A stretch of DNA of 64,000 bases from an uncultured Roseovarius sp. (GTDB lineage: Bacteria > Pseudomonadota > Alphaproteobacteria > Rhodobacterales > Rhodobacteraceae): NCBI GenBank assembly GCA_947496175.1, contig CANMBU010000002.1, positions 682,001 to 746,000 on the forward strand, in the 5' to 3' direction. This document shows positions 1-64,000 of the stretch, piece after piece. The position numbers and the translations under genes were made by a program. The notes beneath the pieces are model-generated. The model was given only the letters and a program-made list of their open reading frames with translations. It was not told where the DNA came from and ran no database searches. The stretch's first letter is position 1. Every line of letters starts with the position of its first letter.

Positions 1-20
1 AAGACGCTCCGAAATGACTG

Positions 21-971
21 TCAGGCGGCCAGCCGGTCTCGAACCTCGTTTACGCGCGCTGTGATCTGCTCCTGCCGGGTACGCAGGATCTTGTCGCCAC
101 TTAGAAAGCCAGGAAATTGCGCCGCGCGTTGCAGATCACGCACCAACATCATTTCGATTGCCGGAGCCAGACGCGCGACCCACTTGCGCGCTTGCGCCTT
201 TTCATCCTGAGACACCACTTCAGCGACGCGCGTTCCATTGGCTTCATCGGCGAGCTTGGGCTTTTTGCGCCCCAACAAGGCTTGCTTGATTTGTACCAAG
301 CGTTTGCGCGTCAATTTCATCCCTGAAAGGAATTCGTCAAAAGCGATGTCCATTTCAAGCGACTCCGCCCAATCCAGCCATTTGTGCCTGTTGAAGGTGG
401 GTGAGATTGAAACCGGAACAAATGGCACACGAAATGCATCGGCGATAATCGCCCCGTGCAGCGACTCGGCCAGAACCATCTTCGCGCGGGCGAGCCGCAG
501 GATCACGTCTTCACTGTCATCGGCCGGCGAGACGTAGGTGACACCTGCGCGATTTGCGATCCGATCCCAGTTCAGTGGCAGTTTGGCAGTGCCCACATGC
601 GGTATGAATACGATCTCTCCGCTGGTGTTGAAGTCCTGAAACTTGTCAAAGGTCGATACCATCGCGGCAGGGTCGGTGATCGCGTGCTCCGCAGACAGCC
701 CCAGAAGCTCCGCCGTGCGTGGACCCCGAACAAAGCCAATCTCGGTGCCTTGCGGCAGCTCGCTTGGCACTACGCCGTAGCCAGAGCCACTTCCCATCAC
801 CACGACCTTGTCATTGCCCACAAAATTCTGCCGCCAAAGGATGCTGCCGATCCCAAACAGCGTGGTATCAGGGGCAATGCCGGAGTGGCCCGGGAATAGT
901 TCGTCCCAGAACCACTCGTTCATGTCATCGCCGAAATTGCCGCCATCCACTTTGCAGAAAAAGACTTTCAT
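21..971 (-). CDS. Polysaccharide pyruvyl transferase family protein (ExoV-like)
   Basis: About 316 residues. It probably adds a ketal pyruvate to a sugar of the exopolysaccharide repeat unit on its lipid carrier in the cytoplasm. The N-terminus (MKVFFCKVDGGNFGDDMNEW) matches the start of ExoV-type pyruvyltransferases, and the late region LAESLHGAIIADAFRVP is the conserved family motif. I chose the ATG at 971 because it overlaps the stop of the upstream flippase gene as ATGA and is preceded by AGAAGG; the open frame runs further upstream to 1079 but that part lies inside the flippase. The family is clear; the acceptor sugar is inferred only from the exo-type neighbours. Confidence 0.8.
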   Translation of the reverse strand: MKVFFCKVDGGNFGDDMNEWFWDELFPGHSGIAPDTTLFGIGSILWRQNFVGNDKVVVMGSGSGYGVVPSELPQGTEIGFVRGPRTAELLGLSAEHAITDPAAMVSTFDKFQDFNTSGEIVFIPHVGTAKLPLNWDRIANRAGVTYVSPADDSEDVILRLARAKMVLAESLHGAIIADAFRVPFVPVSISPTFNRHKWLDWAESLEMDIAFDEFLSGMKLTRKRLVQIKQALLGRKKPKLADEANGTRVAEVVSQDEKAQARKWVARLAPAIEMMLVRDLQRAAQFPGFLSGDKILRTRQEQITARVNEVRDRLAA

Positions 972-2371
972 ACATCCACCTTCTGTTCTCTTTGTTGGTC
1001 CGGAGCGTGTTTTTGCCACCGAACGAGCGCACCCAGAGCGGACACATCCATGCCAGTGGTGATCCAACAAAGCGCCCATCGCAGCGCTTGCAGCGCAACC
1101 ATGGTCAGCGCAAAGCCTGCCGCCGTTGTCTCAAGCACGTCGGACGCACTCGTTGTTATAAGAAAGCCGACCAGCAGCAACGCACCTAACCCCAGGACGC
1201 TTGTGAGGAAAAACACCCGACGCTTGTCGAAAAGCTGCATCATCAATGCTGTGTTGCCGAAGACCGCGCTGGACAGTGGAATGAGGAACAGCCACCAGAT
1301 CACTGTCTCGCTTGCCGCGTAGTCAGCGCCGAAAAGGCCAATCACGAAGGGCATGAACAGCCACAAAACAAACGCACCCGCGGCCATGAGGCCAATCTTT
1401 ATGGCGCCGGATATGGCAACGAAATGCAAGGTGCTTGGGTCCTCATCCGCGCGCCTGTTCTCAGACAGGGCGTTTGCGATGGATCGCGATATCTTGGGCG
1501 CAAAGCTCGTCTCCACGGCATTCACCGCAAAGCTCAGGAATGTCACCACGCTGAGTGCAACGGCCATTTGCGCCACGCCGACCGCGCCCAAAGGAATGGC
1601 AGCGATGAGCAACAGCACATCGCGCAACCGGTCGGTCAAAAGCCGGTTCGGGGCAAGCAACAGACCCGTTGCAATCCAGCGCTGCCAACCAGATGTGTCC
1701 GGCGTGGCTGTGGCCATGAAGTCGAAAAATCGACGCAACAATGCGAATTGCACAAAGGCGATGAGGATCACAATCGCAAGGTAGAGCCCCACGACACTCT
1801 CAAGCGAAAGAGCAACCCCGGCGATCCACGCAGACCCCAAAACGACGCAAAATACGAGCGGGCGCAGCAGCATACCGGGCACCTGGCTGCGCAGCACCTG
1901 ATCCAACGCAACAGCCTGTGCGGCATTGGTCGCATTCCAGCCCATGACCGGGATCATTGCGGCGGCAAGCAAAATCGCCATCGGGTAGGTTTCGGTCATG
2001 GCTGGGTTTCGGATCCAGATGAGCGCGATAAAGGCGGCCACAACCGGCAGACAGGCACATAGGAGCACCCGGCGACTCACGATCACAAACCCCGCGGCGG
2101 TGGCGTCCTCTCCCGATGCACGCGCACGCACCACCTCGCGGATGGCTGTGGCGCCTATATTGAGCGTGGAGAGATAGGCCGCAATGAAGGCACCGGACCA
2201 AAGCGTCCAGACCAGGCCGAATTCCTGCGGGTTCAGCATTCGGGCCAAGATTACTGTGTAGGCCAAGGTGCCGAATGCCCCAAACACGCGCGTGGCAATC
2301 ATCATACCCGCTGCACCGCCTGCGCGCAGGGTGTCAGAGCCCTGCATTGTTTTCACAGCCGACGTCATCAT
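968..2371 (-). CDS. Lipopolysaccharide/oligosaccharide flippase, MOP superfamily (ExoT/Wzx-like)
   Basis: About 467 residues with a dozen or more hydrophobic segments across its whole length and a start region of the form GGAAGMMIATRVFGAFGTLA, typical of O-antigen and exopolysaccharide translocases. It should flip undecaprenyl-linked repeat units across the inner membrane. I placed the start at the Met pair near 2371-2374 because the residues upstream are polar and unlike the family; the frame itself is open to 2539. It is the first gene of a two-gene unit ending in the pyruvyltransferase (ATGA overlap) and is divergent from exoY. ExoT of succinoglycan synthesis is the closest named analogue. 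Confidence 0.8.
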   Translation of the reverse strand: MMTSAVKTMQGSDTLRAGGAAGMMIATRVFGAFGTLAYTVILARMLNPQEFGLVWTLWSGAFIAAYLSTLNIGATAIREVVRARASGEDATAAGFVIVSRRVLLCACLPVVAAFIALIWIRNPAMTETYPMAILLAAAMIPVMGWNATNAAQAVALDQVLRSQVPGMLLRPLVFCVVLGSAWIAGVALSLESVVGLYLAIVILIAFVQFALLRRFFDFMATATPDTSGWQRWIATGLLLAPNRLLTDRLRDVLLLIAAIPLGAVGVAQMAVALSVVTFLSFAVNAVETSFAPKISRSIANALSENRRADEDPSTLHFVAISGAIKIGLMAAGAFVLWLFMPFVIGLFGADYAASETVIWWLFLIPLSSAVFGNTALMMQLFDKRRVFFLTSVLGLGALLLVGFLITTSASDVLETTAAGFALTMVALQALRWALCWITTGMDVSALGALVRWQKHAPDQQREQKVDV

Positions 2372-2831
2372 GCGTTTGAGTGTCTGATTGCCGACGTTAT
2401 TGCGTGTTTGCAAATGGATGGGCAATTGCCGTTCTTTCTGCGCATCTGGCTTCCTTGGTTCAGCTCCTGGCAAGGAGATATTCGCATGTGCAGAAACAGT
2501 GATTCTGCCTTGCAGCGTTAGCGCGCACCAAAACGCCATGCATGCGGGCTATGGCTACTGTGAAAATAAGGCCCAATTGGGGACGCTTTTTGCAGGAAAT
2601 TCAGATCGGCAGAATCCGGCCTGCTTAAATTTTGTAACGTGCAGATGACGGTTTTCGCAGGTTTTATTCATATTCTGCTCAATTTTAGGGCGAATTCAGC
2701 GAAACTCTGCCAAAACGCTGGGGCGCCAGCGGAAAGTGGAACACAGGCCCGGACCTGAGCCTTAGTTCCGACACATTTCGGCACTTAGTAGGCAAGGCAC
2801 TGGGGAATTCTGCATCCGGGGGGATGAGCCA
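2372..2831. other. Divergent intergenic region of the exo cluster
   Basis: About 460 bases between the outward-facing flippase and exoY genes. It must carry both promoters. I see AT-rich stretches around 2610-2690 but no sigma-70 boxes good enough to name and no convincing short gene. A GGGGGG ribosome binding site precedes the exoY ATG at 2832. Confidence 0.4.
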
Positions 2832-3524
2832 ATGAACTCTTGTCGCGCCAAAGTTAAGGCCAATGAACCGCAGCTGATTTCTGCACCTGAAAATCGCACC
2901 GATACCCCTGTGGGCGGTATCGTGAAGCGCGTTTTTGATGTTGCATTTAGCCTGGTCGCAATCCTGAGCACGCTCCCGTTTTTTATCATTCTGCCAATCA
3001 TCATCATGGTCGTATCCCCCGGCCCAATCTTCTTTGCGCATACGCGAATTGGCTATGGTGGCGTGCCATTTCCCTGTTGGAAATTCCGCACCATGGTGCC
3101 CAACGCGGATCAGATGCTGAAAGAACATTTGGCATCCAACCCCGCGGCGCAAGCCGAGTGGGATCAGCATCGCAAGCTGAAAAACGATCCTCGTGTCATT
3201 CCCCTGGTTGGCAACTTGATGCGGCGCCTGAGCTTTGATGAATTGCCGCAGTTTTTCAATGTACTGCGCGGCGACATGAGTGTGGTGGGGCCACGCCCCT
3301 TAACCATTGATGAGGTCAAGGATTACGGCGAAGCCGCCCGTCGGTATCAGGCCGCCCGTCCGGGCATCACCGGGCTATGGCAAGTATCCGGGCGCAGTGA
3401 CATCTCGTTTCGCGACCGCATCGAGCTTGATTGCCGCTATGTGGCCACCTGCAACTTGACCAGCGATATGCGGCTCATCGCCAAGACAATCGGTGTGCTT
3501 TTGAACGGGCGCGGCGCGTACTGA
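2832..3524 (+). CDS. exoY: Undecaprenyl-phosphate sugar phosphotransferase (ExoY)
   Basis: 230 residues, the usual size for the short ExoY-type priming enzymes. It transfers a sugar-1-phosphate (galactose-1-P in the Rhizobium prototype) to undecaprenyl phosphate, starting the repeat unit. A polar N-terminus is followed by one hydrophobic helix at about 35-62, then the catalytic half with KFRTM (84-88), SFDELPQ (134-140), VGPRP (152-156) and RPGITGLWQVSGRSD. A run of G lies 8 bases before the ATG. It opens the rightward unit exoY - small membrane protein - exoA - exoM. The sugar specificity cannot be read from sequence. Confidence 0.9.
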   Translation: MNSCRAKVKANEPQLISAPENRTDTPVGGIVKRVFDVAFSLVAILSTLPFFIILPIIIMVVSPGPIFFAHTRIGYGGVPFPCWKFRTMVPNADQMLKEHLASNPAAQAEWDQHRKLKNDPRVIPLVGNLMRRLSFDELPQFFNVLRGDMSVVGPRPLTIDEVKDYGEAARRYQAARPGITGLWQVSGRSDISFRDRIELDCRYVATCNLTSDMRLIAKTIGVLLNGRGAY

Positions 3525-3660
3525 TCCACGTACCAAAGAATTGAAAGGGCGGAGAGGCAAAGCAGCTTCAAGGCCTTTGACCGAGGGACAAACCAAATGA
3601 ACATTCCAAATTCTAAATACACCGCTATAGTTGGCGCTGTTGCTACGGGGGGGGTATGTT

Positions 3661-3840
3661 TTGAAGGGGCTTTTGCTGTTGGCACCGGTTCTAAGCTGCG
3701 TGCTGGCCTTGATCGTATATTTGGCGGATGGAGGGTTCTGGTTGATCCTCGCCGCGTTCTTTCTTGCTGGCCCTTTGTGTCTCTTGGTCATTGGCCTGAT
3801 CCTGGATCGGCGGCCCAATGATGGCGGGGATCCCAAATAA
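3661..3840 (+). CDS. Small two-helix membrane protein of unknown function
   Basis: A 59-residue frame made almost entirely of two hydrophobic helices (about residues 3-20 and 23-43) with a polar, charged tail (DRRPNDGGDPK). It would start with TTG at 3661, preceded by a run of eight G that could act as a ribosome binding site; the frame can also be opened from TTG at 3631. It overlaps the start of exoA by about 20 bases, suggesting translational coupling. Its position between exoY and exoA suggests a small partner of the polysaccharide machinery, but I do not recognise a family. Confidence 0.45.
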   Translation: MKGLLLLAPVLSCVLALIVYLADGGFWLILAAFFLAGPLCLLVIGLILDRRPNDGGDPK

Positions 3841-4882
3841 AACCTGGGTCACGAATACTGAAACTGAACCCGGCACTATCGACCCGACGGACATCCTTGT
3901 TGTTCTGCCTGCTCTGAACGAAGCCGATCACATTGAAACCTGCCTGCACTCGCTGATGCGACCTGCCCACTGGATGGCGCAATGTCGCGTTGTCGTAGCG
4001 GATGGGGGCAGCACCGATGGCACCCAAGGCATTGTTGAGCGTCTCAAAGAAACCTATCCAAACCTGCATCTGTTGGACAACCCGGGTCGCCTCCAATCCG
4101 CCGGAATCAATGCTGCCGTCGCGCAGTTGTCGCAGCCGCATCACAGGCTCTTGGTGCGCTGCGACGTGCACGCCATTTACCCTGCTGGCTATGTTCATGC
4201 ATTGGCGCGCGAACATGCTCGTGTCCAAGCTGCGTCTGTGGTCACGGCCATGGACGCCACCGGGCAGGACGGATTTCAAAAGGCTGCCGCCTGGATCGTT
4301 GACACCCCTTTGGGGTCGGGCGGTTCCGCGCATCGCGGCGGGCAAAAGGCTCAGTTTGTGGATCACGGCCATCACGCCGCCTTCGACATAGACTGGTTCC
4401 GGCGCATTGGCGGGTACGACCCAGCGATCAGCCACAACGAGGACGCCGAATTTGATGTGCGGCTTGCACAATCGGGTGGAAAGATCTGGCTGACAGACAA
4501 GACGCGTATATCCTATGTCATGCGCCCCACCTTATCCGCGATTTGGCGGCAGTACTGGAATTACGGGCGCGGGCGGGCGAACACCTTGCTGAAACACCGC
4601 GCCCGGCCGCGTCTGCGTCAGCTGATACCGGTTCTCAACAGCCTTCTCTTGATAGGCTCAGCTCTCGCAATACCCTTCACGGCTTTGGGGCTAATCTGGC
4701 CCACGCTTTATGCCAGCGTTCTAATCTCAACATCACTGGTAGCGGCAATGCTGTTGCGCAGCAGGGACGGGCTCTGGTCGGGTCCGGCGCTTGGCGCGAT
4801 GCACATGGCCTGGGGACTTGGATTTCTAAAGCGGATTATGTCACCAGCGCCAGCGCGCCCTGTTCAATCTCAAACCGGGTGA
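3818..4882 (+). CDS. exoA: Family 2 glycosyltransferase, ExoA-like
   Basis: 354 residues. ExoA adds the second sugar (a beta-1,3 glucose in succinoglycan) to the lipid-linked galactose. Seen here: a GT-A nucleotide-binding start (VVLPALNEADHIETCL), the VADGGSTDGT motif, an acidic motif in LLVRCDVHAIYP and, near the C-terminus, two membrane helices in the stretch starting LIPVLNSLLLIGSA. This architecture, a GT2 domain with C-terminal membrane anchor, is that of ExoA. The start is ATG 3818 or 3821; no strong ribosome binding site, consistent with coupling to the small gene it overlaps. Confidence 0.82.
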   Translation: MMAGIPNKTWVTNTETEPGTIDPTDILVVLPALNEADHIETCLHSLMRPAHWMAQCRVVVADGGSTDGTQGIVERLKETYPNLHLLDNPGRLQSAGINAAVAQLSQPHHRLLVRCDVHAIYPAGYVHALAREHARVQAASVVTAMDATGQDGFQKAAAWIVDTPLGSGGSAHRGGQKAQFVDHGHHAAFDIDWFRRIGGYDPAISHNEDAEFDVRLAQSGGKIWLTDKTRISYVMRPTLSAIWRQYWNYGRGRANTLLKHRARPRLRQLIPVLNSLLLIGSALAIPFTALGLIWPTLYASVLISTSLVAAMLLRSRDGLWSGPALGAMHMAWGLGFLKRIMSPAPARPVQSQTG

Positions 4883-4890
4883 CGATCAAG

Positions 4891-5784
4891 ATGGACCCGT
4901 TGCGCATCGACATATGCATTTGCACCTTTCGCAGGCCGCACCTGGCAAAAACGCTGGACTCGTTGCGTGAAGTAAACTTGCCAAACCGTTCCGTGGTGCG
5001 CGTTCTGGTGGCTGACAATGACACCGAACCAAGTGCTCGCCCAATCATAGAAAAAACCGAATTGCCATTTGAGATCACATTTATCCATGCACCCGCGCGC
5101 AATATTTCCATTGCGCGCAATGCCTGTCTTGAGGCGTCCGAAGCGGATTTGGTGGCTTGGATTGATGACGATGAAGTCGTGGATGCCGACTGGCTTTTGA
5201 ACCTTTACGAGGCTTTGCACGCAAAAGGCTACGGCGCGGTGTTTGGCCCTGCGATTGCCATCTATCCGCCAGACGCCCCCAAGCACATGTCCAAGGGCGA
5301 TTTCCATTCCAATCGCCCTGTTCTCCGACACGGAGAGGTGCGCACCGGTCATACCTGCAACGCTTTGGTCGACATGCGGCCCGCCGCCACCCGCGCGCTA
5401 CGCTTTGACATTGCCAAAGGACGCACCGGCGGAGAAGACACCGACTATTTCCACCGGTTGTGGCAAACCGGTGTGCGTTTGGGCATCTGTGAAACAGCGC
5501 AAGTATTTGAAGAAGTCGCGCCCTCCCGGCTGACCCCCGGCTGGCTTATGCGTCGCAGCTTTAATGCAGGGCATGTGTTCGGAGAACTGAGCCGCCGTGA
5601 GGCGCGGCTTTGGGCACTTCCGAAACTCCTGGTTTTGGCGATGATGAAGGCCGCCTATTGCCTGATCCTGGCTTTGGTCTCTGCAGGGTATGCAACCCGG
5701 CGGCTTTGGTGGCTGCGCCGGGGCGTCATGCATCTTGGCGTGATGGCAGGGCTGGTGCGGCTTACGCCGAAGACGCAATACTAG
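4891..5784 (+). CDS. exoM: Family 2 glycosyltransferase, ExoM-like
   Basis: About 298 residues, close to the roughly 310 of ExoM, which adds a beta-1,4 glucose. Motifs: ICICTFRRPHLAKTL at the N-terminus, VADNDTEPS, the metal-binding WIDDDEV and the later GEDTDYFHR, then a hydrophobic helix (LPKLLVLAMMKAAYCLILAL). I use ATG 4891; a GTG at 4879 in the same frame overlaps the exoA stop as GTGA and is a serious alternative. The frame is open further upstream inside exoA, but that part is not protein-like for this family. Its last 23 bases overlap the 3' end of the convergent exoL gene. Confidence 0.8.
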   Translation: MDPLRIDICICTFRRPHLAKTLDSLREVNLPNRSVVRVLVADNDTEPSARPIIEKTELPFEITFIHAPARNISIARNACLEASEADLVAWIDDDEVVDADWLLNLYEALHAKGYGAVFGPAIAIYPPDAPKHMSKGDFHSNRPVLRHGEVRTGHTCNALVDMRPAATRALRFDIAKGRTGGEDTDYFHRLWQTGVRLGICETAQVFEEVAPSRLTPGWLMRRSFNAGHVFGELSRREARLWALPKLLVLAMMKAAYCLILALVSAGYATRRLWWLRRGVMHLGVMAGLVRLTPKTQY

Positions 5785-6952
5785 CCTTGGAAGGCGAGGA
5801 GCGCCCGGCATGGCGCGGCGCGTCTGCGTTGATCGCGTCTTTAACCAACTTGAGCAAAGTGCCTTGAGGTTCAACAAACACATCTTCCGAAAGTGCCAGA
5901 AGCCGCTCTTGCGCCGCCATGATTATGTTTGGACGTGCCAACAGCTCTTTCACGAATGCGGGTAAGGTCGTTTCCAGAGGTTCATCTAAAACAAAGCCGC
6001 TCTCATGCGCCGCAATCCATTGGCCAGTTTGCGCATCCGCCGGGGCGATTGGCGGGCAGCCATACCATCCGCCTTCATAAAGACGATTGGGCAAAAGCCA
6101 TTGAGAGTTTAGCCCCGCATCCATGAAATCCCCGGCCCAGACGACATCGACATCGTCATAAATCGCCTTCAACTCTTCCGGCCATCGATAACGCCCGCCG
6201 TAGGTCATGTTGGGGTGCGCATTGATGATGTGATGAAAATCAGGGATTTCGGTCTCAGCGGGATAACCGCGCAGGATCACCTCAACTTTATCGCTGAATT
6301 GGTTGGAAAGATTGCACAACAGCTTGAGAGATCGCGCGCAACGCAGATTGCCAAACCAACCAATCCGCAACTTTTCTCCAATGGCTTTCGCATCCTTGGG
6401 CCGGGAACCAAGCCGTGCTTGCAACCGGTTTTCCAAAAGCCGGGCGCCTTTGGCATCCGGGTAGTATCGCTCAAAATGCTCGGTCAGGAACGCTGGCGAA
6501 GACACCCAGTGCCCGGCGCAATGCCGCAAGGCGCGGCGTTCGATTGTCCGAAACAGATACCCGGTCCGATCCTGCCGTGCAACGAGCCGGTGAATGTCCA
6601 GACACTCATAAACCACTGGGGTTCGCAACCTTGCGCGCCGCCGCGCAAGCAAAGCGGTCAGCAACATATCCAAATTGCGCGCAACAAGGAGATCAGCCTG
6701 AGCCAAAGCTGGGATTTGCGCCGCTTTGGCTCCCGCCAGAATGGCGCGCGCGCGATGCAGATAACCATTGTCATAGGTGCGACCCAAGTCGGCCACGACC
6801 CAGTTGGGTTGCACAGGGTCGGCGCGATAGCTGGCAAATCCGGACACTTCGATCCCGTCACGGGCAAACCCCGCCAAGCGTCGTTTTATCGCCGCATCCC
6901 CCCAGTCATGGGCGAAATAGGCCACGCGCAGGGGGCGCTCTTTCTCACTCAT
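5762..6952 (-). CDS. exoL: Glycosyltransferase, ExoL-like
   Basis: About 396 residues. The start RVAYFAHDWGDAAIKRR and the middle VVYECLDIHRLVAR are typical of ExoL, the enzyme that adds a glucose in succinoglycan assembly, within the GT-B glycosyltransferases. I chose ATG 6952 because it lies 8 bases inside the end of the upstream sulfotransferase gene and the protein match begins there. The gene faces exoM and the two stop codons cross over by 23 bases. The family is fairly clear; the sugar and linkage are inferred only from the exo context. Confidence 0.75.
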   Translation of the reverse strand: MSEKERPLRVAYFAHDWGDAAIKRRLAGFARDGIEVSGFASYRADPVQPNWVVADLGRTYDNGYLHRARAILAGAKAAQIPALAQADLLVARNLDMLLTALLARRRARLRTPVVYECLDIHRLVARQDRTGYLFRTIERRALRHCAGHWVSSPAFLTEHFERYYPDAKGARLLENRLQARLGSRPKDAKAIGEKLRIGWFGNLRCARSLKLLCNLSNQFSDKVEVILRGYPAETEIPDFHHIINAHPNMTYGGRYRWPEELKAIYDDVDVVWAGDFMDAGLNSQWLLPNRLYEGGWYGCPPIAPADAQTGQWIAAHESGFVLDEPLETTLPAFVKELLARPNIIMAAQERLLALSEDVFVEPQGTLLKLVKDAINADAPRHAGRSSPSKASIASSA

Positions 6953-7784
6953 CGGTAAGGTCCTGCAGCTCTTTGGCGCGAGCGTAGAGAGCGGCATCTG
7001 CCGCGCACATCTCGCAAAGCTGATCCTTCTGTGCAGAGGTGAATGTGATCTCAGGGCCTTTGGCCTGATTGTATTTGTGCAAGCTCAGAGTGGCTCCGAA
7101 AATACGTTCAAAAGCATGCGCAAAGCCCTCTATATCCTCAAGAAAACCGATCAAGGAGAAGTCTTTCAGCGCTTCTGTAGCACGCGCCAGACTGGCAGTT
7201 TCGGCCTCCTTTGGCACGCTGTGCTGACCCGACAGGTACCGCAGATATGTCGTGCAATGCGCCCGAGCAATCGGGCTTTGCAGCCAGATATCGGGGTTCG
7301 GATCGGCAATGCCTGCAGCGACGGCCATGCGGTAGTTTGAGATTGCGCGCGCAACCGGGTCGCGCATGATCGTCAAAAGCTTGTACCGGCCCAAGAGGTG
7401 CTTACGTATCTGGTCGGTCAAAAGCACATGGCCATGGATCAGATCCGTGTGCCAGCACCCATGCGTCAGCAGCAGCCGCTCACGCAGGTCAAATGTGTGA
7501 TGCCCATGCTCCAGATCATCGTGACATTGCCACGCATCGTCTTCGCCAAAGGCGAGCACAGAGGCGGCACGCCGGGTTGAGAGAGCATCAATCACGCCAA
7601 CGCGTTTGTGAATCGGCACCGTGGCATAGAGCGCCTCAGACAGAGACGTCCCGCCGCATTTGGGCAGGTGCAGGAAGATCGCTGGATGCCGCAATCCCGC
7701 GCCAAGGATAGATCGCTTGATCCGTCCGGAATACACCCGCGACCGGCGCGTCGTTCGGCTTTGCGCGACGTCAAAAAGGCTCAT
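6945..7784 (-). CDS. Sulfotransferase family protein
   Basis: About 279 residues. The N-terminal IFLHLPKCGGTSLSEAL is the 5'-phosphosulfate-binding loop (usual form HIPKTGGTS), and MRDPVARAISNYRMAV is the 3'-phosphate-binding motif (RDP..R..S.Y). It should transfer sulfate from PAPS to a sugar hydroxyl. ATG 7784 has AGGGG 8 bases upstream; a GTG at 7793 is possible. The gene is first in a two-gene unit with exoL, which suggests that the exopolysaccharide is sulfated. No PAPS synthesis genes are in view. Confidence 0.75.
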   Translation of the reverse strand: MSLFDVAQSRTTRRSRVYSGRIKRSILGAGLRHPAIFLHLPKCGGTSLSEALYATVPIHKRVGVIDALSTRRAASVLAFGEDDAWQCHDDLEHGHHTFDLRERLLLTHGCWHTDLIHGHVLLTDQIRKHLLGRYKLLTIMRDPVARAISNYRMAVAAGIADPNPDIWLQSPIARAHCTTYLRYLSGQHSVPKEAETASLARATEALKDFSLIGFLEDIEGFAHAFERIFGATLSLHKYNQAKGPEITFTSAQKDQLCEMCAADAALYARAKELQDLTDE

Positions 7785-7942
7785 TGGCAGCACCCCTGGG
7801 AAATTGGATAAATCCCTTGTTTGCTTACATGTTTTGGAAAAGTGGCGAGATTGCGTCGGCTAAGGGGGACGTCCGGTTTTCAGCGAAGATTTGCCGCCAG
7901 TTGATGAAAACTTGAGCAGGCTTGCGCCGGCCAGACCCTGGT

Positions 7943-8599
7943 CTACTCCGCCGCCGGTTTCAGGCTACTCATCAGGTGGTGGAATTTCTCGCCCTGTACT
8001 GCCACATGCGCACGGATCTCGCGGGCCGCGGCCTCTCCATCGCCGTGCTCCAGTGCTGCAACGATCCTCTCATGTTCGGCCATGGATTGCCGGAGCCGCC
8101 CCCGGAGACGAAGCTGAACGCGCCGAAACGGTTGCAACCGTCGTTGCAGGCGCAGGCATTCCTGCTCGAGAAACCGGTTGCCGGATTGCCGATAGAGCAG
8201 GGCGTGAAATCGTTCGTTTTCGCGGTAATACCCGTCGGTGTCCTGCGCCTCGACAGCCGCATTGCAGCGCGCGTTTGTCTGATTAAGCTCTTTCAGCGCG
8301 TCATCTGAAATACGTGAAGCCGCAAACCGGGCGCTGGCCGCTTCCAACTCGGCCATGACTTCGAACATCTCGATCAGCTCGATAGGGCCGGGTTGTCGCA
8401 CAAAGACGCCGCGCCGGGGCAGTTGTTCGACCAGGCCGGATTGCGCAAGGCGCTGTAAGGCTTCACGAATTGGCGTACGCGATACCGCAAATCGCTCGGA
8501 CAACTGGACCTCGTCCAGCCGTTCACCATCGGTAAATGTGCCGTCAAAAATCAGCCCTTCAAGCTCATCTGCGATGATATCTGCACGCTTGCGTTCCAT
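7943..8599 (-). CDS. matR: GntR family (FCD/FadR subgroup) regulator of malonate genes
   Basis: About 218 residues. An N-terminal winged helix contains LSERFAVSRTPIREALQRLA, the signature of the FadR branch, followed by an all-helical FCD ligand-binding domain with the metal-binding pattern (D..YYREN..FH, later AEHERIVAAL and RAHV). It lies divergent from the malonate operon and the intergenic space has a perfect GntR palindrome at 8646-8655. The known relative MatR represses mat genes and responds to malonate or malonyl-CoA; that role here is inferred from position. ATG 8599 is preferred; a GTG lies at 8608. Confidence 0.85.
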   Translation of the reverse strand: MERKRADIIADELEGLIFDGTFTDGERLDEVQLSERFAVSRTPIREALQRLAQSGLVEQLPRRGVFVRQPGPIELIEMFEVMAELEAASARFAASRISDDALKELNQTNARCNAAVEAQDTDGYYRENERFHALLYRQSGNRFLEQECLRLQRRLQPFRRVQLRLRGRLRQSMAEHERIVAALEHGDGEAAAREIRAHVAVQGEKFHHLMSSLKPAAE

Positions 8600-8645
8600 G
8601 TTTCGCACTTAACATGTGATATATAAGTGCGCAAGATTCATGTTC

Positions 8646-8655
8646 TTGTATACAA
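8646..8655. promoter_or_regulatory. GntR/FadR-type operator
   Basis: A perfect palindrome TTGTATACAA between matR and the malonate TRAP gene fits the FadR/FCD consensus TNGTNNACNA. A possible -35 hexamer TTGACT starts at 8661, so a bound repressor would block the rightward promoter; a TATATA stretch at 8620-8626 could serve the leftward promoter. This strongly suggests one site controlling both directions. Confidence 0.75.
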
Positions 8656-8733
8656 AAACGTTGACTTTGAACGCACACACTGCAACTTGAAAGCAGTCCG
8701 ATCCAGAATCGGAACCGCAATGGGAGGAATGCA

Positions 8734-9720
8734 ATGACTATGAAGTTCACCGCCACCGTGGCGGCGACCGCGCTTTTGGCTGGCACATGGGCCGCCGAAG
8801 CCGCAGAGCTAAGGCTGTCGCACCAATGGTCCACATCTGATGTCCGTCACAAGGTGGCAGAGATCGTCGCGAACGAAGTCGCCGCGGCCGACGTAGACCT
8901 GGAAATCAAGATTTTCCCATCCAAATCGCTGTTCAAACCGCGTGAGCAATACAAGCCCCTGAGCCGGGGGCAGTTGGATATGACGGTCTTCCCGCTCAGC
9001 TATGCAGGCGGTCAACGACCAGAATTCAACCTGACATTGATGCCGGGTTTGGTGAAGAACCACGACCATGCTGCACGCCTTAATGAAAGCGACTTCATGG
9101 GTAAGCTGGAAGAACTCATGGCCGAGGATGACGTGAAGGTGCTTGTGCACGGCTATCTTGCCGGTGGGTTTGTTGGCAAAGACGGATGCATCACAAGTCC
9201 GGATGACGTTAAGGGTCAACAGACGCGCGCAGCGGGTAAAGCGTTTGAACAAATGCTGGCCGGGGCAGGGGCATCTATTGCTTCAATGGCCTCATCCGAG
9301 ATCTACAATGCGATGCAAACCGGTGTTCTGACGGCGGCGAACACCTCATCTTCGTCCTTTGTCAGCTACCGCATCTACGAACAAGTGGCCTGCTACACAC
9401 CGGCCAGCAATTTCGCTCTTTGGTTCATGTATCAGCCGCTCTTGATGAACAAATCCGCGTTTGAAGGTCTGACCGAAGAACAGCAAGCTGCGATTATGGC
9501 CGGTGCTGAAAAGGCCGAGGCGTTCTATCTTGAAGAAGCCAAGAAACAGGACGCTGAGTCGGCCAAGGTCTTTGCCGACAACGGTGTTGAGATTGCCAAC
9601 ATGACGCTCGAAGAATTCGATGCCTGGCGTGCCTTGGCACAAGAGACGTCCTACAAAGCCTTCGTCGAGGAAACACCGGGCGGTCAGGAATTGCTTGATA
9701 TGGCCCTTTCAGTCGAGTGA
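8734..9720 (+). CDS. TRAP transporter substrate-binding protein (DctP family), likely malonate
   Basis: 328 residues. A signal peptide (MTMKFTATVAATALLAGTWA, cleaved near AEA-AEL) exports it to the periplasm. The mature part is a DctP fold: LRLSHQWSTSDVRHKV at the start and the ligand-contact region around GQQTRAAGKAFEQML, followed by the long helix region. The gene leads an operon with Q and M permeases and the two malonate enzymes, so malonate is the likely ligand. GGGAGGAATGCA precedes the ATG. A strong hairpin follows the stop codon. Confidence 0.85.
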   Translation: MTMKFTATVAATALLAGTWAAEAAELRLSHQWSTSDVRHKVAEIVANEVAAADVDLEIKIFPSKSLFKPREQYKPLSRGQLDMTVFPLSYAGGQRPEFNLTLMPGLVKNHDHAARLNESDFMGKLEELMAEDDVKVLVHGYLAGGFVGKDGCITSPDDVKGQQTRAAGKAFEQMLAGAGASIASMASSEIYNAMQTGVLTAANTSSSSFVSYRIYEQVACYTPASNFALWFMYQPLLMNKSAFEGLTEEQQAAIMAGAEKAEAFYLEEAKKQDAESAKVFADNGVEIANMTLEEFDAWRALAQETSYKAFVEETPGGQELLDMALSVE

Positions 9721-9733
9721 TCCACGACTGAGC

Positions 9734-9754
9734 GGGGCCGCGTGTCGCGGCCCC
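9734..9754 (+). promoter_or_regulatory. Intergenic hairpin after malonate binding-protein gene
   Basis: A perfect 9-base-pair stem, GGGGCCGCG / CGCGGCCCC, with a 3-base loop, lies between the binding protein and the small permease. There is no T run, so it is more likely a 3'-end stabiliser or processing site than a terminator. It would let the abundant binding protein outlast the permease message. Confidence 0.6.
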
Positions 9755-9780
9755 ACCCAAGTCTAATACAGGAGTGAGCC

Positions 9781-10329
9781 ATGGCTGGCCAAAGCAACGC
9801 CTCGGTCGCACGCGTCGGGGACAATCTCTTTTTGCGCTCCGTTGCGGCGGTCTCCACGCTGGCGGGGTGGTGCTCGGCGGCCATGATCGTGACGGCGGTG
9901 ATGATCACCTGCCAGATGATCTTTGTGCGCTTTGTGCTCAACGGCTCAACCGTGTGGCAGACCGAGGCGGTGATCTATCTGGTCATTGCAGCCACGCTCA
10001 TCGGCCTGCCATATGTGCAGCGCTTGCGCGGTCACGTGAATGTTGATCTGATCCCGCTGGCCTTGCCACCGAAGGCACGGTTTGGCTTGGCCATGGTTAC
10101 GCTCAGCCTGTCGATCCTGATCGTGGCCGTCATGCTCTTCTACGGCTACGACTACTGGCATTTCGCATGGGAACGTGGCTGGAAATCGGATACTGTTTGG
10201 GGTGTAAGGCTTTGGATTCCTTACCTTGCTTTACCGGTTGGGTTTGGCCTTCTGCTGCTGCAATTGATTGCTGATCTGGTGGCGGTGATCATCGGCGTTG
10301 ACAAACCTTTTGGGCTGGAGGACGGCTGA
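9781..10329 (+). CDS. TRAP transporter small permease (DctQ)
   Basis: 182 residues with four predicted membrane helices (for example MIVTAVMITCQMIFVRFVL and AMVTLSLSILIVAVMLFYGY) and the family pattern R.RGHVNVDL after helix two. DctQ proteins help the large permease assemble and couple to the binding protein. AGGAG sits 6 bases before the ATG. Its stop TGA shares a base with the ATG of the large permease (TGATG). Confidence 0.85.
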   Translation: MAGQSNASVARVGDNLFLRSVAAVSTLAGWCSAAMIVTAVMITCQMIFVRFVLNGSTVWQTEAVIYLVIAATLIGLPYVQRLRGHVNVDLIPLALPPKARFGLAMVTLSLSILIVAVMLFYGYDYWHFAWERGWKSDTVWGVRLWIPYLALPVGFGLLLLQLIADLVAVIIGVDKPFGLEDG

Positions 10330-11645
10330 TGGATCCTCTTGTCCTTGGCGCGCTGGTCGCCTTCTTCACCATATTCGTTCTCTTCTCAGGCGTTTCGGTT
10401 GCCCTGGGACTTCTCATCGTCTCAGCTGGGTTTCTGATCGTCTTCGACGGGATGCGCTCGCTGGAACTCATGCCCGAGATTCTCTTTGGCAAGCTCGACA
10501 ACTTCGCACTTTTGTCGATCCCGATGTTCATCATCATGGGCGCGTCGATTGCGTCCACGCGGGCAGGCGCGGATCTATACGAGGCTCTAGAACGTTGGCT
10601 CACCCGCGTCCCGGGAGGGCTGGTGGTTTCGAACCTTGGAGCCTGCGCGCTCTTCTCGGCCATGTCGGGGTCATCACCGGCAACATGTGCGGCGATCGGC
10701 AAAATGGGTATCCCCGAAATGCGCAAACGCGGCTACCCGGATGCTGTGGCCGCTGGCTCCATCGCCGCAGGCGGGACGCTCGGCATTCTTATTCCACCGT
10801 CCGTGACCATGATCGTGTACGGCATCGCCACAGAGACCTCGATTGGGCGGTTGTTCCTGGCTGGCGTGTTCCCCGGCCTGCTTCTGGTTGGTCTTTTCAT
10901 GGCGTGGTCGCTCTATTCGACCTGGCGGTCCGGTGACGCGACTGTGCTCAGCTCTGGCAGCTACACGTGGCGCGAAAAATTCGAAATCCTGCCGCGCGTC
11001 TTGCCGTTTCTGGGCATCATTCTTGGTGTTCTTTATGCCATGTATGGCGGCATCGCGACTCCGTCGGAAACAGCGGCGGTGGGCGCATTGATGTGCCTGC
11101 TCATTGCGATGATCATCTACAAGCTTTGGAATCCACGCGACCTCTGGGTCGTGCTACGCGACAGCACCAAGGAATCGGTGATGATCCTCTTCATCATCGC
11201 GGCGGCGGGTGTTTTCAGCTACATGCTCTCATCGCTCTTCATCACCCAGGCCATTGCCGAATGGATTGGCACACTCGACGTCAACCGCTGGGTTTTGATG
11301 GGTGCGATCAATGTCTTCCTGCTGATCGCCGGTTTCTTCCTGCCGCCGGTGGCTGTGATCCTGATGGCGGCCCCAATCCTGTTGCCCATCATCACCACCG
11401 CCGGGTTCGATCCAATCTGGTTTGCCGTGGTGCTCACCATCAACATGGAAATCGGCCTGATTTCACCGCCTGTCGGGCTCAACCTCTATGTCATCAACGG
11501 CATCGCGCCTGATATCTCGCTCAAAACCATCCTCAAAGGCTCGCTGCCTTTTGTCGCCTGCATGATCATTGCAATCATTCTCTTGTGCCTATTCCCCGGC
11601 ATCGCCACATGGTTACCAGATGCCGTGATGGGAGCCACAAGATGA
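10329..11645 (+). CDS. TRAP transporter large permease (DctM)
   Basis: 438 residues and about twelve helices, the usual DctM size. It is the sodium-driven transport subunit. Family marks include IPMFIIMGASIA, the SGSSPATCAAIGKMGIPEM loop, GGTLGILIPPSVTMIVYGIA and the late EIGLISPPVGLNLYVI. The start shares a base with the dctQ stop and the end overlaps the decarboxylase ATG (ATGA), so the whole operon is translationally coupled. Confidence 0.92.
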   Translation: MDPLVLGALVAFFTIFVLFSGVSVALGLLIVSAGFLIVFDGMRSLELMPEILFGKLDNFALLSIPMFIIMGASIASTRAGADLYEALERWLTRVPGGLVVSNLGACALFSAMSGSSPATCAAIGKMGIPEMRKRGYPDAVAAGSIAAGGTLGILIPPSVTMIVYGIATETSIGRLFLAGVFPGLLLVGLFMAWSLYSTWRSGDATVLSSGSYTWREKFEILPRVLPFLGIILGVLYAMYGGIATPSETAAVGALMCLLIAMIIYKLWNPRDLWVVLRDSTKESVMILFIIAAAGVFSYMLSSLFITQAIAEWIGTLDVNRWVLMGAINVFLLIAGFFLPPVAVILMAAPILLPIITTAGFDPIWFAVVLTINMEIGLISPPVGLNLYVINGIAPDISLKTILKGSLPFVACMIIAIILLCLFPGIATWLPDAVMGATR

Positions 11646-12904
11646 CGATGCTCGCCGATCTGTTGTCGACAGTTTTTGACCGCAGGGTGAAGTTCGCGAA
11701 CCTGTTTTCCGATGATGCGCGCAGTACCGAAGATCTTGCCGCGGCGCTGGTTAATGCCAGCAGCGAAGGCGAAGGGCGTGCTCTGGGGCAATTGATCCTG
11801 ACGCGCTTTGCCGAGATGGATGATGATGGAAAACGCGCGTTCTTCCGCCACGTTGCCGAAGAGATGAACATCGACCCCGAAGCGGTGCGCGGGGCGTTGT
11901 CGACCTACGAGGCGGATCCGGGCAGAGCGAGCTACAAAAGCTTTCTGCTGGCCGCTGAGCCGCAGCGACAGGAATTGATCCGGCGCCTCAATATGGTGCC
12001 CAATGCCACCGGGCAACTGGTCAACATGCGTGCAGACCTGTTGCGCCTGTCAGACGGCGATCCATCGCTGGAGGCGCTCGATATCGACTTTCGCCACCTC
12101 TTTGCGTCCTGGTTCAATCGCGGCTTTCTGGTGCTGCGCCCGATCAACTGGCAAAGCCCGGCGCATATTCTGGAAAAAATTATTGCCTATGAGGCTGTCC
12201 ATGCCATCGACAGCTGGGAAGACCTGCGCCGCAGGTTGGAGCCTGCTGACCGGCGCTGTTTCGCATTCTTCCACCCCGCCATGCCGGATGAGCCTTTGAT
12301 CTTTGTCGAAGTGGCGTTGACCTTGGGCATTCCAGGCTCTGTCCAGAACCTGTTGTCCGAAGAGCGCGCGGGCATTCTGGCAGATGACGCAGATACGGCG
12401 GTGTTCTACTCGATCTCGAACTGTCAGGCCGGGCTTGCGGGAATTTCCTTTGGCAACTCGTTGATCAAGCAAGTGGCGGCTGACCTGTCGCTAGAACTTC
12501 CCGGGTTGAAGACCTTTGTCACGCTGTCCCCAATTCCGGGCTTCGCCCGCTGGCTGAGTAACACCCTGCCAGAGGCCTCTCCGGAGGACCATGACCTGAT
12601 GCGCGCAATGGCAGCGCACTACCTTGTGGCGGCCAAACAGCCGGATGACACACCGCGTGATCCTGTCGCGCGATTCCACTTGGGCAATGGGGCACAGGTT
12701 CAGATGGTGCATGCCCAGGCGGATGTTTCGGAGAAAGGGTTGCAACAATCCCATGGCGTGATGGTCAACTACCTCTACGACCTCACAAAAGTGGCGCAAA
12801 ACCATGAACACTTTGCCGTGCAGAGCAAGATTGCCATGTCCTCGGAAATCCGCTCACTCAGCCAATCAGCAGCAAAAATCCTCAAGCAGGGGGGTGGTCG
12901 ATGA
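11642..12904 (+). CDS. matA: Malonyl-CoA decarboxylase
   Basis: 420 residues. It converts malonyl-CoA to acetyl-CoA and CO2. Motifs of the family are visible: CFAFFHPAMPDEPLIFVEVA, YSISNCQAGLAGISFGNSLI, the serine loop LSPIPGFARWL and the C-terminal RFHLGNGAQV, with YLYDL near the end. The start ATG overlaps the permease stop; the open frame extends upstream into dctM but that part is not conserved. It is followed by malonyl-CoA synthetase with a 4-base overlap, the matA-matB order known from rhizobia. Confidence 0.93.
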   Translation: MTMLADLLSTVFDRRVKFANLFSDDARSTEDLAAALVNASSEGEGRALGQLILTRFAEMDDDGKRAFFRHVAEEMNIDPEAVRGALSTYEADPGRASYKSFLLAAEPQRQELIRRLNMVPNATGQLVNMRADLLRLSDGDPSLEALDIDFRHLFASWFNRGFLVLRPINWQSPAHILEKIIAYEAVHAIDSWEDLRRRLEPADRRCFAFFHPAMPDEPLIFVEVALTLGIPGSVQNLLSEERAGILADDADTAVFYSISNCQAGLAGISFGNSLIKQVAADLSLELPGLKTFVTLSPIPGFARWLSNTLPEASPEDHDLMRAMAAHYLVAAKQPDDTPRDPVARFHLGNGAQVQMVHAQADVSEKGLQQSHGVMVNYLYDLTKVAQNHEHFAVQSKIAMSSEIRSLSQSAAKILKQGGGR

Positions 12905-14418
12905 CAAACCCGCTCTATGATGAGCTTTTCGGCAAACATGCCGCGCAAAACACGCCGTTTCTTATTCTTACGGACGGGACGGTCTGGACGCATAAGGCGT
13001 TTCTGGCGAGGGCCGCTCAATATGCGCATGTTCTGAAAGCAATGGGCCTGGAGACCGGCGACCGCGTAGCCGTACAGGTCGAGAAGTCTCCCGATGCTCT
13101 GGCGCTCTATGCGGCTTGCGTGCAGGCCGGGTTGGTCTTTTTACCCTTGAACACGGCCTACACGGTCGATGAACTTAGCTACTTTTTCGATAACAGTGGA
13201 GCGCGCGCGGTGATCTGTGATCCCGCACGGCGCGATGGGCTGGCGCCGGTTGTCGCAAGATCTGGCGCGGTTTTGGAAACGCTGGATGCAGCCGGGTGTG
13301 GCAGCTTGGTGGACAAGGCAAGCCATCAGCCAGACATTTTTGATACCGTCGCACGCGTCGAAGATGACCTTGCCGCGTTTCTCTACACCTCTGGCACAAC
13401 GGGGCGCTCAAAAGGCGCAATGCTCACGCAAGCCAACTTGCTGTCCAATGCGCGCACCCTGGCCGAGCACTGGCATTTCACCGATAAGGACGTGCTGTTG
13501 CACGCCTTGCCGATCTTTCACACCCATGGGCTTTTTGTAGGAACCAACATCACGCTCATTGCTGGCGGGGCGATGATTTTCGTTTCCAAATTCAACTTCG
13601 AGGACATGATCGCGCTGATGCCGCAGGCGACATCAATGATGGGTGTGCCCACGTTCTATACACGTCTCTTGAGCGATGAGCGCTTTACCAAGGATCTGAC
13701 AGCACATATGCGCCTGTTCATCTCGGGGTCTGCTCCGCTTCTGGCCGAGACGCACGCACAGTTCGAGGCGCGCACGGGCCACCGTATCCTTGAACGCTAC
13801 GGTATGACCGAGACCAACATGAACACGTCCAACCCTTATGACGGAGACCGTCGGGCGGGCACGGTTGGCTTTCCTCTGCCGGGTGTCGAGTTGAAGATCA
13901 CCGATCCTGACACTGGAGAAACCCTGCCGAAAGATACGGTTGGGCAGATCGAAGTGCGCGGCCCCAACGTCTTCAAAGGCTATTGGCAGATGCCCGAGAA
14001 AACCGCCGCGGAGCTGCGTGAGGATGGCTTCTTTATCACCGGCGATCTCGGGCTGATCGATGATCGTGGCTATGTGCACATCGTGGGCCGCAATAAGGAT
14101 TTGATCATCTCGGGCGGATACAACATCTACCCCAAGGAAATTGAGCTTGTGCTTGATGCTCAGCCGGGTGTGCTTGAAAGTGCGGTGATTGGCGTGCCTC
14201 ATGCGGATTTCGGCGAAACGGTTGTCGGGGTGATCGTTCCTGAGCCCGGTGAAACACCCGACCTTGACGCTATCGCCAGTGCCGCCGCCACATCCCTGGC
14301 GCGCTTCAAACACCCGCGTAAACTGGTCTGCCTGGACGCTCTGCCACGCAATGCGATGGGGAAGGTGCAAAAGAATATCCTGCGGGATCGCTACAAGGAC
14401 CTCTTTGTGCCTGCATAA
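12901..14418 (+). CDS. matB: Malonyl-CoA synthetase
   Basis: 505 residues, an ANL-superfamily AMP-forming ligase that makes malonyl-CoA from malonate, ATP and CoA. The AMP-binding loop LYTSGTTGRSKGAM, the YGMTETNMN motif, ITGDLG, GRNKDLIISGGYNIYPKEIE and the C-terminal catalytic lysine in LPRNAMGKVQK are all present. The ..RYGMTETNM.. form with Arg upstream suits a dicarboxylate ligase such as MatB. The ATG overlaps the decarboxylase stop. It ends 25 bases before the convergent TAXI permease gene. Confidence 0.93.
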   Translation: MTNPLYDELFGKHAAQNTPFLILTDGTVWTHKAFLARAAQYAHVLKAMGLETGDRVAVQVEKSPDALALYAACVQAGLVFLPLNTAYTVDELSYFFDNSGARAVICDPARRDGLAPVVARSGAVLETLDAAGCGSLVDKASHQPDIFDTVARVEDDLAAFLYTSGTTGRSKGAMLTQANLLSNARTLAEHWHFTDKDVLLHALPIFHTHGLFVGTNITLIAGGAMIFVSKFNFEDMIALMPQATSMMGVPTFYTRLLSDERFTKDLTAHMRLFISGSAPLLAETHAQFEARTGHRILERYGMTETNMNTSNPYDGDRRAGTVGFPLPGVELKITDPDTGETLPKDTVGQIEVRGPNVFKGYWQMPEKTAAELREDGFFITGDLGLIDDRGYVHIVGRNKDLIISGGYNIYPKEIELVLDAQPGVLESAVIGVPHADFGETVVGVIVPEPGETPDLDAIASAAATSLARFKHPRKLVCLDALPRNAMGKVQKNILRDRYKDLFVPA

Positions 14419-14442
14419 ATCAGGGATGCCCCCAGGCTCTAC

Positions 14443-16569
14443 TCAGGCCGCTTGCTTTCCTGCCTTCCAGCCGATGAGTATCAAGGACCCGGCAATTGCG
14501 ACCCCCAAAAGGTCGGTCCGCCAGTCTCCTGAAATCATGCAAACGGCCCCGATCAAAAGCAGTAGCCTCATAACCGGCCCTGCTGATCCGATAAACCAGC
14601 CCTGGACAGCACCTGCCAGCATGTAAACACCGACCAGCGCCGTGACGAGATTGCGCAGGCTGACATACCAGGGCGCTTCCATCAGGAGGCCCGGGCTATA
14701 GTAGAACATGAAAGGTACGATGAAGGCCGCAAGCCCGACCTTGAAGCTGGTGATCGACGTGCGCATCGGCTCGGAGCCTGCGATTGCAGCACCTGCATAG
14801 GCCGCAAGAGCCACGGGGGGCGTGATTGCTGAGACCACTGCAAAGTAGAAGACAAAGAAATGTGCAACCAGAGGCTTGATCCCGATCTCGATGAGCCCTG
14901 GCGCTACAACCGATGCAGCCACCGCATAGGCGGCTGTTGTGGGCATGCCCATGCCGAGGATCACGGCGATCATCATCGCAAAGACAAGTGCCAGAAGGGT
15001 GCTTTGTTGTGCCAGATCAAACAGCAAGTTGGAAAAGCGAGCCCCAACGCCGGTCAGAGAGATAACCCCAACAATCAATCCAGCACAGGCGCACACAATG
15101 ATGATCTGAAGCGACATACGCCCACCATTTCCAAGCGCTTCATAAACTTGTTTTGGTCCCATGCGGTAGGGGGTCAACCAACTGACAACCGCCGCTGAGG
15201 CAATGGCCAATGTGCCGGCGCGAATGACGGAATACCCGCTGAAGAGAGCTCCGATCAAGATAACGATCGGAAGGAAAAGATAGACCTGCCGGATGAGTTC
15301 AGACATCTTTGGCAACTCATCTGAGCGCAGGCCGCGCATTCCGGTGCGGCTGGCTTCAAAATCGACCATGAAGTAGATTGAGGCAAAGTAGAGGACGGCA
15401 GGGATCAGAGCCGCGACAACCAATTCCGTGTAAGGGATGCCGGTGATCTCGGCCATGATGAACGCACCAGCGCCCATAATGGGCGGCATGATCTGACCGC
15501 CGGTCGAGGCAGCGGCCTCAATCGCCGCGGCAGATTTTGGCTGGTAGCCAACCTTTTTCATCAGTGGGATTGTCAGCGATCCGGTGGAGACCACGTTGCC
15601 TGCCGAAGTGCCGTTGATCATGCCCATTAGGCCCGAAGCGAGCACCGAGACTTTGGCCGGGCCTCCACGCGCACGCCCTGCGGCGGCAAAGGCGAAATTC
15701 ACGAAATAATCGCCAACTTTGGAGCTTTGCAGGAAGGCCGCGAAGATGATGAAGAGGATGATGTAGGTGGAAGAGACCGCAGTTGTCGGCCCCAGTACGC
15801 CGTTGTCTGTGAACACATAGGTGAAGAAACGTTTTGCGTCATAGCCTTTGTGTTCCAGAAAACCGGGCATCCATGGACCTGCAAACGCATATGCGATGAA
15901 GACCAGTGCGATGACGACGAGGGCTAGTCCTGCCACCCGACGGGTCATTTCTGCGATCAAGACCACGATCACAAACGCAGCCCATCCGTTGTTGGGATCC
16001 GCGAAAGGCGTGCCTGCGCGCAGCCGCAAAGACAGCAAATCCAGACTGAAAAGGATAAAGCCGCAACTGGCCAGCGTCGCGACGATCAGCGCGATATCGG
16101 CTAGCGGGATTTGGCCATTTCGTGCCGGATACAACCAGCCGGTCAGAATGGCCAAAATCGTACCGCCACCCAACGCCCAGCCAAACGCGGCCAAAGTCCA
16201 TTCCGGAGGGGCAGAGGCACCCGGTTCCATGAAACTTGCCGCTGCTATAACTGATCCAAGACCCACAAGTGTCCCAGCCAGAGCAATGGCTCCGAGAATA
16301 ACGGATAACCGCCCTGCCGCCGCTTCGGGCGCTGGACGCACCGATACGGCAGCACTCATGCCAAAGCCAAGGATGAGCGCGCCCGCGATATGGACAATTC
16401 GGAACGTCCACGTCTCCAGTGGTGCAATGTTCAGAACATAAAGGTGCCAGCCTGCATAAATAGCACAGAGCAGAAAGCCAAAACGCGTGATCCCGACAAG
16501 GCTGTCGTCTGGAGCCACCTCAGGCGTTAAGTCCGTTGCGCCGTCGTTTGGCACCCGCGTATCTGTCAT
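14443..16569 (-). CDS. TRAP transporter fused permease, TAXI subtype (DctQM fusion)
   Basis: 708 residues. The N-terminal portion carries the small-permease helices fused to a large-permease domain, the standard arrangement of TAXI-type TRAP transporters. Visible marks include GLMGMINGTSAGNVVSTGS, the glycine-rich GGQIMPPIMGAGAFIMAEI, and GMGMPTTAAYAVAASVVAPG with AITPPVALAAYAGAAIAGS. It is paired with the TAXI binding protein upstream on the same strand, separated by a terminator-like hairpin. The substrate is unknown; TAXI proteins usually take glutamate-like or other organic acids. Confidence 0.9.
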   Translation of the reverse strand: MTDTRVPNDGATDLTPEVAPDDSLVGITRFGFLLCAIYAGWHLYVLNIAPLETWTFRIVHIAGALILGFGMSAAVSVRPAPEAAAGRLSVILGAIALAGTLVGLGSVIAAASFMEPGASAPPEWTLAAFGWALGGGTILAILTGWLYPARNGQIPLADIALIVATLASCGFILFSLDLLSLRLRAGTPFADPNNGWAAFVIVVLIAEMTRRVAGLALVVIALVFIAYAFAGPWMPGFLEHKGYDAKRFFTYVFTDNGVLGPTTAVSSTYIILFIIFAAFLQSSKVGDYFVNFAFAAAGRARGGPAKVSVLASGLMGMINGTSAGNVVSTGSLTIPLMKKVGYQPKSAAAIEAAASTGGQIMPPIMGAGAFIMAEITGIPYTELVVAALIPAVLYFASIYFMVDFEASRTGMRGLRSDELPKMSELIRQVYLFLPIVILIGALFSGYSVIRAGTLAIASAAVVSWLTPYRMGPKQVYEALGNGGRMSLQIIIVCACAGLIVGVISLTGVGARFSNLLFDLAQQSTLLALVFAMMIAVILGMGMPTTAAYAVAASVVAPGLIEIGIKPLVAHFFVFYFAVVSAITPPVALAAYAGAAIAGSEPMRTSITSFKVGLAAFIVPFMFYYSPGLLMEAPWYVSLRNLVTALVGVYMLAGAVQGWFIGSAGPVMRLLLLIGAVCMISGDWRTDLLGVAIAGSLILIGWKAGKQAA

Positions 16570-16591
16570 CTGATTTGTCCACCGGCTTAAG

Positions 16592-16628
16592 AAAAAACAG
16601 CACCCTGCCCACTTAGAACAGGGTGCTG
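16592..16628 (-). terminator. Attenuator-like terminator between TAXI binding protein and permease
   Basis: Read on the minus strand, a perfect 10-base-pair stem CAGCACCCTG / CAGGGTGCTG with an 11-base loop is followed by six T. It lies 26 bases after the binding-protein stop and 20-odd bases before the permease start, so it should end a fraction of transcripts and raise the ratio of binding protein to permease. Confidence 0.8.
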
Positions 16629-16653
16629 ATGCATTTTCAACTGATCAAAGACG

Positions 16654-17646
16654 TTAGCCCTTCAGCTCGTCGGGGATATCAAAGCCGTTTTCTTCAAACC
16701 AACGCACCGCGCCAGGATGCCAGGGAATGAACGTATTCTTGTCGAAGTTCTCTGGCAGAGTTTCGGCCGCGGCTTTGTGGATCTCCAGCATTTGCGGATT
16801 GCTGGTCATCACCTTTTTGACCACTTCGTAGACAAGGCTTTCAGGGACGTCCGCATGTGCAATCGCAAAGTTCCACATGGATACGCTCAACTGATCTTCT
16901 TCCAGAGACGGGTAGGTGCCCGCCGGAATAGTGAATGTGGCCACAGGCTGGGTGGCGACGACTTCAGCTTGTTCATCAGCCGTGAAACCGAAATACGTTA
17001 CATCCGTTTGCGCATCGAGCTGGCTGAACGATGGGTAAGGCAATCCGCCGGCCCAGGTGTAGACGTCAATCAAGCCGTCCTGGAGCTGTCCGGCCAAATC
17101 AGCCGCGCCGCCATTGCGGAATTCGACGTTTTTGCCCATGCCTTCCAAAATGCGAGGCCAGTACGTGCCGGGTGTACCACCCGCGGGGCCAACGCCGACC
17201 ACCGCTCCGTCAGGGATATCCGCAAAGGTTTTGATGCCGGATCCGGCGAGCGTCACAGCGTGGAAGCCGGTTTTGTACATCGGAAAAATCGCACGGATTT
17301 TGTCGTGCTTGAGACCAGGCGCCAGCGCGCTTTCGCCATTGATAGCATCAAAAGCGGGGCCCATTGTGACCATCGCCATGTCAAGCTCGCCTGCTTGTAC
17401 GAGGGCGGCGTTCTGAACCGGGCCACCTGTCACTTCCGTCCCGCCTGGAATACCCAGAGTCTCGGACACCATGTTCGCCCAGCCAGCTCCATAGACAAAG
17501 TATGTGCCACCCTGGCTGGCGGTGCCGACCGAGAAGCTATCGGGCCAGTCGCTTTTGTCCTCAGCGAATGTCGCTGGTGCGGCCAGCGCAAATGCGCCAG
17601 CAACGGCCAACGCCTTTAAGGCACCTAATTTGTGCATAACAGTCAT
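16654..17646 (-). CDS. TAXI family TRAP substrate-binding protein
   Basis: 330 residues with a signal peptide (hydrophobic stretch ALKALAVAGAFALAAPATFA, cleavage near residue 28). The mature start SFSVGTASQGGTYFVYGAGW is the hallmark of the TAXI family (GT..GG.YY..G). The body carries VGVGPAGGTPGTYWPRIL and IDVYTWAGGLPYPSFSQL. A near-perfect AGGAGG lies 5 bases before the ATG. It feeds the fused permease downstream. Substrate not assignable from sequence. Confidence 0.9.
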   Translation of the reverse strand: MTVMHKLGALKALAVAGAFALAAPATFAEDKSDWPDSFSVGTASQGGTYFVYGAGWANMVSETLGIPGGTEVTGGPVQNAALVQAGELDMAMVTMGPAFDAINGESALAPGLKHDKIRAIFPMYKTGFHAVTLAGSGIKTFADIPDGAVVGVGPAGGTPGTYWPRILEGMGKNVEFRNGGAADLAGQLQDGLIDVYTWAGGLPYPSFSQLDAQTDVTYFGFTADEQAEVVATQPVATFTIPAGTYPSLEEDQLSVSMWNFAIAHADVPESLVYEVVKKVMTSNPQMLEIHKAAAETLPENFDKNTFIPWHPGAVRWFEENGFDIPDELKG

Positions 17647-17926
17647 GAATTCCTCCTGTCAGAGTTGCGCTTGCAAGGGCGCTTGTTTTGTTGGTTTCTG
17701 GAGTAGATACAATATAGCTGCGGGCGCGATCGGCAAGTATTGAAACAGCAAAAAAAAACGTAATTTTCGGCGGCGCATGTCTGTGAGGGGCCCGGTCAGA
17801 GGAGTCTTCTGTCCCGTGCGGACCCCATTCGTCATCCTGTTACATCTGTCTCATATCAATGATGGACATATGCGATGCAGCGGGGCTTAATGAGCACAGC
17901 TGCAATTCAAGAGGGTGGATAAAGAC

Positions 17927-18988
17927 ATGAAAATCAAACTGGTTTCGTCGATTGTGTTCGCGACATCGCTGATGGCGCAGGGCGCTCACGCAGAGACGCT
18001 CAGGCTTTTGACCTGGGGCGGCTATGCGCCCGAAGAGGTCATCGCCAAGTTTGAAGCCGAGACAGGTCACACTGTCGAAGTCACAACGTCAAACAACGAA
18101 GAAATGATTGCCAAGCTGCGGGCAACAAATGGCGGCGGGTTCGATCTTGCTCAGCCCAGCCAGGACCGGATCACCAGTGCTCAGGAAGAGTTTGGTATCT
18201 ACAAACCGATTGATATGTCACGCGTGAATGCCGAACTTTTCATTCCGTCCATGCTAAGCGCAACGGCTGGCAACACGACATATAATGGTGAAGTCTACGG
18301 CTTGCCGCATGTCTGGGGAACCAGTGGCCTTGTGGTCAACACAGCCCAGGCCGGAGATGTACAGGACTACACAGATCTTTGCGATGCATCCGTGTCGGGC
18401 AAGGTGTCATACCGCCTGAAACGGCCAACGCTCATTGGCTTTGCCTATTCGATGGGGCTGGACCCGTTCGCGGCCTATGCCGATACAGAGGCGTACCAAG
18501 GGATCCTGGACCAGGTCGAAGCCAAGCTCACCGAATGCAAACCAAATGTAAAAACCTACTGGGAAGGTGGCGACGAGATTAAAAACCTTCTGCGCTCAGG
18601 CGAAGTGGTGGCGTCCATGGCATGGGACACAGGCGGCTGGCAGCTCAACGCGGACAATCCGGATATCACCTTTGTTGCCCCTGAATCCGGGGCTTTGGGA
18701 TGGATCGACACGTTTGTATTGCCTGCGCGTGGCCGGGCTGATGATGCCGCCTATGACTGGATCAACTTTGTCATGCAGCCGGAAATCGCCGCCATGATCA
18801 CCAACACAGCAGGCAATTTCACCGCGGCGGTTGATGGCGATGCAGCCGTCAGCGCTGATCTCAAGGCGCGTTATCAAGGCAGCTTTGATCAAAGCGCCAT
18901 TGACAACATCAAGTGGTATCCTCCGGTCCCCGCCGGTCTTGAGGCGATTGAAGGCGCGACGCTTGATCGTATCAACGCCGCGAACTGA
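17927..18988 (+). CDS. potD: ABC transporter periplasmic binding protein, spermidine/putrescine type (PotD/PotF)
   Basis: About 353 residues. Signal peptide MKIKLVSSIVFATSLMAQGA ends near AHA-ETL; the mature start LRLLTWGGYAPEEVIAKFEA fits the PotD-type family (usual form W..Y....L..FE..TG). GGDEIKNLLRSGEVVASMAW and GWIDTFVLPARG match the ligand-domain patterns. ATG 17927 gives a clean signal peptide; a GTG at 17915 is in frame. It begins a four-gene unit binding protein - ATPase - permease - permease. The true ligand may be a polyamine or another cationic or amide compound. Confidence 0.85.
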   Translation: MKIKLVSSIVFATSLMAQGAHAETLRLLTWGGYAPEEVIAKFEAETGHTVEVTTSNNEEMIAKLRATNGGGFDLAQPSQDRITSAQEEFGIYKPIDMSRVNAELFIPSMLSATAGNTTYNGEVYGLPHVWGTSGLVVNTAQAGDVQDYTDLCDASVSGKVSYRLKRPTLIGFAYSMGLDPFAAYADTEAYQGILDQVEAKLTECKPNVKTYWEGGDEIKNLLRSGEVVASMAWDTGGWQLNADNPDITFVAPESGALGWIDTFVLPARGRADDAAYDWINFVMQPEIAAMITNTAGNFTAAVDGDAAVSADLKARYQGSFDQSAIDNIKWYPPVPAGLEAIEGATLDRINAAN

Positions 18989-19005
18989 GGTCTTGGAATT
19001 CATAG

Positions 19006-19031
19006 AAAGGGGCGCCGGGCGGTGCCCTTTT
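19006..19031 (+). promoter_or_regulatory. Hairpin between polyamine binding protein and ATPase genes
   Basis: AAAGGGGCGCC and GGTGCCCTTTT pair, with one G-T wobble, around a four-base loop, and the 3' arm ends in TTTT. It can act as a weak terminator or message stabiliser after the binding-protein gene. Confidence 0.55.
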
Positions 19032-19053
19032 CACCACAAAAGAACCCGTCCGC

Positions 19054-20160
19054 ATGACCGTTTCGCCTGATCTTGTCTGTCGCGATCTTGTCAAAGATTT
19101 CGACAGTTTCCGCGCCGTTGATCACGTCACTTTTGAAGTGCCGCAAGGGTCGTTCTTTTCCATTCTGGGACCGTCGGGATGTGGGAAAACCACGCTTTTG
19201 CGGATGATTGCGGGGTTTCAATCCCCCTCAAGCGGCGATCTATTGATCAAGGGCCGCTCAATGCTTGGCGTGCCGCCGAACAAGCGCCCGGTCTCCATGG
19301 TGTTTCAGCATCTGGCGCTTTTCCCGACGATGAATATCGGCGACAATGTCGGCTTTGGCTTGCGCCAGCGCGGTGTCGCCAGGTCCGAGATAAAGGCACG
19401 CGTGACCCAAGTGCTTGAACGTGTTGGTTTGCCTGGGTTTTCAGAGCGACGGGTAGAGCAGTTGTCCGGCGGGCAAAAACAGCGTGTCGCCATCGCGCGG
19501 TGCATGGTTTTGGAACCAGACGTGCTTTTGCTGGATGAACCTCTTGGTGCCTTGGACCTCAAGCTGCGCGAGCATATGAAGATCGAGCTGAAGGCGCTTC
19601 AGTCGGAATTCAACACCACGTTCGTCTACATCACGCATGATCAGTCCGAGGCTCTTGTCATGAGCGACAAGGTTGCAGTGATGAACCATGGCCGCTTTGA
19701 GCAAATCGGCACGCCGCATGAGATCTATTACGATCCAAAGACCGCCTTCGTGGCTGGCTTTGTCGGTGATGCGAACCGGTTTGACGCAAAGGTCAGCGCC
19801 AAGTCTGGGTCCGCCTTGTCAATGGTCACTGAGGCGGGCACGCAAATCGAAGTCGAAACGGACGCCAGCAACTTGAGTGTAGGGCAGGGGGCCGAGGTTT
19901 TCCTGCGCCCCGAAGCCATCGAACTGGCCAAGGCCCAGGCGGATTTGACAGTCAAAACAAATACCAGCGTCGGGGTTGTGACATCTGTGTTCTTCAATGG
20001 CGCCAACAGCATGGTGAGCCTGAAGGATGCAAAGGCGGGCATGTCGTTCAATGTGGCCTTGCCACAAACCGGCGCCTTTGCGGATCTGCAGCCCGGAGAC
20101 GAAGTCTACACAAGTTGGCACCCCGCCAAGGCGCGCTGCTATGCGCATGACGGGGCTTAG
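19054..20160 (+). CDS. potA: ABC transporter ATPase, polyamine type (PotA)
   Basis: 368 residues. Walker A GPSGCGKTT, Q-loop VFQHLALFPTM, signature LSGGQKQRVAIARCMV, Walker B LLLDEPLGALDLKL and switch HDQSEAL are intact. The C-terminal hundred residues form a TOBE domain (FLRPEAIEL; VTSVFFNGANSMVSL). It powers uptake through the two permeases that follow. The downstream permease begins four bases after the stop. Confidence 0.92.
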   Translation: MTVSPDLVCRDLVKDFDSFRAVDHVTFEVPQGSFFSILGPSGCGKTTLLRMIAGFQSPSSGDLLIKGRSMLGVPPNKRPVSMVFQHLALFPTMNIGDNVGFGLRQRGVARSEIKARVTQVLERVGLPGFSERRVEQLSGGQKQRVAIARCMVLEPDVLLLDEPLGALDLKLREHMKIELKALQSEFNTTFVYITHDQSEALVMSDKVAVMNHGRFEQIGTPHEIYYDPKTAFVAGFVGDANRFDAKVSAKSGSALSMVTEAGTQIEVETDASNLSVGQGAEVFLRPEAIELAKAQADLTVKTNTSVGVVTSVFFNGANSMVSLKDAKAGMSFNVALPQTGAFADLQPGDEVYTSWHPAKARCYAHDGA

Positions 20161-20163
20161 CAG

Positions 20164-21027
20164 ATGTCCTCTGACGCATCCCGGCTTGGGTTCTACCTGC
20201 TGATTGCGCCGCTTTTGTTGTGGTTGGTGGTCCTGATCCTCCTTCCACATATCGGTCTGTTCGCTGTTTCCATCTCGGAAAAGACCGGGGTGCGGGAATA
20301 TGAGATTGGCTTTGGCAACTATGCGGCGTTTTTCACAGAGCCGCTCTATTGGCGCACGTTTGCACGCACAGCGATCATGTCCATATTGGCAACCGTTCTC
20401 ACCCTGCTGCTTGGGTTCCCGATTGCCTACTACATCGCCAAGCTCACCCGGGGACGCACGAAGACCACGCTCTTCCTGATGTGTATGATCCCGTTTTGGG
20501 TGTCCGAACTGGTGCGCACCTATGGTTGGATGATCTTGCTGCGCGAGACGGGCGTATTTTCTAACGCATTGCAATACATCGGCCTGACCACTGGTCCCAT
20601 TGAGTTTCTCTACAACGACGCCGCGATCATGGTTGGTCTGGTCTACACCTCGATCCTTTTCATGGTCGTCCCATTGGTCACGACACTGGACAGCCTGGAC
20701 GACAGCCTGATCGAAGCAGGCTACGACCTTGGCGGCACAAGTTTCTCGGTGATGCGCGAAATCGTGATCCCCCATGCCATGCCCGGCATCGTATCAGGCT
20801 GTATCGTTGTGTTCATGCTGTCGCTGGGCAACTACCTCACCCCGATCTTGTTGGGCGGCAAGGACAGCCTTTGGTTCACGGGCATGATCTACACCCAATT
20901 CATCACGCGGTTTAACTGGGAACTGGGCTCGGCCTTTGGCTTCCTGCTTTTGGCGCTGTCCTCACTCGTGGTCTTCGTCGGTCTTAAGCTCTCGCGGCAA
21001 TCCCTGACTGAGACAATGGGGCGCTGA
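20164..21027 (+). CDS. potB: ABC transporter permease, polyamine type (PotB)
   Basis: 287 residues, six membrane helices. The cytoplasmic EAA loop that docks to the ATPase is visible as EAGYDLGGTSFSVMREIVIP. The start is ATG 20164, immediately after the ATPase stop with hardly any spacer. The next permease starts one base after this stop. Typical of PotB/YdcU proteins. Confidence 0.9.
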   Translation: MSSDASRLGFYLLIAPLLLWLVVLILLPHIGLFAVSISEKTGVREYEIGFGNYAAFFTEPLYWRTFARTAIMSILATVLTLLLGFPIAYYIAKLTRGRTKTTLFLMCMIPFWVSELVRTYGWMILLRETGVFSNALQYIGLTTGPIEFLYNDAAIMVGLVYTSILFMVVPLVTTLDSLDDSLIEAGYDLGGTSFSVMREIVIPHAMPGIVSGCIVVFMLSLGNYLTPILLGGKDSLWFTGMIYTQFITRFNWELGSAFGFLLLALSSLVVFVGLKLSRQSLTETMGR

Positions 21028-21028
21028 G

Positions 21029-21883
21029 ATGATCCCGACCGTACCCCGTTCCCGCTTTTCGATCTGGTGCTACCGCGCCTATGTGATCACGTTCTTCGTC
21101 TACCTCGCACTGCCGCTCACCGTTGTCTGCATCTTTGCCTTCAACAACAGCGTTTTCCCTTCGCTTCCATGGGAGGGGTTCACACTCGCCTGGTTCTTTG
21201 GAACAGAGGCCCCCTTCATCGGCGTCTTCAACGAACGATCCATCATGCGCGCCATTGGCACATCCGCTTTTGTTGCGGTCTGGGTGGCTGGTTTGGCGGT
21301 TGCCGTGGGAACGTGTAACGCGTTTCTTTTCGTGCGGCATGAATTCCGGGGCAAATCGCTTTTGTACATGCTGATGCTGTTGCCGCTGATCATTCCCGGC
21401 GTCATCCTTGGCATCTCGATCCTGGTCTTTTCCAGTGCCGTGGCCAACACGTTGGAGGATGCAACAGGCCTCTGGTTTGACGGTCTTCGACCTGGCTTGA
21501 TCCTTGTCATCCTGGGGCAGTTTTCGTTTATCGCGACCTTTGCAACTTTGGTGATTTCTGCACGCCTGCAGAAATTCGACCCCAGTCTTGAAGAAGCGGC
21601 CCTCAATCTCGGTGCAAGCCAGTGGGGTGCGATCCGTCAGATTACATTGCCGTTCCTGTTTCCTGCCATCATCGCATCCGCCATTGTCTCGGTGCTGATG
21701 AGCTTTGAGAACTTCAACACCACATTGATGCTCGTGGGATCGGAATCGCCCCTGACAATCACAATGTTTGACAAACTCAAACAAGGGTCGACACCGGTCC
21801 TGAACGCTGTTTCCCTTCTGCTGATCATCGTATCAGCGGCCATCGGCCTGATCTCACTGCTGTTCCAAAATGCAAAGCGGTGA
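21029..21883 (+). CDS. potC: ABC transporter permease, polyamine type (PotC)
   Basis: 284 residues, six helices. The EAA loop reads EEAALNLGASQWGAIRQITL, and AFNNSVFPSLPWEGFTLAWF is the periplasmic loop usual in PotC (F..S.....W.G.T..WY). It completes the transporter. The gene ends ten bases from the convergent RpiR gene, with no obvious terminator between them. Confidence 0.9.
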   Translation: MIPTVPRSRFSIWCYRAYVITFFVYLALPLTVVCIFAFNNSVFPSLPWEGFTLAWFFGTEAPFIGVFNERSIMRAIGTSAFVAVWVAGLAVAVGTCNAFLFVRHEFRGKSLLYMLMLLPLIIPGVILGISILVFSSAVANTLEDATGLWFDGLRPGLILVILGQFSFIATFATLVISARLQKFDPSLEEAALNLGASQWGAIRQITLPFLFPAIIASAIVSVLMSFENFNTTLMLVGSESPLTITMFDKLKQGSTPVLNAVSLLLIIVSAAIGLISLLFQNAKR

Positions 21884-21892
21884 GGCGCAGGC

Positions 21893-22798
21893 CTAGAACT
21901 TTCGAAACAGCTTGGTGCGGTCGAACATGTCTTCCAAGGCTTCCATGCGCGCTTGCGTGTGCTCCCAGTCGCGCTCCTGCACTTCGGCGATCACGATCTC
22001 GGACATGAGCATCAGGGTCAGGTTTGAGTCCCAAGCAGATGGCACGGCAATGTGGCTGGCAAAACTGACCGTGGCGTGGTCCGCAATGGGCGACACCCAT
22101 TGATCTGTGAAAAGCACGATATCGGCCCCACGCTCGCGCGCCATTTCCGCCAGTTTCAGCGTGCCGTTTTCATATCTGCGAATGTCAAAGATCACGACAA
22201 CATCGGTTTCCTTGAGGTCCAGCAGATAATGCGGCCAGGCATTTGAACTTGAGGTGATCTGGACGACATCATCCCGAATGACCTGCAGATGCAAAAAGAA
22301 GTAATCGGCCAAAGTCCGCGTGATACGTCCGCCAATGACATAGATTTTGCGAGAGGGATCACTGATCAAATCGCAGCAATGCTCAAACTCAGCAGGGGTT
22401 ATCTTGGACATGGACTGACCAATGTTGTCGATGACCGCCTTGGTGAAACGGTTGAGCACATGACCCTCAGGCGCATCATCCACCCACGAGGCGCGCTTGG
22501 TCAGGGGGCTTGAGATCTTCTCGTTCAACTCGGCCCTCAAGGCGCGTTGAAACTCGGGAAACCCCGAAAACCCAAGCTTTTGGACAAGCCGGGCCACCGT
22601 GGGGGTCGAGACCTCAGCCGCTTCGGCCAATGAGGTGATCGTGCCAAGGCCCGAAGCAGGGTAGTTTTGCAAGATCACATCGCAAAGCTGTCGTTCTGAT
22701 CGTGTCAGGTCATCAGAACGCTCCTGCAGTTTTTCGGCAATCGTATTGGTGCTCAATGTCCAGTCTCTTGTCACTGCTTGCGCGGAAATTTTGGTCAA
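21893..22798 (-). CDS. RpiR family transcriptional regulator
   Basis: About 301 residues if TTG 22798 is used; no good ribosome binding site is visible and GTG 22777 is possible. The N-terminal helix-turn-helix (ITSLAEAAEVSTPTVARLVQ then KLGFSGFPEFQ) is the RpiR signature, and a C-terminal SIS domain (KIYVIGGRITRTLADYFFLH) would bind a phosphosugar-like or other small ligand. It is divergent from the amidohydrolase/TRAP/dehydrogenase operon and convergent with the ABC transporter genes, and probably controls the former through the palindromes in the gap. Confidence 0.88.
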   Translation of the reverse strand: MTKISAQAVTRDWTLSTNTIAEKLQERSDDLTRSERQLCDVILQNYPASGLGTITSLAEAAEVSTPTVARLVQKLGFSGFPEFQRALRAELNEKISSPLTKRASWVDDAPEGHVLNRFTKAVIDNIGQSMSKITPAEFEHCCDLISDPSRKIYVIGGRITRTLADYFFLHLQVIRDDVVQITSSSNAWPHYLLDLKETDVVVIFDIRRYENGTLKLAEMARERGADIVLFTDQWVSPIADHATVSFASHIAVPSAWDSNLTLMLMSEIVIAEVQERDWEHTQARMEALEDMFDRTKLFRKF

Positions 22799-22801
22799 TT
22801 T

Positions 22802-22826
22802 TTTACATGATGTACGATGTTGTAAA
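22802..22826. promoter_or_regulatory. Inverted repeat between rpiR and amidohydrolase genes
   Basis: TTTACA-N13-TGTAAA lies in the 94-base divergent gap, right beside the regulator start. Operators of this length fit a dimeric RpiR protein. A possible -35 TTGACA follows at 22846. Confidence 0.45.
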
Positions 22827-22863
22827 GAAATTCACCAAAAAACATTTGACAGTCGCAAGCCTC

Positions 22864-22881
22864 ATGAAGAAAAATCTTCAT
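22864..22881. promoter_or_regulatory. Palindrome in the leader of the amidohydrolase operon
   Basis: ATGAAGA-AAAA-TCTTCAT, arms of seven bases, ends two bases before the GGAGGG ribosome binding site. It could be an RpiR operator or an RNA hairpin that affects translation of the first gene. Confidence 0.4.
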
Positions 22882-22892
22882 TGGAGGGTGGG

Positions 22893-23669
22893 ATGATCAA
22901 AACGGCTGCGACTTCGAGTTTGGACCCGGTGGTTCAGGTGATAAATCCCGAAGGGTTGCATGAGGTTGTCTTGGTTTGCGAACATGCAAGCGCCTATATC
23001 CCGCCGAATTTCAATGACCTGGGGCTCGAAAAACAGGTGGTCTCCAGTCACATTGCCTGGGACCCGGGGGCGCTGGAAACAGCAAAGGTGATGTCGAAAC
23101 ACCTGAACGCCGTGCTTGTGGCGGGATGTGTGTCGCGTTTGGTCTATGATTGCAACCGCCCCCCCGAAGCGCCAAGTGCCATGCCGGACGTAAGTGAAAT
23201 CTACGCGGTGCCTGGAAATCTGGGCCTGTCCTATCAAGCCCGGCGCGCGCGTACCGAAATCTACTATCGCCCCTTTGAACAGGCGCTGAAAGATACGCTT
23301 TCGAACCACGCGAAACCGCCTGTCGTGGTTACGATCCACAGTTTCACGCCAACCTTTCTTGGACAGGAAAGGGATGTTGAAATCGGCATTCTGCACGACG
23401 AAGATGCCCGGCTCGCTGATGCGGTGTTGTCCATCGCAAGCGGATACGATGTGCGGCGCAATCAGCCTTATGGCCCTGAAGATGGCGTCACGCACACGTT
23501 GCGGCGTCATGCGCTGCGCAAGAACCTTCTCAACGTGATGATAGAAGTCCGAAATGATCTCATTGCCTCTCCAGACGCCTGTTCAAAGATGGCGCAAACG
23601 CTTTCGCAATGGGTTGAACAGGCGCTAACCGCGCTACGAGCCTCCCCGGAAAAAGAGGAGCGTCCATGA
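22893..23669 (+). CDS. N-formylglutamate amidohydrolase family protein
   Basis: 258 residues. The family fold hydrolyses an N-acyl amino acid. Seen: VLVCEHASAYIPPNF (metal/ligand start of the family), IAWDPGALETAKVMS, YDCNRPPEAPSAMPD, VVTIHSFTPTF and VMIEVRNDLI. ATG 22893 is preceded by GGAGGGTGGG; the open frame upstream is intergenic. No histidine-degradation genes are nearby, so a different N-acyl or N-formyl compound, imported by the coupled TRAP system, is more likely than formylglutamate itself. It overlaps the small permease gene by 4 bases. Confidence 0.88.
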   Translation: MIKTAATSSLDPVVQVINPEGLHEVVLVCEHASAYIPPNFNDLGLEKQVVSSHIAWDPGALETAKVMSKHLNAVLVAGCVSRLVYDCNRPPEAPSAMPDVSEIYAVPGNLGLSYQARRARTEIYYRPFEQALKDTLSNHAKPPVVVTIHSFTPTFLGQERDVEIGILHDEDARLADAVLSIASGYDVRRNQPYGPEDGVTHTLRRHALRKNLLNVMIEVRNDLIASPDACSKMAQTLSQWVEQALTALRASPEKEERP

Positions 23670-24238
23670 AAGTCCTACGTGCCTATATCCGGTGGATCGA
23701 CGCCTTCAACCACCGTGTCGGGCGTTTCATCATGTACGGCATTTTCGCCATGATGGCCGTGCTCTTGTGGTCAACCATCAGCAAGTTTTCCGATCAGCCG
23801 TCACTCTGGACATTGGAAGCCGCTCAATTCGCGATGATTGCTTACTTTTTCCTTGGTGGACCTTACGCCATACAGATGGGGGCGCATGTACGAATGGACC
23901 TCTTTTACGAAAACTGGTCCGTCAAACGCAAAGCAGCCACGGACGCGCTCATGGTGCTTTGCCTGATCGCCTATCTTGGCGTGCTGCTCTGGGGCGGGCT
24001 CAGTTCAACCGCTTATTCCCTGGGGCATTTCGGATCAAACCCGGTGGGGTTCTTCGTCGATCTGGCCACGGGTGAGAAGTCCCTCGGAACACTGGAACGA
24101 AGCCGCACGATCTGGCGTCCGTATCTGTGGCCTATCAAGTCCATCATGTGTCTGGGCATCATACTGATGCTCCTGCAAGCGCTCTCTGAACTGTTCAAAG
24201 ACATCCTGCGCCTGCGCGGCGAAGAGGTGGCGCAATGA
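23666..24238 (+). CDS. TRAP transporter small permease (DctQ)
   Basis: 190 residues, four helices (FIMYGIFAMMAVLLWSTISK onward). FLGGPYAIQMGAHVRMDLFY fits the family loop after helix two. The longer loop before the last helix is typical of the mannitol/chloroaromatic-type TRAP branch. ATGA overlaps at both ends tie it to the amidohydrolase and to the large permease. Confidence 0.85.
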   Translation: MKVLRAYIRWIDAFNHRVGRFIMYGIFAMMAVLLWSTISKFSDQPSLWTLEAAQFAMIAYFFLGGPYAIQMGAHVRMDLFYENWSVKRKAATDALMVLCLIAYLGVLLWGGLSSTAYSLGHFGSNPVGFFVDLATGEKSLGTLERSRTIWRPYLWPIKSIMCLGIILMLLQALSELFKDILRLRGEEVAQ

Positions 24239-25560
24239 GTTATGAGGCCATCGCTCTTTTGATGTTCGCCTCGATGATGGTGCTCCTGTTCAGCGGTCAG
24301 CGCGTGTTTGGCGCGATCGGCTTTGTGGCCGTTATCGCGGCCCTGGCCCTTTGGGGGGATCGCGGCGGCTTTGACATTGCCTTTTCGCAGTCAATCAAGC
24401 TGATGCGGTGGTATCCGCTTTTGACTGTGCCGATGTTTGTGTTCATGGGCTACATCCTGTCCGAAAGCCGGATCGCCGACGACCTTTACAAGATGTTCCA
24501 TGTCTGGATGGGCGGGCTGCGCGGAGGGCTGGCCATCGGCACCATCGGGTTGATGGTTCTGATCTCGGCCATGAACGGGCTGAGTGTTGCGGGTATGGCC
24601 ATCGGGGCCACCATCGCCCTGCCAGAGCTTTTGCGCCGGGGCTACGACAAACGCATGGTCACGGGCGTTGTTCAGGCGGGCAGTTCTCTGGGCATTCTGG
24701 TGCCGCCTTCGGTCGTGCTGGTGCTCTATGCCATGATCGCGCGTCAACCTGTGGGGCAGCTTTGGCTCGCCGGGATCATTCCAGGGCTGATGATGGCCGC
24801 GATGTTCATCATTTACATCGCCATCCGCTGTCGCGTGAATCCAAGCCTAGGCCCTGTGCTGTCCGAGGAAGAGCGCGATATGCCCAAGGCCGAGAAATAC
24901 CGGCTTCTGCTGTCGGGGCTTCTGCCGTTTGCCATCTTCTTTGCGATGATGATCCCTTTCGTGAACGGCTGGACGTCACTGGTGGAAAGCTCGGCTATCG
25001 GGGCAATCACCGCCTTTCTGGCGGCCGTCCTCAAAGGCCGGATGACATGGACCGTTTTTGAAACATCTGTCCGCAGCACGCTTGGCATCACCTGCATGTT
25101 CATGTGGATCATCCTTGCCGCTCTGGCCTTTGGCGCGGTGTTTGACGGTCTGGGCGCGGTCAAAGCTATCGAAAGCCTCTTCACCGAACGCCTCGGCCTC
25201 AGCCCGTGGATGATCCTCATCCTGATGCAGCTCAGCTTTATCCTGATGGGCACGTTTCTGGACGACACGGCCATGTTGGTGATCGTTGCTCCGCTCTATA
25301 TTCCGCTTGTGGGCGCGCTTGGGTTCGATCTGATCTGGTATGGTGTGCTTTATACCATCACCACGCAGATCGCCTACATGACCCCACCCTTTGGCTATAA
25401 CCTCTTTTTGATGCGCGCCATGTCACCGCCTGAAATCGGCCTTGGCGACATCTACCGCTCTATCATCCCCTTTGTCGCAGTCATGGTTCTGGCGCTCACC
25501 ATCATCATGCTCTTTCCCCAGATCGCTCTGTGGCTGCCGCAATATGTGTACGGAAATTAA
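24235..25560 (+). CDS. TRAP transporter large permease (DctM)
   Basis: 441 residues, about twelve helices. VPMFVFMGYILSESRIADDL, the AMNGLSVAGMAIGATIALPE loop and GSSLGILVPPSVVLVLYAMI are DctM marks; FLDDTAMLVIVAPLYIPL and YMTPPFGYNLFLM close the protein. The region between helices resembles the branch that carries 2-oxo acids or aromatic acids. Coupled to the small permease by a 4-base overlap. Confidence 0.9.
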   Translation: MSYEAIALLMFASMMVLLFSGQRVFGAIGFVAVIAALALWGDRGGFDIAFSQSIKLMRWYPLLTVPMFVFMGYILSESRIADDLYKMFHVWMGGLRGGLAIGTIGLMVLISAMNGLSVAGMAIGATIALPELLRRGYDKRMVTGVVQAGSSLGILVPPSVVLVLYAMIARQPVGQLWLAGIIPGLMMAAMFIIYIAIRCRVNPSLGPVLSEEERDMPKAEKYRLLLSGLLPFAIFFAMMIPFVNGWTSLVESSAIGAITAFLAAVLKGRMTWTVFETSVRSTLGITCMFMWIILAALAFGAVFDGLGAVKAIESLFTERLGLSPWMILILMQLSFILMGTFLDDTAMLVIVAPLYIPLVGALGFDLIWYGVLYTITTQIAYMTPPFGYNLFLMRAMSPPEIGLGDIYRSIIPFVAVMVLALTIIMLFPQIALWLPQYVYGN

Positions 25561-25615
25561 TCAATAAAAAGAAAAGCATTGAAGCCAATCGAGTAACCAA
25601 CAAGGAGACATCAAA

Positions 25616-26647
25616 ATGACCACAAGACGTAAGTTTATCAAAGGTGCGGCCGTTGCTGCGCCCGCCGCTCTTGCCACACCGGCTCTGGCGCAATCGACTA
25701 TCACCTGGCGGATGCAAACCTATGCAGGCGCTGCCTTGGCCGCCGAAGTGGTGGTGCCGGCGATTGAGACCTTCAACAAAATCGCAGGTGACCGGATGCA
25801 GATCGAGCTTTTCTTTGCGGATCAGCTTGTCCCCACCGGTGAGCTGTTCCAGGCAATGCAGCGCGGTACAATTGACGCGGTACAGTCGGATGACGACTCC
25901 ATGGCCTCGCCCACCGAAGTCACTGTCTTTGGTGGCTACTTCCCCTTTGGCTCGCGCTACTCGCTCGATGTGCCGGTTCTGTTCAACCAGTATGGGTTAA
26001 AGGAAATCTGGGATGACGAGTATTCCAAGGTTGGGGTCAAGCATATCTCGGCCGGGGCCTGGGATCCGTGCCATTTCGCGACCAAAGACCCGATCAACAG
26101 CCTTGAGGACCTCAAAGGCAAGCGCGTCTTCACCTTCCCGACAGCGGGCCGCTTCCTGTCACAGTTTGGCGTGGTGCCGGTCACCTTGCCTTGGGAAGAC
26201 ATCGAGGTCGCGGTGCAAACCGGCGAGTTGGACGGCATTGCCTGGTCGGGCATCACAGAGGACTACACCGTCGGTTGGGCGGATGTGACCGACTACTTCC
26301 TGACCAACAACATTTCGGGCGCATGGATCGGTCATTTCTTTGCCAACATGGAACGCTGGAATGAGCTTCCCGAAGACCTGCAAGCGCTTCTGGAAGTCTG
26401 CATGGAGCAAAGCCACTACTACCGTCAGTGGTGGTATTGGGGCGGTGAAGCCAATCTGCGTGTGAATGGCACGAAGATGAAACTGACCTCGATCCCTGAC
26501 GAAGAATGGGCCCAGGTCGAGAATGCAGCCGTCAAGTTCTGGGACGAGATCGCAGCAGAGTCTGAGACCAAGGCCAAGATTGTTGACATCTTCCGCAAAT
26601 ACAACGCGGATATGCAAAAGGCCGGACGGCCGTATCGCTACGGATAA
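25616..26647 (+). CDS. TRAP transporter substrate-binding protein with Tat-type signal
   Basis: 343 residues. The N-terminus TTRRKFIKGAAVAAPAALAT is a twin-arginine signal, usual for this DctP subgroup (2-oxo acid/TakP-like); cleavage should follow ALA-Q near residue 25. The body (ITWRMQTYAGAALAAEVV; GDRMQIELFFADQLVPTGEL; VFTFPTAGRFLSQFG) fits the subgroup. AAGGAG lies 8 bases before the ATG. Here the binding protein follows the permeases rather than preceding them. A tight GC hairpin lies after its stop. Confidence 0.88.
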   Translation: MTTRRKFIKGAAVAAPAALATPALAQSTITWRMQTYAGAALAAEVVVPAIETFNKIAGDRMQIELFFADQLVPTGELFQAMQRGTIDAVQSDDDSMASPTEVTVFGGYFPFGSRYSLDVPVLFNQYGLKEIWDDEYSKVGVKHISAGAWDPCHFATKDPINSLEDLKGKRVFTFPTAGRFLSQFGVVPVTLPWEDIEVAVQTGELDGIAWSGITEDYTVGWADVTDYFLTNNISGAWIGHFFANMERWNELPEDLQALLEVCMEQSHYYRQWWYWGGEANLRVNGTKMKLTSIPDEEWAQVENAAVKFWDEIAAESETKAKIVDIFRKYNADMQKAGRPYRYG

Positions 26648-26655
26648 ACCAACGT

Positions 26656-26676
26656 GCCCCGGGTTCTGCCCGGGGC
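26656..26676 (+). promoter_or_regulatory. Hairpin between TRAP binding protein and alcohol dehydrogenase genes
   Basis: Perfect stem GCCCCGGG / CCCGGGGC with a 5-base loop. No T run follows, so message processing or protection of the binding-protein end is more likely than full termination. Confidence 0.6.
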
Positions 26677-26709
26677 GCAGTTCTTCACGCTTAATCGAGA
26701 CAACACAAG

Positions 26710-27855
26710 ATGACCCTGACTGCAAACTGGAGTTACCCCAACCCGATCCGTTTTGGCGCAGGCCGCATTGCCGAGATCGCTGATGCCTGCGCTGCAGCGG
26801 ACATCAAGAAGCCGCTCTTGGTGACAGATAAGGGGCTGGCCGACAACGAGATCACGCATCGCACCTTGAGTTTGATGAATGAGGCCGGGCTGGGCCGTGC
26901 GCTTTTTGCCGATGTGGACCCCAACCCGACAGACAAGAACGCCGAAGCCGGGGTGCAGGTCTATCGCGACGGTGGCTATGACGGGGTGATCGCCTTCGGG
27001 GGAGGCTCGGGGCTGGACCTTGGCAAAGTCATCGCCTTCATGGCCGGGCAAACGCGCCCTATCTGGGATTTTGAGGATATTGGCGATTGGTGGACCCGCG
27101 CTGATCCTGATGGCATCGCACCGGTCGTGGCCGTGCCGACCACGGCAGGGACGGGATCAGAGGTGGGGCGTGCAAGTGTGATCACCAATTCCGAAAGCCA
27201 CGAAAAGAAAATCATCTTTCATCCCAAGATGTTGCCTGCAGTAGTGATCGCCGACCCTGAACTCACGGTTGGCATGCCCAAATTCATCACCGCAGGCACG
27301 GGGCTTGACGCCTTTGCTCATTGCGTCGAGGCCTACAGCTCCCCGCATTATCACCCGATGAGCCAGGGGATTGCCCTGGAAGGGATGCGTTTGGTCAAAG
27401 AGTATCTGCCCCGCGCCTATGCGGATGGCACCGATATTGAGGCCCGCGCCAACATGATGAGTGCAGCGGCCATGGGGGCGACGGCTTTTCAAAAGGGGCT
27501 TGGGGCCATCCATGCGCTCAGTCATCCCATTGGAGCCATGCACCACACCCACCACGGCACCACCAATGCGGTGTGCATGCCCGCGGTGCTCCAGTTCAAC
27601 GCGTCGGAAATTCGGGATCGGTTTGGTGCTGTCGCGGCCTATCTGAGCATTGACGGCGGCTTTGATGGATTCTGCAACTACGTGGATGAGCTGAACGCCG
27701 CAATGAACATCCCCAAAACCCTCACAGATCTTGGCGTGACGAACCCGGACATGGACAGCCTCGTCGATGCCGCGCTACGTGATCCAAGTACGGGCGGCAA
27801 TCCGGTTGAAATGACGGCAGAAAACACCCGCGCTTTGTTTGAAGCGCTGATGTAG
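26710..27855 (+). CDS. Iron-containing (group III) alcohol dehydrogenase
   Basis: 381 residues. The NAD-binding region IAFGGGSGLDLGKVIAFMAG, the metal-binding histidines in DAFAHCVEAYSS and GAIHALSHPIGAMHHTHHGT, and the PTTAGTGSEVGRASVI loop are all intact. It should oxidise or reduce an alcohol/aldehyde formed from the compound imported by the preceding TRAP system. The ribosome binding site is weak. The last gene of the operon; it faces the anti-sigma gene. Confidence 0.92.
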   Translation: MTLTANWSYPNPIRFGAGRIAEIADACAAADIKKPLLVTDKGLADNEITHRTLSLMNEAGLGRALFADVDPNPTDKNAEAGVQVYRDGGYDGVIAFGGGSGLDLGKVIAFMAGQTRPIWDFEDIGDWWTRADPDGIAPVVAVPTTAGTGSEVGRASVITNSESHEKKIIFHPKMLPAVVIADPELTVGMPKFITAGTGLDAFAHCVEAYSSPHYHPMSQGIALEGMRLVKEYLPRAYADGTDIEARANMMSAAAMGATAFQKGLGAIHALSHPIGAMHHTHHGTTNAVCMPAVLQFNASEIRDRFGAVAAYLSIDGGFDGFCNYVDELNAAMNIPKTLTDLGVTNPDMDSLVDAALRDPSTGGNPVEMTAENTRALFEALM

Positions 27856-27890
27856 GCAAATTCGGTCAAAAAGATTGACGCCTTGTTGGC

Positions 27891-28673
27891 CTACGCATCC
27901 ACCGCGGCGGTCTGCGCGATGGCCTCCAGATCATCACGGCCTTCGTCACCCACGATGACAAAATTCGCGTTCTGTCCGCCCCAGCTGACCATGTCGAAAC
28001 CATCAATGCTGCGTTCGGTGAAACCATCGGCAGGCGTGTCTGTTTGTATAAGACACAGGGCCACAACGCGCCCCTCTGCATCCTTGAACATCAGTTGCGA
28101 CACAGGTTTACCGGCAGCCACAAGCAGGCGCGCACCCTGAAAGGTCAGACCGTGCTGCGACAAGTCTGGAACACGGACTTGCGCCCCAACGGTTTTGGTC
28201 AGCCAGGTCTCGATATGATCCGCTTCACTTGCGGGCACTTCAACAAGATGCCGCTCCTGTCCGGCATAGACGCGGTGATAATCCACTATGTCTTCCAGCC
28301 ACCCAGGCGCCGAGGCCAGTTGGGAGGTGTTGGTTGACCCCGCAAGGTATCCGCCAGCCCCGCCAATCATCAACGCCAAGCAGGCGGCAATGGCGGTGAG
28401 CCACGTGAGCGAGCTGGGCTTGCCGGGCAAGTTTGCGGCAGGCGCATCCGCGGCGGGCGGAGCATTTTCAATGGCAGCGGCCAGTTCAAAGGGAACCGGT
28501 TCGTTCAGGATTTCGGCAAAATCGTCCTGAGCCGCCTGATCCGCAGCCATCAGACTCTCCAGTTCTGCGCGCAGTTCAGCGTCCGTTTCCAGCGTTTTTT
28601 CAATCTCAAGTGTCTCTGCCGGTGACAATTCACCATCGAGGAATGCGCTGAGAGTTTCGGGGTCACGTGTCAC
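27891..28673 (-). CDS. Anti-sigma factor, single-pass membrane protein
   Basis: 260 residues. The N-terminus (TLSAFLDGELSPAETLEIEK) is the anti-sigma helix bundle that binds the sigma factor; one membrane helix spans about 89-112; the periplasmic C-terminal part resembles the RskA-type tail. No HxxxCxxC zinc motif is present, so it is not a redox-type (ZAS) anti-sigma. The GTG start overlaps the stop of the sigma gene (GTGA). It should hold the sigma factor at the membrane until an envelope signal releases it. Confidence 0.82.
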   Translation of the reverse strand: MTRDPETLSAFLDGELSPAETLEIEKTLETDAELRAELESLMAADQAAQDDFAEILNEPVPFELAAAIENAPPAADAPAANLPGKPSSLTWLTAIAACLALMIGGAGGYLAGSTNTSQLASAPGWLEDIVDYHRVYAGQERHLVEVPASEADHIETWLTKTVGAQVRVPDLSQHGLTFQGARLLVAAGKPVSQLMFKDAEGRVVALCLIQTDTPADGFTERSIDGFDMVSWGGQNANFVIVGDEGRDDLEAIAQTAAVDA

Positions 28674-29209
28674 TGATCCGTTCCCTCTGTTTGGGCAAGC
28701 TCTTGGGCCAAAAGCTTGCGCGCGCGATGAACACGGCTCATCACTGTGCCAATGGGAACGCTGAGAAGTTCGGCCGTCTCAGCATAACTGTAGCCTTCGA
28801 CCGAGACCAAAAGCAGCACCGAAGACAGGTCCTGAGGCAGCGCTGCAATTTTTCCTTTGAGCTGGCTTGCGACCACAGACTCTTCGCCTGTATCGCGTGA
28901 GACCAATTCATTCGTTTCGTCCGCAGGCACATGGCCTTGGCCCAACCGGACCTGACGTTTGCGCAGCTCACTGATCCACAGGTTTCGCGTGATCCGGAAT
29001 ACCCAGCGATCCAGAGGCTGGCTGGGGTCCCATTGATCCGACCGGCTCAGGGCCCTCAGGCAGGCTTCCTGCACCAGATCGTCTGCCTCTGTTGCAGAAC
29101 GGGTCATGGTTCGGGCAAACCGCCGCAGCCGAGGCAGCATCGCGATCAGGTCTTTTTTCAGATCTTGTGCCAAACAGACGTCCCGAACCGGTTGCAAGGG
29201 CCGTGTCAT
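28670..29209 (-). CDS. ECF-type RNA polymerase sigma factor
   Basis: About 179 residues from ATG 29209; an ATG at 29287 with GGAG close upstream would add 26 residues and is a real alternative. Region 2 (ATEADDLVQEACLRALSRSD; LDRWVFRITRNLWISELRKR) and region 4 (LSSVLLLVSVEGYSYAETAE; PIGTVMSRVHRARKLL) are clear. It is transcribed with its membrane anti-sigma gene. A GGAATA-N16-CGTAAA element upstream suggests autoregulation. Confidence 0.88.
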   Translation of the reverse strand: MTRPLQPVRDVCLAQDLKKDLIAMLPRLRRFARTMTRSATEADDLVQEACLRALSRSDQWDPSQPLDRWVFRITRNLWISELRKRQVRLGQGHVPADETNELVSRDTGEESVVASQLKGKIAALPQDLSSVLLLVSVEGYSYAETAELLSVPIGTVMSRVHRARKLLAQELAQTEGTDQ

Positions 29210-29316
29210 GGCCACAGATGTTACACCCGCAAACGGCGCCGTGCACGGAATGTGCCTTTGGTTTTGGCGCGTTTGCAGATGTAGCATTACACACTCCGAA
29301 CTCGGGTTACGACAGG

Positions 29317-29344
29317 TTTACGCATCAGGTGGCAAGAATATTCC
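29317..29344 (-). promoter_or_regulatory. Candidate ECF promoter of the sigma operon
   Basis: Minus strand: GGAATA, 16 bases, CGTAAA. ECF sigma factors often read GGAA-type -35 and CGT-type -10 boxes with this spacing. The same arrangement occurs before the secreted peptide gene at 29849-29876, which supports both. Confidence 0.5.
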
Positions 29345-29491
29345 GGTCGCATAATTCTTTTTCGAAATCGCGAGACGAAGGGCGCGATCTGGATCAGGCG
29401 TGTTTGGATCAAAAGCATCAGACACACTAGAGAATTGAGTGAAGCCAGAACAAAGAGGTTGGCAAATGTGATGGCTTTGCCTGTCCAATCC

Positions 29492-29526
29492 AAGAAAAAA
29501 GGCAGCCGCGAAAAAATGCGGCTGCC
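29492..29526 (-). terminator. Rho-independent terminator, leftward
   Basis: Minus strand: a 9-base-pair stem GGCAGCCGC / GCGGCTGCC with an 8-base loop, followed by TTTTTTCTT. It ends a leftward transcript, most simply that of the small secreted peptide gene at 29640-29795, and separates it from the sigma operon. Confidence 0.85.
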
Positions 29527-29639
29527 GGTCACTTGTTACCAAACAGAGGGAAAAAACCTGCTATGGAAAATTTTTGTCAAAAGACGTTTTAGAAAACTAG
29601 AAAACTGGTTTGAGACGTAGAGAGCGTACTTTGACAGGA

Positions 29640-29795
29640 TCAGGCCGCCAGCCGGGCATTCCTTTCCTCCAATTCGTATGCATCCCCCATTGGGCCTGGT
29701 GAACTGAGGCCTGACTCTGCTGGATGGCTGCCAGCGAAGGCCATAATCATTACTGTTGTAAAAACTGTCAGTGCCGAGATTGCTTTCACTCGCAT
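29640..29795 (-). CDS. Small secreted peptide, 51 residues, unknown function
   Basis: Not in a known family. It begins MRVKAISALTVFTTVMIMAF followed by AGSHPAES, a good signal peptide; the mature remainder would be about 25 residues, polar and acidic, ending NARLAA. GGAAAGG lies 9 bases before the ATG at 29795. A competing ATG at 29802 opens a different frame without a signal peptide. It has its own candidate ECF promoter and a downstream terminator, so a discrete transcript is likely. A mature peptide of this kind could be an envelope stress or signalling factor, but that is speculation. Confidence 0.5.
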   Translation of the reverse strand: MRVKAISALTVFTTVMIMAFAGSHPAESGLSSPGPMGDAYELEERNARLAA

Positions 29796-29848
29796 GGCGC
29801 ATGTCCTTTCCGATGCGGACGTTTGAAGTTTCGGTCGTTCTGCAAGGA

Positions 29849-29876
29849 CTAACGCGTGAACCCGGTGGATTATTCT
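29849..29876 (-). promoter_or_regulatory. Candidate ECF promoter of the secreted peptide gene
   Basis: Minus strand: AGAATA, 16 bases, CGTTAG, about 50 bases before the peptide ATG. Spacing and boxes match those before the sigma gene. An overlapping inverted repeat GAACCCG-N12-CGGGTTC at 29858-29883 may be a regulator site. Confidence 0.45.
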
Positions 29877-29883
29877 CGGGTTC

Positions 29884-30196
29884 GGAAAATTTTTTGATTT
29901 TTTTTGCTTCGAGCCGGTTTCTAATCAGATTTGAGCAGATCCGCTGAGCTCACACATGTGAAAGGTCAGAGCATCGCAGTGCTCTTGGGATGAAAAAGAT
30001 TATGGAACTCAATCGGTGCAGACAAAAAGACCGAGTCCGACCCACGGCAACTGTGAGCGATAAACCTTTCTTCTTCTTGCAGGCATAAGTCGCGCACACG
30101 CTGCACGAAATGTTTCAGCGCTTCATGTTGAAAAACACGTTGGAACTGCTCCGCAAACCAGATTTCAATTTAATCCCTTTGGGACGCGCGAAGGAT
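29884..30196. other. Intergenic region downstream of trxB
   Basis: About 310 bases between the secreted-peptide promoter and the end of trxB. A hairpin AGAGCA-N6-TGCTCT occurs at 29971-29988. No T run follows it on either strand, and I see no convincing gene. Confidence 0.35.
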
Positions 30197-31141
30197 TTAT
30201 CCGTCTTGCTCGGCCAGAAACTTTTCTGCATCAAGCGCCGCCATACAGCCCATACCTGCAGATGTAACAGCCTGACGATAAACATGATCCGTCAAGTCGC
30301 CCGCTGCGAAGAGGCCAGGGATCGATGTACGCGTGCTTCCAGCCTCAACCTGGACGTATTCGCCGTGATGCATCTCAACCTTGCCTTTGACCAGTTCGTT
30401 GGCAGGCGCATGGCCGATGGCGATAAAGACACCTTTGCAGGCGATCTCGGAGGTTTTTCCGGTCTTGTTGTTTTTGACCCGAACACCGGTCACACCTTTT
30501 GGGTTGTCATCGCCCAGCACTTCTTCAAGTTCATGAAACCAAAGTGGTTCGATCTTTGGATGCTTGAGCAAACGGTCCTGAAGGATCTTCTCGGCACGCA
30601 ATTCATCGCGGCGGTGGATCAGCGTGACCTTGGACGCGAAATTGGTCAGGAAAAGCGCCTCTTCCACGGCTGTGTTGCCGCCGCCGATCACGACGATTTC
30701 CTCGCCACGGTAAAAGAACCCATCGCAAGTTGCGCAGGCCGAGACGCCAAAGCCCTTGAATGCCTCTTCTGAGGGCAAACCAAGCCACTTGGCGCGCGCC
30801 CCGGTGGCCAAAATCACGGCATCGGCGGTATAGGTCGTGCCACTGTCGCCTTTGGCCACAAAAGGACGGCTTTCGACATCCAGTTCTGTAATGATATCGC
30901 CGATGATCTCACAGCCCATCGCCTTGGCATGAGCCTCCATACGCACCATCAGATCGGGGCCTTGCACTTCGGTATCACCGGGCCAGTTTTCGACTTCGGT
31001 TGTGGTGGTCAACTGACCGCCCGGTTCTATGCCTTGTACGAGGATCGGTGACAGCATCGCCCGCGACGCATAAACGCCTGCGGTGTAGCCAGCCGGACCA
31101 GAGCCAATGATTAGTGCACGTGTATGACGGGTCTCGCCCAT
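30197..31141 (-). CDS. trxB: Thioredoxin-disulfide reductase
   Basis: 314 residues, full length. It uses NADPH and FAD to reduce thioredoxin. FAD motif [18 protein letters not shown], the redox pair in [10 protein letters not shown], the NADPH motif [15 protein letters not shown] and the C-terminal [20 protein letters not shown] are intact. ATG 31141 has AGGGGGAC just upstream; the open frame extends to 31210 without family support. It is divergent from an Lrp-type regulator. Confidence 0.95.
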
Positions 31142-31354
31142 GATGTCCCCCTTGCCTGTATATCCAGCACGCCTCTGCGCTGGCGAGTCTGGCCAGATAT
31201 AGCTGCGCATGACGGGCAGTGGTAGCCCTGCAGAGCAGCTATGCGCAGAGCAGCAGAAAATAATTTTCGTGAAATGATCTTTCGCAGTGGCGAAACAATA
31301 TTGCGCACACCTGCGGTGGTGCTATAACAATCCGTAATTAACGGGGACATTTCA

Positions 31355-31855
31355 ATGCCAGCAACACGCCTTGACGATATCGACCGAAAAATTCTGGCCG
31401 AGCTACAGGCCGATGGTCGTATGACGAATGTCGAATTGGCCCGTCGCGTGGGCATTTCTGCGCCGCCCTGCCTGCGGCGGGTGCGGACGCTGGAAGAGAT
31501 GGGATATATCCGCGGCTACCACGCCGATGTCGATCCCCGTGAGCTGGGCTTCGAGGTGCAGGTCTTTGCGATGGTCGGGCTGCAAAGTCAGGCGGAAGTG
31601 GATTTGTCCGCCTTTGAGGAGCGCTGCAATGGCTGGCCGCTGGTGCGCGAGTGTCACATGCTCAATGGGGAGGTGGATTTCATCCTGAAATGCGTCGCCC
31701 CGGATCTATCGACATTTCAAAGCTTCCTGACCGGTCAGTTGACCGCCGCTGATAACGTGGCTTCGGTCAAAACCTCGCTTGTGATCCGCGGGTCCAAGGA
31801 TGAACCGGGCGTGCCTTTTGATGTGCTTGAGGATCGCCTCAGCAAATCCGCCTGA
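31355..31855 (+). CDS. Lrp/AsnC family transcriptional regulator
   Basis: 166 residues. N-terminal helix-turn-helix (LDDIDRKILAELQADGRMTN; VELARRVGISAPPCLRRVRT) and a C-terminal RAM domain (VRECHMLNGEVDFILKCVAP). GGGGAC precedes the ATG by about 8 bases. Divergent from trxB; control of that gene or of amino-acid genes elsewhere is possible but not shown. Confidence 0.9.
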   Translation: MPATRLDDIDRKILAELQADGRMTNVELARRVGISAPPCLRRVRTLEEMGYIRGYHADVDPRELGFEVQVFAMVGLQSQAEVDLSAFEERCNGWPLVRECHMLNGEVDFILKCVAPDLSTFQSFLTGQLTAADNVASVKTSLVIRGSKDEPGVPFDVLEDRLSKSA

Positions 31856-31862
31856 CATGTAA

Positions 31863-31885
31863 GGCCCCGAGTGTGACACTCGGGG
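31863..31885. terminator. Hairpin between convergent lrp and Hint genes
   Basis: A perfect 10-base-pair stem GCCCCGAGTG / CACTCGGGGC with a 3-base loop fills the 38-base gap between two facing genes. No T run follows on either side, so it is a bidirectional barrier or 3'-end stabiliser. Confidence 0.6.
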
Positions 31886-31893
31886 CGCTATCG

Positions 31894-32670
31894 TCAAAAC
31901 AGGTCGGTCGGCAGGCGCATGTATCGTGTGCTGCCAAATTCGGTGGGGCGCGTCAGATGCGGAAACATCGACATGAAAAGTGACAGCGCATTCTGGCCCA
32001 TATTGCGATCAAATCCATTTCCCGGATGGAAGGTTTCCATTTCCAGCCCGGCCGCCGTGATAACCGAATGGCGCGGCAAGCAGAGGTGATAGACTGACAC
32101 TGGGTGCTGAGGCATAATTTCGATGACGTTAAGGCCATCTGCCAAATCCCGCGCAGGTGTCAGCATCTGGTCGCCCGACATACTGTCACGCAAGCCTTCG
32201 GGCCGGGACATGATGCGCGCGCCAGGACCGGCCATCAGGTTGGCTTCGGGGCGACCCAAACCAAACGCTTCGGGCATGACGCGTGTCATCCGGCATGAGC
32301 GTGGGTCGATGCCTGGGGCGTGCGGAATAATCGTCATGGAGCCAATCCACGTGATCGGAAGCGGTTCACCGTCTTTGGTGATCACTTCCATACCTGGCTC
32401 AAGATCTTCGATGGCGACTCGTCCGCGCGGTGTATTGATCAGTGTGCCCCGCGAAAAGGCAGAAAAGGCCGCTTCGAATTTGGGCAAGGCAGGGCCAATT
32501 TGTTCGCGAAAATCTGAGGTTCCATCGCTGCGCAGATAACTGATCTGAAAGCGCCGCATGGGACGGTGGTTTCGATCTGGCTGAGGGACATAAGCCGGAC
32601 CGAAACCACTGTTTTTATCTCTGATCTGGGTTGCCGCCGGGACCGAGGCGGCAATGGAGGGGGTAGTCAT
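31894..32670 (-). CDS. Hint-domain protein lacking the catalytic cysteine
   Basis: 258 residues. After a polar N-terminus, the segment GTLINTPRGRVAIEDLEPGM (about residues 75-94) and the block PITWIGSMTI match the bacterial Hint_2 (hedgehog/intein) domain; PQHPVSVYHLCLPRHSVITA carries the later conserved histidines. In the usual start CF.PGT the Cys is Ala71 here (AFSRGT), so self-cleavage should not occur. Such domains are common in Roseobacter genomes as domains of unknown role. No partner gene is evident. ATG at 32670. Confidence 0.75.
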   Translation of the reverse strand: MTTPSIAASVPAATQIRDKNSGFGPAYVPQPDRNHRPMRRFQISYLRSDGTSDFREQIGPALPKFEAAFSAFSRGTLINTPRGRVAIEDLEPGMEVITKDGEPLPITWIGSMTIIPHAPGIDPRSCRMTRVMPEAFGLGRPEANLMAGPGARIMSRPEGLRDSMSGDQMLTPARDLADGLNVIEIMPQHPVSVYHLCLPRHSVITAAGLEMETFHPGNGFDRNMGQNALSLFMSMFPHLTRPTEFGSTRYMRLPTDLF

Positions 32671-32904
32671 GTTGCGTCACCATACTGTTGGCATCACAAC
32701 CGCGTCGGCCCCCACCGACAACGACAGTTAGATGGTTAAACATTCACTTCGTTACGTGCTCAACAATAAGCCCATATGCCGCCTTTTCACCAAATTTCAG
32801 CGCAAATTGTCCGGTAGCACAGGACAATCCAAACGAATATCTACAAATTGTCCGAGCGATAGGAACCGTTCCGCCACAATTCACTCGAAAGGCGTCCGAA
32901 TCGT
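32671..32904. other. Intergenic region upstream of the Hint gene
   Basis: AT-rich sequence without a convincing gene. It should hold the leftward promoter of the Hint gene, but I cannot place it. Confidence 0.3.
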
Positions 32905-32932
32905 AAAGACCGCCCCCGAAGGAGCGGTCTTT
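32905..32932. terminator. Hairpin terminator after the small basic protein gene
   Basis: AAAGACCGC / GCGGTCTTT pair perfectly around a 10-base loop that can pair further. The stem ends in TTT on both strands. It lies about 50 bases past the stop of the small leftward gene. Confidence 0.6.
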
Positions 32933-32981
32933 GGAGTGTGCCTGTGTGATCTGCCTTGGCGCTGGGGGAGAATTTGGAGGG

Positions 32982-33113
32982 TCAGGCCGACTTTTTCGTG
33001 CTACCAGCTTGAGTTTTGCTCTGTGCGGCCTTGCGTGTGGCGCGGTGGAAGGGAAGTGCCACCGCAGGTTGGCGGCTTGTGTGCAAGATCGATGCCATCC
33101 AACGTTTTTTCAT
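32982..33113 (-). CDS. Small basic protein, 43 residues, conserved-looking
   Basis: Starts MKKRWMASILHTSRQPAVAL and goes on with FHRATRKAAQSKTQ to end STKKSA: strongly basic, no signal or helix of membrane type. AGGACAGGAC lies directly before the ATG, and a hairpin terminator follows the stop. I recall similar short MKKRW-type proteins in Roseobacter genomes, but could not check. Function unknown; nucleic-acid binding is possible from charge. Its upstream 300 bases (33114-33411) contain AT-rich sequence with no other gene. Confidence 0.5.
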   Translation of the reverse strand: MKKRWMASILHTSRQPAVALPFHRATRKAAQSKTQAGSTKKSA

Positions 33114-33411
33114 GTCCTGTCCTCTCAATTTTTGCGTCGCCTCTTTGGGCCTTGTTTTTTGGTTGGGATCAGTATTGCCGCGATTTGCGGCCAAGATTTG
33201 TCGGGCAAAAAAAAGATGAAAAAAACTTTGCACAGGCTTGGCGGTGATTTGGGCGGTTTGTGTCTAATTTTTCTAAATTTATGATTTTATGAGGAATTTC
33301 GGCATGTGCTATATTCAATTCAGGAAAAATCCACGGACTGTTTCCTAAATTGCGGCAAACTTGTGGTCTGCCTTGCCGTGATGCTGCCGTAATCTGGGGA
33401 ATGCCGGGGGC
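33114..33411. other. Intergenic region between the small basic gene and pgeF
   Basis: Holds A/T-rich tracts (runs at 33205-33228 and 33270-33300) and a short hairpin GCCGC-N5-GCGGC near 33178. Probably promoter and leader of the leftward small basic gene. No other gene is supported. Confidence 0.35.
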
Positions 33412-34167
33412 TCAGAGACGAATGACCGAGATCAGCCTGCCATAGTCCACATCGCCCTGATGCGTCGCGCGGCGGTATGAGAAAAACCGGTCCGCGTCAC
33501 TATAGGTGCAATGACGTGTCCAGTGAGCCTGACCAATCCCGGCCTCGCGCAAGCGATGCAGGCCGTAGCTTGGCAGATCAAACTGGTACTTTCCGTCAAC
33601 ACCATTGGCAAAGAACCGGCTGTTGTCGGGGTCATCATCCATGAAGCGCTCTAGAAATTCCGGTCCGACTTCATAAGCGCGCTGGCCGATGGAGGGGCCG
33701 ATCACAGCGGTGATCGTCTCTCGTTGAGCGCCAAGCCCTTCCATTGCCGTAACCGTGGCTTCCAAAACGCCATCCAGCGCGCCACGCCATCCCGCATGTG
33801 CCGCGCCGACAACCCCTGCGTCGGGATCCGCAAACAAGACGGGCTGACAATCCGCTGTCAGAATGCCAAGGGCCATGCCGGGCGTTGCCGTGACCATGGC
33901 ATCGGCTTTGGGGCGGTCCTTGCGTGGGCCGTTGATCACCTCGACATCCGCAGAATGCACCTGGTGCACGGTCAGGAGCGTGTCAGTCGCCACTCCCATC
34001 GCCTCAGCCACCCGTCCACGGTTGATCGCCACCACCTCGGACTGATCGGAAGAGCCTTGCCCGCAATTAAGACCGGAAAACACGCCTGAGGATGCACCGC
34101 CTCTGCGCGTAAAGAACCCGTGCCGAAGCGGGGTCAACGCGTCATGTGTGAGGATTTCTAGGGTCAT
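33412..34167 (-). CDS. pgeF: Purine nucleoside phosphorylase / laccase-domain protein (YfiH family)
   Basis: 251 residues, full length. Family motifs: GFFTRRGGASSG, LTVHQVHSADV, ILTADCQPVLF with the metal Cys, and VGAAHAGWRGALDGVLEATV, together giving the His-Cys-His zinc site. Members cleave purine nucleosides or remove damaged muropeptides. Last gene of lgt - midA - pgeF, joined by 4-base overlaps. Confidence 0.92.
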   Translation of the reverse strand: MTLEILTHDALTPLRHGFFTRRGGASSGVFSGLNCGQGSSDQSEVVAINRGRVAEAMGVATDTLLTVHQVHSADVEVINGPRKDRPKADAMVTATPGMALGILTADCQPVLFADPDAGVVGAAHAGWRGALDGVLEATVTAMEGLGAQRETITAVIGPSIGQRAYEVGPEFLERFMDDDPDNSRFFANGVDGKYQFDLPSYGLHRLREAGIGQAHWTRHCTYSDADRFFSYRRATHQGDVDYGRLISVIRL

Positions 34168-35234
34168 GCATCCAGGCCTGGCGGAGGTGCGGCGGCTTCG
34201 GGATAAAGCGCCATCACTTTAAAGAGCGTCCCCATTTCCGCCTTGTGGGTCAAGCGCCGATGTGCGGCTATGTGCGCGTCCAGCGTGGCACCCGTCATGC
34301 TTTGTGCCAGTGCCTGCGCCCGCGCGGTGATGCCGAGCCGTTCCAGGAACACACCCTGTGCTGTGACGCGGGAGTACCGACAGCCGTCAGTGGCCGCTTG
34401 CGCCAAAGCTTCAAAATCGACATGCGCGCTCAGGTCCGCCTCGCCCGGGGCGTCAAAGATCGTGGTTGTATCATGCCCATGCACTGCCTGAAGCGTATCG
34501 CCCAAAGAGCGCCAGTCGCCGTAGTCGATGATCAGCGCAGCCCCGCCATGTGCTGCTATGCGCTGACTGAGAGCCGTGATGATACCACCAGCACCCGGAG
34601 TGACCTCGACCAGATCGCCCTCTTTGGTATCTTCCAACCTGTGGGCCAGCACATCCTCTGCATGAACAGGTCCCAGACCAAAGGTGAATTGATCACCGGT
34701 CAACCCCACCATGCGTTCGCTCCAGCCATCCCCGCCGCGTTGAAATTGCCGGATGGGCAGGGCATCGAAAAACTCATTGGCCACAGTAAAAAGCGGCATA
34801 TCCGGCAAGGTCTCTGCCGTATCGTGCCAATCTGTGTCCGCATGGTTCAAACTCTCGGCCTGTCGCTTGCGTAAAGCAGGAGAGGATTCAACCAGATGAA
34901 TTCCAGAAAGCGCTTCGAGAAACCCCGGGATGCCCTTGGTGGCGCGTAAGAGATCGACCATAAGCGTTCCAAGCCCCGGTCCAAGCTCAGCCAGCGCAAA
35001 CGGGTTTGGCGCGCCCTGATCCATCCAGGTTTGGGCAAGACACAGTCCGATCAACTCGCCAAACATCTGGCTGATCTCAGGCGCAGTGGTGAAATCTCCC
35101 GCCGCGCCAAAAGGATCGCGGGTGGTGTAATACCCGTGCTCTGGATGCATCAGGCAGGCAGCCATAAACCCATCAAGCCGCATAGGGCCAGTGGCAGCAA
35201 CCTGCGCCTTCAGGATGTCGCCCAGTGCCGTCAT
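34164..35234 (-). CDS. SAM-dependent methyltransferase, MidA/NDUFAF7 family
   Basis: 356 residues. The N-terminus [20 protein letters not shown] and [20 protein letters not shown] are unique to the family, followed by the SAM site [19 protein letters not shown] and [14 protein letters not shown]. Mitochondrial members methylate an arginine of a complex I subunit (NDUFS2); the bacterial role may be the same, but is not proven. ATG 35234 overlaps the lgt stop as ATGA; the frame extends upstream into lgt without support. Confidence 0.9.
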
Positions 35235-36136
35235 TCCGCCACGGCAGTGCGGGCCCTGCGCTGAGCACGCGCGAGCATGTAAGCTCCAAAAATGATCATG
35301 GGGATGCAAAGGATCTGTCCCATGGTCAGCCCATAGCCATTGATATGCCAGGCCAGTCCCAAAGGATTGCCGGGGCTGATGAATTGCGCGTCGGGCTGGC
35401 GGACGAATTCCACCAAGAACCGTCCAAGCCCGTAGCCGATAAAGAAGAGCCCTGTGATGGCCCCCACTTTCTTCAGCGCGCCGCGCCGATAGCCGAGATA
35501 GACAAGGACGGCAAAGAGCAGCAGCCCTTCGAGAAACGCTTCATAAAGCTGGGACGGGTGGCGCGCACAAAGCCCCGCGACCACGTCTGCGCAGTCCTGG
35601 GCCGCAGCACCCGGAAATATCACGCCCCATGGCACCTCGGTGGGTCGCCCCCAAAGCTCGGCATTGGTGAAATTGGCCAAACGGCCCAGCAACAGCCCGA
35701 CGGGTGTGACCATGCACAGCACGTCCGCCACTGATAACCACGGGATTCCGTTCCGCTTGGAAAACGCCACGCAGGCAATGATCACGCCGATAAGCCCACC
35801 GTGAAACGACATCCCCCCTTGCCAGACCATCAGAATTTCGGACGGGTTCGCGAGGTAGTAGGCGGGCTGATAAAACAGCACAAAGCCCAGACGCCCGCCG
35901 AGGATCACCCCCAGGATCACCCAAGTGGCCAGATCCTCGACCTGTTTGACGCTCATCGGGGCTGTGTCATTGGCCCACAAATGCGCGCGCTTCACGGTCT
36001 GTGCCACAAGCCACCAGCCGATGATGATGCCAACAATGTAAGACAGCGCGTACCACCGCAGTGCCAGCTCATAACCGAACACGGTAAATGAAAATGCCTC
36101 GGACGAAATCTCTGGAAAGGGAATGGCTGCGCGCAT
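35231..36136 (-). CDS. lgt: Prolipoprotein diacylglyceryl transferase
   Basis: 301 residues, seven or so helices. It moves diacylglycerol from phosphatidylglycerol to the lipobox Cys of prolipoproteins in the inner membrane. The signature [20 protein letters not shown], the [13 protein letters not shown] start and [13 protein letters not shown] are present. First gene of its operon, divergent from ubiK. Confidence 0.95.
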
Positions 36137-36234
36137 CTGTGCCTCTGATTGCTTGCGACTGCGACGATCAAGACCTTGCCCGCCCCCGCTTTGACGCCCA
36201 TATAGGGATCAAATGTAAGGCCGGAGCAATGCAA

Positions 36235-36477
36235 ATGCAGACCCGCAACAAAGTTTTTGACGATTTATCGCAATTGATGACAAACGCAATGGGCGTCGCC
36301 CAGGGTGCCAAGCAGGAAGCGGACACCGCGATGAAGTCGTGGATCGATCGTTGGCTTGCGGATCGCGATTTGGTCACCCGCGAAGAGTTTGATGCTGTGC
36401 GTGCCATGGCCCAGAAAGCACGCGAAGAAAACGAAGCGCTCAAGGCGCGGATAGAAGCGCTTGAAAAAGACAAGTAA
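36235..36477 (+). CDS. ubiK: UbiK-type accessory factor (YqiC/BMFP family)
   Basis: 80 residues. MQTRNKVFDDLSQLMTNAMG, then a helical region and a C-terminal coiled coil (FDAVRAMAQKAREENEALKA, RIEALEKDK) is the whole family architecture. In enterobacteria UbiK supports ubiquinone synthesis complexes. I use ATG 36235 because GGAG sits 8 bases upstream; an ATG at 36229 is too close to it. Confidence 0.85.
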   Translation: MQTRNKVFDDLSQLMTNAMGVAQGAKQEADTAMKSWIDRWLADRDLVTREEFDAVRAMAQKAREENEALKARIEALEKDK

Positions 36478-36595
36478 CGCACGCTTGTTCGTGTGGACGT
36501 TGTCCTTGCTATCTCGCCACACTCTGATCAGGAACTGACCTTCCTCTGGTTGTCTCACGGCCCAAAAGCCGGTTAGATGACTTAGGGGAGGGAGA

Positions 36596-38479
36596 ATGAC
36601 CGGTATCGAGTTGACCTTTGAAATGTCAGTGGTGCTTGCACTGCTCGCATTCACGATTTTCCTTTTTGTGTCCGAGATTGTTCGCATCGACCTTGCGGCT
36701 ATTCTGGTGATGGTCATCATTGGCCTGCTGAGCCAACACCCCTCATTGAGCAATCTGGCCGATGTCTCACAGCTCTTTGACGGATTTGCCTCTAACGCCG
36801 TCATTTCGATCATCGCCGTGATGATCGTTGGCGCCGGTTTGGACAAGACCGGCATCATGAGCAAAGTCGCCGCCGTTATTCTCAGATACGGCGGCAAAAC
36901 AGAGGCGCGGATCATCCCCATCGTGTCTGGCACGGTGGGCGTCATATCCTCATTCATGCAAAACGTTGGAGCTGCGGCGCTCTTCCTGCCTGTGGTCAGC
37001 CGTATTGCTGTGCGCACCGAGTTGCCCTTGTCGCGACTTTTGATGCCCATGGGCTTTTGCGCCATTCTGGGCGGCACGATGACGATGGTGGGGTCTTCGC
37101 CGCTTATCCTGCTCAATGACTTGTTGATTAGCGCCAATGACATGCTGCCCGAAGGCGAAAAGATGGAGCCTTTTGGCCTTTTCGCAGTCACGCCCATCGG
37201 GCTCAGCCTGATTGTGACCGGCATTCTCTATTTCACGATCTTCGGGCGCTGGGTTTTGCCATCTGGCAAAAGCGCCGACGACGCGACAAGCGCACAGTCT
37301 TTGAAGGAGTATCTCAAGAATATCTATGGGTTGAAGACAGACATCTTCGAGATTTCCATTCCCTCGGGCCATCCCTGCGAAGGCATGACGTTCGATGAGA
37401 TGATGCAAAAGTATCATGTCTATATCATCGGCAGCGCCTATCGCGGGAAACGCTGGTTTGCGCCCGTGATCCAGACGCCGATTGAGACCCCCTGTCGACT
37501 GGCGGTGCTGGGACGGTCGCGGGTCATTCGCGAAATGGTTCTTGATCAGGGGTTCACACTGCATAGTGAATTGGACGTCTTTGCCGAAGACTACGCGCCG
37601 ACAAAATCGGGCGTGGCCGAGATGGTGATCCCCCCAGGGTCTGAGGTGATTGGCAAATGCGCACATGACCTGGTGTTTCGTAAAACCTATGGGGCGAGCC
37701 TTTTGGCGATCCATCGCGATGAAGAAACCATGAGCTATGTGGAAACCGAGACCCACGCGCCGACGCTTGTTGGCGAAGTGCCTTTCCATGCCGGAGATAC
37801 ACTGGTGATCCACTCCACGTGGGACGCGTTGATGCGGCTCACGCGCAACCCCGATTTCGTTGTGGTTACGACCGAATTCCCGCATGAGGAGCTGCGCCCC
37901 TCCAAGGTCGGTTGGGCGGTGTTCTTTTTCCTCTTGTCGCTCAGCATGATCCTTTTCACGGATGTCCTCCTGTCACTGTGTCTTTTGACCGGGGCTGCCG
38001 GTATGATCGTGACTCGTGTGATTGACATAGATGAGGCCTACCGCGCGGTCAGTTGGAGTACGATCTTTCTGTTGGCCGGCCTCATACCTCTGGGGCAGGC
38101 AGTACAATCCACTGGCACGGCGGAGTGGATCGCGCACCAGATCCTCACCTTGCTCAATGGCTGGCCTGTATGGTCGTTGCAGGTCGGTCTGGCCATACTG
38201 GCCACGATCTTCACACTGGTGATGTCGAACGTTGGCGCGACAGTGCTTCTCGTGCCGCTGGCCATATCCATCGCAGCGGCGGCTGGGGGCGATCCGGCAC
38301 TCTTTGCCTTGACCGTGGCGATCTCGACGTCGAACTCATTCCTGATCCCGACCCATCAGGTGAATGCCCTGATTATGGGGCCTGCTGGCTACAAGGTCAC
38401 CGATTTCATCAAGGGCGGCGGGGTCATGACCATCCTGTTCTTGGTCGTCTCTCTGGCGGTGATGAACGTGGTGTTCTAG
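36596..38479 (+). CDS. SLC13/DASS-type permease with internal RCK_C domains
   Basis: 627 residues. N-terminal helices (SVVLALLAFTIFLFVSEIVR onward) and the motif GAALFLPVVSRIA are followed by a central soluble part of about 200 residues (PSGHPCEGMTFDEMMQKYHV; VIPPGSEVIGKCAHDLVF), two TrkA-C like domains, then a second membrane half with MSNVGATVLLVPLAI and SNSFLIPTHQVNALIMGPAG. Members take up sulfate, citrate or other anions with sodium. GGGAGGGAGA precedes the ATG. Single gene, substrate unknown. Confidence 0.85.
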   Translation: MTGIELTFEMSVVLALLAFTIFLFVSEIVRIDLAAILVMVIIGLLSQHPSLSNLADVSQLFDGFASNAVISIIAVMIVGAGLDKTGIMSKVAAVILRYGGKTEARIIPIVSGTVGVISSFMQNVGAAALFLPVVSRIAVRTELPLSRLLMPMGFCAILGGTMTMVGSSPLILLNDLLISANDMLPEGEKMEPFGLFAVTPIGLSLIVTGILYFTIFGRWVLPSGKSADDATSAQSLKEYLKNIYGLKTDIFEISIPSGHPCEGMTFDEMMQKYHVYIIGSAYRGKRWFAPVIQTPIETPCRLAVLGRSRVIREMVLDQGFTLHSELDVFAEDYAPTKSGVAEMVIPPGSEVIGKCAHDLVFRKTYGASLLAIHRDEETMSYVETETHAPTLVGEVPFHAGDTLVIHSTWDALMRLTRNPDFVVVTTEFPHEELRPSKVGWAVFFFLLSLSMILFTDVLLSLCLLTGAAGMIVTRVIDIDEAYRAVSWSTIFLLAGLIPLGQAVQSTGTAEWIAHQILTLLNGWPVWSLQVGLAILATIFTLVMSNVGATVLLVPLAISIAAAAGGDPALFALTVAISTSNSFLIPTHQVNALIMGPAGYKVTDFIKGGGVMTILFLVVSLAVMNVVF

Positions 38480-38501
38480 GGCCAGCGAGGCCGAAACGCA
38501 G

Positions 38502-38561
38502 TTATCCCCCGCATTTTGATGAATCTTTCATGTCATCCACAACTTATTGCGGTTATCCCCA
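38502..38561. other. Cluster of DnaA-box-like nonamers
   Basis: Three sites within 60 bases in the gap between the permease and ybjN: TTATCCCCC (38502), TCATCCACA (38533) and TTATCCCCA (38553), each one or two bases from TTATCCACA. Such sites occur by chance, and there is no parAB, dnaA or repABC gene nearby. Confidence 0.25.
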
Positions 38562-38698
38562 AGAAATAGCTTTACAGGCTGCCTGATAGGCCCCACCATA
38601 TCTTGTAGGACAGCGGGAGATCGCCCCTGAACCTAGAGCAGACACCGAGCGATAGCGGCTCTGCCAGCCCGTCGCTACAACAAAAAAGAGGTGGCGCC

Positions 38699-39199
38699 AT
38701 GGCATTATCAGAGCAGTTCCTTCACGAAGACCTTCACCCCATCGACATCGTCGAGCATCTGGCCGAGCACCATGACTGGGATTTCGATCGCATTGCCGAT
38801 GATCAGATCGCCATGGCTGTCGAGGGCCAGTGGCGCACGTATTCTGTCACCCTTGCCTGGTCAAGCTATGACGAGACACTGCGCATGGTGTGCACCTTTG
38901 AAATGGAGCCACCGGAGGACAAGCTGCCGGTGCTCTACGAACTTCTGAATTGTGTAAACGACCAATGCTGGGCCGGGGCGTTCAGCTATTGGGCCGAGCA
39001 GAAACTGATGGTCTACCGCTACGGTCTGATCATGGCGGGCGGGCAGGGGGTCGCGCCAGAACAGATCGACACCCTGATCGGAGCCGCGGTGCTAAGCGCC
39101 GAGCGCTACTACCCGGCCTTCCAACTGGCGGTCTGGGGCGGACGCTCACCCGAAGATGCCATGCAGATCGCCATAGGCGAGGCCTACGGACGGGCCTAG
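38699..39199 (+). CDS. YbjN domain-containing protein
   Basis: 166 residues, soluble, acidic. The pattern HPIDIVEHLAEHHDWDFDRI, then FEMEPPEDKLPVLYELLNCV and the region EQIDTLIGAAVLSAERYYPA is that of alphaproteobacterial YbjN proteins, related to type III chaperone folds. AGAGG precedes the ATG. A tetraloop terminator follows. The housekeeping genes proC and csaA, which I would expect next, start only 10 kb further on. Confidence 0.85.
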   Translation: MALSEQFLHEDLHPIDIVEHLAEHHDWDFDRIADDQIAMAVEGQWRTYSVTLAWSSYDETLRMVCTFEMEPPEDKLPVLYELLNCVNDQCWAGAFSYWAEQKLMVYRYGLIMAGGQGVAPEQIDTLIGAAVLSAERYYPAFQLAVWGGRSPEDAMQIAIGEAYGRA

Positions 39200-39222
39200 A
39201 TTTCACTCACGGCCAGAAATGG

Positions 39223-39245
39223 GGGCGAGCTTCGGCTCGCCCTTT
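39223..39245 (+). terminator. Terminator after ybjN
   Basis: A perfect 8-base-pair stem GGGCGAGC / GCTCGCCC with a UUCG loop and a short TTT tail, 24 bases after the ybjN stop. Confidence 0.75.
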
Positions 39246-39448
39246 GAGTTGGGAGAGGCTTTGGGGACAGGTCGTGGACGCTTTGCTTTTTCGTATCCTG
39301 CGGTGCAGAAAAGGTCCGCAATGAGCCCAAAATCACCGATGCTGCAAGATGTATGAATGGCAACTAAGCACGGAAAGCCGACATCGTCGATGACAATCCC
39401 TAAACGCGCCGGCGACCAGCGGTGCTCTCAGCCTCGTGGCTATTGGAC

Positions 39449-40150
39449 TTAGACCGACCGAGTAATTCCCCCATCAACCCGGATATTCTGACCCGTGATG
39501 TAGGCCCCGCCCTCTGAAGCCAGAAAGGCCACAACGCTTGCGATCTCACCAAGGGAGTTGCCGTAGCGGCCCATCGGGATCATCGAGCGGAATTCTTCTT
39601 TCTCTGGCAGGCTGTCGATGAACCCTGGCAGCACGTTGTTCATGCGGATGTTTTCGGCTGCGTATTTGTCGGCAAAGAGCTTTGTGAAGGCTGCAAGCCC
39701 GGCGCGCATCACGCCTGAGGTTGGAAACACAGGGTTCGGCTCAAACGCGGCGAAGGTCGAAATGTTGATGATCGCCCCGCCACCCTGCTTTTGCATGATC
39801 GGTGTGACCAGGCGCGAAGGGCGCACGGCGTTCAGGAAGTAGACTTCCATGCCCTCGTGCCAATCCTCATCGGTGAGTTCTAAGACCGGTGCGCGCGGTC
39901 CATGACCGGCGGAGTTCACCAAAACATCGACACGGCCCCAATGGTTCATTGCTGCATCGACCAGCTTTTGCAGGTCTTCGTCAGATTTGTTGGTGCCTGT
40001 GATGCCAATTCCGCCAAGTTCCTTGGCAAGTGCTTCGCCTTTGCCGGACGAAGAGAGAATCCCAACCTTGAAACCATCTGCTGCCAAGGCGTGTGCGCTA
40101 TCTGCGCCCATACCTGATCCGCCCGCTGTAATCAGTGCGACTTTCTCCAT
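39449..40150 (-). CDS. Atypical short-chain dehydrogenase lacking the Tyr-Lys pair
   Basis: 233 residues. The cofactor half is normal: ITAGGSGMG (7-15) and LVNSAG (77-82). In the active site region STFAAFEPNPVFPTSGVMRA there is no Tyr between residues 105 and 162; aligning MRAGLAAF with KAGLIGF of FabG puts Ser145 and Arg149 where Tyr and Lys should be. The rest (NVLPGFIDS; GGAYITGQNIRVDGG) is ordinary. Last gene of the seven-gene operon, 4 bases after the epimerase gene. It may use an altered mechanism or bind substrate without redox. Confidence 0.8.
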   Translation of the reverse strand: MEKVALITAGGSGMGADSAHALAADGFKVGILSSSGKGEALAKELGGIGITGTNKSDEDLQKLVDAAMNHWGRVDVLVNSAGHGPRAPVLELTDEDWHEGMEVYFLNAVRPSRLVTPIMQKQGGGAIINISTFAAFEPNPVFPTSGVMRAGLAAFTKLFADKYAAENIRMNNVLPGFIDSLPEKEEFRSMIPMGRYGNSLGEIASVVAFLASEGGAYITGQNIRVDGGITRSV

Positions 40151-40154
40151 GTGC

Positions 40155-40994
40155 TTATTCCTTTCCTGTATCGTCTGTGCTGAGGTTCAGATGGGCCACG
40201 CCGCTGTTGCCGAGCTCAACGGCCGCGAATGGGCCGCCATGGTGTGTGTTGGCTGGGTCGTGAGGGTCGAGCGGGCCTTCTGCGGCATAGATTTCTTTAG
40301 CGAATTCTTCGGCGTTGTCCTTGGGTCGATAGCCCAAGTGTTGCGCCTTGGCGTTGTCGACTGGCGCACGATCGTTGTTTGACACACCGTAGACTACGCT
40401 GAAGCCTGTAATGGGCGTAGTAATCGCGCCTTCCACCATGTGGATCAGATCATCATAGCTGAGCCAGGTTCCCACAGCGCGTGAATTGGTCGGCTGCGCG
40501 CAAGACAGGATGCGCATGCAGACGGATTCCAATCCGCGCTTATCCCAATAGAGAGAGGCGAGGTCTTCGGCGAAACACTTTGCAAGACCGTAGAAGGTAT
40601 CAGGTTTGTGAGGGGCATCGATACCAATGAAATCCGTTTTCTTGTGCATGCCAACCGCGTGGATGGACGAGGCATAAACAACCCGGCGCAGCTTGTTGCG
40701 ATAGGCGGCCTCCCACACCGTGTAGGCACCATAAAAATTCGGCCCCCACAGCACGTCCATCGGGGCTTCATCGCCAATTGCGCCGAAATGCACGACCATA
40801 TCCGCACCCTCCAGAAGGGCGACCATGGCGTCCAAATTGGTGATATCCGCCTGCACATAGGTCTCATTAGTTGCCAGATTGGAGACGCTGTCGGCTATGT
40901 CTGAAGAGACGAATTCATTGCAGAGTTTTGACAATGGTTCGCGTAGGTACGAGCCGAGGCGGCCAGCCGCGCCGGTGAGAACTATTTTTTTCAT
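40155..40994 (-). CDS. NAD-dependent epimerase/dehydratase family, uronate-dehydrogenase-like
   Basis: 279 residues. GAAGRLGSYLREPL is the NAD loop, VVHFGAIGDE and VVYASSIHAVGMHKKTD match uronate dehydrogenase, and YGLAKCFAEDLASLYWDKRG holds the catalytic Tyr-x3-Lys. Related enzymes oxidise hexuronates at C1. Overlaps the aminotransferase stop by 4 bases. In this operon the substrate could be a sugar-acid or the aldehyde product of the aldolase. Confidence 0.82.
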   Translation of the reverse strand: MKKIVLTGAAGRLGSYLREPLSKLCNEFVSSDIADSVSNLATNETYVQADITNLDAMVALLEGADMVVHFGAIGDEAPMDVLWGPNFYGAYTVWEAAYRNKLRRVVYASSIHAVGMHKKTDFIGIDAPHKPDTFYGLAKCFAEDLASLYWDKRGLESVCMRILSCAQPTNSRAVGTWLSYDDLIHMVEGAITTPITGFSVVYGVSNNDRAPVDNAKAQHLGYRPKDNAEEFAKEIYAAEGPLDPHDPANTHHGGPFAAVELGNSGVAHLNLSTDDTGKE

Positions 40995-42205
40995 GGATTG
41001 GGTCCTTTTAGGTCGGCAACAGCGCGAGCGATGCGATCCATCGCAGCGCCTAACACATCTTCTGAGGCGGCTGTTGAAATGCGGAAAAACGGTGAAAGAT
41101 CATAAGCGCTGCCCGGAACGGCGGCAATGCCAGCAGCCTTCAGAAGATAGGCTGTGACATCGGTATCGGTTGCCAGCGTTTCGCCCTGTGGGGTCTGTGC
41201 CCCGATCAAACCGGCGCAGCCGATCAGGCCATAAAACGCGCCGCCCGGCGCGTCGAGCGTCAACCCCGGTATTTTTGCCACACGCGCGACCACAAGATCA
41301 CGGCGTGCTTCGAAAGCGCGACAGAAATTGCTGACGTCATCTTGCGGCCCATTCAAAGCTGCCGCCGCCGCCGCTTGGGCGACAGAACACGCTCCAGACG
41401 AGATTTGGCTTTGCACTTTGGTCATCGCCGCGATCAAATCCTTGTGCCCCGCGCCGTAGCCAATGCGCCATCCCGTCATGGCATAGGCTTTGGACACGCC
41501 ATTGACCGTCAAGGTGCGGTCTTTCAAGCCCTTGCACAGTGCCGCAAACGATCGGAACACGCGCCCGTCAAACAGGATGTGTTCATAGATCTCATCCGAC
41601 AGGACCAGCACGCGGTCATGATCGGCCAGCACGTCGCCAAGTGCCGCAATCTCAGCATCTGAATAAACCGCGCCCGACGGGTTCGACGGCTGGTTCAAGA
41701 GCAGCCACCGTGTTTTAGGTGTGATGGCGTCGCGCAATTGGTCGGGTGTCAGGAGAAAGCCCGCCTCAGCCGGACATTCCAAAGGCACTGGTACACCGCC
41801 GAGGATAAGCACAATGTCCTTGTACTGACCGAAATAGGGCGCGCAGAGCAGCACCTCGTCGCCCGGCTCGAGTGTGGACATGAAGGCGTTGAATAGCACC
41901 TGCTTGGCCCCGTTCGACACGATCACTTCGTCAAGCGCATAGTCCAGGTGGTTCTCGCGTTTGAACTTGTCCACGACCGCTTGCCGCATCACGAGCGTGC
42001 CATTTGTGGGCGGATACTTCGTCTCGCCCCTGAGAGCGGCCTGATGCGCGGCCTCTTTGATATGATTGGGCGTATCAAAATCCGGCTCACCGAGACCAAG
42101 GTCGATGACGTCCTCACCCCGCGCCATCGCCTCTTTGGCCGCTTGGCTGACCCAGGCAGAAGCGGAGGGTTTAACCGGCGCCAGACGCGAAGACGCAAAA
42201 TTCAT
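40991..42205 (-). CDS. Class I/II pyridoxal-phosphate aminotransferase (aspartate aminotransferase-like)
   Basis: 404 residues. LGLGEPDFDTPNHIKEAAHQ and the PLP lysine in TVNGVSKAYAMTGWRIGYGA (Lys239), with NQPSNPSGAVY and SDEIYEHILFDG, place it in the subgroup Ig aminotransferases. It should turn an amino acid into a 2-oxo acid. The operon order suggests that the amino acid comes from the flavin enzyme and the oxo acid goes to the aldolase. 4-base overlaps on both sides. Confidence 0.9.
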   Translation of the reverse strand: MNFASSRLAPVKPSASAWVSQAAKEAMARGEDVIDLGLGEPDFDTPNHIKEAAHQAALRGETKYPPTNGTLVMRQAVVDKFKRENHLDYALDEVIVSNGAKQVLFNAFMSTLEPGDEVLLCAPYFGQYKDIVLILGGVPVPLECPAEAGFLLTPDQLRDAITPKTRWLLLNQPSNPSGAVYSDAEIAALGDVLADHDRVLVLSDEIYEHILFDGRVFRSFAALCKGLKDRTLTVNGVSKAYAMTGWRIGYGAGHKDLIAAMTKVQSQISSGACSVAQAAAAAALNGPQDDVSNFCRAFEARRDLVVARVAKIPGLTLDAPGGAFYGLIGCAGLIGAQTPQGETLATDTDVTAYLLKAAGIAAVPGSAYDLSPFFRISTAASEDVLGAAMDRIARAVADLKGPNP

Positions 42206-42975
42206 CGCAGCGCCCCCTTTGTTTGCGCAAGCGCCGCATCTGCGGCCCGCGCCAAAAGCCCGGTGTCTGTCGCGATGGCGACAAAGGTGAAGCCTTCGTT
42301 CAAAAGGTCAGCCGCAAAAGCGGGGTCCGTGACCAAGGTGCCGACCGGCATCCCTTTAGCAATCAGTTTTTGCGCCGCAGGTTTGATCAAGGCCCAAACA
42401 TCCGGGTCCATCGGATTGCCCAGTTTGCCAATATCGGCCGCAATATCTGCGGGTCCAAAGAAGATGCCGCTGACACCATCAACCGCGCCAATTGTGTCGG
42501 CTTGTTCTACGGCGGCGCGAGTTTCCAGTTGCAAGAGAACAGCGGTTTCTTCCTCAACCCGCGCCACATAGTCGGAAACGCGCCCAAAGGCCGTTGCTCG
42601 GGTCGCACCAGAAACACCGCGAATGCCGCGAGGCGGGTAGCGTGTCGCGGCCACCGCACGTTCGGCCTCTTCCACCGATTGGATCATCGGAAACAACAGG
42701 CCCGGCGTGCCCAAATCCAACAACCGCTTAACCGCGACGGCGTCGTTCCATTCGACCCGGATAAGCGCCGTAGTGGGAGACGCCGCAAAGGCCTGAAGCT
42801 GGGACAGCACGCTGAAGTAATCGTTGGCGCTGTGTTCCATGTCGATCAGCGCCCAGTCATATCCGGCGGTCGAGACCACCTCTGCGGCGAAGTTGCTGCA
42901 CAGGCTGATCCAAAGACCGATTTGCTTGTCACCGGCAGCAATGGCGCGGGCGAAGGGGTTGGCGGGAAGCTTCAT
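42202..42975 (-). CDS. HpcH/HpaI family class II aldolase
   Basis: 257 residues. Start GLWISLCSNFAAEVVSTAGY, DWALIDMEHSANDYFSVL, VRWND-type RVEWNDAVAVKRLLDLG, metal-binding Glu in LLQLETRAAVEQ and Asp in GIFFGPADIAADIG are the family marks. Members cleave 4-hydroxy-2-oxo acids to pyruvate and an aldehyde. TGATG junction with the flavin oxidase gene upstream, ATGA junction with the aminotransferase downstream. Confidence 0.9.
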   Translation of the reverse strand: MKLPANPFARAIAAGDKQIGLWISLCSNFAAEVVSTAGYDWALIDMEHSANDYFSVLSQLQAFAASPTTALIRVEWNDAVAVKRLLDLGTPGLLFPMIQSVEEAERAVAATRYPPRGIRGVSGATRATAFGRVSDYVARVEEETAVLLQLETRAAVEQADTIGAVDGVSGIFFGPADIAADIGKLGNPMDPDVWALIKPAAQKLIAKGMPVGTLVTDPAFAADLLNEGFTFVAIATDTGLLARAADAALAQTKGALR

Positions 42976-44186
42976 CAGATAATGGCTTTCTCGATGATCG
43001 GCCTGTTCGCCGGGATCCGCTCGTAGTTGAACGGCGACAGATCAAGTGCGCGGTACTCTCCATAGGTCAGCCATTCGGCTGTCCCGCGTCCCATTGCAGG
43101 CGACTGCTGAAGCCCGTGGCCGGAGAAGCCATTGAGGAAGATGAAGTTTGAAAGCTCAGTGTGCGGCCCCATGATCGCGTTGTGATCAAAGGTGTTCATG
43201 GCATAGTGCCCGCCCCAATCGGATTGCACTTTGATGGCTTCAAACTGGGGGATGCGGGTGGCCAGAATGGGCCAGACGTGGTTTTCCCACATCGCGTGAT
43301 CCATCGTATAATCGTCGAAGTCCACAGCCGGGTCGTAGTCGGAATGGCCGCCGCACTGATATGTTCCGCCGCCATTTTCGCGGACATGCACACCTGACGG
43401 ATCGATGGTCAGCGGTAGGTCCTGATCCAGCGGCTGCTCAGCCTTGAATATCCACGAAAAGCGTTTGCGCGGCTCCACCGGCACATCGATGCCCGCCATC
43501 TGGGCAGTGCGTGCAGCGCGTGGGCCGGACGCATTGACGACCTTACCACAAGCGACGACCTCGCCAGAAGCGAGAGTGATGCTTTCGACGCGGGTGCCCG
43601 CCGCGTTGCGGGTGATCGCTACAACTTCGTTCTGGACCCATTCAACCCCGCGTTCGCGGCTTTGACGTCGCCACCAGTCATTGACAGCCGCCCCGTCCCA
43701 ATACCCCTCGTCCACCAGGTTGATGGACCCCAGCACGATGTCGTCCACATTGTAAAAGGGGTAAGCGGTTTTGATCTCTTCGGGTGTCATAAGCAGGGTT
43801 GCCGCGCCAGCCGCCAGTTGCACCTGCTGGCTGTCGCGCAGCACGTCGGCGAAGCCTTCGTTGTCGGCAAAATACATGTAACCGAATGAGCGGATACCAA
43901 GTTTTGGCACCCGGTCATCACCACCCATGTAGCTGCGGATGTTTTTGACGAAGTCGGCGGCAAACTGGCTAATCCGCACGTTCAATTCGGTCGAGAATTG
44001 TTGCCGCATGCAGGAATTTGTGTGCGTGGTCGAGCAGTTCTCATAGGTCATGTCCCGTTCGACAACGAGGACCGAGCCATCGAAATCCTTATTGTCGGAC
44101 AGGAACCAAGCGGTCGAGGCGCCCATGATGGCGCCTCCGATGATGATCACGTCATAGCTTTGCATTGTTGGGTTTTGGTTGCTCAT
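42975..44186 (-). CDS. FAD-dependent amine/amino-acid oxidoreductase (DAO/sarcosine-oxidase-like)
   Basis: 403 residues. FAD loop YDVIIIGGAIMGASTAWFLS, VVERDMTYENCSTTHTNSCM (contact with the isoalloxazine) and C-terminal FLNGFSGHGLQQSPAMGRGT define the DAO superfamily. VPVEPRKRFSWIFKAE is the sarcosine-oxidase-like middle. It probably removes an N-alkyl group or oxidises a secondary amine. Overlaps HyuB stop by 4 bases. The electron acceptor is not apparent. Confidence 0.88.
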   Translation of the reverse strand: MSNQNPTMQSYDVIIIGGAIMGASTAWFLSDNKDFDGSVLVVERDMTYENCSTTHTNSCMRQQFSTELNVRISQFAADFVKNIRSYMGGDDRVPKLGIRSFGYMYFADNEGFADVLRDSQQVQLAAGAATLLMTPEEIKTAYPFYNVDDIVLGSINLVDEGYWDGAAVNDWWRRQSRERGVEWVQNEVVAITRNAAGTRVESITLASGEVVACGKVVNASGPRAARTAQMAGIDVPVEPRKRFSWIFKAEQPLDQDLPLTIDPSGVHVRENGGGTYQCGGHSDYDPAVDFDDYTMDHAMWENHVWPILATRIPQFEAIKVQSDWGGHYAMNTFDHNAIMGPHTELSNFIFLNGFSGHGLQQSPAMGRGTAEWLTYGEYRALDLSPFNYERIPANRPIIEKAII

Positions 44187-45892
44187 ATCTGTTCCCCCCT
44201 TGCGACGGCAGTTTGCACCGCCGCGATGTCCTCAGCGGACAATCCATAGTCCGCCCGAGCCGTTTCTTCTGAAATGTATCCTCGCGCCAAATCGCGTTTT
44301 ACAAGGTCTTTGGGGCGCTCCGCCGGATCGCCGTAGCCCGCGCCTCCGGGGAACGCCATCACCACCTTACGGCCGTGTGGGACGAATTGCTTTCCCTTGA
44401 CCCGCATTGCTGATCCATCGTCCTGAGCGATGGTCGTTGGTGCGCCGTTCTGGCCACCTCGGCGGCCCCGAGCGGGGTGCTGGCTGCGGTCAAACATGGC
44501 CTGAATATCGAACTCGTGGCCTTCCTGTGCGCCGACTTCCATGTATTGCCCCAAACCGCCACGCGTCTTGCCTGCGCCGCCACTGTCGGGGCGCAATTCC
44601 TTACGCCAGATAATGACGGGACCTGCGTGTTCCGTGGCCTCGATGGGCATGGTCATCACGCCCGATGGGAAGGCTGTCGCGTTCATGCCGTCGTGGTCTG
44701 GCCGTGCACCAGACCCACCCGAGTTGAATGTCAAAACCTCAGACCGGCGCGCGTCCGCGGGTGCCGGAGCATCGCTGCGAGGACGCAAGGAGACCTGGAA
44801 ATTGCACAGACATCCTGCGCCTTCGGCAGGCACCAGACCCGGCACGATCTTGTCAAAGGCGTCATAGACGGCGTCGGGCACAAAATGCCCCACGATATGG
44901 CGTAGTGCGACAGGTGCGGGGTGCAGCGCGTTGACGATTGAGTTTTCCGGCGCTGTGATTTCAAACGGTTCAAGTGAGGCTGCGTTGTTGGGTATCTCCG
45001 GTGCAATCGCCACTTTCAGCGCATAGCACGCATAAGCCTTGGTATAGACAAGCGGGCAATTAATGCCCTTTTTGTCGAGGCCTGAGGTGCCGGTAAAGTC
45101 GGTGACGATCCGCTCGCCTTCCACGCTGACTTTCACCTTCAGAGTGATGGGCACGTCGAAGCCGTCCATTGTCATCTCGCCGGTGGCAGATGTCTGCGGC
45201 AAGGCTGCAATCGCCTCGATCGTCGCCCGGCGCGAATTTTCGAGGATGAATTCTGCGATGCCATCCAGATGTTCGAGGGCGAACTCCTCCATCATGTCGA
45301 TCAGGCGGCGGTGTCCAATCTCGTTACAGGTTGCCAGCGCATAAATGTCACCGATCAGCTGGTCCGGTTCGCGAACATTGCCCCGGATGATCCGCACCAA
45401 TGACTCATCCACTTCGCCCTTTTCCGCAAACTTCATGATCGGGATGTAGAGCCCTTCCTCATAGACGCTCTGTGCGTCCGCGCCAAAGCCGCGCCCCCCG
45501 ATGTCCACGATATGCGCCGTGCAGGCAAAAAATCCGACCAAAGTGCCCATGTGGAAAGAGGGCGTGACCATCGTAATGTCGTGCAGATGCCCCGTGCCCT
45601 CCCATGGGTCATTGGTGATGTAGACGTCGCCATCGAACATGTTCTGCCGCCCGATCCGACGGATGAAATGCGCGACGGCATCAGCCATAGCGTTCACGTG
45701 GCCAGGGGTCCCGGTCACAGCTTGGGCCAGCATATTGCCATGCGTGTCATAGACACCGGCAGACAGGTCGCCTGCCTCGCGGACTGAGGTTGAGAACGCC
45801 GTGCGCACCAACGCCTGCGCCTGTTCTTCGACGACCGAAATCAGGCGGTTCCACATGACCTGATAGGCGACTTTGGAGTGTTCCTGAGTCAT
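44183..45892 (-). CDS. Hydantoinase/oxoprolinase subunit B family protein (HyuB)
   Basis: 569 residues. DPVTY-like start YQVMWNRLISVVEEQAQALV, RTAFSTSVREAGDLSAGVYD, VYITNDPWEGTGHLHDITMV and FFACTAHIVDIGGRGFGADA are the family marks; GGQNGAPTTI and FPGGAGYGDP close it. HyuA/HyuB pairs open hydantoins, 5-oxoproline or similar lactams with ATP. Overlaps HyuA by 4 bases. Length fits N-methylhydantoinase or acetone-carboxylase-related B subunits, but no gamma subunit gene is seen. Confidence 0.92.
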   Translation of the reverse strand: MTQEHSKVAYQVMWNRLISVVEEQAQALVRTAFSTSVREAGDLSAGVYDTHGNMLAQAVTGTPGHVNAMADAVAHFIRRIGRQNMFDGDVYITNDPWEGTGHLHDITMVTPSFHMGTLVGFFACTAHIVDIGGRGFGADAQSVYEEGLYIPIMKFAEKGEVDESLVRIIRGNVREPDQLIGDIYALATCNEIGHRRLIDMMEEFALEHLDGIAEFILENSRRATIEAIAALPQTSATGEMTMDGFDVPITLKVKVSVEGERIVTDFTGTSGLDKKGINCPLVYTKAYACYALKVAIAPEIPNNAASLEPFEITAPENSIVNALHPAPVALRHIVGHFVPDAVYDAFDKIVPGLVPAEGAGCLCNFQVSLRPRSDAPAPADARRSEVLTFNSGGSGARPDHDGMNATAFPSGVMTMPIEATEHAGPVIIWRKELRPDSGGAGKTRGGLGQYMEVGAQEGHEFDIQAMFDRSQHPARGRRGGQNGAPTTIAQDDGSAMRVKGKQFVPHGRKVVMAFPGGAGYGDPAERPKDLVKRDLARGYISEETARADYGLSAEDIAAVQTAVARGEQI

Positions 45893-47976
45893 TGGACAGC
45901 TCCCTTCGTCACGACATCGATACAGCCGTCAGGCTGGCGGATGGCGTCCCGACTGGCGGGAACAATGATGGTCGTCTCAGCTTCGGTTACGGCGGCAGGG
46001 CCATGTGCGCGTTGGCCTGCTTCCATGAGGCTCCTGTCGATGACACGGGCATTAAGGTATTTGCTGGATGCCGCATCAAAGAGCTGCCTCGTACCGTTCG
46101 ACACAACAAGCGCGCTGCCGTCTGTGATTTCACTGCGCGCGACGTCTTCGGGCGGCGTTGTGGCATTCACCGACCAGACGGTGATCTCGATGTCCATGCC
46201 GGCGACGGGGCGGCCAAAGCGCTTTGTGTAATCCTCCTCAAACCGCCCCTCGAAGGTCGCAGCATCAGGGTTCATCGCCTGCTCTTCGGTCAGGTCAATC
46301 GGAATTTCCCAACCCTGACCGGAATAGCGCATGTAGACCTTGAATTCCGACAGGATCGGACTGACTTCATCGCACGTGCGCACAAAACCAGTCGCCTCGG
46401 CATTAAGATCCGTCAGAAGGCTCTTAATCTTGTCCGCATCAAAGTCGCTCAACTTCATGTAGACCGAACGATTGGCCTCAAAGCTGAACGGTGCGCGCAG
46501 GAAGCCAATGGCCGAGCCGACGCCCGCACCGGGCGGCACAAGCAGCCGTTCAACCCCAAGCTTTTCGCAAAGTCGCCCGGCATGCAGCGGGGCCGCGCCG
46601 CCAAAGGCGATCATGGTGTACTCGCTCAGGTCTTCACCATTTTCGACAGCGTGAACGCGGGCGGCATTGGCCATGTTTTCGTCAACTACCTCAGCAACGC
46701 CAAAGGCCGCCTCGACTGCGTCCATATCCAGCGTGTCGCCCACATGTGCACTCAGTGCTTGTTCTGATTGATCGGGATGAAGGGCGATCGAACCACCGGC
46801 AAAATTGTTTGGGTCCAACTTGCCCAGGACAAGATCGGCATCCGTGACACCTGGTCGTTCACCCCCGCGCCCATAACAGGCGGGCCCGGGCTCGGACCCG
46901 GCGCTTTCAGGGCCGACGCGGATTTGCCGCATCCCGTCCACATGGGCAAGGCTTCCGCCGCCCGCACCAATTTCGACCATATCAATCACCGGGATCGAAA
47001 TCGGCATGCCCGAGCCCTTCTTGAACCGGTAAGTCCGCGCGACCTCAAAAACGCGACTGGTCTTGGGCGTCTGGTTCTTGATCAGGCAAATCTTGGCCGT
47101 GGTTCCGCCCATGTCGAAGGACAGGACCTTGTCCAGACCATATCGGGCAGCAATATGGGCCGCGAAGACCGCGCCACCTGCTGGTCCGCTTTCCACAAGG
47201 CGTACGGGGAAATCCGCTGCGTTCTGGATCGAGATGATCCCGCCCCCCGAATGCAACAGGAAGATGCGACAGGCGACACCTTCGCCGCGCAGCCGGTCTT
47301 CCAGCCGTCCAAGGTAGGAGGCCATCAGCGGTTTGATATAGGCGTTGGCCACGACCGTGTTGAACCGTTCGTATTCGCGCATCTGCGGCGATACCTCGGA
47401 CGAGATCGACACCGAAATATTCGGCAGCTTTTCGGCCAAAACATCACGTACCAACTGCTCATGTTTTGGGTTGAGGTAAGAGTGGATCAAACCAACTGCG
47501 ACGCTTTCGAAGCCCGCTTCTGCAATGCGGTCAACAACGGCTTCGACATCTGCACGCTCAAGCTCTACCAGGATTTCTCCTTTGGCATTCACGCGTCCAG
47601 GGACAGTGAAACGCATCTGACGCGGCAACAGCGGATCAGGCAGGTTCAGGTTAAGGTCGTATTGTTCAAACCGGCTTTCGGTGCGCATCTCGATCACATC
47701 ACGGAAGCCTGCGGTTGTGACAAGCGCGGTTTTGGCTCCGCGCCGTTCGATCAGCGCGTTGGTGGCCAATGTGGTCCCATGAATGATCTGTTCAATCTGC
47801 GAAGGCTCTACGCCCGCCTTGGCGCAGACCTGATGCATTCCGTCGATGATCGCGTTTTCAGGGGCCGCATAGGTCGTCAGGACTTTCACCGAATACTGTT
47901 TGCTCGCCTTTTCCAGAACGACATCTGTGAATGTGCCACCAATATCGACGCCCATTCGAATAGATTCGGCCTTCAT
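45889..47976 (-). CDS. Hydantoinase/oxoprolinase subunit A family protein (HyuA)
   Basis: About 695 residues. ASKHA-type ATP fold: MGVDIGGTFTDVVLEKASKQ, HGTTLATNALIERRGAKTAL, LLHSGGGIISIQNAADFPVR, SGPAGGAVFAAHIAARYGLD and FDMGGTTAKICLI. It phosphorylates the ring amide so that HyuB can open it. ATG 47976 has GAGG 5 bases upstream; a GTG at 47994 is less likely. The gap to the regulator gene holds a perfect 14-base palindrome. Confidence 0.92.
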   Translation of the reverse strand: MKAESIRMGVDIGGTFTDVVLEKASKQYSVKVLTTYAAPENAIIDGMHQVCAKAGVEPSQIEQIIHGTTLATNALIERRGAKTALVTTAGFRDVIEMRTESRFEQYDLNLNLPDPLLPRQMRFTVPGRVNAKGEILVELERADVEAVVDRIAEAGFESVAVGLIHSYLNPKHEQLVRDVLAEKLPNISVSISSEVSPQMREYERFNTVVANAYIKPLMASYLGRLEDRLRGEGVACRIFLLHSGGGIISIQNAADFPVRLVESGPAGGAVFAAHIAARYGLDKVLSFDMGGTTAKICLIKNQTPKTSRVFEVARTYRFKKGSGMPISIPVIDMVEIGAGGGSLAHVDGMRQIRVGPESAGSEPGPACYGRGGERPGVTDADLVLGKLDPNNFAGGSIALHPDQSEQALSAHVGDTLDMDAVEAAFGVAEVVDENMANAARVHAVENGEDLSEYTMIAFGGAAPLHAGRLCEKLGVERLLVPPGAGVGSAIGFLRAPFSFEANRSVYMKLSDFDADKIKSLLTDLNAEATGFVRTCDEVSPILSEFKVYMRYSGQGWEIPIDLTEEQAMNPDAATFEGRFEEDYTKRFGRPVAGMDIEITVWSVNATTPPEDVARSEITDGSALVVSNGTRQLFDAASSKYLNARVIDRSLMEAGQRAHGPAAVTEAETTIIVPASRDAIRQPDGCIDVVTKGAVQ

Positions 47977-48038
47977 CTGTTCCTCCACATGCACACACGA
48001 TCAGCATGTCGACATGGGACCATGGCAGATCAGAAATC

Positions 48039-48052
48039 AAATCAATTGATTT
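48039..48052. promoter_or_regulatory. Palindromic operator candidate upstream of the HyuA operon
   Basis: A perfect palindrome AAATCAATTGATTT lies 63 bases before the HyuA ATG and 18 bases past the regulator's stop. A separate promoter controlled by the LysR protein may start the seven-gene operon here. Confidence 0.45.
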
Positions 48053-48069
48053 TCTTCACTCTATAGATT

Positions 48070-48993
48070 TTATTTATCTTCTGCTGCGCTCGGCCGAATA
48101 GTAGCCGCAATGTCACTCGCCTTTTCGACAAACCGTGGCGCCCGATCTGAGTTGAAGCGCGCGAAAAAGGTCAAAGGCGGCGCAGTCCAATCTGAAATGG
48201 GCGTTTTCAACCGGCCTGCGTCCAACTCGCTTTGTACCAGCGACTTTGGAAGAAGCGCCACACCCATCCCCTCGCTGACCATCGGCAGACACGCAGACAA
48301 CGCGCTGGAATGGACGATCTTGCCAGCATCCAACCCTCGCTCCTTGGCCAATTCATGCAAGGCATTCCCCGCTGCCGTGTGACGCGCATGGGTTAGAACT
48401 GCGTGTTCAAAGAAACGCCCAACCGATGCTCCACCCGCAAGACTGTTCGCAACCTCTGCGTTCGCCACCCAAACATAGGTTTCGCTGGAAAGCCGTCTTT
48501 CGCCCGTCGCCCGCGACGCAAACGGGCCATTTTGCAGGGCGAGGTCAAGCTGCCCTTCTCGCAGGCGCTCTTCAATTTGCCGAGACAGGTCGACCTGAAG
48601 TTCAACCCGAAGGTTGGGATATTCCCGCCGAAGCTGACGCAGGAAGGGTTGAAGCCAGGTACAGGCGACCAGTTCTGTCACACCCAGCCGAAAACGTTCT
48701 TCGATAAGCTCCTGCCGACCCGCCGCTTCCAGCAACGCCTCTCCCGCCCGAAGCACGTCCCGCGTCCGCTCAATAAGCTCTTTGCCTTTGGTGGTCAGAC
48801 GTACAGAACCGGCGTCGCGATAAAGAAGCGTGATATCTAAGGCAGCCTCTAATGCAGATATCCGCGATGAGATGTTGGGTTGAGTTGTGCCAAGGGCAGC
48901 GGCTGCTGCTCTAAAGGTTCCCATGTCCACAACAAATGAAAAGGCTTCGAGCTGCTTGAGTGTGATCCGGCTTTTTATCATCTTCAATCTCAT
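48070..48993 (-). CDS. LysR family transcriptional regulator
   Basis: 307 residues. N-terminal winged helix: ITLKQLEAFSFVVDMGTFRA and AAAALGTTQPNISSRISALE. The C-terminal part is the usual periplasmic-binding-like effector domain. It sits at the head of the HyuA operon, in the same direction, so it probably senses the operon's substrate. Start is ATG 48993 or 48981; the first lies inside an inverted repeat, and neither has a good ribosome binding site. Confidence 0.88.
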   Translation of the reverse strand: MRLKMIKSRITLKQLEAFSFVVDMGTFRAAAAALGTTQPNISSRISALEAALDITLLYRDAGSVRLTTKGKELIERTRDVLRAGEALLEAAGRQELIEERFRLGVTELVACTWLQPFLRQLRREYPNLRVELQVDLSRQIEERLREGQLDLALQNGPFASRATGERRLSSETYVWVANAEVANSLAGGASVGRFFEHAVLTHARHTAAGNALHELAKERGLDAGKIVHSSALSACLPMVSEGMGVALLPKSLVQSELDAGRLKTPISDWTAPPLTFFARFNSDRAPRFVEKASDIAATIRPSAAEDK

Positions 48994-49013
48994 GATCAGT
49001 TTTCATGATCATG
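48991..49013. promoter_or_regulatory. Inverted repeat at the lysR start
   Basis: CATGATCA-N7-TGATCATG, eight-base perfect arms, overlapping the lysR start codon. It is a natural autoregulatory site for the LysR protein. Confidence 0.5.
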
Positions 49014-49325
49014 CACAGCACCGATTATTGAGCAACTTCAATCGGAAAGACGCCACTTTTCGGTGACATGACCTCGTCCGCAAGTCGTGCTGAGCAGACC
49101 TTAATTTCTCCGAGGTCAAAGTCTGGTTTGTCCGCATACCCGCCAAAGTCCTACACCAGCGTCATAGCGCGACCGTAAAGTCCCGACTGGAGCAATTGCA
49201 AAAGACCCGTTTGCCCCGCATCTTTGCGCAAGGCTTGGCCGAGGCTTACGATCTCGCATTGCACCACCCGAGCCTGCGATTTATCACAGGTTGAAAACGA
49301 ATGCGGCAGGGCAGGGATAGCCAAC
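49014..49325. other. Intergenic region between lysR and proC
   Basis: About 310 bases between divergent genes. It should carry both promoters. On the minus strand at 49151-49280 a frame reads in part [20 protein letters not shown], which is protein-like but has no start or neighbour to support it and may be a remnant. I cannot identify it. Confidence 0.3.
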
Positions 49326-50144
49326 ATGGATACAGAAACGGTGGCCCAGAATGGCCTTGTGCTTTTGGGATGTGGCAAAATGGGGTCGGCTATGCTCTCG
49401 GGCTGGCTCGAAGGTGGTTTGCCTGCCGGGTCTGTTTGGGTGATTGATCCCAAGCCGTCCGACTGGCTGCAGTCCACGGGCGTTCACATCAATATCGACC
49501 TGCCGCCGCATCCGGCCATTGTGCTGATTGCCGTCAAGCCTCAGATGATGGGAGACGCCCTGCCGACGATTGCGGCGATGGGCAACGGGGACACGCTCTT
49601 TGTCTCTGTCGCCGCCGGCACCGAGATTGCGTCTTTTGAAGCCGAACTTGGGGATCAAAGCCCGATCATTCGCGTGATGCCCAACACGCCCGCTGCCGTG
49701 GGCAAGGGCATATCCGCCATGATCGGCAATGCCCATGTGCGCCCGGATCAGCTTGATATGGCCCAGGACCTGCTTGAGGCCGTGGGGCAGGTGGTGCGGC
49801 TGGAGAGCGAAGACCAGATGGATGCTGTCACAGGCCTCTCCGGATCGGGTCCGGCCTATGTGTTTCATATGATCGAATGCATGGCCGCGGCGGGTGAGGC
49901 GCAGGGGCTTGCGCCTGAACTGGCGATGCAACTGGCCAAAGCGACGGTCGCGGGGGCAGGGGCATTGGCCGAGACGGCGGAAGAAACACCTGCGGAGTTG
50001 CGGGTCAACGTCACCAGTCCCAATGGCACCACACAAGCCGGGCTTGAGGTGCTGATGGATGCCACTCACGGCTTGCCGGAATTGATGGCGAAGACCGTTG
50101 CGGCCGCGACGGACCGTTCAAGGGAATTGCGCAATGACGGATGA
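49326..50144 (+). CDS. proC: Pyrroline-5-carboxylate reductase
   Basis: 272 residues. NAD(P) motif LVLLGCGKMGSAMLSGWLEG, IAVKPQ, IIRVMPNTPAAVGKGISAMI, the C-terminal DAVTGLSGSGPAYVFHMIEC and VTSPNGTTQAGLEVL are intact. Last step of proline synthesis. ATG 49326 has CAGGGA 8-13 bases upstream. Its end overlaps the csaA start by 11 bases. Confidence 0.95.
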   Translation: MDTETVAQNGLVLLGCGKMGSAMLSGWLEGGLPAGSVWVIDPKPSDWLQSTGVHINIDLPPHPAIVLIAVKPQMMGDALPTIAAMGNGDTLFVSVAAGTEIASFEAELGDQSPIIRVMPNTPAAVGKGISAMIGNAHVRPDQLDMAQDLLEAVGQVVRLESEDQMDAVTGLSGSGPAYVFHMIECMAAAGEAQGLAPELAMQLAKATVAGAGALAETAEETPAELRVNVTSPNGTTQAGLEVLMDATHGLPELMAKTVAAATDRSRELRNDG

Positions 50145-50475
50145 GATCAGCTTTGACGACTTTCTCAAGGTCGACATTCGCGTAGGGCGGGTCATCCGCG
50201 CAGAACCCTTTCCCGAGGCGCGCAAACCGGCCATCAAGATGTGGATCGACTTTGGCCCCGAGATCGGCGAGCGCAAGACCTCGGCCCAGATCACCGCGCA
50301 TTACACGCCCGAAGACCTGCCCGGAAAACTGGTCATGGCCGTCACCAATTTCCCGCCCCGCCAAATCGGCCCGTTCATGTCCGAGGTTCTCGTTCTGGGC
50401 CTGAGTGACGCAGACGGCGAGATCGTTTTGCTTGCCCCGGACAAGGACGTCCCCGTCGGAGGCCGGATGCATTGA
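50134..50475 (+). CDS. csaA: tRNA-binding protein, CsaA type
   Basis: 113 residues, an OB-fold tRNA-binding domain alone: FLKVDIRVGRVIRAEPFPEA, then WIDFGPEIGERKTSAQITAH, and VTNFPPRQIGPFMSEVLVLG. The Bacillus relative is a chaperone-like tRNA-binding protein. The frame opens upstream inside proC, but ATG 50134 starts the conserved part. A 4-base TTGA overlap links the next gene. Confidence 0.9.
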   Translation: MTDEISFDDFLKVDIRVGRVIRAEPFPEARKPAIKMWIDFGPEIGERKTSAQITAHYTPEDLPGKLVMAVTNFPPRQIGPFMSEVLVLGLSDADGEIVLLAPDKDVPVGGRMH

Positions 50476-51428
50476 AACGTGTCTATTTCACACGCCCTTT
50501 GCCCGAAAGCGTCGCCGACATGGCGCGCGAACACTTTGACGTGGAAATGCGGACCGAGAACACGCCGCTCAAAATCGGTCAGATGCGCGCGGCGCTGAAC
50601 CTCTATGACGGTGTGCTGATGATGTTTGGCGACACGTTTTCCGCCGAGGTTTTCCGCGAGGCGCAGAACCCGCGCTGCAAGGTGCTGGCCAATTATGGCG
50701 TGGGCATAAACCATATTGATTTACAGGCCGCGCGCAGTGCCGGTGTCATGGTCACCAATGTGCCGGGTGCTGTGACAGACGCCACCGCCGATATCGGCAT
50801 GACGCTCATTATGATGAGTGCCCGGCGGGCAGGCGAAGGCGAGCGCATGGTGCGCGCAGGCGAATGGCCGGGTTGGAACCCAACGCAGCTTCTGGGCACG
50901 CATGTCACGGGCAAGACGGTGGGCATCATCGGCATGGGCCGCATCGGGTCAGCCATCGCACAGCGCTGTCATTTCGGGTTTGACATGAAGGTGCTCTACT
51001 GGTCGCGCAGCGAAAAGGAATTCGCTTATCCGGCTGAACGGGTGAAAACGATTGAGGAACTGATGGCCTGTGCGGATTTTGCCGTGGTCGCCGTGCCTGC
51101 CAGCGCCGAGACGCATCACCTGATCAATGATGAGGTGCTGGGTCACATGACCCCCACCGCGCATCTCATCAACATCGCACGCGGCGATATTGTCGACGAA
51201 GCCGCCCTGATCCGCGCCCTCAAAGACCGCCGTATCGCCGGGGCGGGCCTGGACGTCTATGAGCATGAACCCAAGGTGCCGGATGCTTTGAAGAAGATGG
51301 AGAACGCAGTCCTCCTGCCGCATATGGGCACGTCAACGCTTGAAGTGCGCGAAAAGATGGGTCGCATCGCAGTGGAGAATTTGCGAGCCGCGCTGAACGG
51401 CGAGACACCGCCGAATTTGGTGAATTGA
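50472..51428 (+). CDS. D-isomer-specific 2-hydroxyacid dehydrogenase (glycerate/hydroxypyruvate type)
   Basis: 318 residues from TTG 50472, which overlaps the csaA stop as TTGA. NAD motif VGIIGMGRIGSAIAQRC, catalytic Arg in LINIARGDIVDEAALIRALK, Glu in YEHEPKVPD and His in LLPHMGTST. The acid reduced is likely glyoxylate, hydroxypyruvate or a similar 2-oxo acid. Third gene of the proC operon. Confidence 0.9.
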   Translation: MKRVYFTRPLPESVADMAREHFDVEMRTENTPLKIGQMRAALNLYDGVLMMFGDTFSAEVFREAQNPRCKVLANYGVGINHIDLQAARSAGVMVTNVPGAVTDATADIGMTLIMMSARRAGEGERMVRAGEWPGWNPTQLLGTHVTGKTVGIIGMGRIGSAIAQRCHFGFDMKVLYWSRSEKEFAYPAERVKTIEELMACADFAVVAVPASAETHHLINDEVLGHMTPTAHLINIARGDIVDEAALIRALKDRRIAGAGLDVYEHEPKVPDALKKMENAVLLPHMGTSTLEVREKMGRIAVENLRAALNGETPPNLVN

Positions 51429-51574
51429 AGAGCGGGTGTGCGGTTGTTGGATATGTGGGACTTTGCAGACCTTGCGTTGAGCCGTGCCAGCGGCGGACCG
51501 GGGGACGGCGCATCCTTCGTGTGACCGGCGCGCTTTATGCTTGCCAAGTCATCACATCGAATATTCGGAGTGCC

Positions 51575-51700
51575 TTCTATCGACAAAGCGCCGGCCCATC
51601 GGGCCGGTCCGGCGCTGGCACGGCGGGCCTGCGGCCCTCGATTCCGTGCTTTTGGAGTGAAGAACGAAGGTACGGGATGGCTTCTAACCCGCCATCCCAA
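51575..51700. repeat. Structured element of three hairpins, probable dispersed repeat
   Basis: Within about 125 bases: hairpin one, AGCGCCGG (51587) with CCGGCGCT (51609), which can refold as CCGGCCC / GGGCCGG; hairpin two, GCACGG (51618) with CCGTGC (51644) and inner GGGCC / GGCCC; hairpin three, GGGATGGC (51674) with GCCATCCC (51691). I recall elements with this look repeated in Roseobacter genomes and mis-annotated as small ORFs, but could not check the copy number. The long leftward frame across it (51257-51742) is not convincing. Confidence 0.55.
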
Positions 51701-51812
51701 TACCTTTTGCATTAGCCCTCCCTTGCGCCCCCAACCCCGCATGCCGCACCGTTACACTTGACCTCGCTCTGCCATTGCGATGAGGTGGCGCGCACCTCAC
51801 AGGAGCAGCGCG

Positions 51813-52934
51813 ATGCATAAGCCAGCGATCACAGGCACCGGCGTTTTCACACCGGAACAGACCATTACCAATGACGAGCTGGTCATTGCTTTCAACGCCT
51901 ATGCCGAGCGGTTCAATACTGAACATGCCGACGCCATCGCGGCGGGTGAGGTCGCGGCCAAAGAGCCGTCTTCGTCGGAGTTCATTGTCAGCGCCTCGGG
52001 CATCGAACAGCGCTACGTGCTGGACAAAACCGGCGTGCTCGACCCTGCAGTCATGCACCCGCATTTGCCCGAACGCACCAATGATGAGCCCGGAATGATG
52101 GCCGAGATGGCATTGGACGCGTGTACCAAGGCGCTCAAACAAGCGGGCCGTGAGGCCTCTGAGGTTGATCTGATCATCTGCGCGGCGTCCAACCACGAGC
52201 GTGCGTATCCGGCGATTGCCATCGAAATACAGCAGCTCCTGGGCGCGTCTGGTTTTGCCTTTGACATGAACGTCGCCTGCTCGTCGGCCACGTTCGGTAT
52301 TCAGGCCGCCGCTGATATGGTGCGCTCAGGTTCTGTGCGCTGCGCCATCGTGGTCAGCCCCGAGATTTGCTCGGCGCATCTGGAATGGCGCGACCGGGAT
52401 TGTCATTTCATCTTTGGCGATGTCTGCACAGCCGTGGTGATCGAACGCGCAGAGGATGCCAAAGGCGCGCATTTCCTCGTGCATTCGACCCGCTGTGCCA
52501 CGCAGTTTTCCAACAATATCCGCAACAACAACGGCTATCTGCGCCGCACGCGCAATGGCCATATGGAAGACCGGCGCGATATGCTTTTTGTGCAAGAGGG
52601 GCGCAAGGTGTTCAAAGAGGTGCTGCCACTGGTCTCCGTCCATATCGCCCGACATATGGAAGACGAGGGTGTCGCGGCCAGCGACCTCAAACGCCTGTGG
52701 TTGCATCAGGCCAACAAAACGATGAACGATTTCATCGGCCGCAAGGTCATGGGCCGGGTGCCTGAGGCCGAGGAACAACCCAATATCCTGCAGGACTACG
52801 CCAATACCTCATCCGCCGGGTCGATCATCGCCTTTTCGAAGTATTCCGACGATCTTCAAGCGGGTGATACCGGACTAATTTGCTCCTTTGGAGCAGGCTA
52901 TTCCGTTGGGTCCGTTCTGGTTGAACGCGCCTAG
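51813..52934 (+). CDS. Beta-ketoacyl-ACP synthase III-like protein
   Basis: 373 residues, longer than FabH (about 320). The catalytic Cys156 in FDMNVACSSATFGIQ, His in LWLHQANKTMNDF and Asn in DYANTSSAGSII form the KAS III triad; ITGTGVFTPEQTITNDELV is the conserved start. AGGAG precedes the ATG by 7 bases. Single gene, outside a fatty-acid cluster, so it may be a branch enzyme with unusual primer choice rather than the main FabH. Confidence 0.88.
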   Translation: MHKPAITGTGVFTPEQTITNDELVIAFNAYAERFNTEHADAIAAGEVAAKEPSSSEFIVSASGIEQRYVLDKTGVLDPAVMHPHLPERTNDEPGMMAEMALDACTKALKQAGREASEVDLIICAASNHERAYPAIAIEIQQLLGASGFAFDMNVACSSATFGIQAAADMVRSGSVRCAIVVSPEICSAHLEWRDRDCHFIFGDVCTAVVIERAEDAKGAHFLVHSTRCATQFSNNIRNNNGYLRRTRNGHMEDRRDMLFVQEGRKVFKEVLPLVSVHIARHMEDEGVAASDLKRLWLHQANKTMNDFIGRKVMGRVPEAEEQPNILQDYANTSSAGSIIAFSKYSDDLQAGDTGLICSFGAGYSVGSVLVERA

Positions 52935-53060
52935 AGCAGGGTCGGGCCCTGGCATCAGCATTGCGCAGCACCGTATGTTTCGGATAAAGGCTGGCTAAAG
53001 CACCGCGCGATAAGCCTGACTCTCAGATGATCGCGAAACGCTTTAGGGAGATGCGAGTAC

Positions 53061-53519
53061 ATGGACAAAGCGGCAAGCTATCTGAAAAAACACACCGAGA
53101 GCCTGGTGAAAGATGTGGGTATTGAACCGGCCTGTGAACTGACGGGCAAGTCCAAGGCCACGCTCGGGCGGTATTATTCAGATCACGATGAGCACGCCGA
53201 TCGGTTCATGCCCATTGATGCCGTTGCAGCCTTGGAAACAGCCGCGTCTTATCCGCATGTGACAGCCGCTCTTGCCGAACTCAATGGGATGCAGCTCGAC
53301 TTTGATGAGCGTCGTCCAAACAACAATGAGTCCGGCGGGGTGAACAGCGATGTGATTGCGCTGAGTCAGCGGTTCGCGATGTTGATGGCTGAGTATCAAC
53401 AATCCATCGAGGATGGAGTGATCACGGTGAATGAGGCCAAGCGTTTGCTGAAAGAAACCACGGCCCTGCAGCAGGTCCTGATCGACATGAAGCTGCATCT
53501 TGAGGAAGAATCCGGCTAA
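53061..53519 (+). CDS. Helix-turn-helix protein, phage CII-like regulator
   Basis: 152 residues. The region GIEPACELTGKSKATLGRYY looks like a CII-type (Phage_CP76-like) DNA-binding helix-turn-helix; the rest is helical with a late LLKETTALQQVLIDMKLHLE that could dimerise. No other phage gene is near, so it may be a domesticated regulator. Family call is moderate. Confidence 0.6.
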   Translation: MDKAASYLKKHTESLVKDVGIEPACELTGKSKATLGRYYSDHDEHADRFMPIDAVAALETAASYPHVTAALAELNGMQLDFDERRPNNNESGGVNSDVIALSQRFAMLMAEYQQSIEDGVITVNEAKRLLKETTALQQVLIDMKLHLEEESG

Positions 53520-53546
53520 CGCCCGCGCGCGAAAGGAACGGCACTT

Positions 53547-53897
53547 ATGTCCAACATCACACGCCACCATACTGGCGAACGCATGAGCCAGATCGTCATC
53601 CATGGCGATACGATTTATCTGGCAGGTCAGGTGGGCAACAAGGGCGACAGCGTTGCCGCCCAAACCCAGACCTGTCTGGACAAGGTCGACGCGCTTCTGG
53701 CTGAGGCAGGATCAGACAAAACGCGTATTCTGCAAACGACCATCTGGTTGGACAATATGAGCGATTTCGCCGAGATGAACGGCGTTTGGGATGCCTGGGT
53801 GGCCGAGGGTCATGCGCCCGCCCGTGCCTGTGGAGAGGCCAAACTGGCGCATCCCGATCTCAAGGTTGAGGTCCTGGTCATCGCCGCGCGCGGTTAG
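53547..53897 (+). CDS. RidA family protein
   Basis: 116 residues, YjgF/UK114 fold. [57 protein letters not shown] with the ligand Arg and [12 protein letters not shown] at the end are the family marks. RidA proteins hydrolyse reactive 2-aminoacrylate-type imines. Between the CII-like gene and aroA. Confidence 0.9.
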
Positions 53898-54006
53898 GCG
53901 CGACTTCCATATCCAGCAGCGAAATCGCCGACAGGCTGATCCGCATGGACCTGCCTTGCTGGTTGCGCTATCAGCAGGGCAAATATCGCAGATGAAAGGC
54001 CCCGCG

Positions 54007-55353
54007 ATGTCCGGTCACGGCACTCCCATTCCCATGAGTTCTCACGCCTCCAAAGGTCTCAAAGGGCAAGCCGACGTGCCGGGGGACAAGTCGATCTCGC
54101 ATCGCAGCCTGATCCTCGGGGCGATGTGCGTGGGTGAAACGACCATCACTGGTCTTCTCGAAGGCGAAGACGTGCTCGACACGGCCAATGCGATGCGGGC
54201 CATGGGGGCCGAGATCACGCGTGACGAAGATGGGACATGGCACGTCTATGGCGTGGGCGTCGGCGGCTTTGCCGAACCCGATCAGGTCATCGATTGTGGC
54301 AATTCCGGCACCGGCGTGCGCCTGATCATGGGCGCGATGGCCACGTCGCCGATTACGGCCACCTTCACCGGAGATGCCAGCCTCAACAAACGCCCCATGG
54401 CGCGGGTCACGGACCCTCTGGCGCTCTTCGGGGCGCAAACGGTAGGCCGCTCCGGTGGGCGTCTTCCCATGACCATTGTGGGCGCGCAGGACCCAATCCC
54501 TGTAAGCTATGACGTGCCTGTGCCCTCGGCGCAGGTGAAATCCGCTGTATTGCTGGCGGGGCTCAATGCGCCGGGCCAGACGGTTGTCACCGAACGCGAG
54601 GCGACACGCGATCACAGCGAACGCATGCTTGCCGGGTTTGGAGCTGAAATCAGCACAGAAGTCACCAATGAGCACCGGATCATCACCCTCACAGGCCGCC
54701 CCGAGTTGAAGCCGCAGAGCATTGCGGTGCCACGTGACCCCTCAAGCGCCGCCTTCCCGGTCTGTGCAGCACTCATCACCGAAGGGTCTGATGTTTTGGT
54801 GCCGAATATCGGCCTCAACCCGACCCGCGCGGGCCTCTTTACCACGCTGCGCGAGATGGGCGCGGACCTGACATATGAAAATGAGCGTGAAGAGGGCGGT
54901 GAGCCTGTGGCGGATCTCCGGGCACGCTTTTCGCCCAACCTCAAAGGCATCGACGTGCCGCCAGATCGTGCCGCCAGCTTGATCGACGAATACCCGGTGC
55001 TCTCGGTTGTCGCAGCCTTTGCTCAAGGCCAGACTATGATGCGCGGCGTGAAAGAGCTGCGCGTGAAGGAATCCGACCGGATCGACGCAATGGCCACCGG
55101 CTTGCGCGCCTGTGGCATCACTGTTGAGGAAGGCGAGGACTGGTGGAGCGTCGAGGGACGCGGCATCGGCGGTGTGCAGGGTGGAGCCACCTGCGCCAGC
55201 CATTTGGACCACCGCATTGCCATGTCTTTCATGGTGTTGGGCCTCGCCGCAACCAATCCGGTGACTGTTGATGATGGCAGCCCGATTGCCACGTCTTTTC
55301 CGATCTTTGAGGACTTGATGGGGGCATTGGGCGCGGACATCCGCCGCGACTAA
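54007..55353 (+). CDS. aroA: 3-phosphoshikimate 1-carboxyvinyltransferase (EPSP synthase)
   Basis: 448 residues. [56 protein letters not shown] and [18 protein letters not shown] are diagnostic. Sixth step of the shikimate pathway. ATG 54007 has AAAGG 7 bases upstream; ATG 53992 is possible. Its stop overlaps the facing isochorismatase-like gene by three bases. Confidence 0.93.
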
Positions 55354-55979
55354 CCGCGCCTGACCACAGCCCCCTGAGACCGCAAGGCGTCGGCGACGTC
55401 CTGAAACCTGAGCGGCTGTGCCGTCGCGACCCCGTCCGCCACCAAAGTGACGTCATAGCCGCGATTAAGTGCCGCTTGCGCCGTCCTGGCCACGGCATGC
55501 GCCCCATCCCGGCCCATGATCCGAAGGTGCCCCACATCCAGCACCTGCAACAGCGCATCAAGCTCACCTGTTTCAAATCCGTCTTCGACGCGCTTTACGA
55601 TCATGTGATCGGCCAAATCGGCAAAAGGGGCGGCCAACTCGGTGCCTGGCTTGCCTTTGACCAAACCGGCTTGGTTTTGCAAATGGGCCACGAGACGCGT
55701 GCCAAGCCCGGACCATTCGTGGCGCAAGGCAATTACCGGAATATTGTCGCGCTGGGCCTGCGTCACCTCACGGGCAACGGCTTTCTCGACCTGGGAGCGC
55801 ATATGCGCATCATAATGCACATCATCCCAGCACGCCGCCTGCAAATCCACCAGCAAAAGCGCCTCACCGGGTCGCGTGCCGATCACCACACCGTCCGAGG
55901 CGCGCACCATGTAACGCGCAGAAACCCAAAGCCAAATCGCTATAGCGAGCAACAGAATGAGGGACACAGACCAAAACAT
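55350..55979 (-). CDS. Membrane-anchored isochorismatase-like protein lacking the catalytic Cys
   Basis: 209 residues. One N-terminal membrane helix ([20 protein letters not shown]) precedes an isochorismatase-hydrolase fold: [13 protein letters not shown] with Asp45, [18 protein letters not shown] with Lys129, then [20 protein letters not shown] where the nucleophile Cys of the amidases is Ala162. Isochorismatases proper (EntB) also lack that Cys, so activity is still possible. A membrane tether is unusual for the family. Faces aroA. Confidence 0.75.
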
Positions 55980-56211
55980 GTCGTCACTTTTTGACGGAAA
56001 GCGTCATGGATTGAAATGTGCAAAATGAATGTAGAACACCCACCTTTGCCACAAGGGATCCGTCGAGAAATCGGGTGATGAGTATTTTGCTGATTTTCCA
56101 GCTGTCTGAATGACGCCAGCGTACCAGATTATGCCGGTTGCGATCTTTCGCATAAGCTGGAACAGATTATGGTGCTGCGAAACCAACCTTTTGGCCAAAG
56201 GTCTTTAGAAG

Positions 56212-58257
56212 ATGAGCGAATCTGACCCTCTTGTTGTGTTCACGCCTTCGGGCAAGCGCGGGCGGTTTCCGGTGGGAACGCCGATCCTGACAGCTGCGCG
56301 TCAATTGGGGGTCGATCTTGACTCGGTTTGCGGCGGTCGCGGGATATGCAGCAAATGCCAGATCACGCCGAGCTATGGTGAATTCCCCAAACACGGCGTG
56401 ACCGTGGCTGACAATGCGCTCTCGGAGTGGAACAGCGTCGAGGCGCGTTATGACGAAAAACGCGGGCTGAAATCCGGGCGGCGTTTGGGGTGCCAGGCGC
56501 AGGTCATGGGGGATGTGGTCATTGACGTGCCCCCCGAAAGCCAGGTGCATAAACAGGTGGTGCGCAAACGCGCCGAAGCGCGCGATATCGTTATGAACCC
56601 CTCGGTGCGGCTTTACTATGTTGAGGTGGATCAACCCGACATGCATGAACCATCGGGTGATCTGGAACGCTTGGCTAAGGCCCTCGAAGAGCAATGGCAG
56701 ATCACTGGCGCGTCGGCCGATCTTGGGGTTCTGCATGGCTTGCAACCCATCCTGCGCAAGGGGGAGTGGAACGTCACCGTCGCCGTGCAGCAACAAAACG
56801 AAGGTCAGTCTCCCCGGATCATGCATGTCTGGCCGGGGTTCTATGACGGCGGAATTTATGGTCTGGCGGTCGATCTCGGCTCGACGACCATCGCGGCGCA
56901 TTTGTGTAATTTGGCGAGCGGAGAGGTCGTGGCCTCGTCGGGCATCATGAACCCGCAAATTCGCTTTGGCGAAGACCTGATGAGCCGTGTGAGCTATTCC
57001 ATGATGAACTCAGGTGGCGCTGCAGAAATGACTGCAGCTGTCCGCGAGGGAATGAACGCGCTTTTCGATCAGATTTCCCAAGAGGCGGAGATTGACAAGA
57101 CACTCATCATGGATGCGGTGTTTGTCTGCAATCCGGTTATGCATCATTTGTTCCTCGGGATTGATCCATTTGAGCTGGGTCAGGCACCGTTTGCGCTTGG
57201 GACATCTTCGGCCCTAAACCTCTATGCGCGCGAACTTGATCTTGAGATCCATCCGCACGCCGGGATTTACATCTTGCCCTGCATCGCGGGGCATGTTGGC
57301 GCGGATGCCGCCGCGGTGGCCTTGTCCGAAGCGCCTGACAAATCCAAGGATCTTGTGCTGGTGGTTGATGTAGGCACCAATGCCGAGATTCTGCTGGGCA
57401 ATGCGGAGAAGGTTCTGGCCTGTTCGTCGCCCACCGGTCCCGCCTTTGAAGGCGCGCAGATCAGTTCCGGGCAACGGGCCGCACCGGGTGCGATCGAACG
57501 CGTCGAGATTGACCCGGCCACCAAGGATGTGCGCTTTAAGGTGATCGGCTGCGACCAGTGGTCTGACGAAGAGGGGTTCACAGAGGCAACAGAGGCCACA
57601 GGGATCACGGGCATCTGTGGCTCGGGCATCATCGAGATGGTGGCTGAGATGCGTCTCAATGGCATTCTCGATGGTCCGGGCCTGATTGGGTCCCCCGAAC
57701 AGACCGGCACCGCGCGGTGTTTCCTTGATGGACGGACCTATTCCTACATGGTCTGGGATGGCAGTGCCGATGGCGGCCCGGTGATTACCGTCACCAACCG
57801 CGACATTCGCGAAATCCAGATGGCCAAAGCTGCGCTCTACTCAGGGGCGCGCTTGCTTATGGACAAGTTTGGTGTGGACGAGGTGGATCGTGTTGTGCTG
57901 GCCGGTGCGTTTGGCGCGCATATCAGCCCAAAGCATGCGATGGTTTTGGGAATGATCCCCGACGCGCCGCTGGAAAAGGTGACGAGCGCAGGCAATGCCG
58001 CCGGCACGGGCGCGCGTATCGCTCTGTTGAACACCGAGGCGCGCCGGGAAATAGAGCAGACCGTGCACCAGATCCACAAGATCGAAACGGCCATCGAACC
58101 GCGGTTCCAGGAGCATTTCGTAAATGCCTCAAATATCCCCAACGCGGTCGAGCCGTTCCCGATTTTGAAATCCATCGTCGCTCTGCCGGATGTCAATTTC
58201 AACACCGGTGGGGACGCGGATGGCACAGGGGGCCGCCGTCGTCGCAGGCGCGGGTGA
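56212..58257 (+). CDS. Corrinoid activation/RACo-like ASKHA protein with [2Fe-2S] domain
   Basis: 681 residues. N-terminal plant-type ferredoxin domain with Cys40, Cys46, Cys49 and Cys94 (VCGGRGICSKCQITP; RLGCQAQV), then a linker and an ASKHA ATPase (YGLAVDLGSTTIAAHLCNLA; LVVDVGTNAEILLGN; VVLAGAFGAHISPKHAMVLG). These proteins use ATP to reduce Co(II) corrinoid proteins of methyltransferases. C-terminus ends in GGRRRRRRG, an odd arginine tail. No methyltransferase gene is in view. Confidence 0.88.
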   Translation: MSESDPLVVFTPSGKRGRFPVGTPILTAARQLGVDLDSVCGGRGICSKCQITPSYGEFPKHGVTVADNALSEWNSVEARYDEKRGLKSGRRLGCQAQVMGDVVIDVPPESQVHKQVVRKRAEARDIVMNPSVRLYYVEVDQPDMHEPSGDLERLAKALEEQWQITGASADLGVLHGLQPILRKGEWNVTVAVQQQNEGQSPRIMHVWPGFYDGGIYGLAVDLGSTTIAAHLCNLASGEVVASSGIMNPQIRFGEDLMSRVSYSMMNSGGAAEMTAAVREGMNALFDQISQEAEIDKTLIMDAVFVCNPVMHHLFLGIDPFELGQAPFALGTSSALNLYARELDLEIHPHAGIYILPCIAGHVGADAAAVALSEAPDKSKDLVLVVDVGTNAEILLGNAEKVLACSSPTGPAFEGAQISSGQRAAPGAIERVEIDPATKDVRFKVIGCDQWSDEEGFTEATEATGITGICGSGIIEMVAEMRLNGILDGPGLIGSPEQTGTARCFLDGRTYSYMVWDGSADGGPVITVTNRDIREIQMAKAALYSGARLLMDKFGVDEVDRVVLAGAFGAHISPKHAMVLGMIPDAPLEKVTSAGNAAGTGARIALLNTEARREIEQTVHQIHKIETAIEPRFQEHFVNASNIPNAVEPFPILKSIVALPDVNFNTGGDADGTGGRRRRRRG

Positions 58258-58541
58258 CTGCCGCATAGGTGAGTTTTAAGGACAAAGGTAAAAACCGATT
58301 GTATTCAATATAGCCACAAATTGTTTCTTATATGGAAACAAGGCTTATTCTTATGGTTGTAAGATACTGATTGTGTTTGTGAAAGATGATCTTGCATTTA
58401 TCGGGCTTTTCTGACGTGTCGACCTTTCACACGCAAAAAACTTGCTTCGATTCGCTCTGCGGTTCACTACTGAAACTGGGAAGGGTTCAATTTCATTAAA
58501 TCGTGGACTCTGTCCAGATCAAACAGTTGGGGAATACAACT

Positions 58542-59144
58542 ATGTTTAAAAGTATATTAGGAGCAGCAGCTCTATCTCTTTCATTCATCATGTCGATGCC
58601 TGCGCAGGCGGCGACCATGCTGGACTTTGAAATCGACGTCGCCAATTCAAGCGTTCAAATCAATCAAACAGGGTCTGGGCTTGTTTGTTTCTTTACAAAC
58701 TGCGGGATTGAGGCGTCTTTGGCATCAGGATTGGGTGGTTCTTTTTCACTGGAAGAAGGACAGTCGAACACATTCGATTTTCTGACGTTTTCGGGCAATG
58801 GCACTGGTCTTTCGACGTATGACGTGACGGCGACGCTGGCGTTTGTGCAGCCTGCCGCAAGTGTGACAGGCAACAGTTCAGTCGCGGTAGCGGCGCTTTT
58901 TAACGGATCAATAGTCGCGGGCGCGCTGATTTGGGACAATTTGCCTCAAATTGTGGACGTGGACGGCAATGTTTTCGCTGTGAACTTTCAAGGCGGCTTG
59001 ACGCTTTTGGACGGACAGAGTGTGACAACCTCGGCAACTGTCAAAGCCTTGGAAGTTGCGCCGGTGCCTCTGCCTGCGTCTGCTCTGCTCCTTCTCGGGG
59101 CAGTGGGTGGCCTTGCTGCAATGCGCAAGCGAAAACGCGCTTGA
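58542..59144 (+). CDS. Secreted protein with VPLPA-CTERM sorting tail
   Basis: 200 residues. Signal peptide MFKSILGAAALSLSFIMSMP ends at AQAAT; the middle is beta-rich and polar, and the tail APVPLPASALLLLGAVGGLA followed by MRKRKRA is the VPLPA-CTERM sorting signal (motif, helix, basic cluster). Such tails are handled by exosortase-like enzymes and usually go with exopolysaccharide genes. GGGGA lies 8 bases before the ATG. A terminator follows. Exact role unknown; no exosortase gene is in the window. Confidence 0.85.
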   Translation: MFKSILGAAALSLSFIMSMPAQAATMLDFEIDVANSSVQINQTGSGLVCFFTNCGIEASLASGLGGSFSLEEGQSNTFDFLTFSGNGTGLSTYDVTATLAFVQPAASVTGNSSVAVAALFNGSIVAGALIWDNLPQIVDVDGNVFAVNFQGGLTLLDGQSVTTSATVKALEVAPVPLPASALLLLGAVGGLAAMRKRKRA

Positions 59145-59180
59145 TCTGTCTGACCTTATAGTTAGACAAAATAACAAAAA

Positions 59181-59212
59181 ACTGGCGGTCGCTTCGGCCG
59201 CCAGTTTTTTTT
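59181..59212 (+). terminator. Terminator of the VPLPA-tailed gene
   Basis: An 8-base-pair stem ACTGGCGG / CCGCCAGT followed by eight T, 36 bases past the stop codon. Confidence 0.9.
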
Positions 59213-59456
59213 GATCACTTTTTGGACGAGCCGGCATCAAGAGTTCTTCAGATAATCGGCAGGTTTAGTCACTTATCCCCAGCCAACACCCATATGATGT
59301 TACCAAGATGCAGTAATCTGTGACCTCAGAGACCTTGAGGAATTATGGCTTTTTTGAGACAACAGCGCAGGGTCAACGGTAAGTAATCAGTTTTCTTTCA
59401 CCAAATCTTTGCATGTGAGTGTTGGTCCATTTTGTATCAGTGTTTGAGTTAATTGG
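59213..59456. other. Intergenic stretch between two rightward terminators
   Basis: About 240 bases with no clear protein gene. At 59345 a 13-codon frame starting MAFLRQQRRVNGK has GAGG just before its ATG. Because a second rightward terminator lies at 59457, a short rightward transcript or small RNA may start in here. Confidence 0.3.
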
Positions 59457-59487
59457 CGCTGCCCTTAGAGACGGGGGCAGCGTTTTT
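59457..59487 (+). terminator. Orphan rightward terminator
   Basis: CGCTGCCC / GGGCAGCG stem with a 10-base loop and five T. No rightward gene precedes it since the VPLPA gene already has its own terminator, so it probably ends a small RNA. On the other strand there is no T run, so it is not for pcaG. Confidence 0.7.
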
Positions 59488-59514
59488 ACGTGGCGTATTC
59501 CAGCAGAGGGTTGT

Positions 59515-60099
59515 TCAAAGATCGAAGAAAACCGTTTCCTGCGGGCCTTGAAGATGGATATCGAACCTGTAAGTCGCTTTTGAAGTCTGCTGCGTGATCA
59601 AAGTGGCAGCGCGCTCGGGCGTGAGGGACAAAAGTACTGGATCCGATGCATTGGCCTCAGACTCGTCCTGAAAATACGCGCGTGTGTGCAGACCGATATT
59701 GATCCCGCGCGCCACGATCCAAAGCGCAATGTGCGGCGCTTGATCTCCGACACGCCCCGGCTTGATCGTCTGGAACTGCCACAGCCCGGTTTCAAAATCC
59801 GTCGCCGAGCGCCCCCAGCCGCGAAACCCCGGTGTACACGCATCTGCACCGGCAAACCGACCATCTGTATCGGCTTGCCAAAGCTCTATCATCGCATCCG
59901 TCACAGGAGTGCCACCGCCGTCGAAAATCCGGCCCTCCAGCGTGATCCGAAGGCCGGGCACATCCACGTCTGCAATTTCGGCACCGAGCGCAGGCAATGG
60001 CGTCTGCAACCCGGCAATCTCAGGGGCTAATCCGATATGGACATAAGGCCCAGCTGTCTGTGAGGCGGTCTCTGGCAAAGGGGTCTTGGTCACGCTCAC
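59515..60099 (-). CDS. pcaG: Protocatechuate 3,4-dioxygenase alpha subunit
   Basis: 194 residues. QTAGPYVHIGLAP at the start, LRITLEGRIFDGGGTPVTDA, IELWQADTDGRF and the late HIALWIVARGINIGLHTRAYF are PcaG marks; the alpha subunit lacks the iron ligands, which lie in PcaH. GTG start overlaps the pcaH stop (GTGA). Last gene of the unit. Confidence 0.93.
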   Translation of the reverse strand: MSVTKTPLPETASQTAGPYVHIGLAPEIAGLQTPLPALGAEIADVDVPGLRITLEGRIFDGGGTPVTDAMIELWQADTDGRFAGADACTPGFRGWGRSATDFETGLWQFQTIKPGRVGDQAPHIALWIVARGINIGLHTRAYFQDESEANASDPVLLSLTPERAATLITQQTSKATYRFDIHLQGPQETVFFDL

Positions 60100-60812
60100 A
60101 TCCCCTCCGGCTTGTTCTCAAAAACGGTCGCACGCCGCCCCCTCAACACGATATCAAACCGGTAGGCGAGACAGTCAAACGGTGTGGCCGCTTCCAGATC
60201 CAGCCGCGCCACCAACCGATCAATCGCGTCTTTATCCGGAATGGCCTGAACAATGGGACAAAGCGCCACCAAAGGGTCGCCTTCAAAATAAAGCTGTGTA
60301 ATCAGGCGTTGTGGAAGTCCTGAGCCCATGATCGAGACGTGAATATGCGCAGGACGCCAACTGTTGTCCGAGTTGGGCCAGGGATAGGGACCCGGCCGAA
60401 GCGTGTGAAACGCGTACCCCCCCTCCGCATCGCTTAGCGTTCGCCCACACCCTCCAAAATTGGGATCAAGCGGTGCGAGGTAGGTGTCATTGCGGTGTCT
60501 GTAGCGACCGCCGGCATTGGCCTGCCAGATTTCAATCAAAGTTCCCGGCACGGCGCGGCCGTCCTGGTCCATGACCCGCCCAAAAAGCAGAATACGTTCT
60601 CCAATCGGAGCACCTTCCTGGGCGTGATTTTGCAAAAGGTCATGATCCAGTGGCTCCAGGTCGCGTTGTCCGAAAACGGGTGATGAGAGCGGCACAGAGG
60701 CCTGTGGCATCTGCACAAGCGGAGCAGACGGCGCACGCAGTCGCGTGCTTTTGTAGGCCGGTGCGAGGGCCGGGGGCTGTTGCGTCCAATCGCGAGGGCG
60801 ATACCCGGTCAA
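60096..60812 (-). CDS. pcaH: Protocatechuate 3,4-dioxygenase beta subunit
   Basis: 238 residues from a TTG start that overlaps the pcaC stop as TTGA. It holds the iron: the Tyr and His ligands lie in GRYRHRNDTYLAPLDPNFGG, and in the later WRPAHIHVSIMGSGL. It opens protocatechuate between the hydroxyls to 3-carboxymuconate. The rare start could keep PcaH production tied to PcaC translation. Confidence 0.93.
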   Translation of the reverse strand: MTGYRPRDWTQQPPALAPAYKSTRLRAPSAPLVQMPQASVPLSSPVFGQRDLEPLDHDLLQNHAQEGAPIGERILLFGRVMDQDGRAVPGTLIEIWQANAGGRYRHRNDTYLAPLDPNFGGCGRTLSDAEGGYAFHTLRPGPYPWPNSDNSWRPAHIHVSIMGSGLPQRLITQLYFEGDPLVALCPIVQAIPDKDAIDRLVARLDLEAATPFDCLAYRFDIVLRGRRATVFENKPEGM

Positions 60813-61189
60813 ACCTCAACCCCCATATCGGCGTAAACCACTTTGGCAAGTTTCAGAGCATGATTGGCCCGCGGCACCCCGGCATAGATCGCCACATGCA
60901 TCAATGCCTCGCGCACATCCTCGGGACTTGCGCCAGTATTGGCCGTTGCGCGCAGATGCATGGCAAACTCGTCATCCATCCCCTGAGCGGCCAGCAACGC
61001 AAGCGTGAGCATAGAGCGTTCCCGCAGGGTGATCTGATCGCTGGCCCAGACAGTGCCCCAGGCCCCTTCGGTTATCAGCTTCTGGAAGGGGCCGTCAAAA
61101 TCAGATGCCATAGCGCTGGCGCGATCCACATGCGCATCCCCCAGAACCTTGCGACGCACGGTCTCGCCAGGTTGCTCTGGGTCTGTCAT
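60809..61189 (-). CDS. pcaC: 4-carboxymuconolactone decarboxylase
   Basis: 126 residues. GAWGTVWASDQITLRERSML, LTLALLAAQGMDDEFAMHLR and EALMHVAIYAGVPRANHALK match PcaC. It decarboxylates 4-carboxymuconolactone in the 3-oxoadipate pathway. It starts one base before the stop codon of the caiD-like gene ends. pcaB and pcaD are not in view. Confidence 0.92.
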   Translation of the reverse strand: MTDPEQPGETVRRKVLGDAHVDRASAMASDFDGPFQKLITEGAWGTVWASDQITLRERSMLTLALLAAQGMDDEFAMHLRATANTGASPEDVREALMHVAIYAGVPRANHALKLAKVVYADMGVEV

Positions 61190-61975
61190 CTATTTGCCCT
61201 TCCAGACCGGATCGCGCTTTTCGGCAAAGGCGCGGGCGCCTTCCAGCTGATCCTCGCTGTCATAGAGCACATCAACCGATCCAAATTGCCGTTTGGTGAT
61301 CCGGTTCATCGCATCCTGAAACGTCATCGCTTCGGCCTCGCGCACAATCTCCTTGATCGCGGCGTAGACAAGCGGCGGACCAGACGCCAGAAGATCGGCC
61401 ATCTCACGCGCCTTTGCCATAAGATCGGCCCCTGGATGGATTTGGTTGATCATGCCCCAGCGTGCGGCCTCCTCAGCATCGATCCAGCGCCCGGTCAGCA
61501 GCATCTCCATCGCGATATGATAGGGAATGCGCTTGGGAAGCTTCACCGAAGCCGCATCCGCCACGGTGCCAGACCGTATCTCTGGCAACGCAAACTGCGC
61601 ATGATCCGCGGCCAGAATGATGTCTGCGGACAAAGCCCATTCCAGCCCCCCACCACAGCAAATCCCGTTTACAGCGGCAATCACCGGCTTGTTCATCGCC
61701 CGCAACTCCTGCAAGCCGCCAAAACCGCCTACACCGTAATCGCCATCCACCGCATCGCCCTCAGCGGCGGCTTTCAAATCCCAACCTGGGCAAAAGAATT
61801 TCTCACCTTCCCCGGTGATGATGGCCACGCGCAGGTCCGGGTTGTCGCGAAAGTCGCGAAACACCTCGCCCATGATGCGGCTGGTTTTCAAGTCAATCGC
61901 ATTGGCCTTGGGACGGTCCAGCGTCACCTCAAGCACATGGCCCCGTGTTTCGGTTTTGACCGGGTGGTCCGTCAT
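61190..61975 (-). CDS. caiD: CaiD-like enoyl-CoA hydratase (carnitinyl-CoA dehydratase family)
   Basis: 261 residues with high similarity to E. coli CaiD: LEVTLDRPKANAIDLKTSRI, RVAIITGEGEKFFCPGWDLK, AAVNGICCGGGLEWALSAD and AEKRDPVWKGK at the end. In the CaiD active loop PEAKLGIVPDSGG, this protein has PEIRSGTVADAAS, so the acidic D is changed. It may hydrate an unsaturated acyl-CoA made by the adjacent ligase. ATG 61975 overlaps the ligase stop (ATGA). Confidence 0.82.
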   Translation of the reverse strand: MTDHPVKTETRGHVLEVTLDRPKANAIDLKTSRIMGEVFRDFRDNPDLRVAIITGEGEKFFCPGWDLKAAAEGDAVDGDYGVGGFGGLQELRAMNKPVIAAVNGICCGGGLEWALSADIILAADHAQFALPEIRSGTVADAASVKLPKRIPYHIAMEMLLTGRWIDAEEAARWGMINQIHPGADLMAKAREMADLLASGPPLVYAAIKEIVREAEAMTFQDAMNRITKRQFGSVDVLYDSEDQLEGARAFAEKRDPVWKGK

Positions 61976-64000
61976 GATGCCTCTCCAATTCTGATCAATG
62001 CATCCACCGCAATGGCGTCCGTTTCCGTGCAAATCAGAGGATTGATTTCCACTTCTTCCAACTGTGCCGCGTGGTCGGTTACATAGTCCTGCACGGCCAA
62101 TACGGCTTTTGCCGCCTTATTCAAATCACATCCCGCCTTGCCGCGATACCCGTTCAGGATCGGCGCAAGGTGCAGGTCTTGCAAGGCGTCGACAATATCG
62201 CGCTCCGTAACAGGCAAAAGCAAGGAGACACTGTCCGCCAGGATCTCTGTCAGCGTGCCGCCCGCTCCGAGTGTCAGGACAAAGCCATGTGCCGGGTCAC
62301 GCAACACGCCGATGAGCAACTCAGCAATGGCACCTGTGGCCATTTCTTCGACGAGAAACCCATCGCACCGCATGTCTGTAGCCGCGTCTTCGACGGCCTT
62401 GGACGTCGTCAGGTTCAGTGCGACGAACCCCGCTTCGGTTTTGTGCGCCATGCCTGTGCCTTTGAGAACGACAGGACAGGTCAGCGCCTGACACGCTGCA
62501 GCAGCCTCAGCGGGTGTGTCGGCTGTGATGGCGTTTGGGACGACAAGCCCATATGACGCCAGTGTGGCTTTGGCCTGCGCCTCTGAAAGCACGCGTGGCT
62601 CAACCGGCGCACCGGGCTGCGTAACAGGGGACGGGTCCGGTACCTGCGACATGCTGGCCACCTCAATGGCGCTCAGCGCATCATCCAGACCGTGCATCGG
62701 AACCATCCCGCCATTGATAATGCGCTGTGCCACGTCTTCTGACAAAGCTTCAGGTAAGGTGGCGACCAATGCCAATGGCTTTTGCACCTCTTGTACCGCA
62801 ATTGCCCCGGCCTCAATCACACAAGCCCATGCTCCGGGATCACACAGGTCCGCGCGGGGGAAATCGACAATGATGCAGCCGATATCGACCCGCCCCTTGA
62901 GCATGGCCGTGAAGACCTCGGCCATGCGCGCCACGTCATTCCATATAAAAGTGTGGTAATCCAGTGGGTTCGACAAAGCCACCATCGGACCAAGTGCCTT
63001 TCGCAGGCTTTTGCCCTGAGCGTCTGAAAGTGCGGGAAACGAAATCGTGCGCGCTTCGGCGCTGTCCGCCATCAGACTGGCCTCTCCCCCTGAACACGAC
63101 ATGGACGCCACGCGGTTCGAGGCCAGCGATCCGGCAAAATGCAACAGCTTCAGGCTCTCCAGCCAGGCAGGCAGGCTTTCAACCTGGGCGATGCCGAGCC
63201 GTTTCAAAAGCGCGCGCGCACCCGCATCACTCCCGGCCAGCGAAGCGGTATGGGATATCGCCGCGGCCTGCGCCTGCGCCGACTTGCCCGCCTTGAGCGC
63301 CACGATGCGTTTGCCAAGACCGCGTGCCTCTCTGGCCAAGGTCTCAAACGCCGTCAGATCGTCAATGCCTTCAATATGTAGACCCAGCGTTGTCACGCGC
63401 GGGTCACGCAGCAATGCAAGCCCAACATCTGACAGTCCGGTTTGCGCCTGATTGCCCACCGTGGCCACGTAAGCCAGCGGCAGGGCGCGCGCCTGCATCG
63501 TCACGTTGATTGCCATATTTGAGCTTTGCATCACGACCGCAACGCCACGCTCCACCCGCCTGCCGCCATGTTGGTCCGGCCACAACAGGGCCCCGTCCAG
63601 ATAGTTGATCACGCCGTAGCAATTTGGCCCGAGGATCGGCATCTCACCTGCGGCTTCCAGCAAGGCCTGCTGAAGCTCCGCTCCATCTCCTGTTTCGGAT
63701 TGTGCCTCAAGAAAGCCAGAGGCAAAACAGACAGCACCCCCTGCGCCCATCTCACGCAGGCTGCGCACCATCTCGATGGTCAGGTTGCGGTTAACCCCGA
63801 TAAACACCGCATCCGGCACGTCGGGCAGGGCGGTGAGGTCTGAGTACGCTTTGACACCCGCCACGTCGGGTTTTTGAGGGTGCACCGGCCAAAGAGCGCC
63901 CTCAAAACCCATCTTGAGACACTGGTCCACAACACTTGCACACCATGCGCCACCGCCGATCACGGCAATGGATTTAGGCCGGAAGAGACGGTCGAGATCA
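61972..64000 (-). CDS. Acyl-CoA synthetase, ADP-forming (acetate-CoA ligase family), partial
   Basis: At least 675 residues; the gene runs past the right edge, since the frame is open to the last base (LDRLFRPKSIAVIGG at its visible start, as in family members). CoA-binding domain (AVIGGG; WPVHPQKPDVAG), succinyl-CoA ligase-like domain (GANCYGVINYLDG-like GPNCYGVINYLDG; CSGGEASLMADSA) and C-terminal ATP-grasp (PVVLKGTGMAHKTEAGFVAL; LTLGAGGTLTEIL) are present. It makes an acyl-CoA from an acid; coupled to caiD. Confidence 0.88.
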   Translation of the reverse strand, partial: DLDRLFRPKSIAVIGGGAWCASVVDQCLKMGFEGALWPVHPQKPDVAGVKAYSDLTALPDVPDAVFIGVNRNLTIEMVRSLREMGAGGAVCFASGFLEAQSETGDGAELQQALLEAAGEMPILGPNCYGVINYLDGALLWPDQHGGRRVERGVAVVMQSSNMAINVTMQARALPLAYVATVGNQAQTGLSDVGLALLRDPRVTTLGLHIEGIDDLTAFETLAREARGLGKRIVALKAGKSAQAQAAAISHTASLAGSDAGARALLKRLGIAQVESLPAWLESLKLLHFAGSLASNRVASMSCSGGEASLMADSAEARTISFPALSDAQGKSLRKALGPMVALSNPLDYHTFIWNDVARMAEVFTAMLKGRVDIGCIIVDFPRADLCDPGAWACVIEAGAIAVQEVQKPLALVATLPEALSEDVAQRIINGGMVPMHGLDDALSAIEVASMSQVPDPSPVTQPGAPVEPRVLSEAQAKATLASYGLVVPNAITADTPAEAAAACQALTCPVVLKGTGMAHKTEAGFVALNLTTSKAVEDAATDMRCDGFLVEEMATGAIAELLIGVLRDPAHGFVLTLGAGGTLTEILADSVSLLLPVTERDIVDALQDLHLAPILNGYRGKAGCDLNKAAKAVLAVQDYVTDHAAQLEEVEINPLICTETDAIAVDALIRIGEAS

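Follow-up and report, generated by a model that had tools for sequence, protein, structure and literature searches.

What would a tightly packed set of seven enzyme genes behind a LysR regulator break down, and in which order would its enzymes act? The question is raised by a 64,000-nucleotide stretch of DNA from an uncultured Roseovarius sp. (the window), whose gene block probably lets marine bacteria feed on a ring-shaped nitrogen compound through ATP-driven lactam opening. In our preferred reading, to which we give a probability of roughly 0.38, the block is an operon for the breakdown of a cyclic amine carboxylate, in which a flavin enzyme (DAO), a uronate-dehydrogenase-like enzyme (UDH), a ring opener (HyuAB), an aminotransferase (AAT), and an aldolase (HpaI) act in that order.

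Gene content and genomic setting

The block consists of the LysR gene and seven enzyme genes, with all eight ORFs on the minus strand:

48070..48993, minus strand: LysR-family regulator, first gene of the block (Pfam HTH_1, LysR_substrate)
45889..47994, minus strand: HyuA, ATP-binding subunit of an ATP-dependent lactamase of the oxoprolinase/hydantoinase family (Pfam Hydant_A_N, Hydantoinase_A)
44183..45892, minus strand: HyuB, metal-binding ring-opening subunit (Pfam Hydantoinase_B)
42975..44186, minus strand: DAO-family flavin oxidoreductase (Pfam DAO)
42202..42975, minus strand: HpaI-type class II pyruvate aldolase, an optional gene (Pfam HpcH_HpaI)
40991..42205, minus strand: AAT, aspartate-aminotransferase-like class I aminotransferase, an optional gene (Pfam Aminotran_1_2)
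40155..40994, minus strand: UDH-like extended SDR, putative hemiaminal or hemiacetal dehydrogenase with a changed substrate pocket (best solved relatives in a PDB search, uronate dehydrogenases)
39449..40150, minus strand: classical SDR, an optional last gene (Pfam adh_short_C2; best solved chain, 4o6v)

Neighboring genes overlap by 4 bases (HyuA-HyuB, HyuB-DAO, HpaI-AAT, and AAT-UDH) or by 1 base (DAO-HpaI), with gaps of 4 bases between UDH and SDR and 75 bases between LysR and HyuA. The LysR gene heads the block on the same strand as the enzyme genes and is not divergent. These ORFs, coordinates, and junctions match the first-pass annotation, which had described seven leftward genes joined by 1- to 4-base overlaps or a 4-base gap, together with a LysR gene; its gene names agree with the Pfam families, the uronate-dehydrogenase-like name coming from the PDB search. 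As it had also stated, the unit lacks a transporter and a carbamoylase: Pfam identified neither of these, nor an aldehyde dehydrogenase, among the eight genes. Pfam likewise found no sugar-acid dehydratase, 4-hydroxyproline epimerase, or HypD-type deaminase in the unit. Promoter and terminator scans of the sequence were near chance level (5 versus 3.6 in shuffles and 9 versus 10.6, respectively).

The genes ybjN and proC are adjacent in all other genomes tested (11/11), whereas here the block lies between them. For five of its proteins, identity to those of genome G073 is 91 to 96% (DAO, 94%; HyuB, 96%; UDH, 93%; HpaI, 91%; AAT, 95%, in part), compared with only 71% for the flanking ProC and 81% for YbjN. 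Because of this split and this disparity, the block is, as judged by comparison among genomes, a single piece that was moved horizontally. No repeats were found inside either end region, and the two ends share no words of ≥9 bases in either orientation. The view that the genes form one unit and not a chance grouping is thus upheld, as their order recurs in many genomes and the block lies intact between ybjN and proC.

Recurrence and modularity in relatives

A search for conserved synteny, suggested with the first-pass annotation, confirmed a recurrent gene order but not an all-or-none set. Gene content is modular: the usual core is HyuAB, DAO, and UDH, while HpaI, AAT, and SDR are optional and each often absent. 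The single-pathway reading had been said to fail if homologues occurred separately and the genes were expressed independently; the first half of this applies to some genomes, in which DAO, UDH, and HyuAB each occur alone and DAO-UDH occurs as a pair. The core or parts of it were found in Rhodobacterales, Rhizobiaceae, a Paraburkholderia plasmid, and MAGs labelled Granulosicoccaceae and Thiotrichaceae. UDH lies within 5 kb of DAO in 58/69 genomes (directly adjacent in 48), and 24/43 fully covered relatives have a LysR homologue no more than 6.5 kb from DAO, on either strand. On two Sinorhizobium americanum plasmids, a homologue of SDR (72%) sits immediately before a homologue of DAO (50%).

This modularity bears on the order of the steps. 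All aminotransferase-bearing loci (23 among the 80) also contain a ring opener (23/23). At 4/43 loci, DAO-UDH has no labelled ring opener within reach, and at a further set (7/43) an M19 dipeptidase homologue stands in its place. HyuAB and an aminotransferase occur without DAO at locus L160 (LysR-HyuA-HyuB-aminotransferase-TRAP); therefore, the HyuAB product there may be a primary amine. At locus L094, the 5-oxoprolinase PxpABC, which belongs to protein families unrelated to HyuAB, follows DAO-HpaI-UDH in the same operon, and no HyuB match is present in the 662 bases before DAO, its usual place. Because PxpABC replaces HyuAB at this locus, the ring opened is probably 5-oxoproline-like. The order HyuAB, flavin enzyme, aminotransferase, as proposed earlier, is possible and has published precedent, but the modularity is in somewhat better accord with DAO-UDH acting ahead of HyuAB-aminotransferase. 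Counting against the latter order are the DAO genes without other labelled genes nearby (13/36 family-genome loci), the DAO-less HyuAB loci fetched, only 1/11 of which has an aminotransferase, and locus L197, where UDH accompanies TPP-HyuA-HyuB-AAT and DAO is missing.

Some relatives hint at the substrate. At L168 and L169, genes of the hydroxyproline or proline type border a related cluster; one of those at L168 is a 4-hydroxyproline epimerase above its cutoff. Across 295 genomes, Pro_racemase was found within 10 kb of HyuB in 2/45 genomes (0.3 expected; P of ∼0.04, post hoc), a proximity that is weak and only suggestive.

Enzymes, proposed route, and rival readings

The HyuA translation contains the DxGGTxTD, DxGGT, and GxxPGP motifs, which the accessible text of PMC8453981 describes as ATP-site marks of ATP-dependent lactamases. 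HyuA was aligned to CapA (6yra_A); its nearest PDB relative is an N-methylhydantoinase. HyuB retains all four residues aligned with Asp41, His99, Asp102, and His124 of CapB (6yra_B), given as metal ligands in the same text. HyuAB is thus a probable ATP-dependent lactam opener, in line with the first-pass assignment. It resembles the two-subunit caprolactamase CapAB in these features, but CapB Tyr136 aligns to Phe, and the Cys410-Cys411 pair has no Cys counterpart (one of the two lies within an insertion, the other opposite Phe). A plain caprolactamase was rejected, as the NCBIfam scores (468.5 and 180.4 bits) fell below the cutoffs of 1000.

For DAO, the best solved relative by sequence is L-proline dehydrogenase (1y56_B), with SoxB also among the nearest chains. 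The fold search did not separate proline dehydrogenase from sarcosine oxidase, which matched about equally. The proline dehydrogenase kinship counts for the preferred route; the equal sarcosine oxidase match counts against it, as do three short stretches on the active side where confidence in the structure model is low. The Lys in the GFK stretch of SoxB, which we take to be a sarcosine oxidase marker, aligns to Gln in DAO, and the protein scored 71.7 bits against a SoxB/MSOX NCBIfam cutoff of 529.45. Sarcosine-oxidase-like N-demethylation was therefore rejected as the sole flavin step, and removal of an N-alkyl group by the enzyme, as suggested earlier, is hypothetical.

UDH shares with uronate dehydrogenases (AtUdh, 3rft; UdhOg) the fold family, the catalytic Ser/Tyr/Lys, His113, Ser165, and Arg174. 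Residues S111, H113, Y136, K140, and R174 are kept in 98/98 sequences; in contrast, Asn112 is Ile or Val in 97/98 (Ile here) and kept in 1/98, S75 is kept in 1/98, and G164 in 5/98. The residue roles are in part those given in the accessible text of PMC4476818. Because Asn112 is replaced so widely, UDH is probably not a uronate dehydrogenase. Its gene neighbors also differ. Three homologues from other contexts (L194 to L196) keep S75/N112/G164, and one of them lies ∼2 kb from a KdgD above its cutoff. True uronate catabolism was rejected, given the lost pocket signature and the lack of a sugar-acid dehydratase. As given in the available portion of PMC4476818, a uronate dehydrogenase homologue that shares the Asn-to-Ile replacement reaches a kcat/Km of 0.03 to 0.11 on three uronates, versus 342 to 829 for the Agrobacterium tumefaciens enzyme on glucuronate. 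That text also links the lost Asn to carboxylate binding, which counts against the preferred route, as do the neighbors that UDH of the same type has elsewhere, namely an L-arabinonate dehydratase at L191, an agmatinase at L189, and a TRAP transporter at L148. A class-wide search matched UDH in 15/385 genomes, four in the window's own family, in mixed contexts.

HpaI scored 287.9 bits against TIGR02311, below the cutoff of 368.8, and is related to GarL by NCBIfam comparison. In an alignment with the HpaI structures 4b5s/2v5j, its active-site positions, with the roles we presume for them, look kept. The best solved relative of AAT is aspartate aminotransferase B (6f35). An aminotransferase step leading to HpaI cleavage, as the first-pass annotation had it, is plausible.

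From these data, we infer the step order, chemistry, and substrate class of the preferred route. DAO would remove two hydrogens beside the ring nitrogen of a secondary or cyclic amine, and the resulting iminium would hydrate to a ring hemiaminal. Using NAD+, UDH would oxidize the ring carbon in HO-C-N-C-COOH, the nitrogen analogue of the uronate pattern HO-C1-O-C5-COOH, to a lactam. HyuAB with ATP would open this to an amino dicarboxylic acid, the aminotransferase would yield a 2-oxo diacid, and HpaI would split a 4-hydroxy-2-oxo acid into pyruvate and a small aldehyde acid, which SDR would oxidize or reduce. LysR would sense the substrate or an intermediate. The substrate would be an imino acid, N-methylated or not; candidates are rings of the 4-hydroxyproline or 4-hydroxypipecolate type, which would give glyoxylate or malonate semialdehyde at the HpaI step. 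A free imine, however, would open to a semialdehyde on which an ordinary aldehyde dehydrogenase could act without ATP. A bolder version, which we regard as unlikely, makes UDH the first of a clade of hemiaminal dehydrogenases, with marine and soil bacteria degrading cyclic imino acids through a lactam that is made and then broken (the flavin enzyme would dehydrogenate the ring, an NAD-linked step would form the lactam, ATP would drive its opening, and transamination and retro-aldol cleavage would follow). UdhOg, a uronate dehydrogenase with poor activity, may be of this type as well.

The main rival, doubtful but a serious contender, has HyuAB act first on an N-substituted lactam, after which DAO would split the N-alkyl bond, the aldehyde or aldose set free would be oxidized by UDH, and the released amino acid would be degraded by the aminotransferase and HpaI. 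Agropinic acid offers a parallel, the fold neighbors of DAO include sarcosine and dimethylglycine enzymes, and transporters of the betaine or amino acid type are found close to some loci. The missing aldehyde dehydrogenase, the Gln in DAO, the DAO-UDH loci lacking a labelled ring opener or carrying the M19 homologue, and the arrangement at L160 argue against it. The N-methylpyrrolidone precedent nevertheless places HyuAB ahead of the flavin enzyme, to the detriment of the preferred route: according to the accessible text of PMC12866759 and PMC6987047, nmpABC brings together genes of the HyuAB type and one for an amino acid oxidase.

Decidedly improbable is a sugar- or sugar-acid-amino-acid conjugate (a lactam of the Amadori or opine-like kind), with UDH oxidizing the sugar end and HpaI cleaving a 2-keto-3-deoxy acid. 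The lost S75/N112/G164 of uronate-type homologues, the low activity of the Asn-to-Ile homologue, and the absent sugar-acid dehydratase all speak against it, despite a UDH of the same clade directly after the L-arabinonate dehydratase (above its cutoff) at L191, a tartronate-semialdehyde-reductase-like gene (below cutoff) at L056, and the kinship of HpaI with GarL. A DUF4147/MOFRL gene at L135, presumably glycerate-kinase-type, would also fit such a conjugate. A hydantoin route, with HyuAB opening an N-alkylhydantoin and DAO acting on the N-alkyl amino acid, would fit the N-methylhydantoinase relationship of HyuA, the urate/allantoin-type genes adjoining L082 and L152 (Pfam) and L057 and L067 (by eye), and a Zn-dependent hydrolase, possibly a carbamoylase, annotated at L116 on the strand opposite DAO and ∼7 kb away from it. 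With no carbamoylase in the unit here and PxpABC in HyuAB's place at L094, we consider it very improbable. Least probable of all is a loose set of unrelated activities under a shared promoter; HpaI, the aminotransferase, and SDR are each often absent, but the recurrent order, the overlapping genes, and the transfer as one block speak against it.

Implications and comparison with known systems

If the preferred route is correct, a widespread catabolic block gains a role in dissolved organic nitrogen turnover, and the extended SDR family gains a hemiaminal-to-lactam reaction. It would also offer a possible account of an orphan uronate dehydrogenase, for which the authors suspected another natural substrate (PMC4476818, available portion). 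Should the order prove wrong, the modular map (HyuAB or PxpABC; HpaI or a TPP enzyme) still limits the substrates to be considered in many genomes.

In agreement with the earlier statement that no named pathway with this set is known, open-access literature on agropinic genes and on homarine, N-methylpyrrolidone, and N-methylproline routes yielded nothing on it. The agaEFG genes of octopine Ti plasmids (agropinic/mannopinic acid) combine HyuA/B-like proteins with a flavin oxidase for an N-linked lactam; Agrobacterium plasmid proteins among the 60 DAO matches listed are 24 to 25% identical to this DAO. The nmpABCDEF operon for N-methylpyrrolidone (Alicycliphilus BQ1 and Paracoccus ZQW-1) was compared by its description. 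Unlike this block, it includes a succinate-semialdehyde dehydrogenase, and its accessible descriptions do not name a UDH, an HpaI aldolase, or a class I aminotransferase. As here, however, a single operon unites HyuA/HyuB-type ATP-dependent lactam opening with an amino acid oxidase (PMC12866759, PMC6987047).

Layout and movement of the block

The block is, with a probability of about 0.95, one real, mobile, and modular catabolic unit. Its genes and the two that flank it are as follows:

38699-39199, YbjN (Pfam YbjN)
39449-48993, minus strand, eight-gene block: LysR, HyuA, HyuB, a flavin enzyme of the DAO family (DAO), an aldolase of the HpaI type (HpaI), an aminotransferase resembling aspartate aminotransferase (AAT), an extended SDR resembling uronate dehydrogenase (UDH), and an SDR of the classical type (SDR)
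ATG at 49326, ProC (Pfam P5CR_dimer)

The coupled gene run described in the first-pass annotation was borne out. All eight genes lie on the minus strand, with successive overlaps of 4, 4, 1, 4, and 4 bases from HyuA through UDH and a gap of 4 bases between UDH and SDR; LysR, on the same strand as HyuA, lies 75 bases ahead of it. An internal ATG six codons downstream of the listed GTG may be the real start of HyuA (47976-47994). Promoter and terminator pattern scans returned matches at approximately the level of shuffled sequence.

YbjN and ProC are ∼10 kb apart in the window, with the block in between. Their matches lie <100 bases apart in all 11 other genomes tested, including the sole same-genus genome among them, in which neither UDH nor HyuB was matched at the search thresholds. 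Another genome (G073) carries the block at a different site. Identity to G073 is 94% for DAO, 96% for HyuB, 93% for UDH, 91% for HpaI, and 95% for AAT (over the part present), compared with 71% for ProC and 81% for YbjN. Together, these results strongly indicate that LysR and the seven enzymes were transferred as a unit. No repeats were found inside either block end, and the two ends share no word of 9 or more bases.

Gene content in relatives

A scan of named genomes for DAO yielded 275 relatives, and 80 loci were kept; neighbor counts use the 43 loci with at least 6.5 kb on each side of DAO. HyuA and HyuB occur in 29 of these, UDH in 32, and HyuB and/or UDH in 40, with LysR on either strand in 24. 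HpaI (14/43), AAT (12/43), an M19 dipeptidase homologue identified by Pfam (8/43), and SDR (5/43) complete the counts. The conserved synteny that the first-pass annotation proposed to look for is present: the order recurs in relatives, but gene content is modular, with HpaI, AAT, and SDR often absent.

Across all 80 loci, AAT (n = 23) is always accompanied by a ring opener, as is HpaI in 23 of 24 cases; the single locus without a ring opener call (L085) has a contig end inside a HyuB fragment. Among 36 loci from family genomes, AAT is found in 7, all with HyuAB, and HpaI in 5, of which 3 have no opener nearby; DAO stands without any other labeled gene nearby in 13. Of 542 plasmid records, 16 loci were fetched and 15 counted. 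DAO, HyuA, HyuB, and UDH are present together in 11, and 8 of these also contain AAT, alongside a TPP enzyme in seven and HpaI in one (Paracoccus seriniphilus, L112). At the thresholds used, 295 family genomes gave DAO in 183, HyuB in 98, and UDH in 69; UDH lies ≤5 kb from a listed DAO in 58 of those 69 genomes and is directly adjacent in 48.

Homologues of DAO and UDH at 95% identity occur in Albidovulum/Sulfitobacter, and the loci include a Ruegeria isolate, a culturable Roseobacter with the block. The genome of the window encodes, outside the window, a second DAO (L128; G000:C1:1074566-1075771), which is 77% identical and has no other labeled genes within the 18 kb fetched. The M19 homologue (Peptidase_M19, membrane dipeptidase) recurs near DAO-UDH without HyuAB (L054-L056, L072, and L135). 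A metagenome-assembled genome (MAG) labeled Thiotrichaceae has an extra class I/II aminotransferase gene between HyuB and DAO (L049:1702-2829) and an IS256 transposase after SDR.

The block enzymes

The best solved relatives of UDH are uronate dehydrogenases, yet UDH itself is very probably not one. We surveyed 98 distinct homologues, including that of the window, from loci picked by a DAO, UDH, or HyuB match; later class-wide homologues were kept separate. Ser111, His113, Tyr136, Lys140, and Arg174 are conserved in 98/98 and Ser165 in 96/98. Asn112 is replaced by Ile or Val in 97/98, a pattern first seen in 69 sequences, and Ser75 and Gly164 are kept in 1 and 5, respectively. Three class-wide homologues (L194, L195, and L196) retain Ser75, Asn112, and Gly164, and that of L196 lies ∼2 kb from a KdgD gene (above cutoff), as expected for real uronate catabolism.

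A published homologue from Oceanicola granulosus, UdhOg, shares the Asn-to-Ile replacement and also carries Phe in place of Gly (PMC4476818). In the kinetic passages of that paper, UdhOg shows Km values of 55 to 142 mM and kcat/Km values of 0.03 to 0.11 on three uronates, and the A. tumefaciens enzyme reaches a kcat/Km of 342 to 829 on glucuronate; the authors proposed other natural substrates (PMC4476818). These data independently support a difference between window-type UDH and ordinary uronate dehydrogenases. As a caution, the carboxylate may not be held in this clade as in uronate dehydrogenases, since the same authors tie the lost Asn to carboxylate binding (PMC4476818). The exact Ile-Phe pair of UdhOg occurs in none of the 98 homologues; 21 have Phe (20 with Val and one with Asn). 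We infer that UdhOg belongs to the UDH clade of the window, and this enzyme, nearly inactive on uronates, may be an orphan of the pathway encoded by the block.

HyuAB probably opens a lactam. In the alignment, HyuB keeps all four metal ligands of CapB, a subunit of the ATP-dependent caprolactamase CapAB (6yra); the metal-ligand roles are those described in a section of PMC8453981. The HyuB pocket differs from that of CapB, because Tyr136 of CapB aligns to Phe and neither Cys410 nor Cys411 has a Cys counterpart. The DAO model has a mean pLDDT of 82.6, with short stretches below 50 (residues 52-56, 319-335, and 356-358). Its fold search scored heterotetrameric sarcosine oxidase and L-proline dehydrogenase nearly equally; by sequence, L-proline dehydrogenase (1y56_B) scored highest, and a lysine of the sarcosine oxidase subunit SoxB aligns to Gln. 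Given these resemblances, DAO most likely oxidizes a carboxylate-bearing secondary amine. The nearest relatives of AAT and HpaI are aspartate aminotransferase B and the HpaI/GarL aldolases, respectively.

Candidate route, rivals, and precedents

REPLACEMENTS point to function, with PxpABC present at L094 and a TPP enzyme replacing HpaI on plasmids. PxpABC is 5-oxoprolinase, and its presence at L094 makes a 5-oxoproline-like lactam the natural reading of the ring opened by HyuAB. This Amylibacter MAG locus reads DAO-HpaI-UDH-PxpA-PxpB-PxpC; PxpA scores above its cutoff, as does TIGR00724, a domain model for PxpC, and PxpB and the PxpC equivalog model score below theirs. The 662 bases ahead of DAO, in which HyuB usually ends, contain no HyuB match, although the contig is short and HyuAB may be elsewhere in the genome. 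PxpABC also occurs at a distant Variovorax locus (DAO, 35%). Rhizobial and Shinella plasmids show the order HyuA-HyuB-AAT-UDH-DAO, often with branched-chain-type ABC transporters, and carry a TPP-dependent enzyme (PRK08199 family; above cutoff in the one scanned) in place of the marine HpaI. HpaI and a TPP decarboxylase/lyase would both take a 2-oxo acid, which fits the product of AAT.

We tentatively propose, at somewhat less than even odds, that DAO, UDH, HyuAB, AAT, HpaI, and SDR act in this order on a cyclic imino acid. DAO and then UDH would convert the substrate via a ring hemiaminal (HO-C-N-C-COOH) to a lactam, the hemiaminal having the atom pattern of a pyranose uronate (HO-C1-O-C5-COOH). 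A lactam-forming role for UDH is plausible by analogy, because this pattern is shared, the catalytic residues and Arg174 are kept, and polar pocket residues are lost. HyuAB would cleave the lactam ring, giving an amino diacid that AAT would convert to a 2-oxo acid. HpaI requires a 4-hydroxy-2-oxo acid, which a 4-hydroxyproline-type or 4-hydroxypipecolate-type ring would supply. A locus reading LysR-HyuA-HyuB-AAT followed by a TRAP transporter, with no DAO (L160), suggests that the HyuAB product can go straight to transamination, although the absence of AAT from 10 of 11 DAO-less HyuAB loci fetched counts against this. Genes of hydroxyproline or proline type adjoin the cluster at two loci, a 4-hydroxyproline epimerase (above cutoff) at L168 and, at L169, a pyrroline-5-carboxylate reductase (above cutoff) and a Pro_racemase-family gene that falls below its model cutoffs. 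HyuB and Pro_racemase lie ≤10 kb apart in 2 of 45 genomes having both (expected, ∼0.3; P of about 0.04, post hoc), a proximity that is only suggestive.

UDH contexts elsewhere keep a sugar- or aldehyde-type substrate open. At L191 (7251-9840), the gene immediately after an L-arabinonate dehydratase that scores above its curated cutoff encodes a UDH of the window's clade (Ile112 type), a hint that the substrate in this genome may be a sugar. Other such contexts are an Ile112-type UDH adjoining an agmatinase-family gene (L189, scanned), a UDH of the window's clade adjoining a TRAP-type solute-binding protein (L148), and another of this clade with TPP-HyuA-HyuB-AAT and no DAO (L197). At L112, a betaine transporter adjoins the cluster; because transporter type varies between loci, uptake does not reveal which substrate is used. 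A live rival, and the order in the first-pass annotation, places HyuAB before the flavin enzyme, as in the N-methylpyrrolidone degradation operon. The Agrobacterium agropinic acid genes are, we presume, a further precedent for this order. In the N-methylpyrrolidone operon, nmpABCDEF, HyuAB-type genes are coupled with an amino acid oxidase and HyuAB acts before it, according to the operon descriptions in PMC12866759 and PMC6987047.

Several further neighborhoods were recorded. In another alphaproteobacterial family (L189 and L190), Ile112-type UDH lies between the agmatinase-family gene and kbl-tdh-like genes (identified by eye), the first of which encodes a Pfam class I/II aminotransferase-fold enzyme. 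Urate/allantoin degradation genes lie beside HyuAB-DAO-UDH clusters at L082 (Pfam), L057, and L067 (both by eye) and beside UDH alone at L152 (Pfam). On a Paraburkholderia phenoliruptrix plasmid (L116), an annotated diaminopropionate ammonia-lyase and Zn-dependent hydrolase lie on the opposite strand, a few kilobases past a HyuAB-UDH-DAO-SDR-SDR cluster.

No paper on the gene set of the block was found in the open-access literature searched. Lactam modules combining HyuAB with a flavin enzyme are already known, and the block varies on them; the bolder possible novelty is the UDH step.
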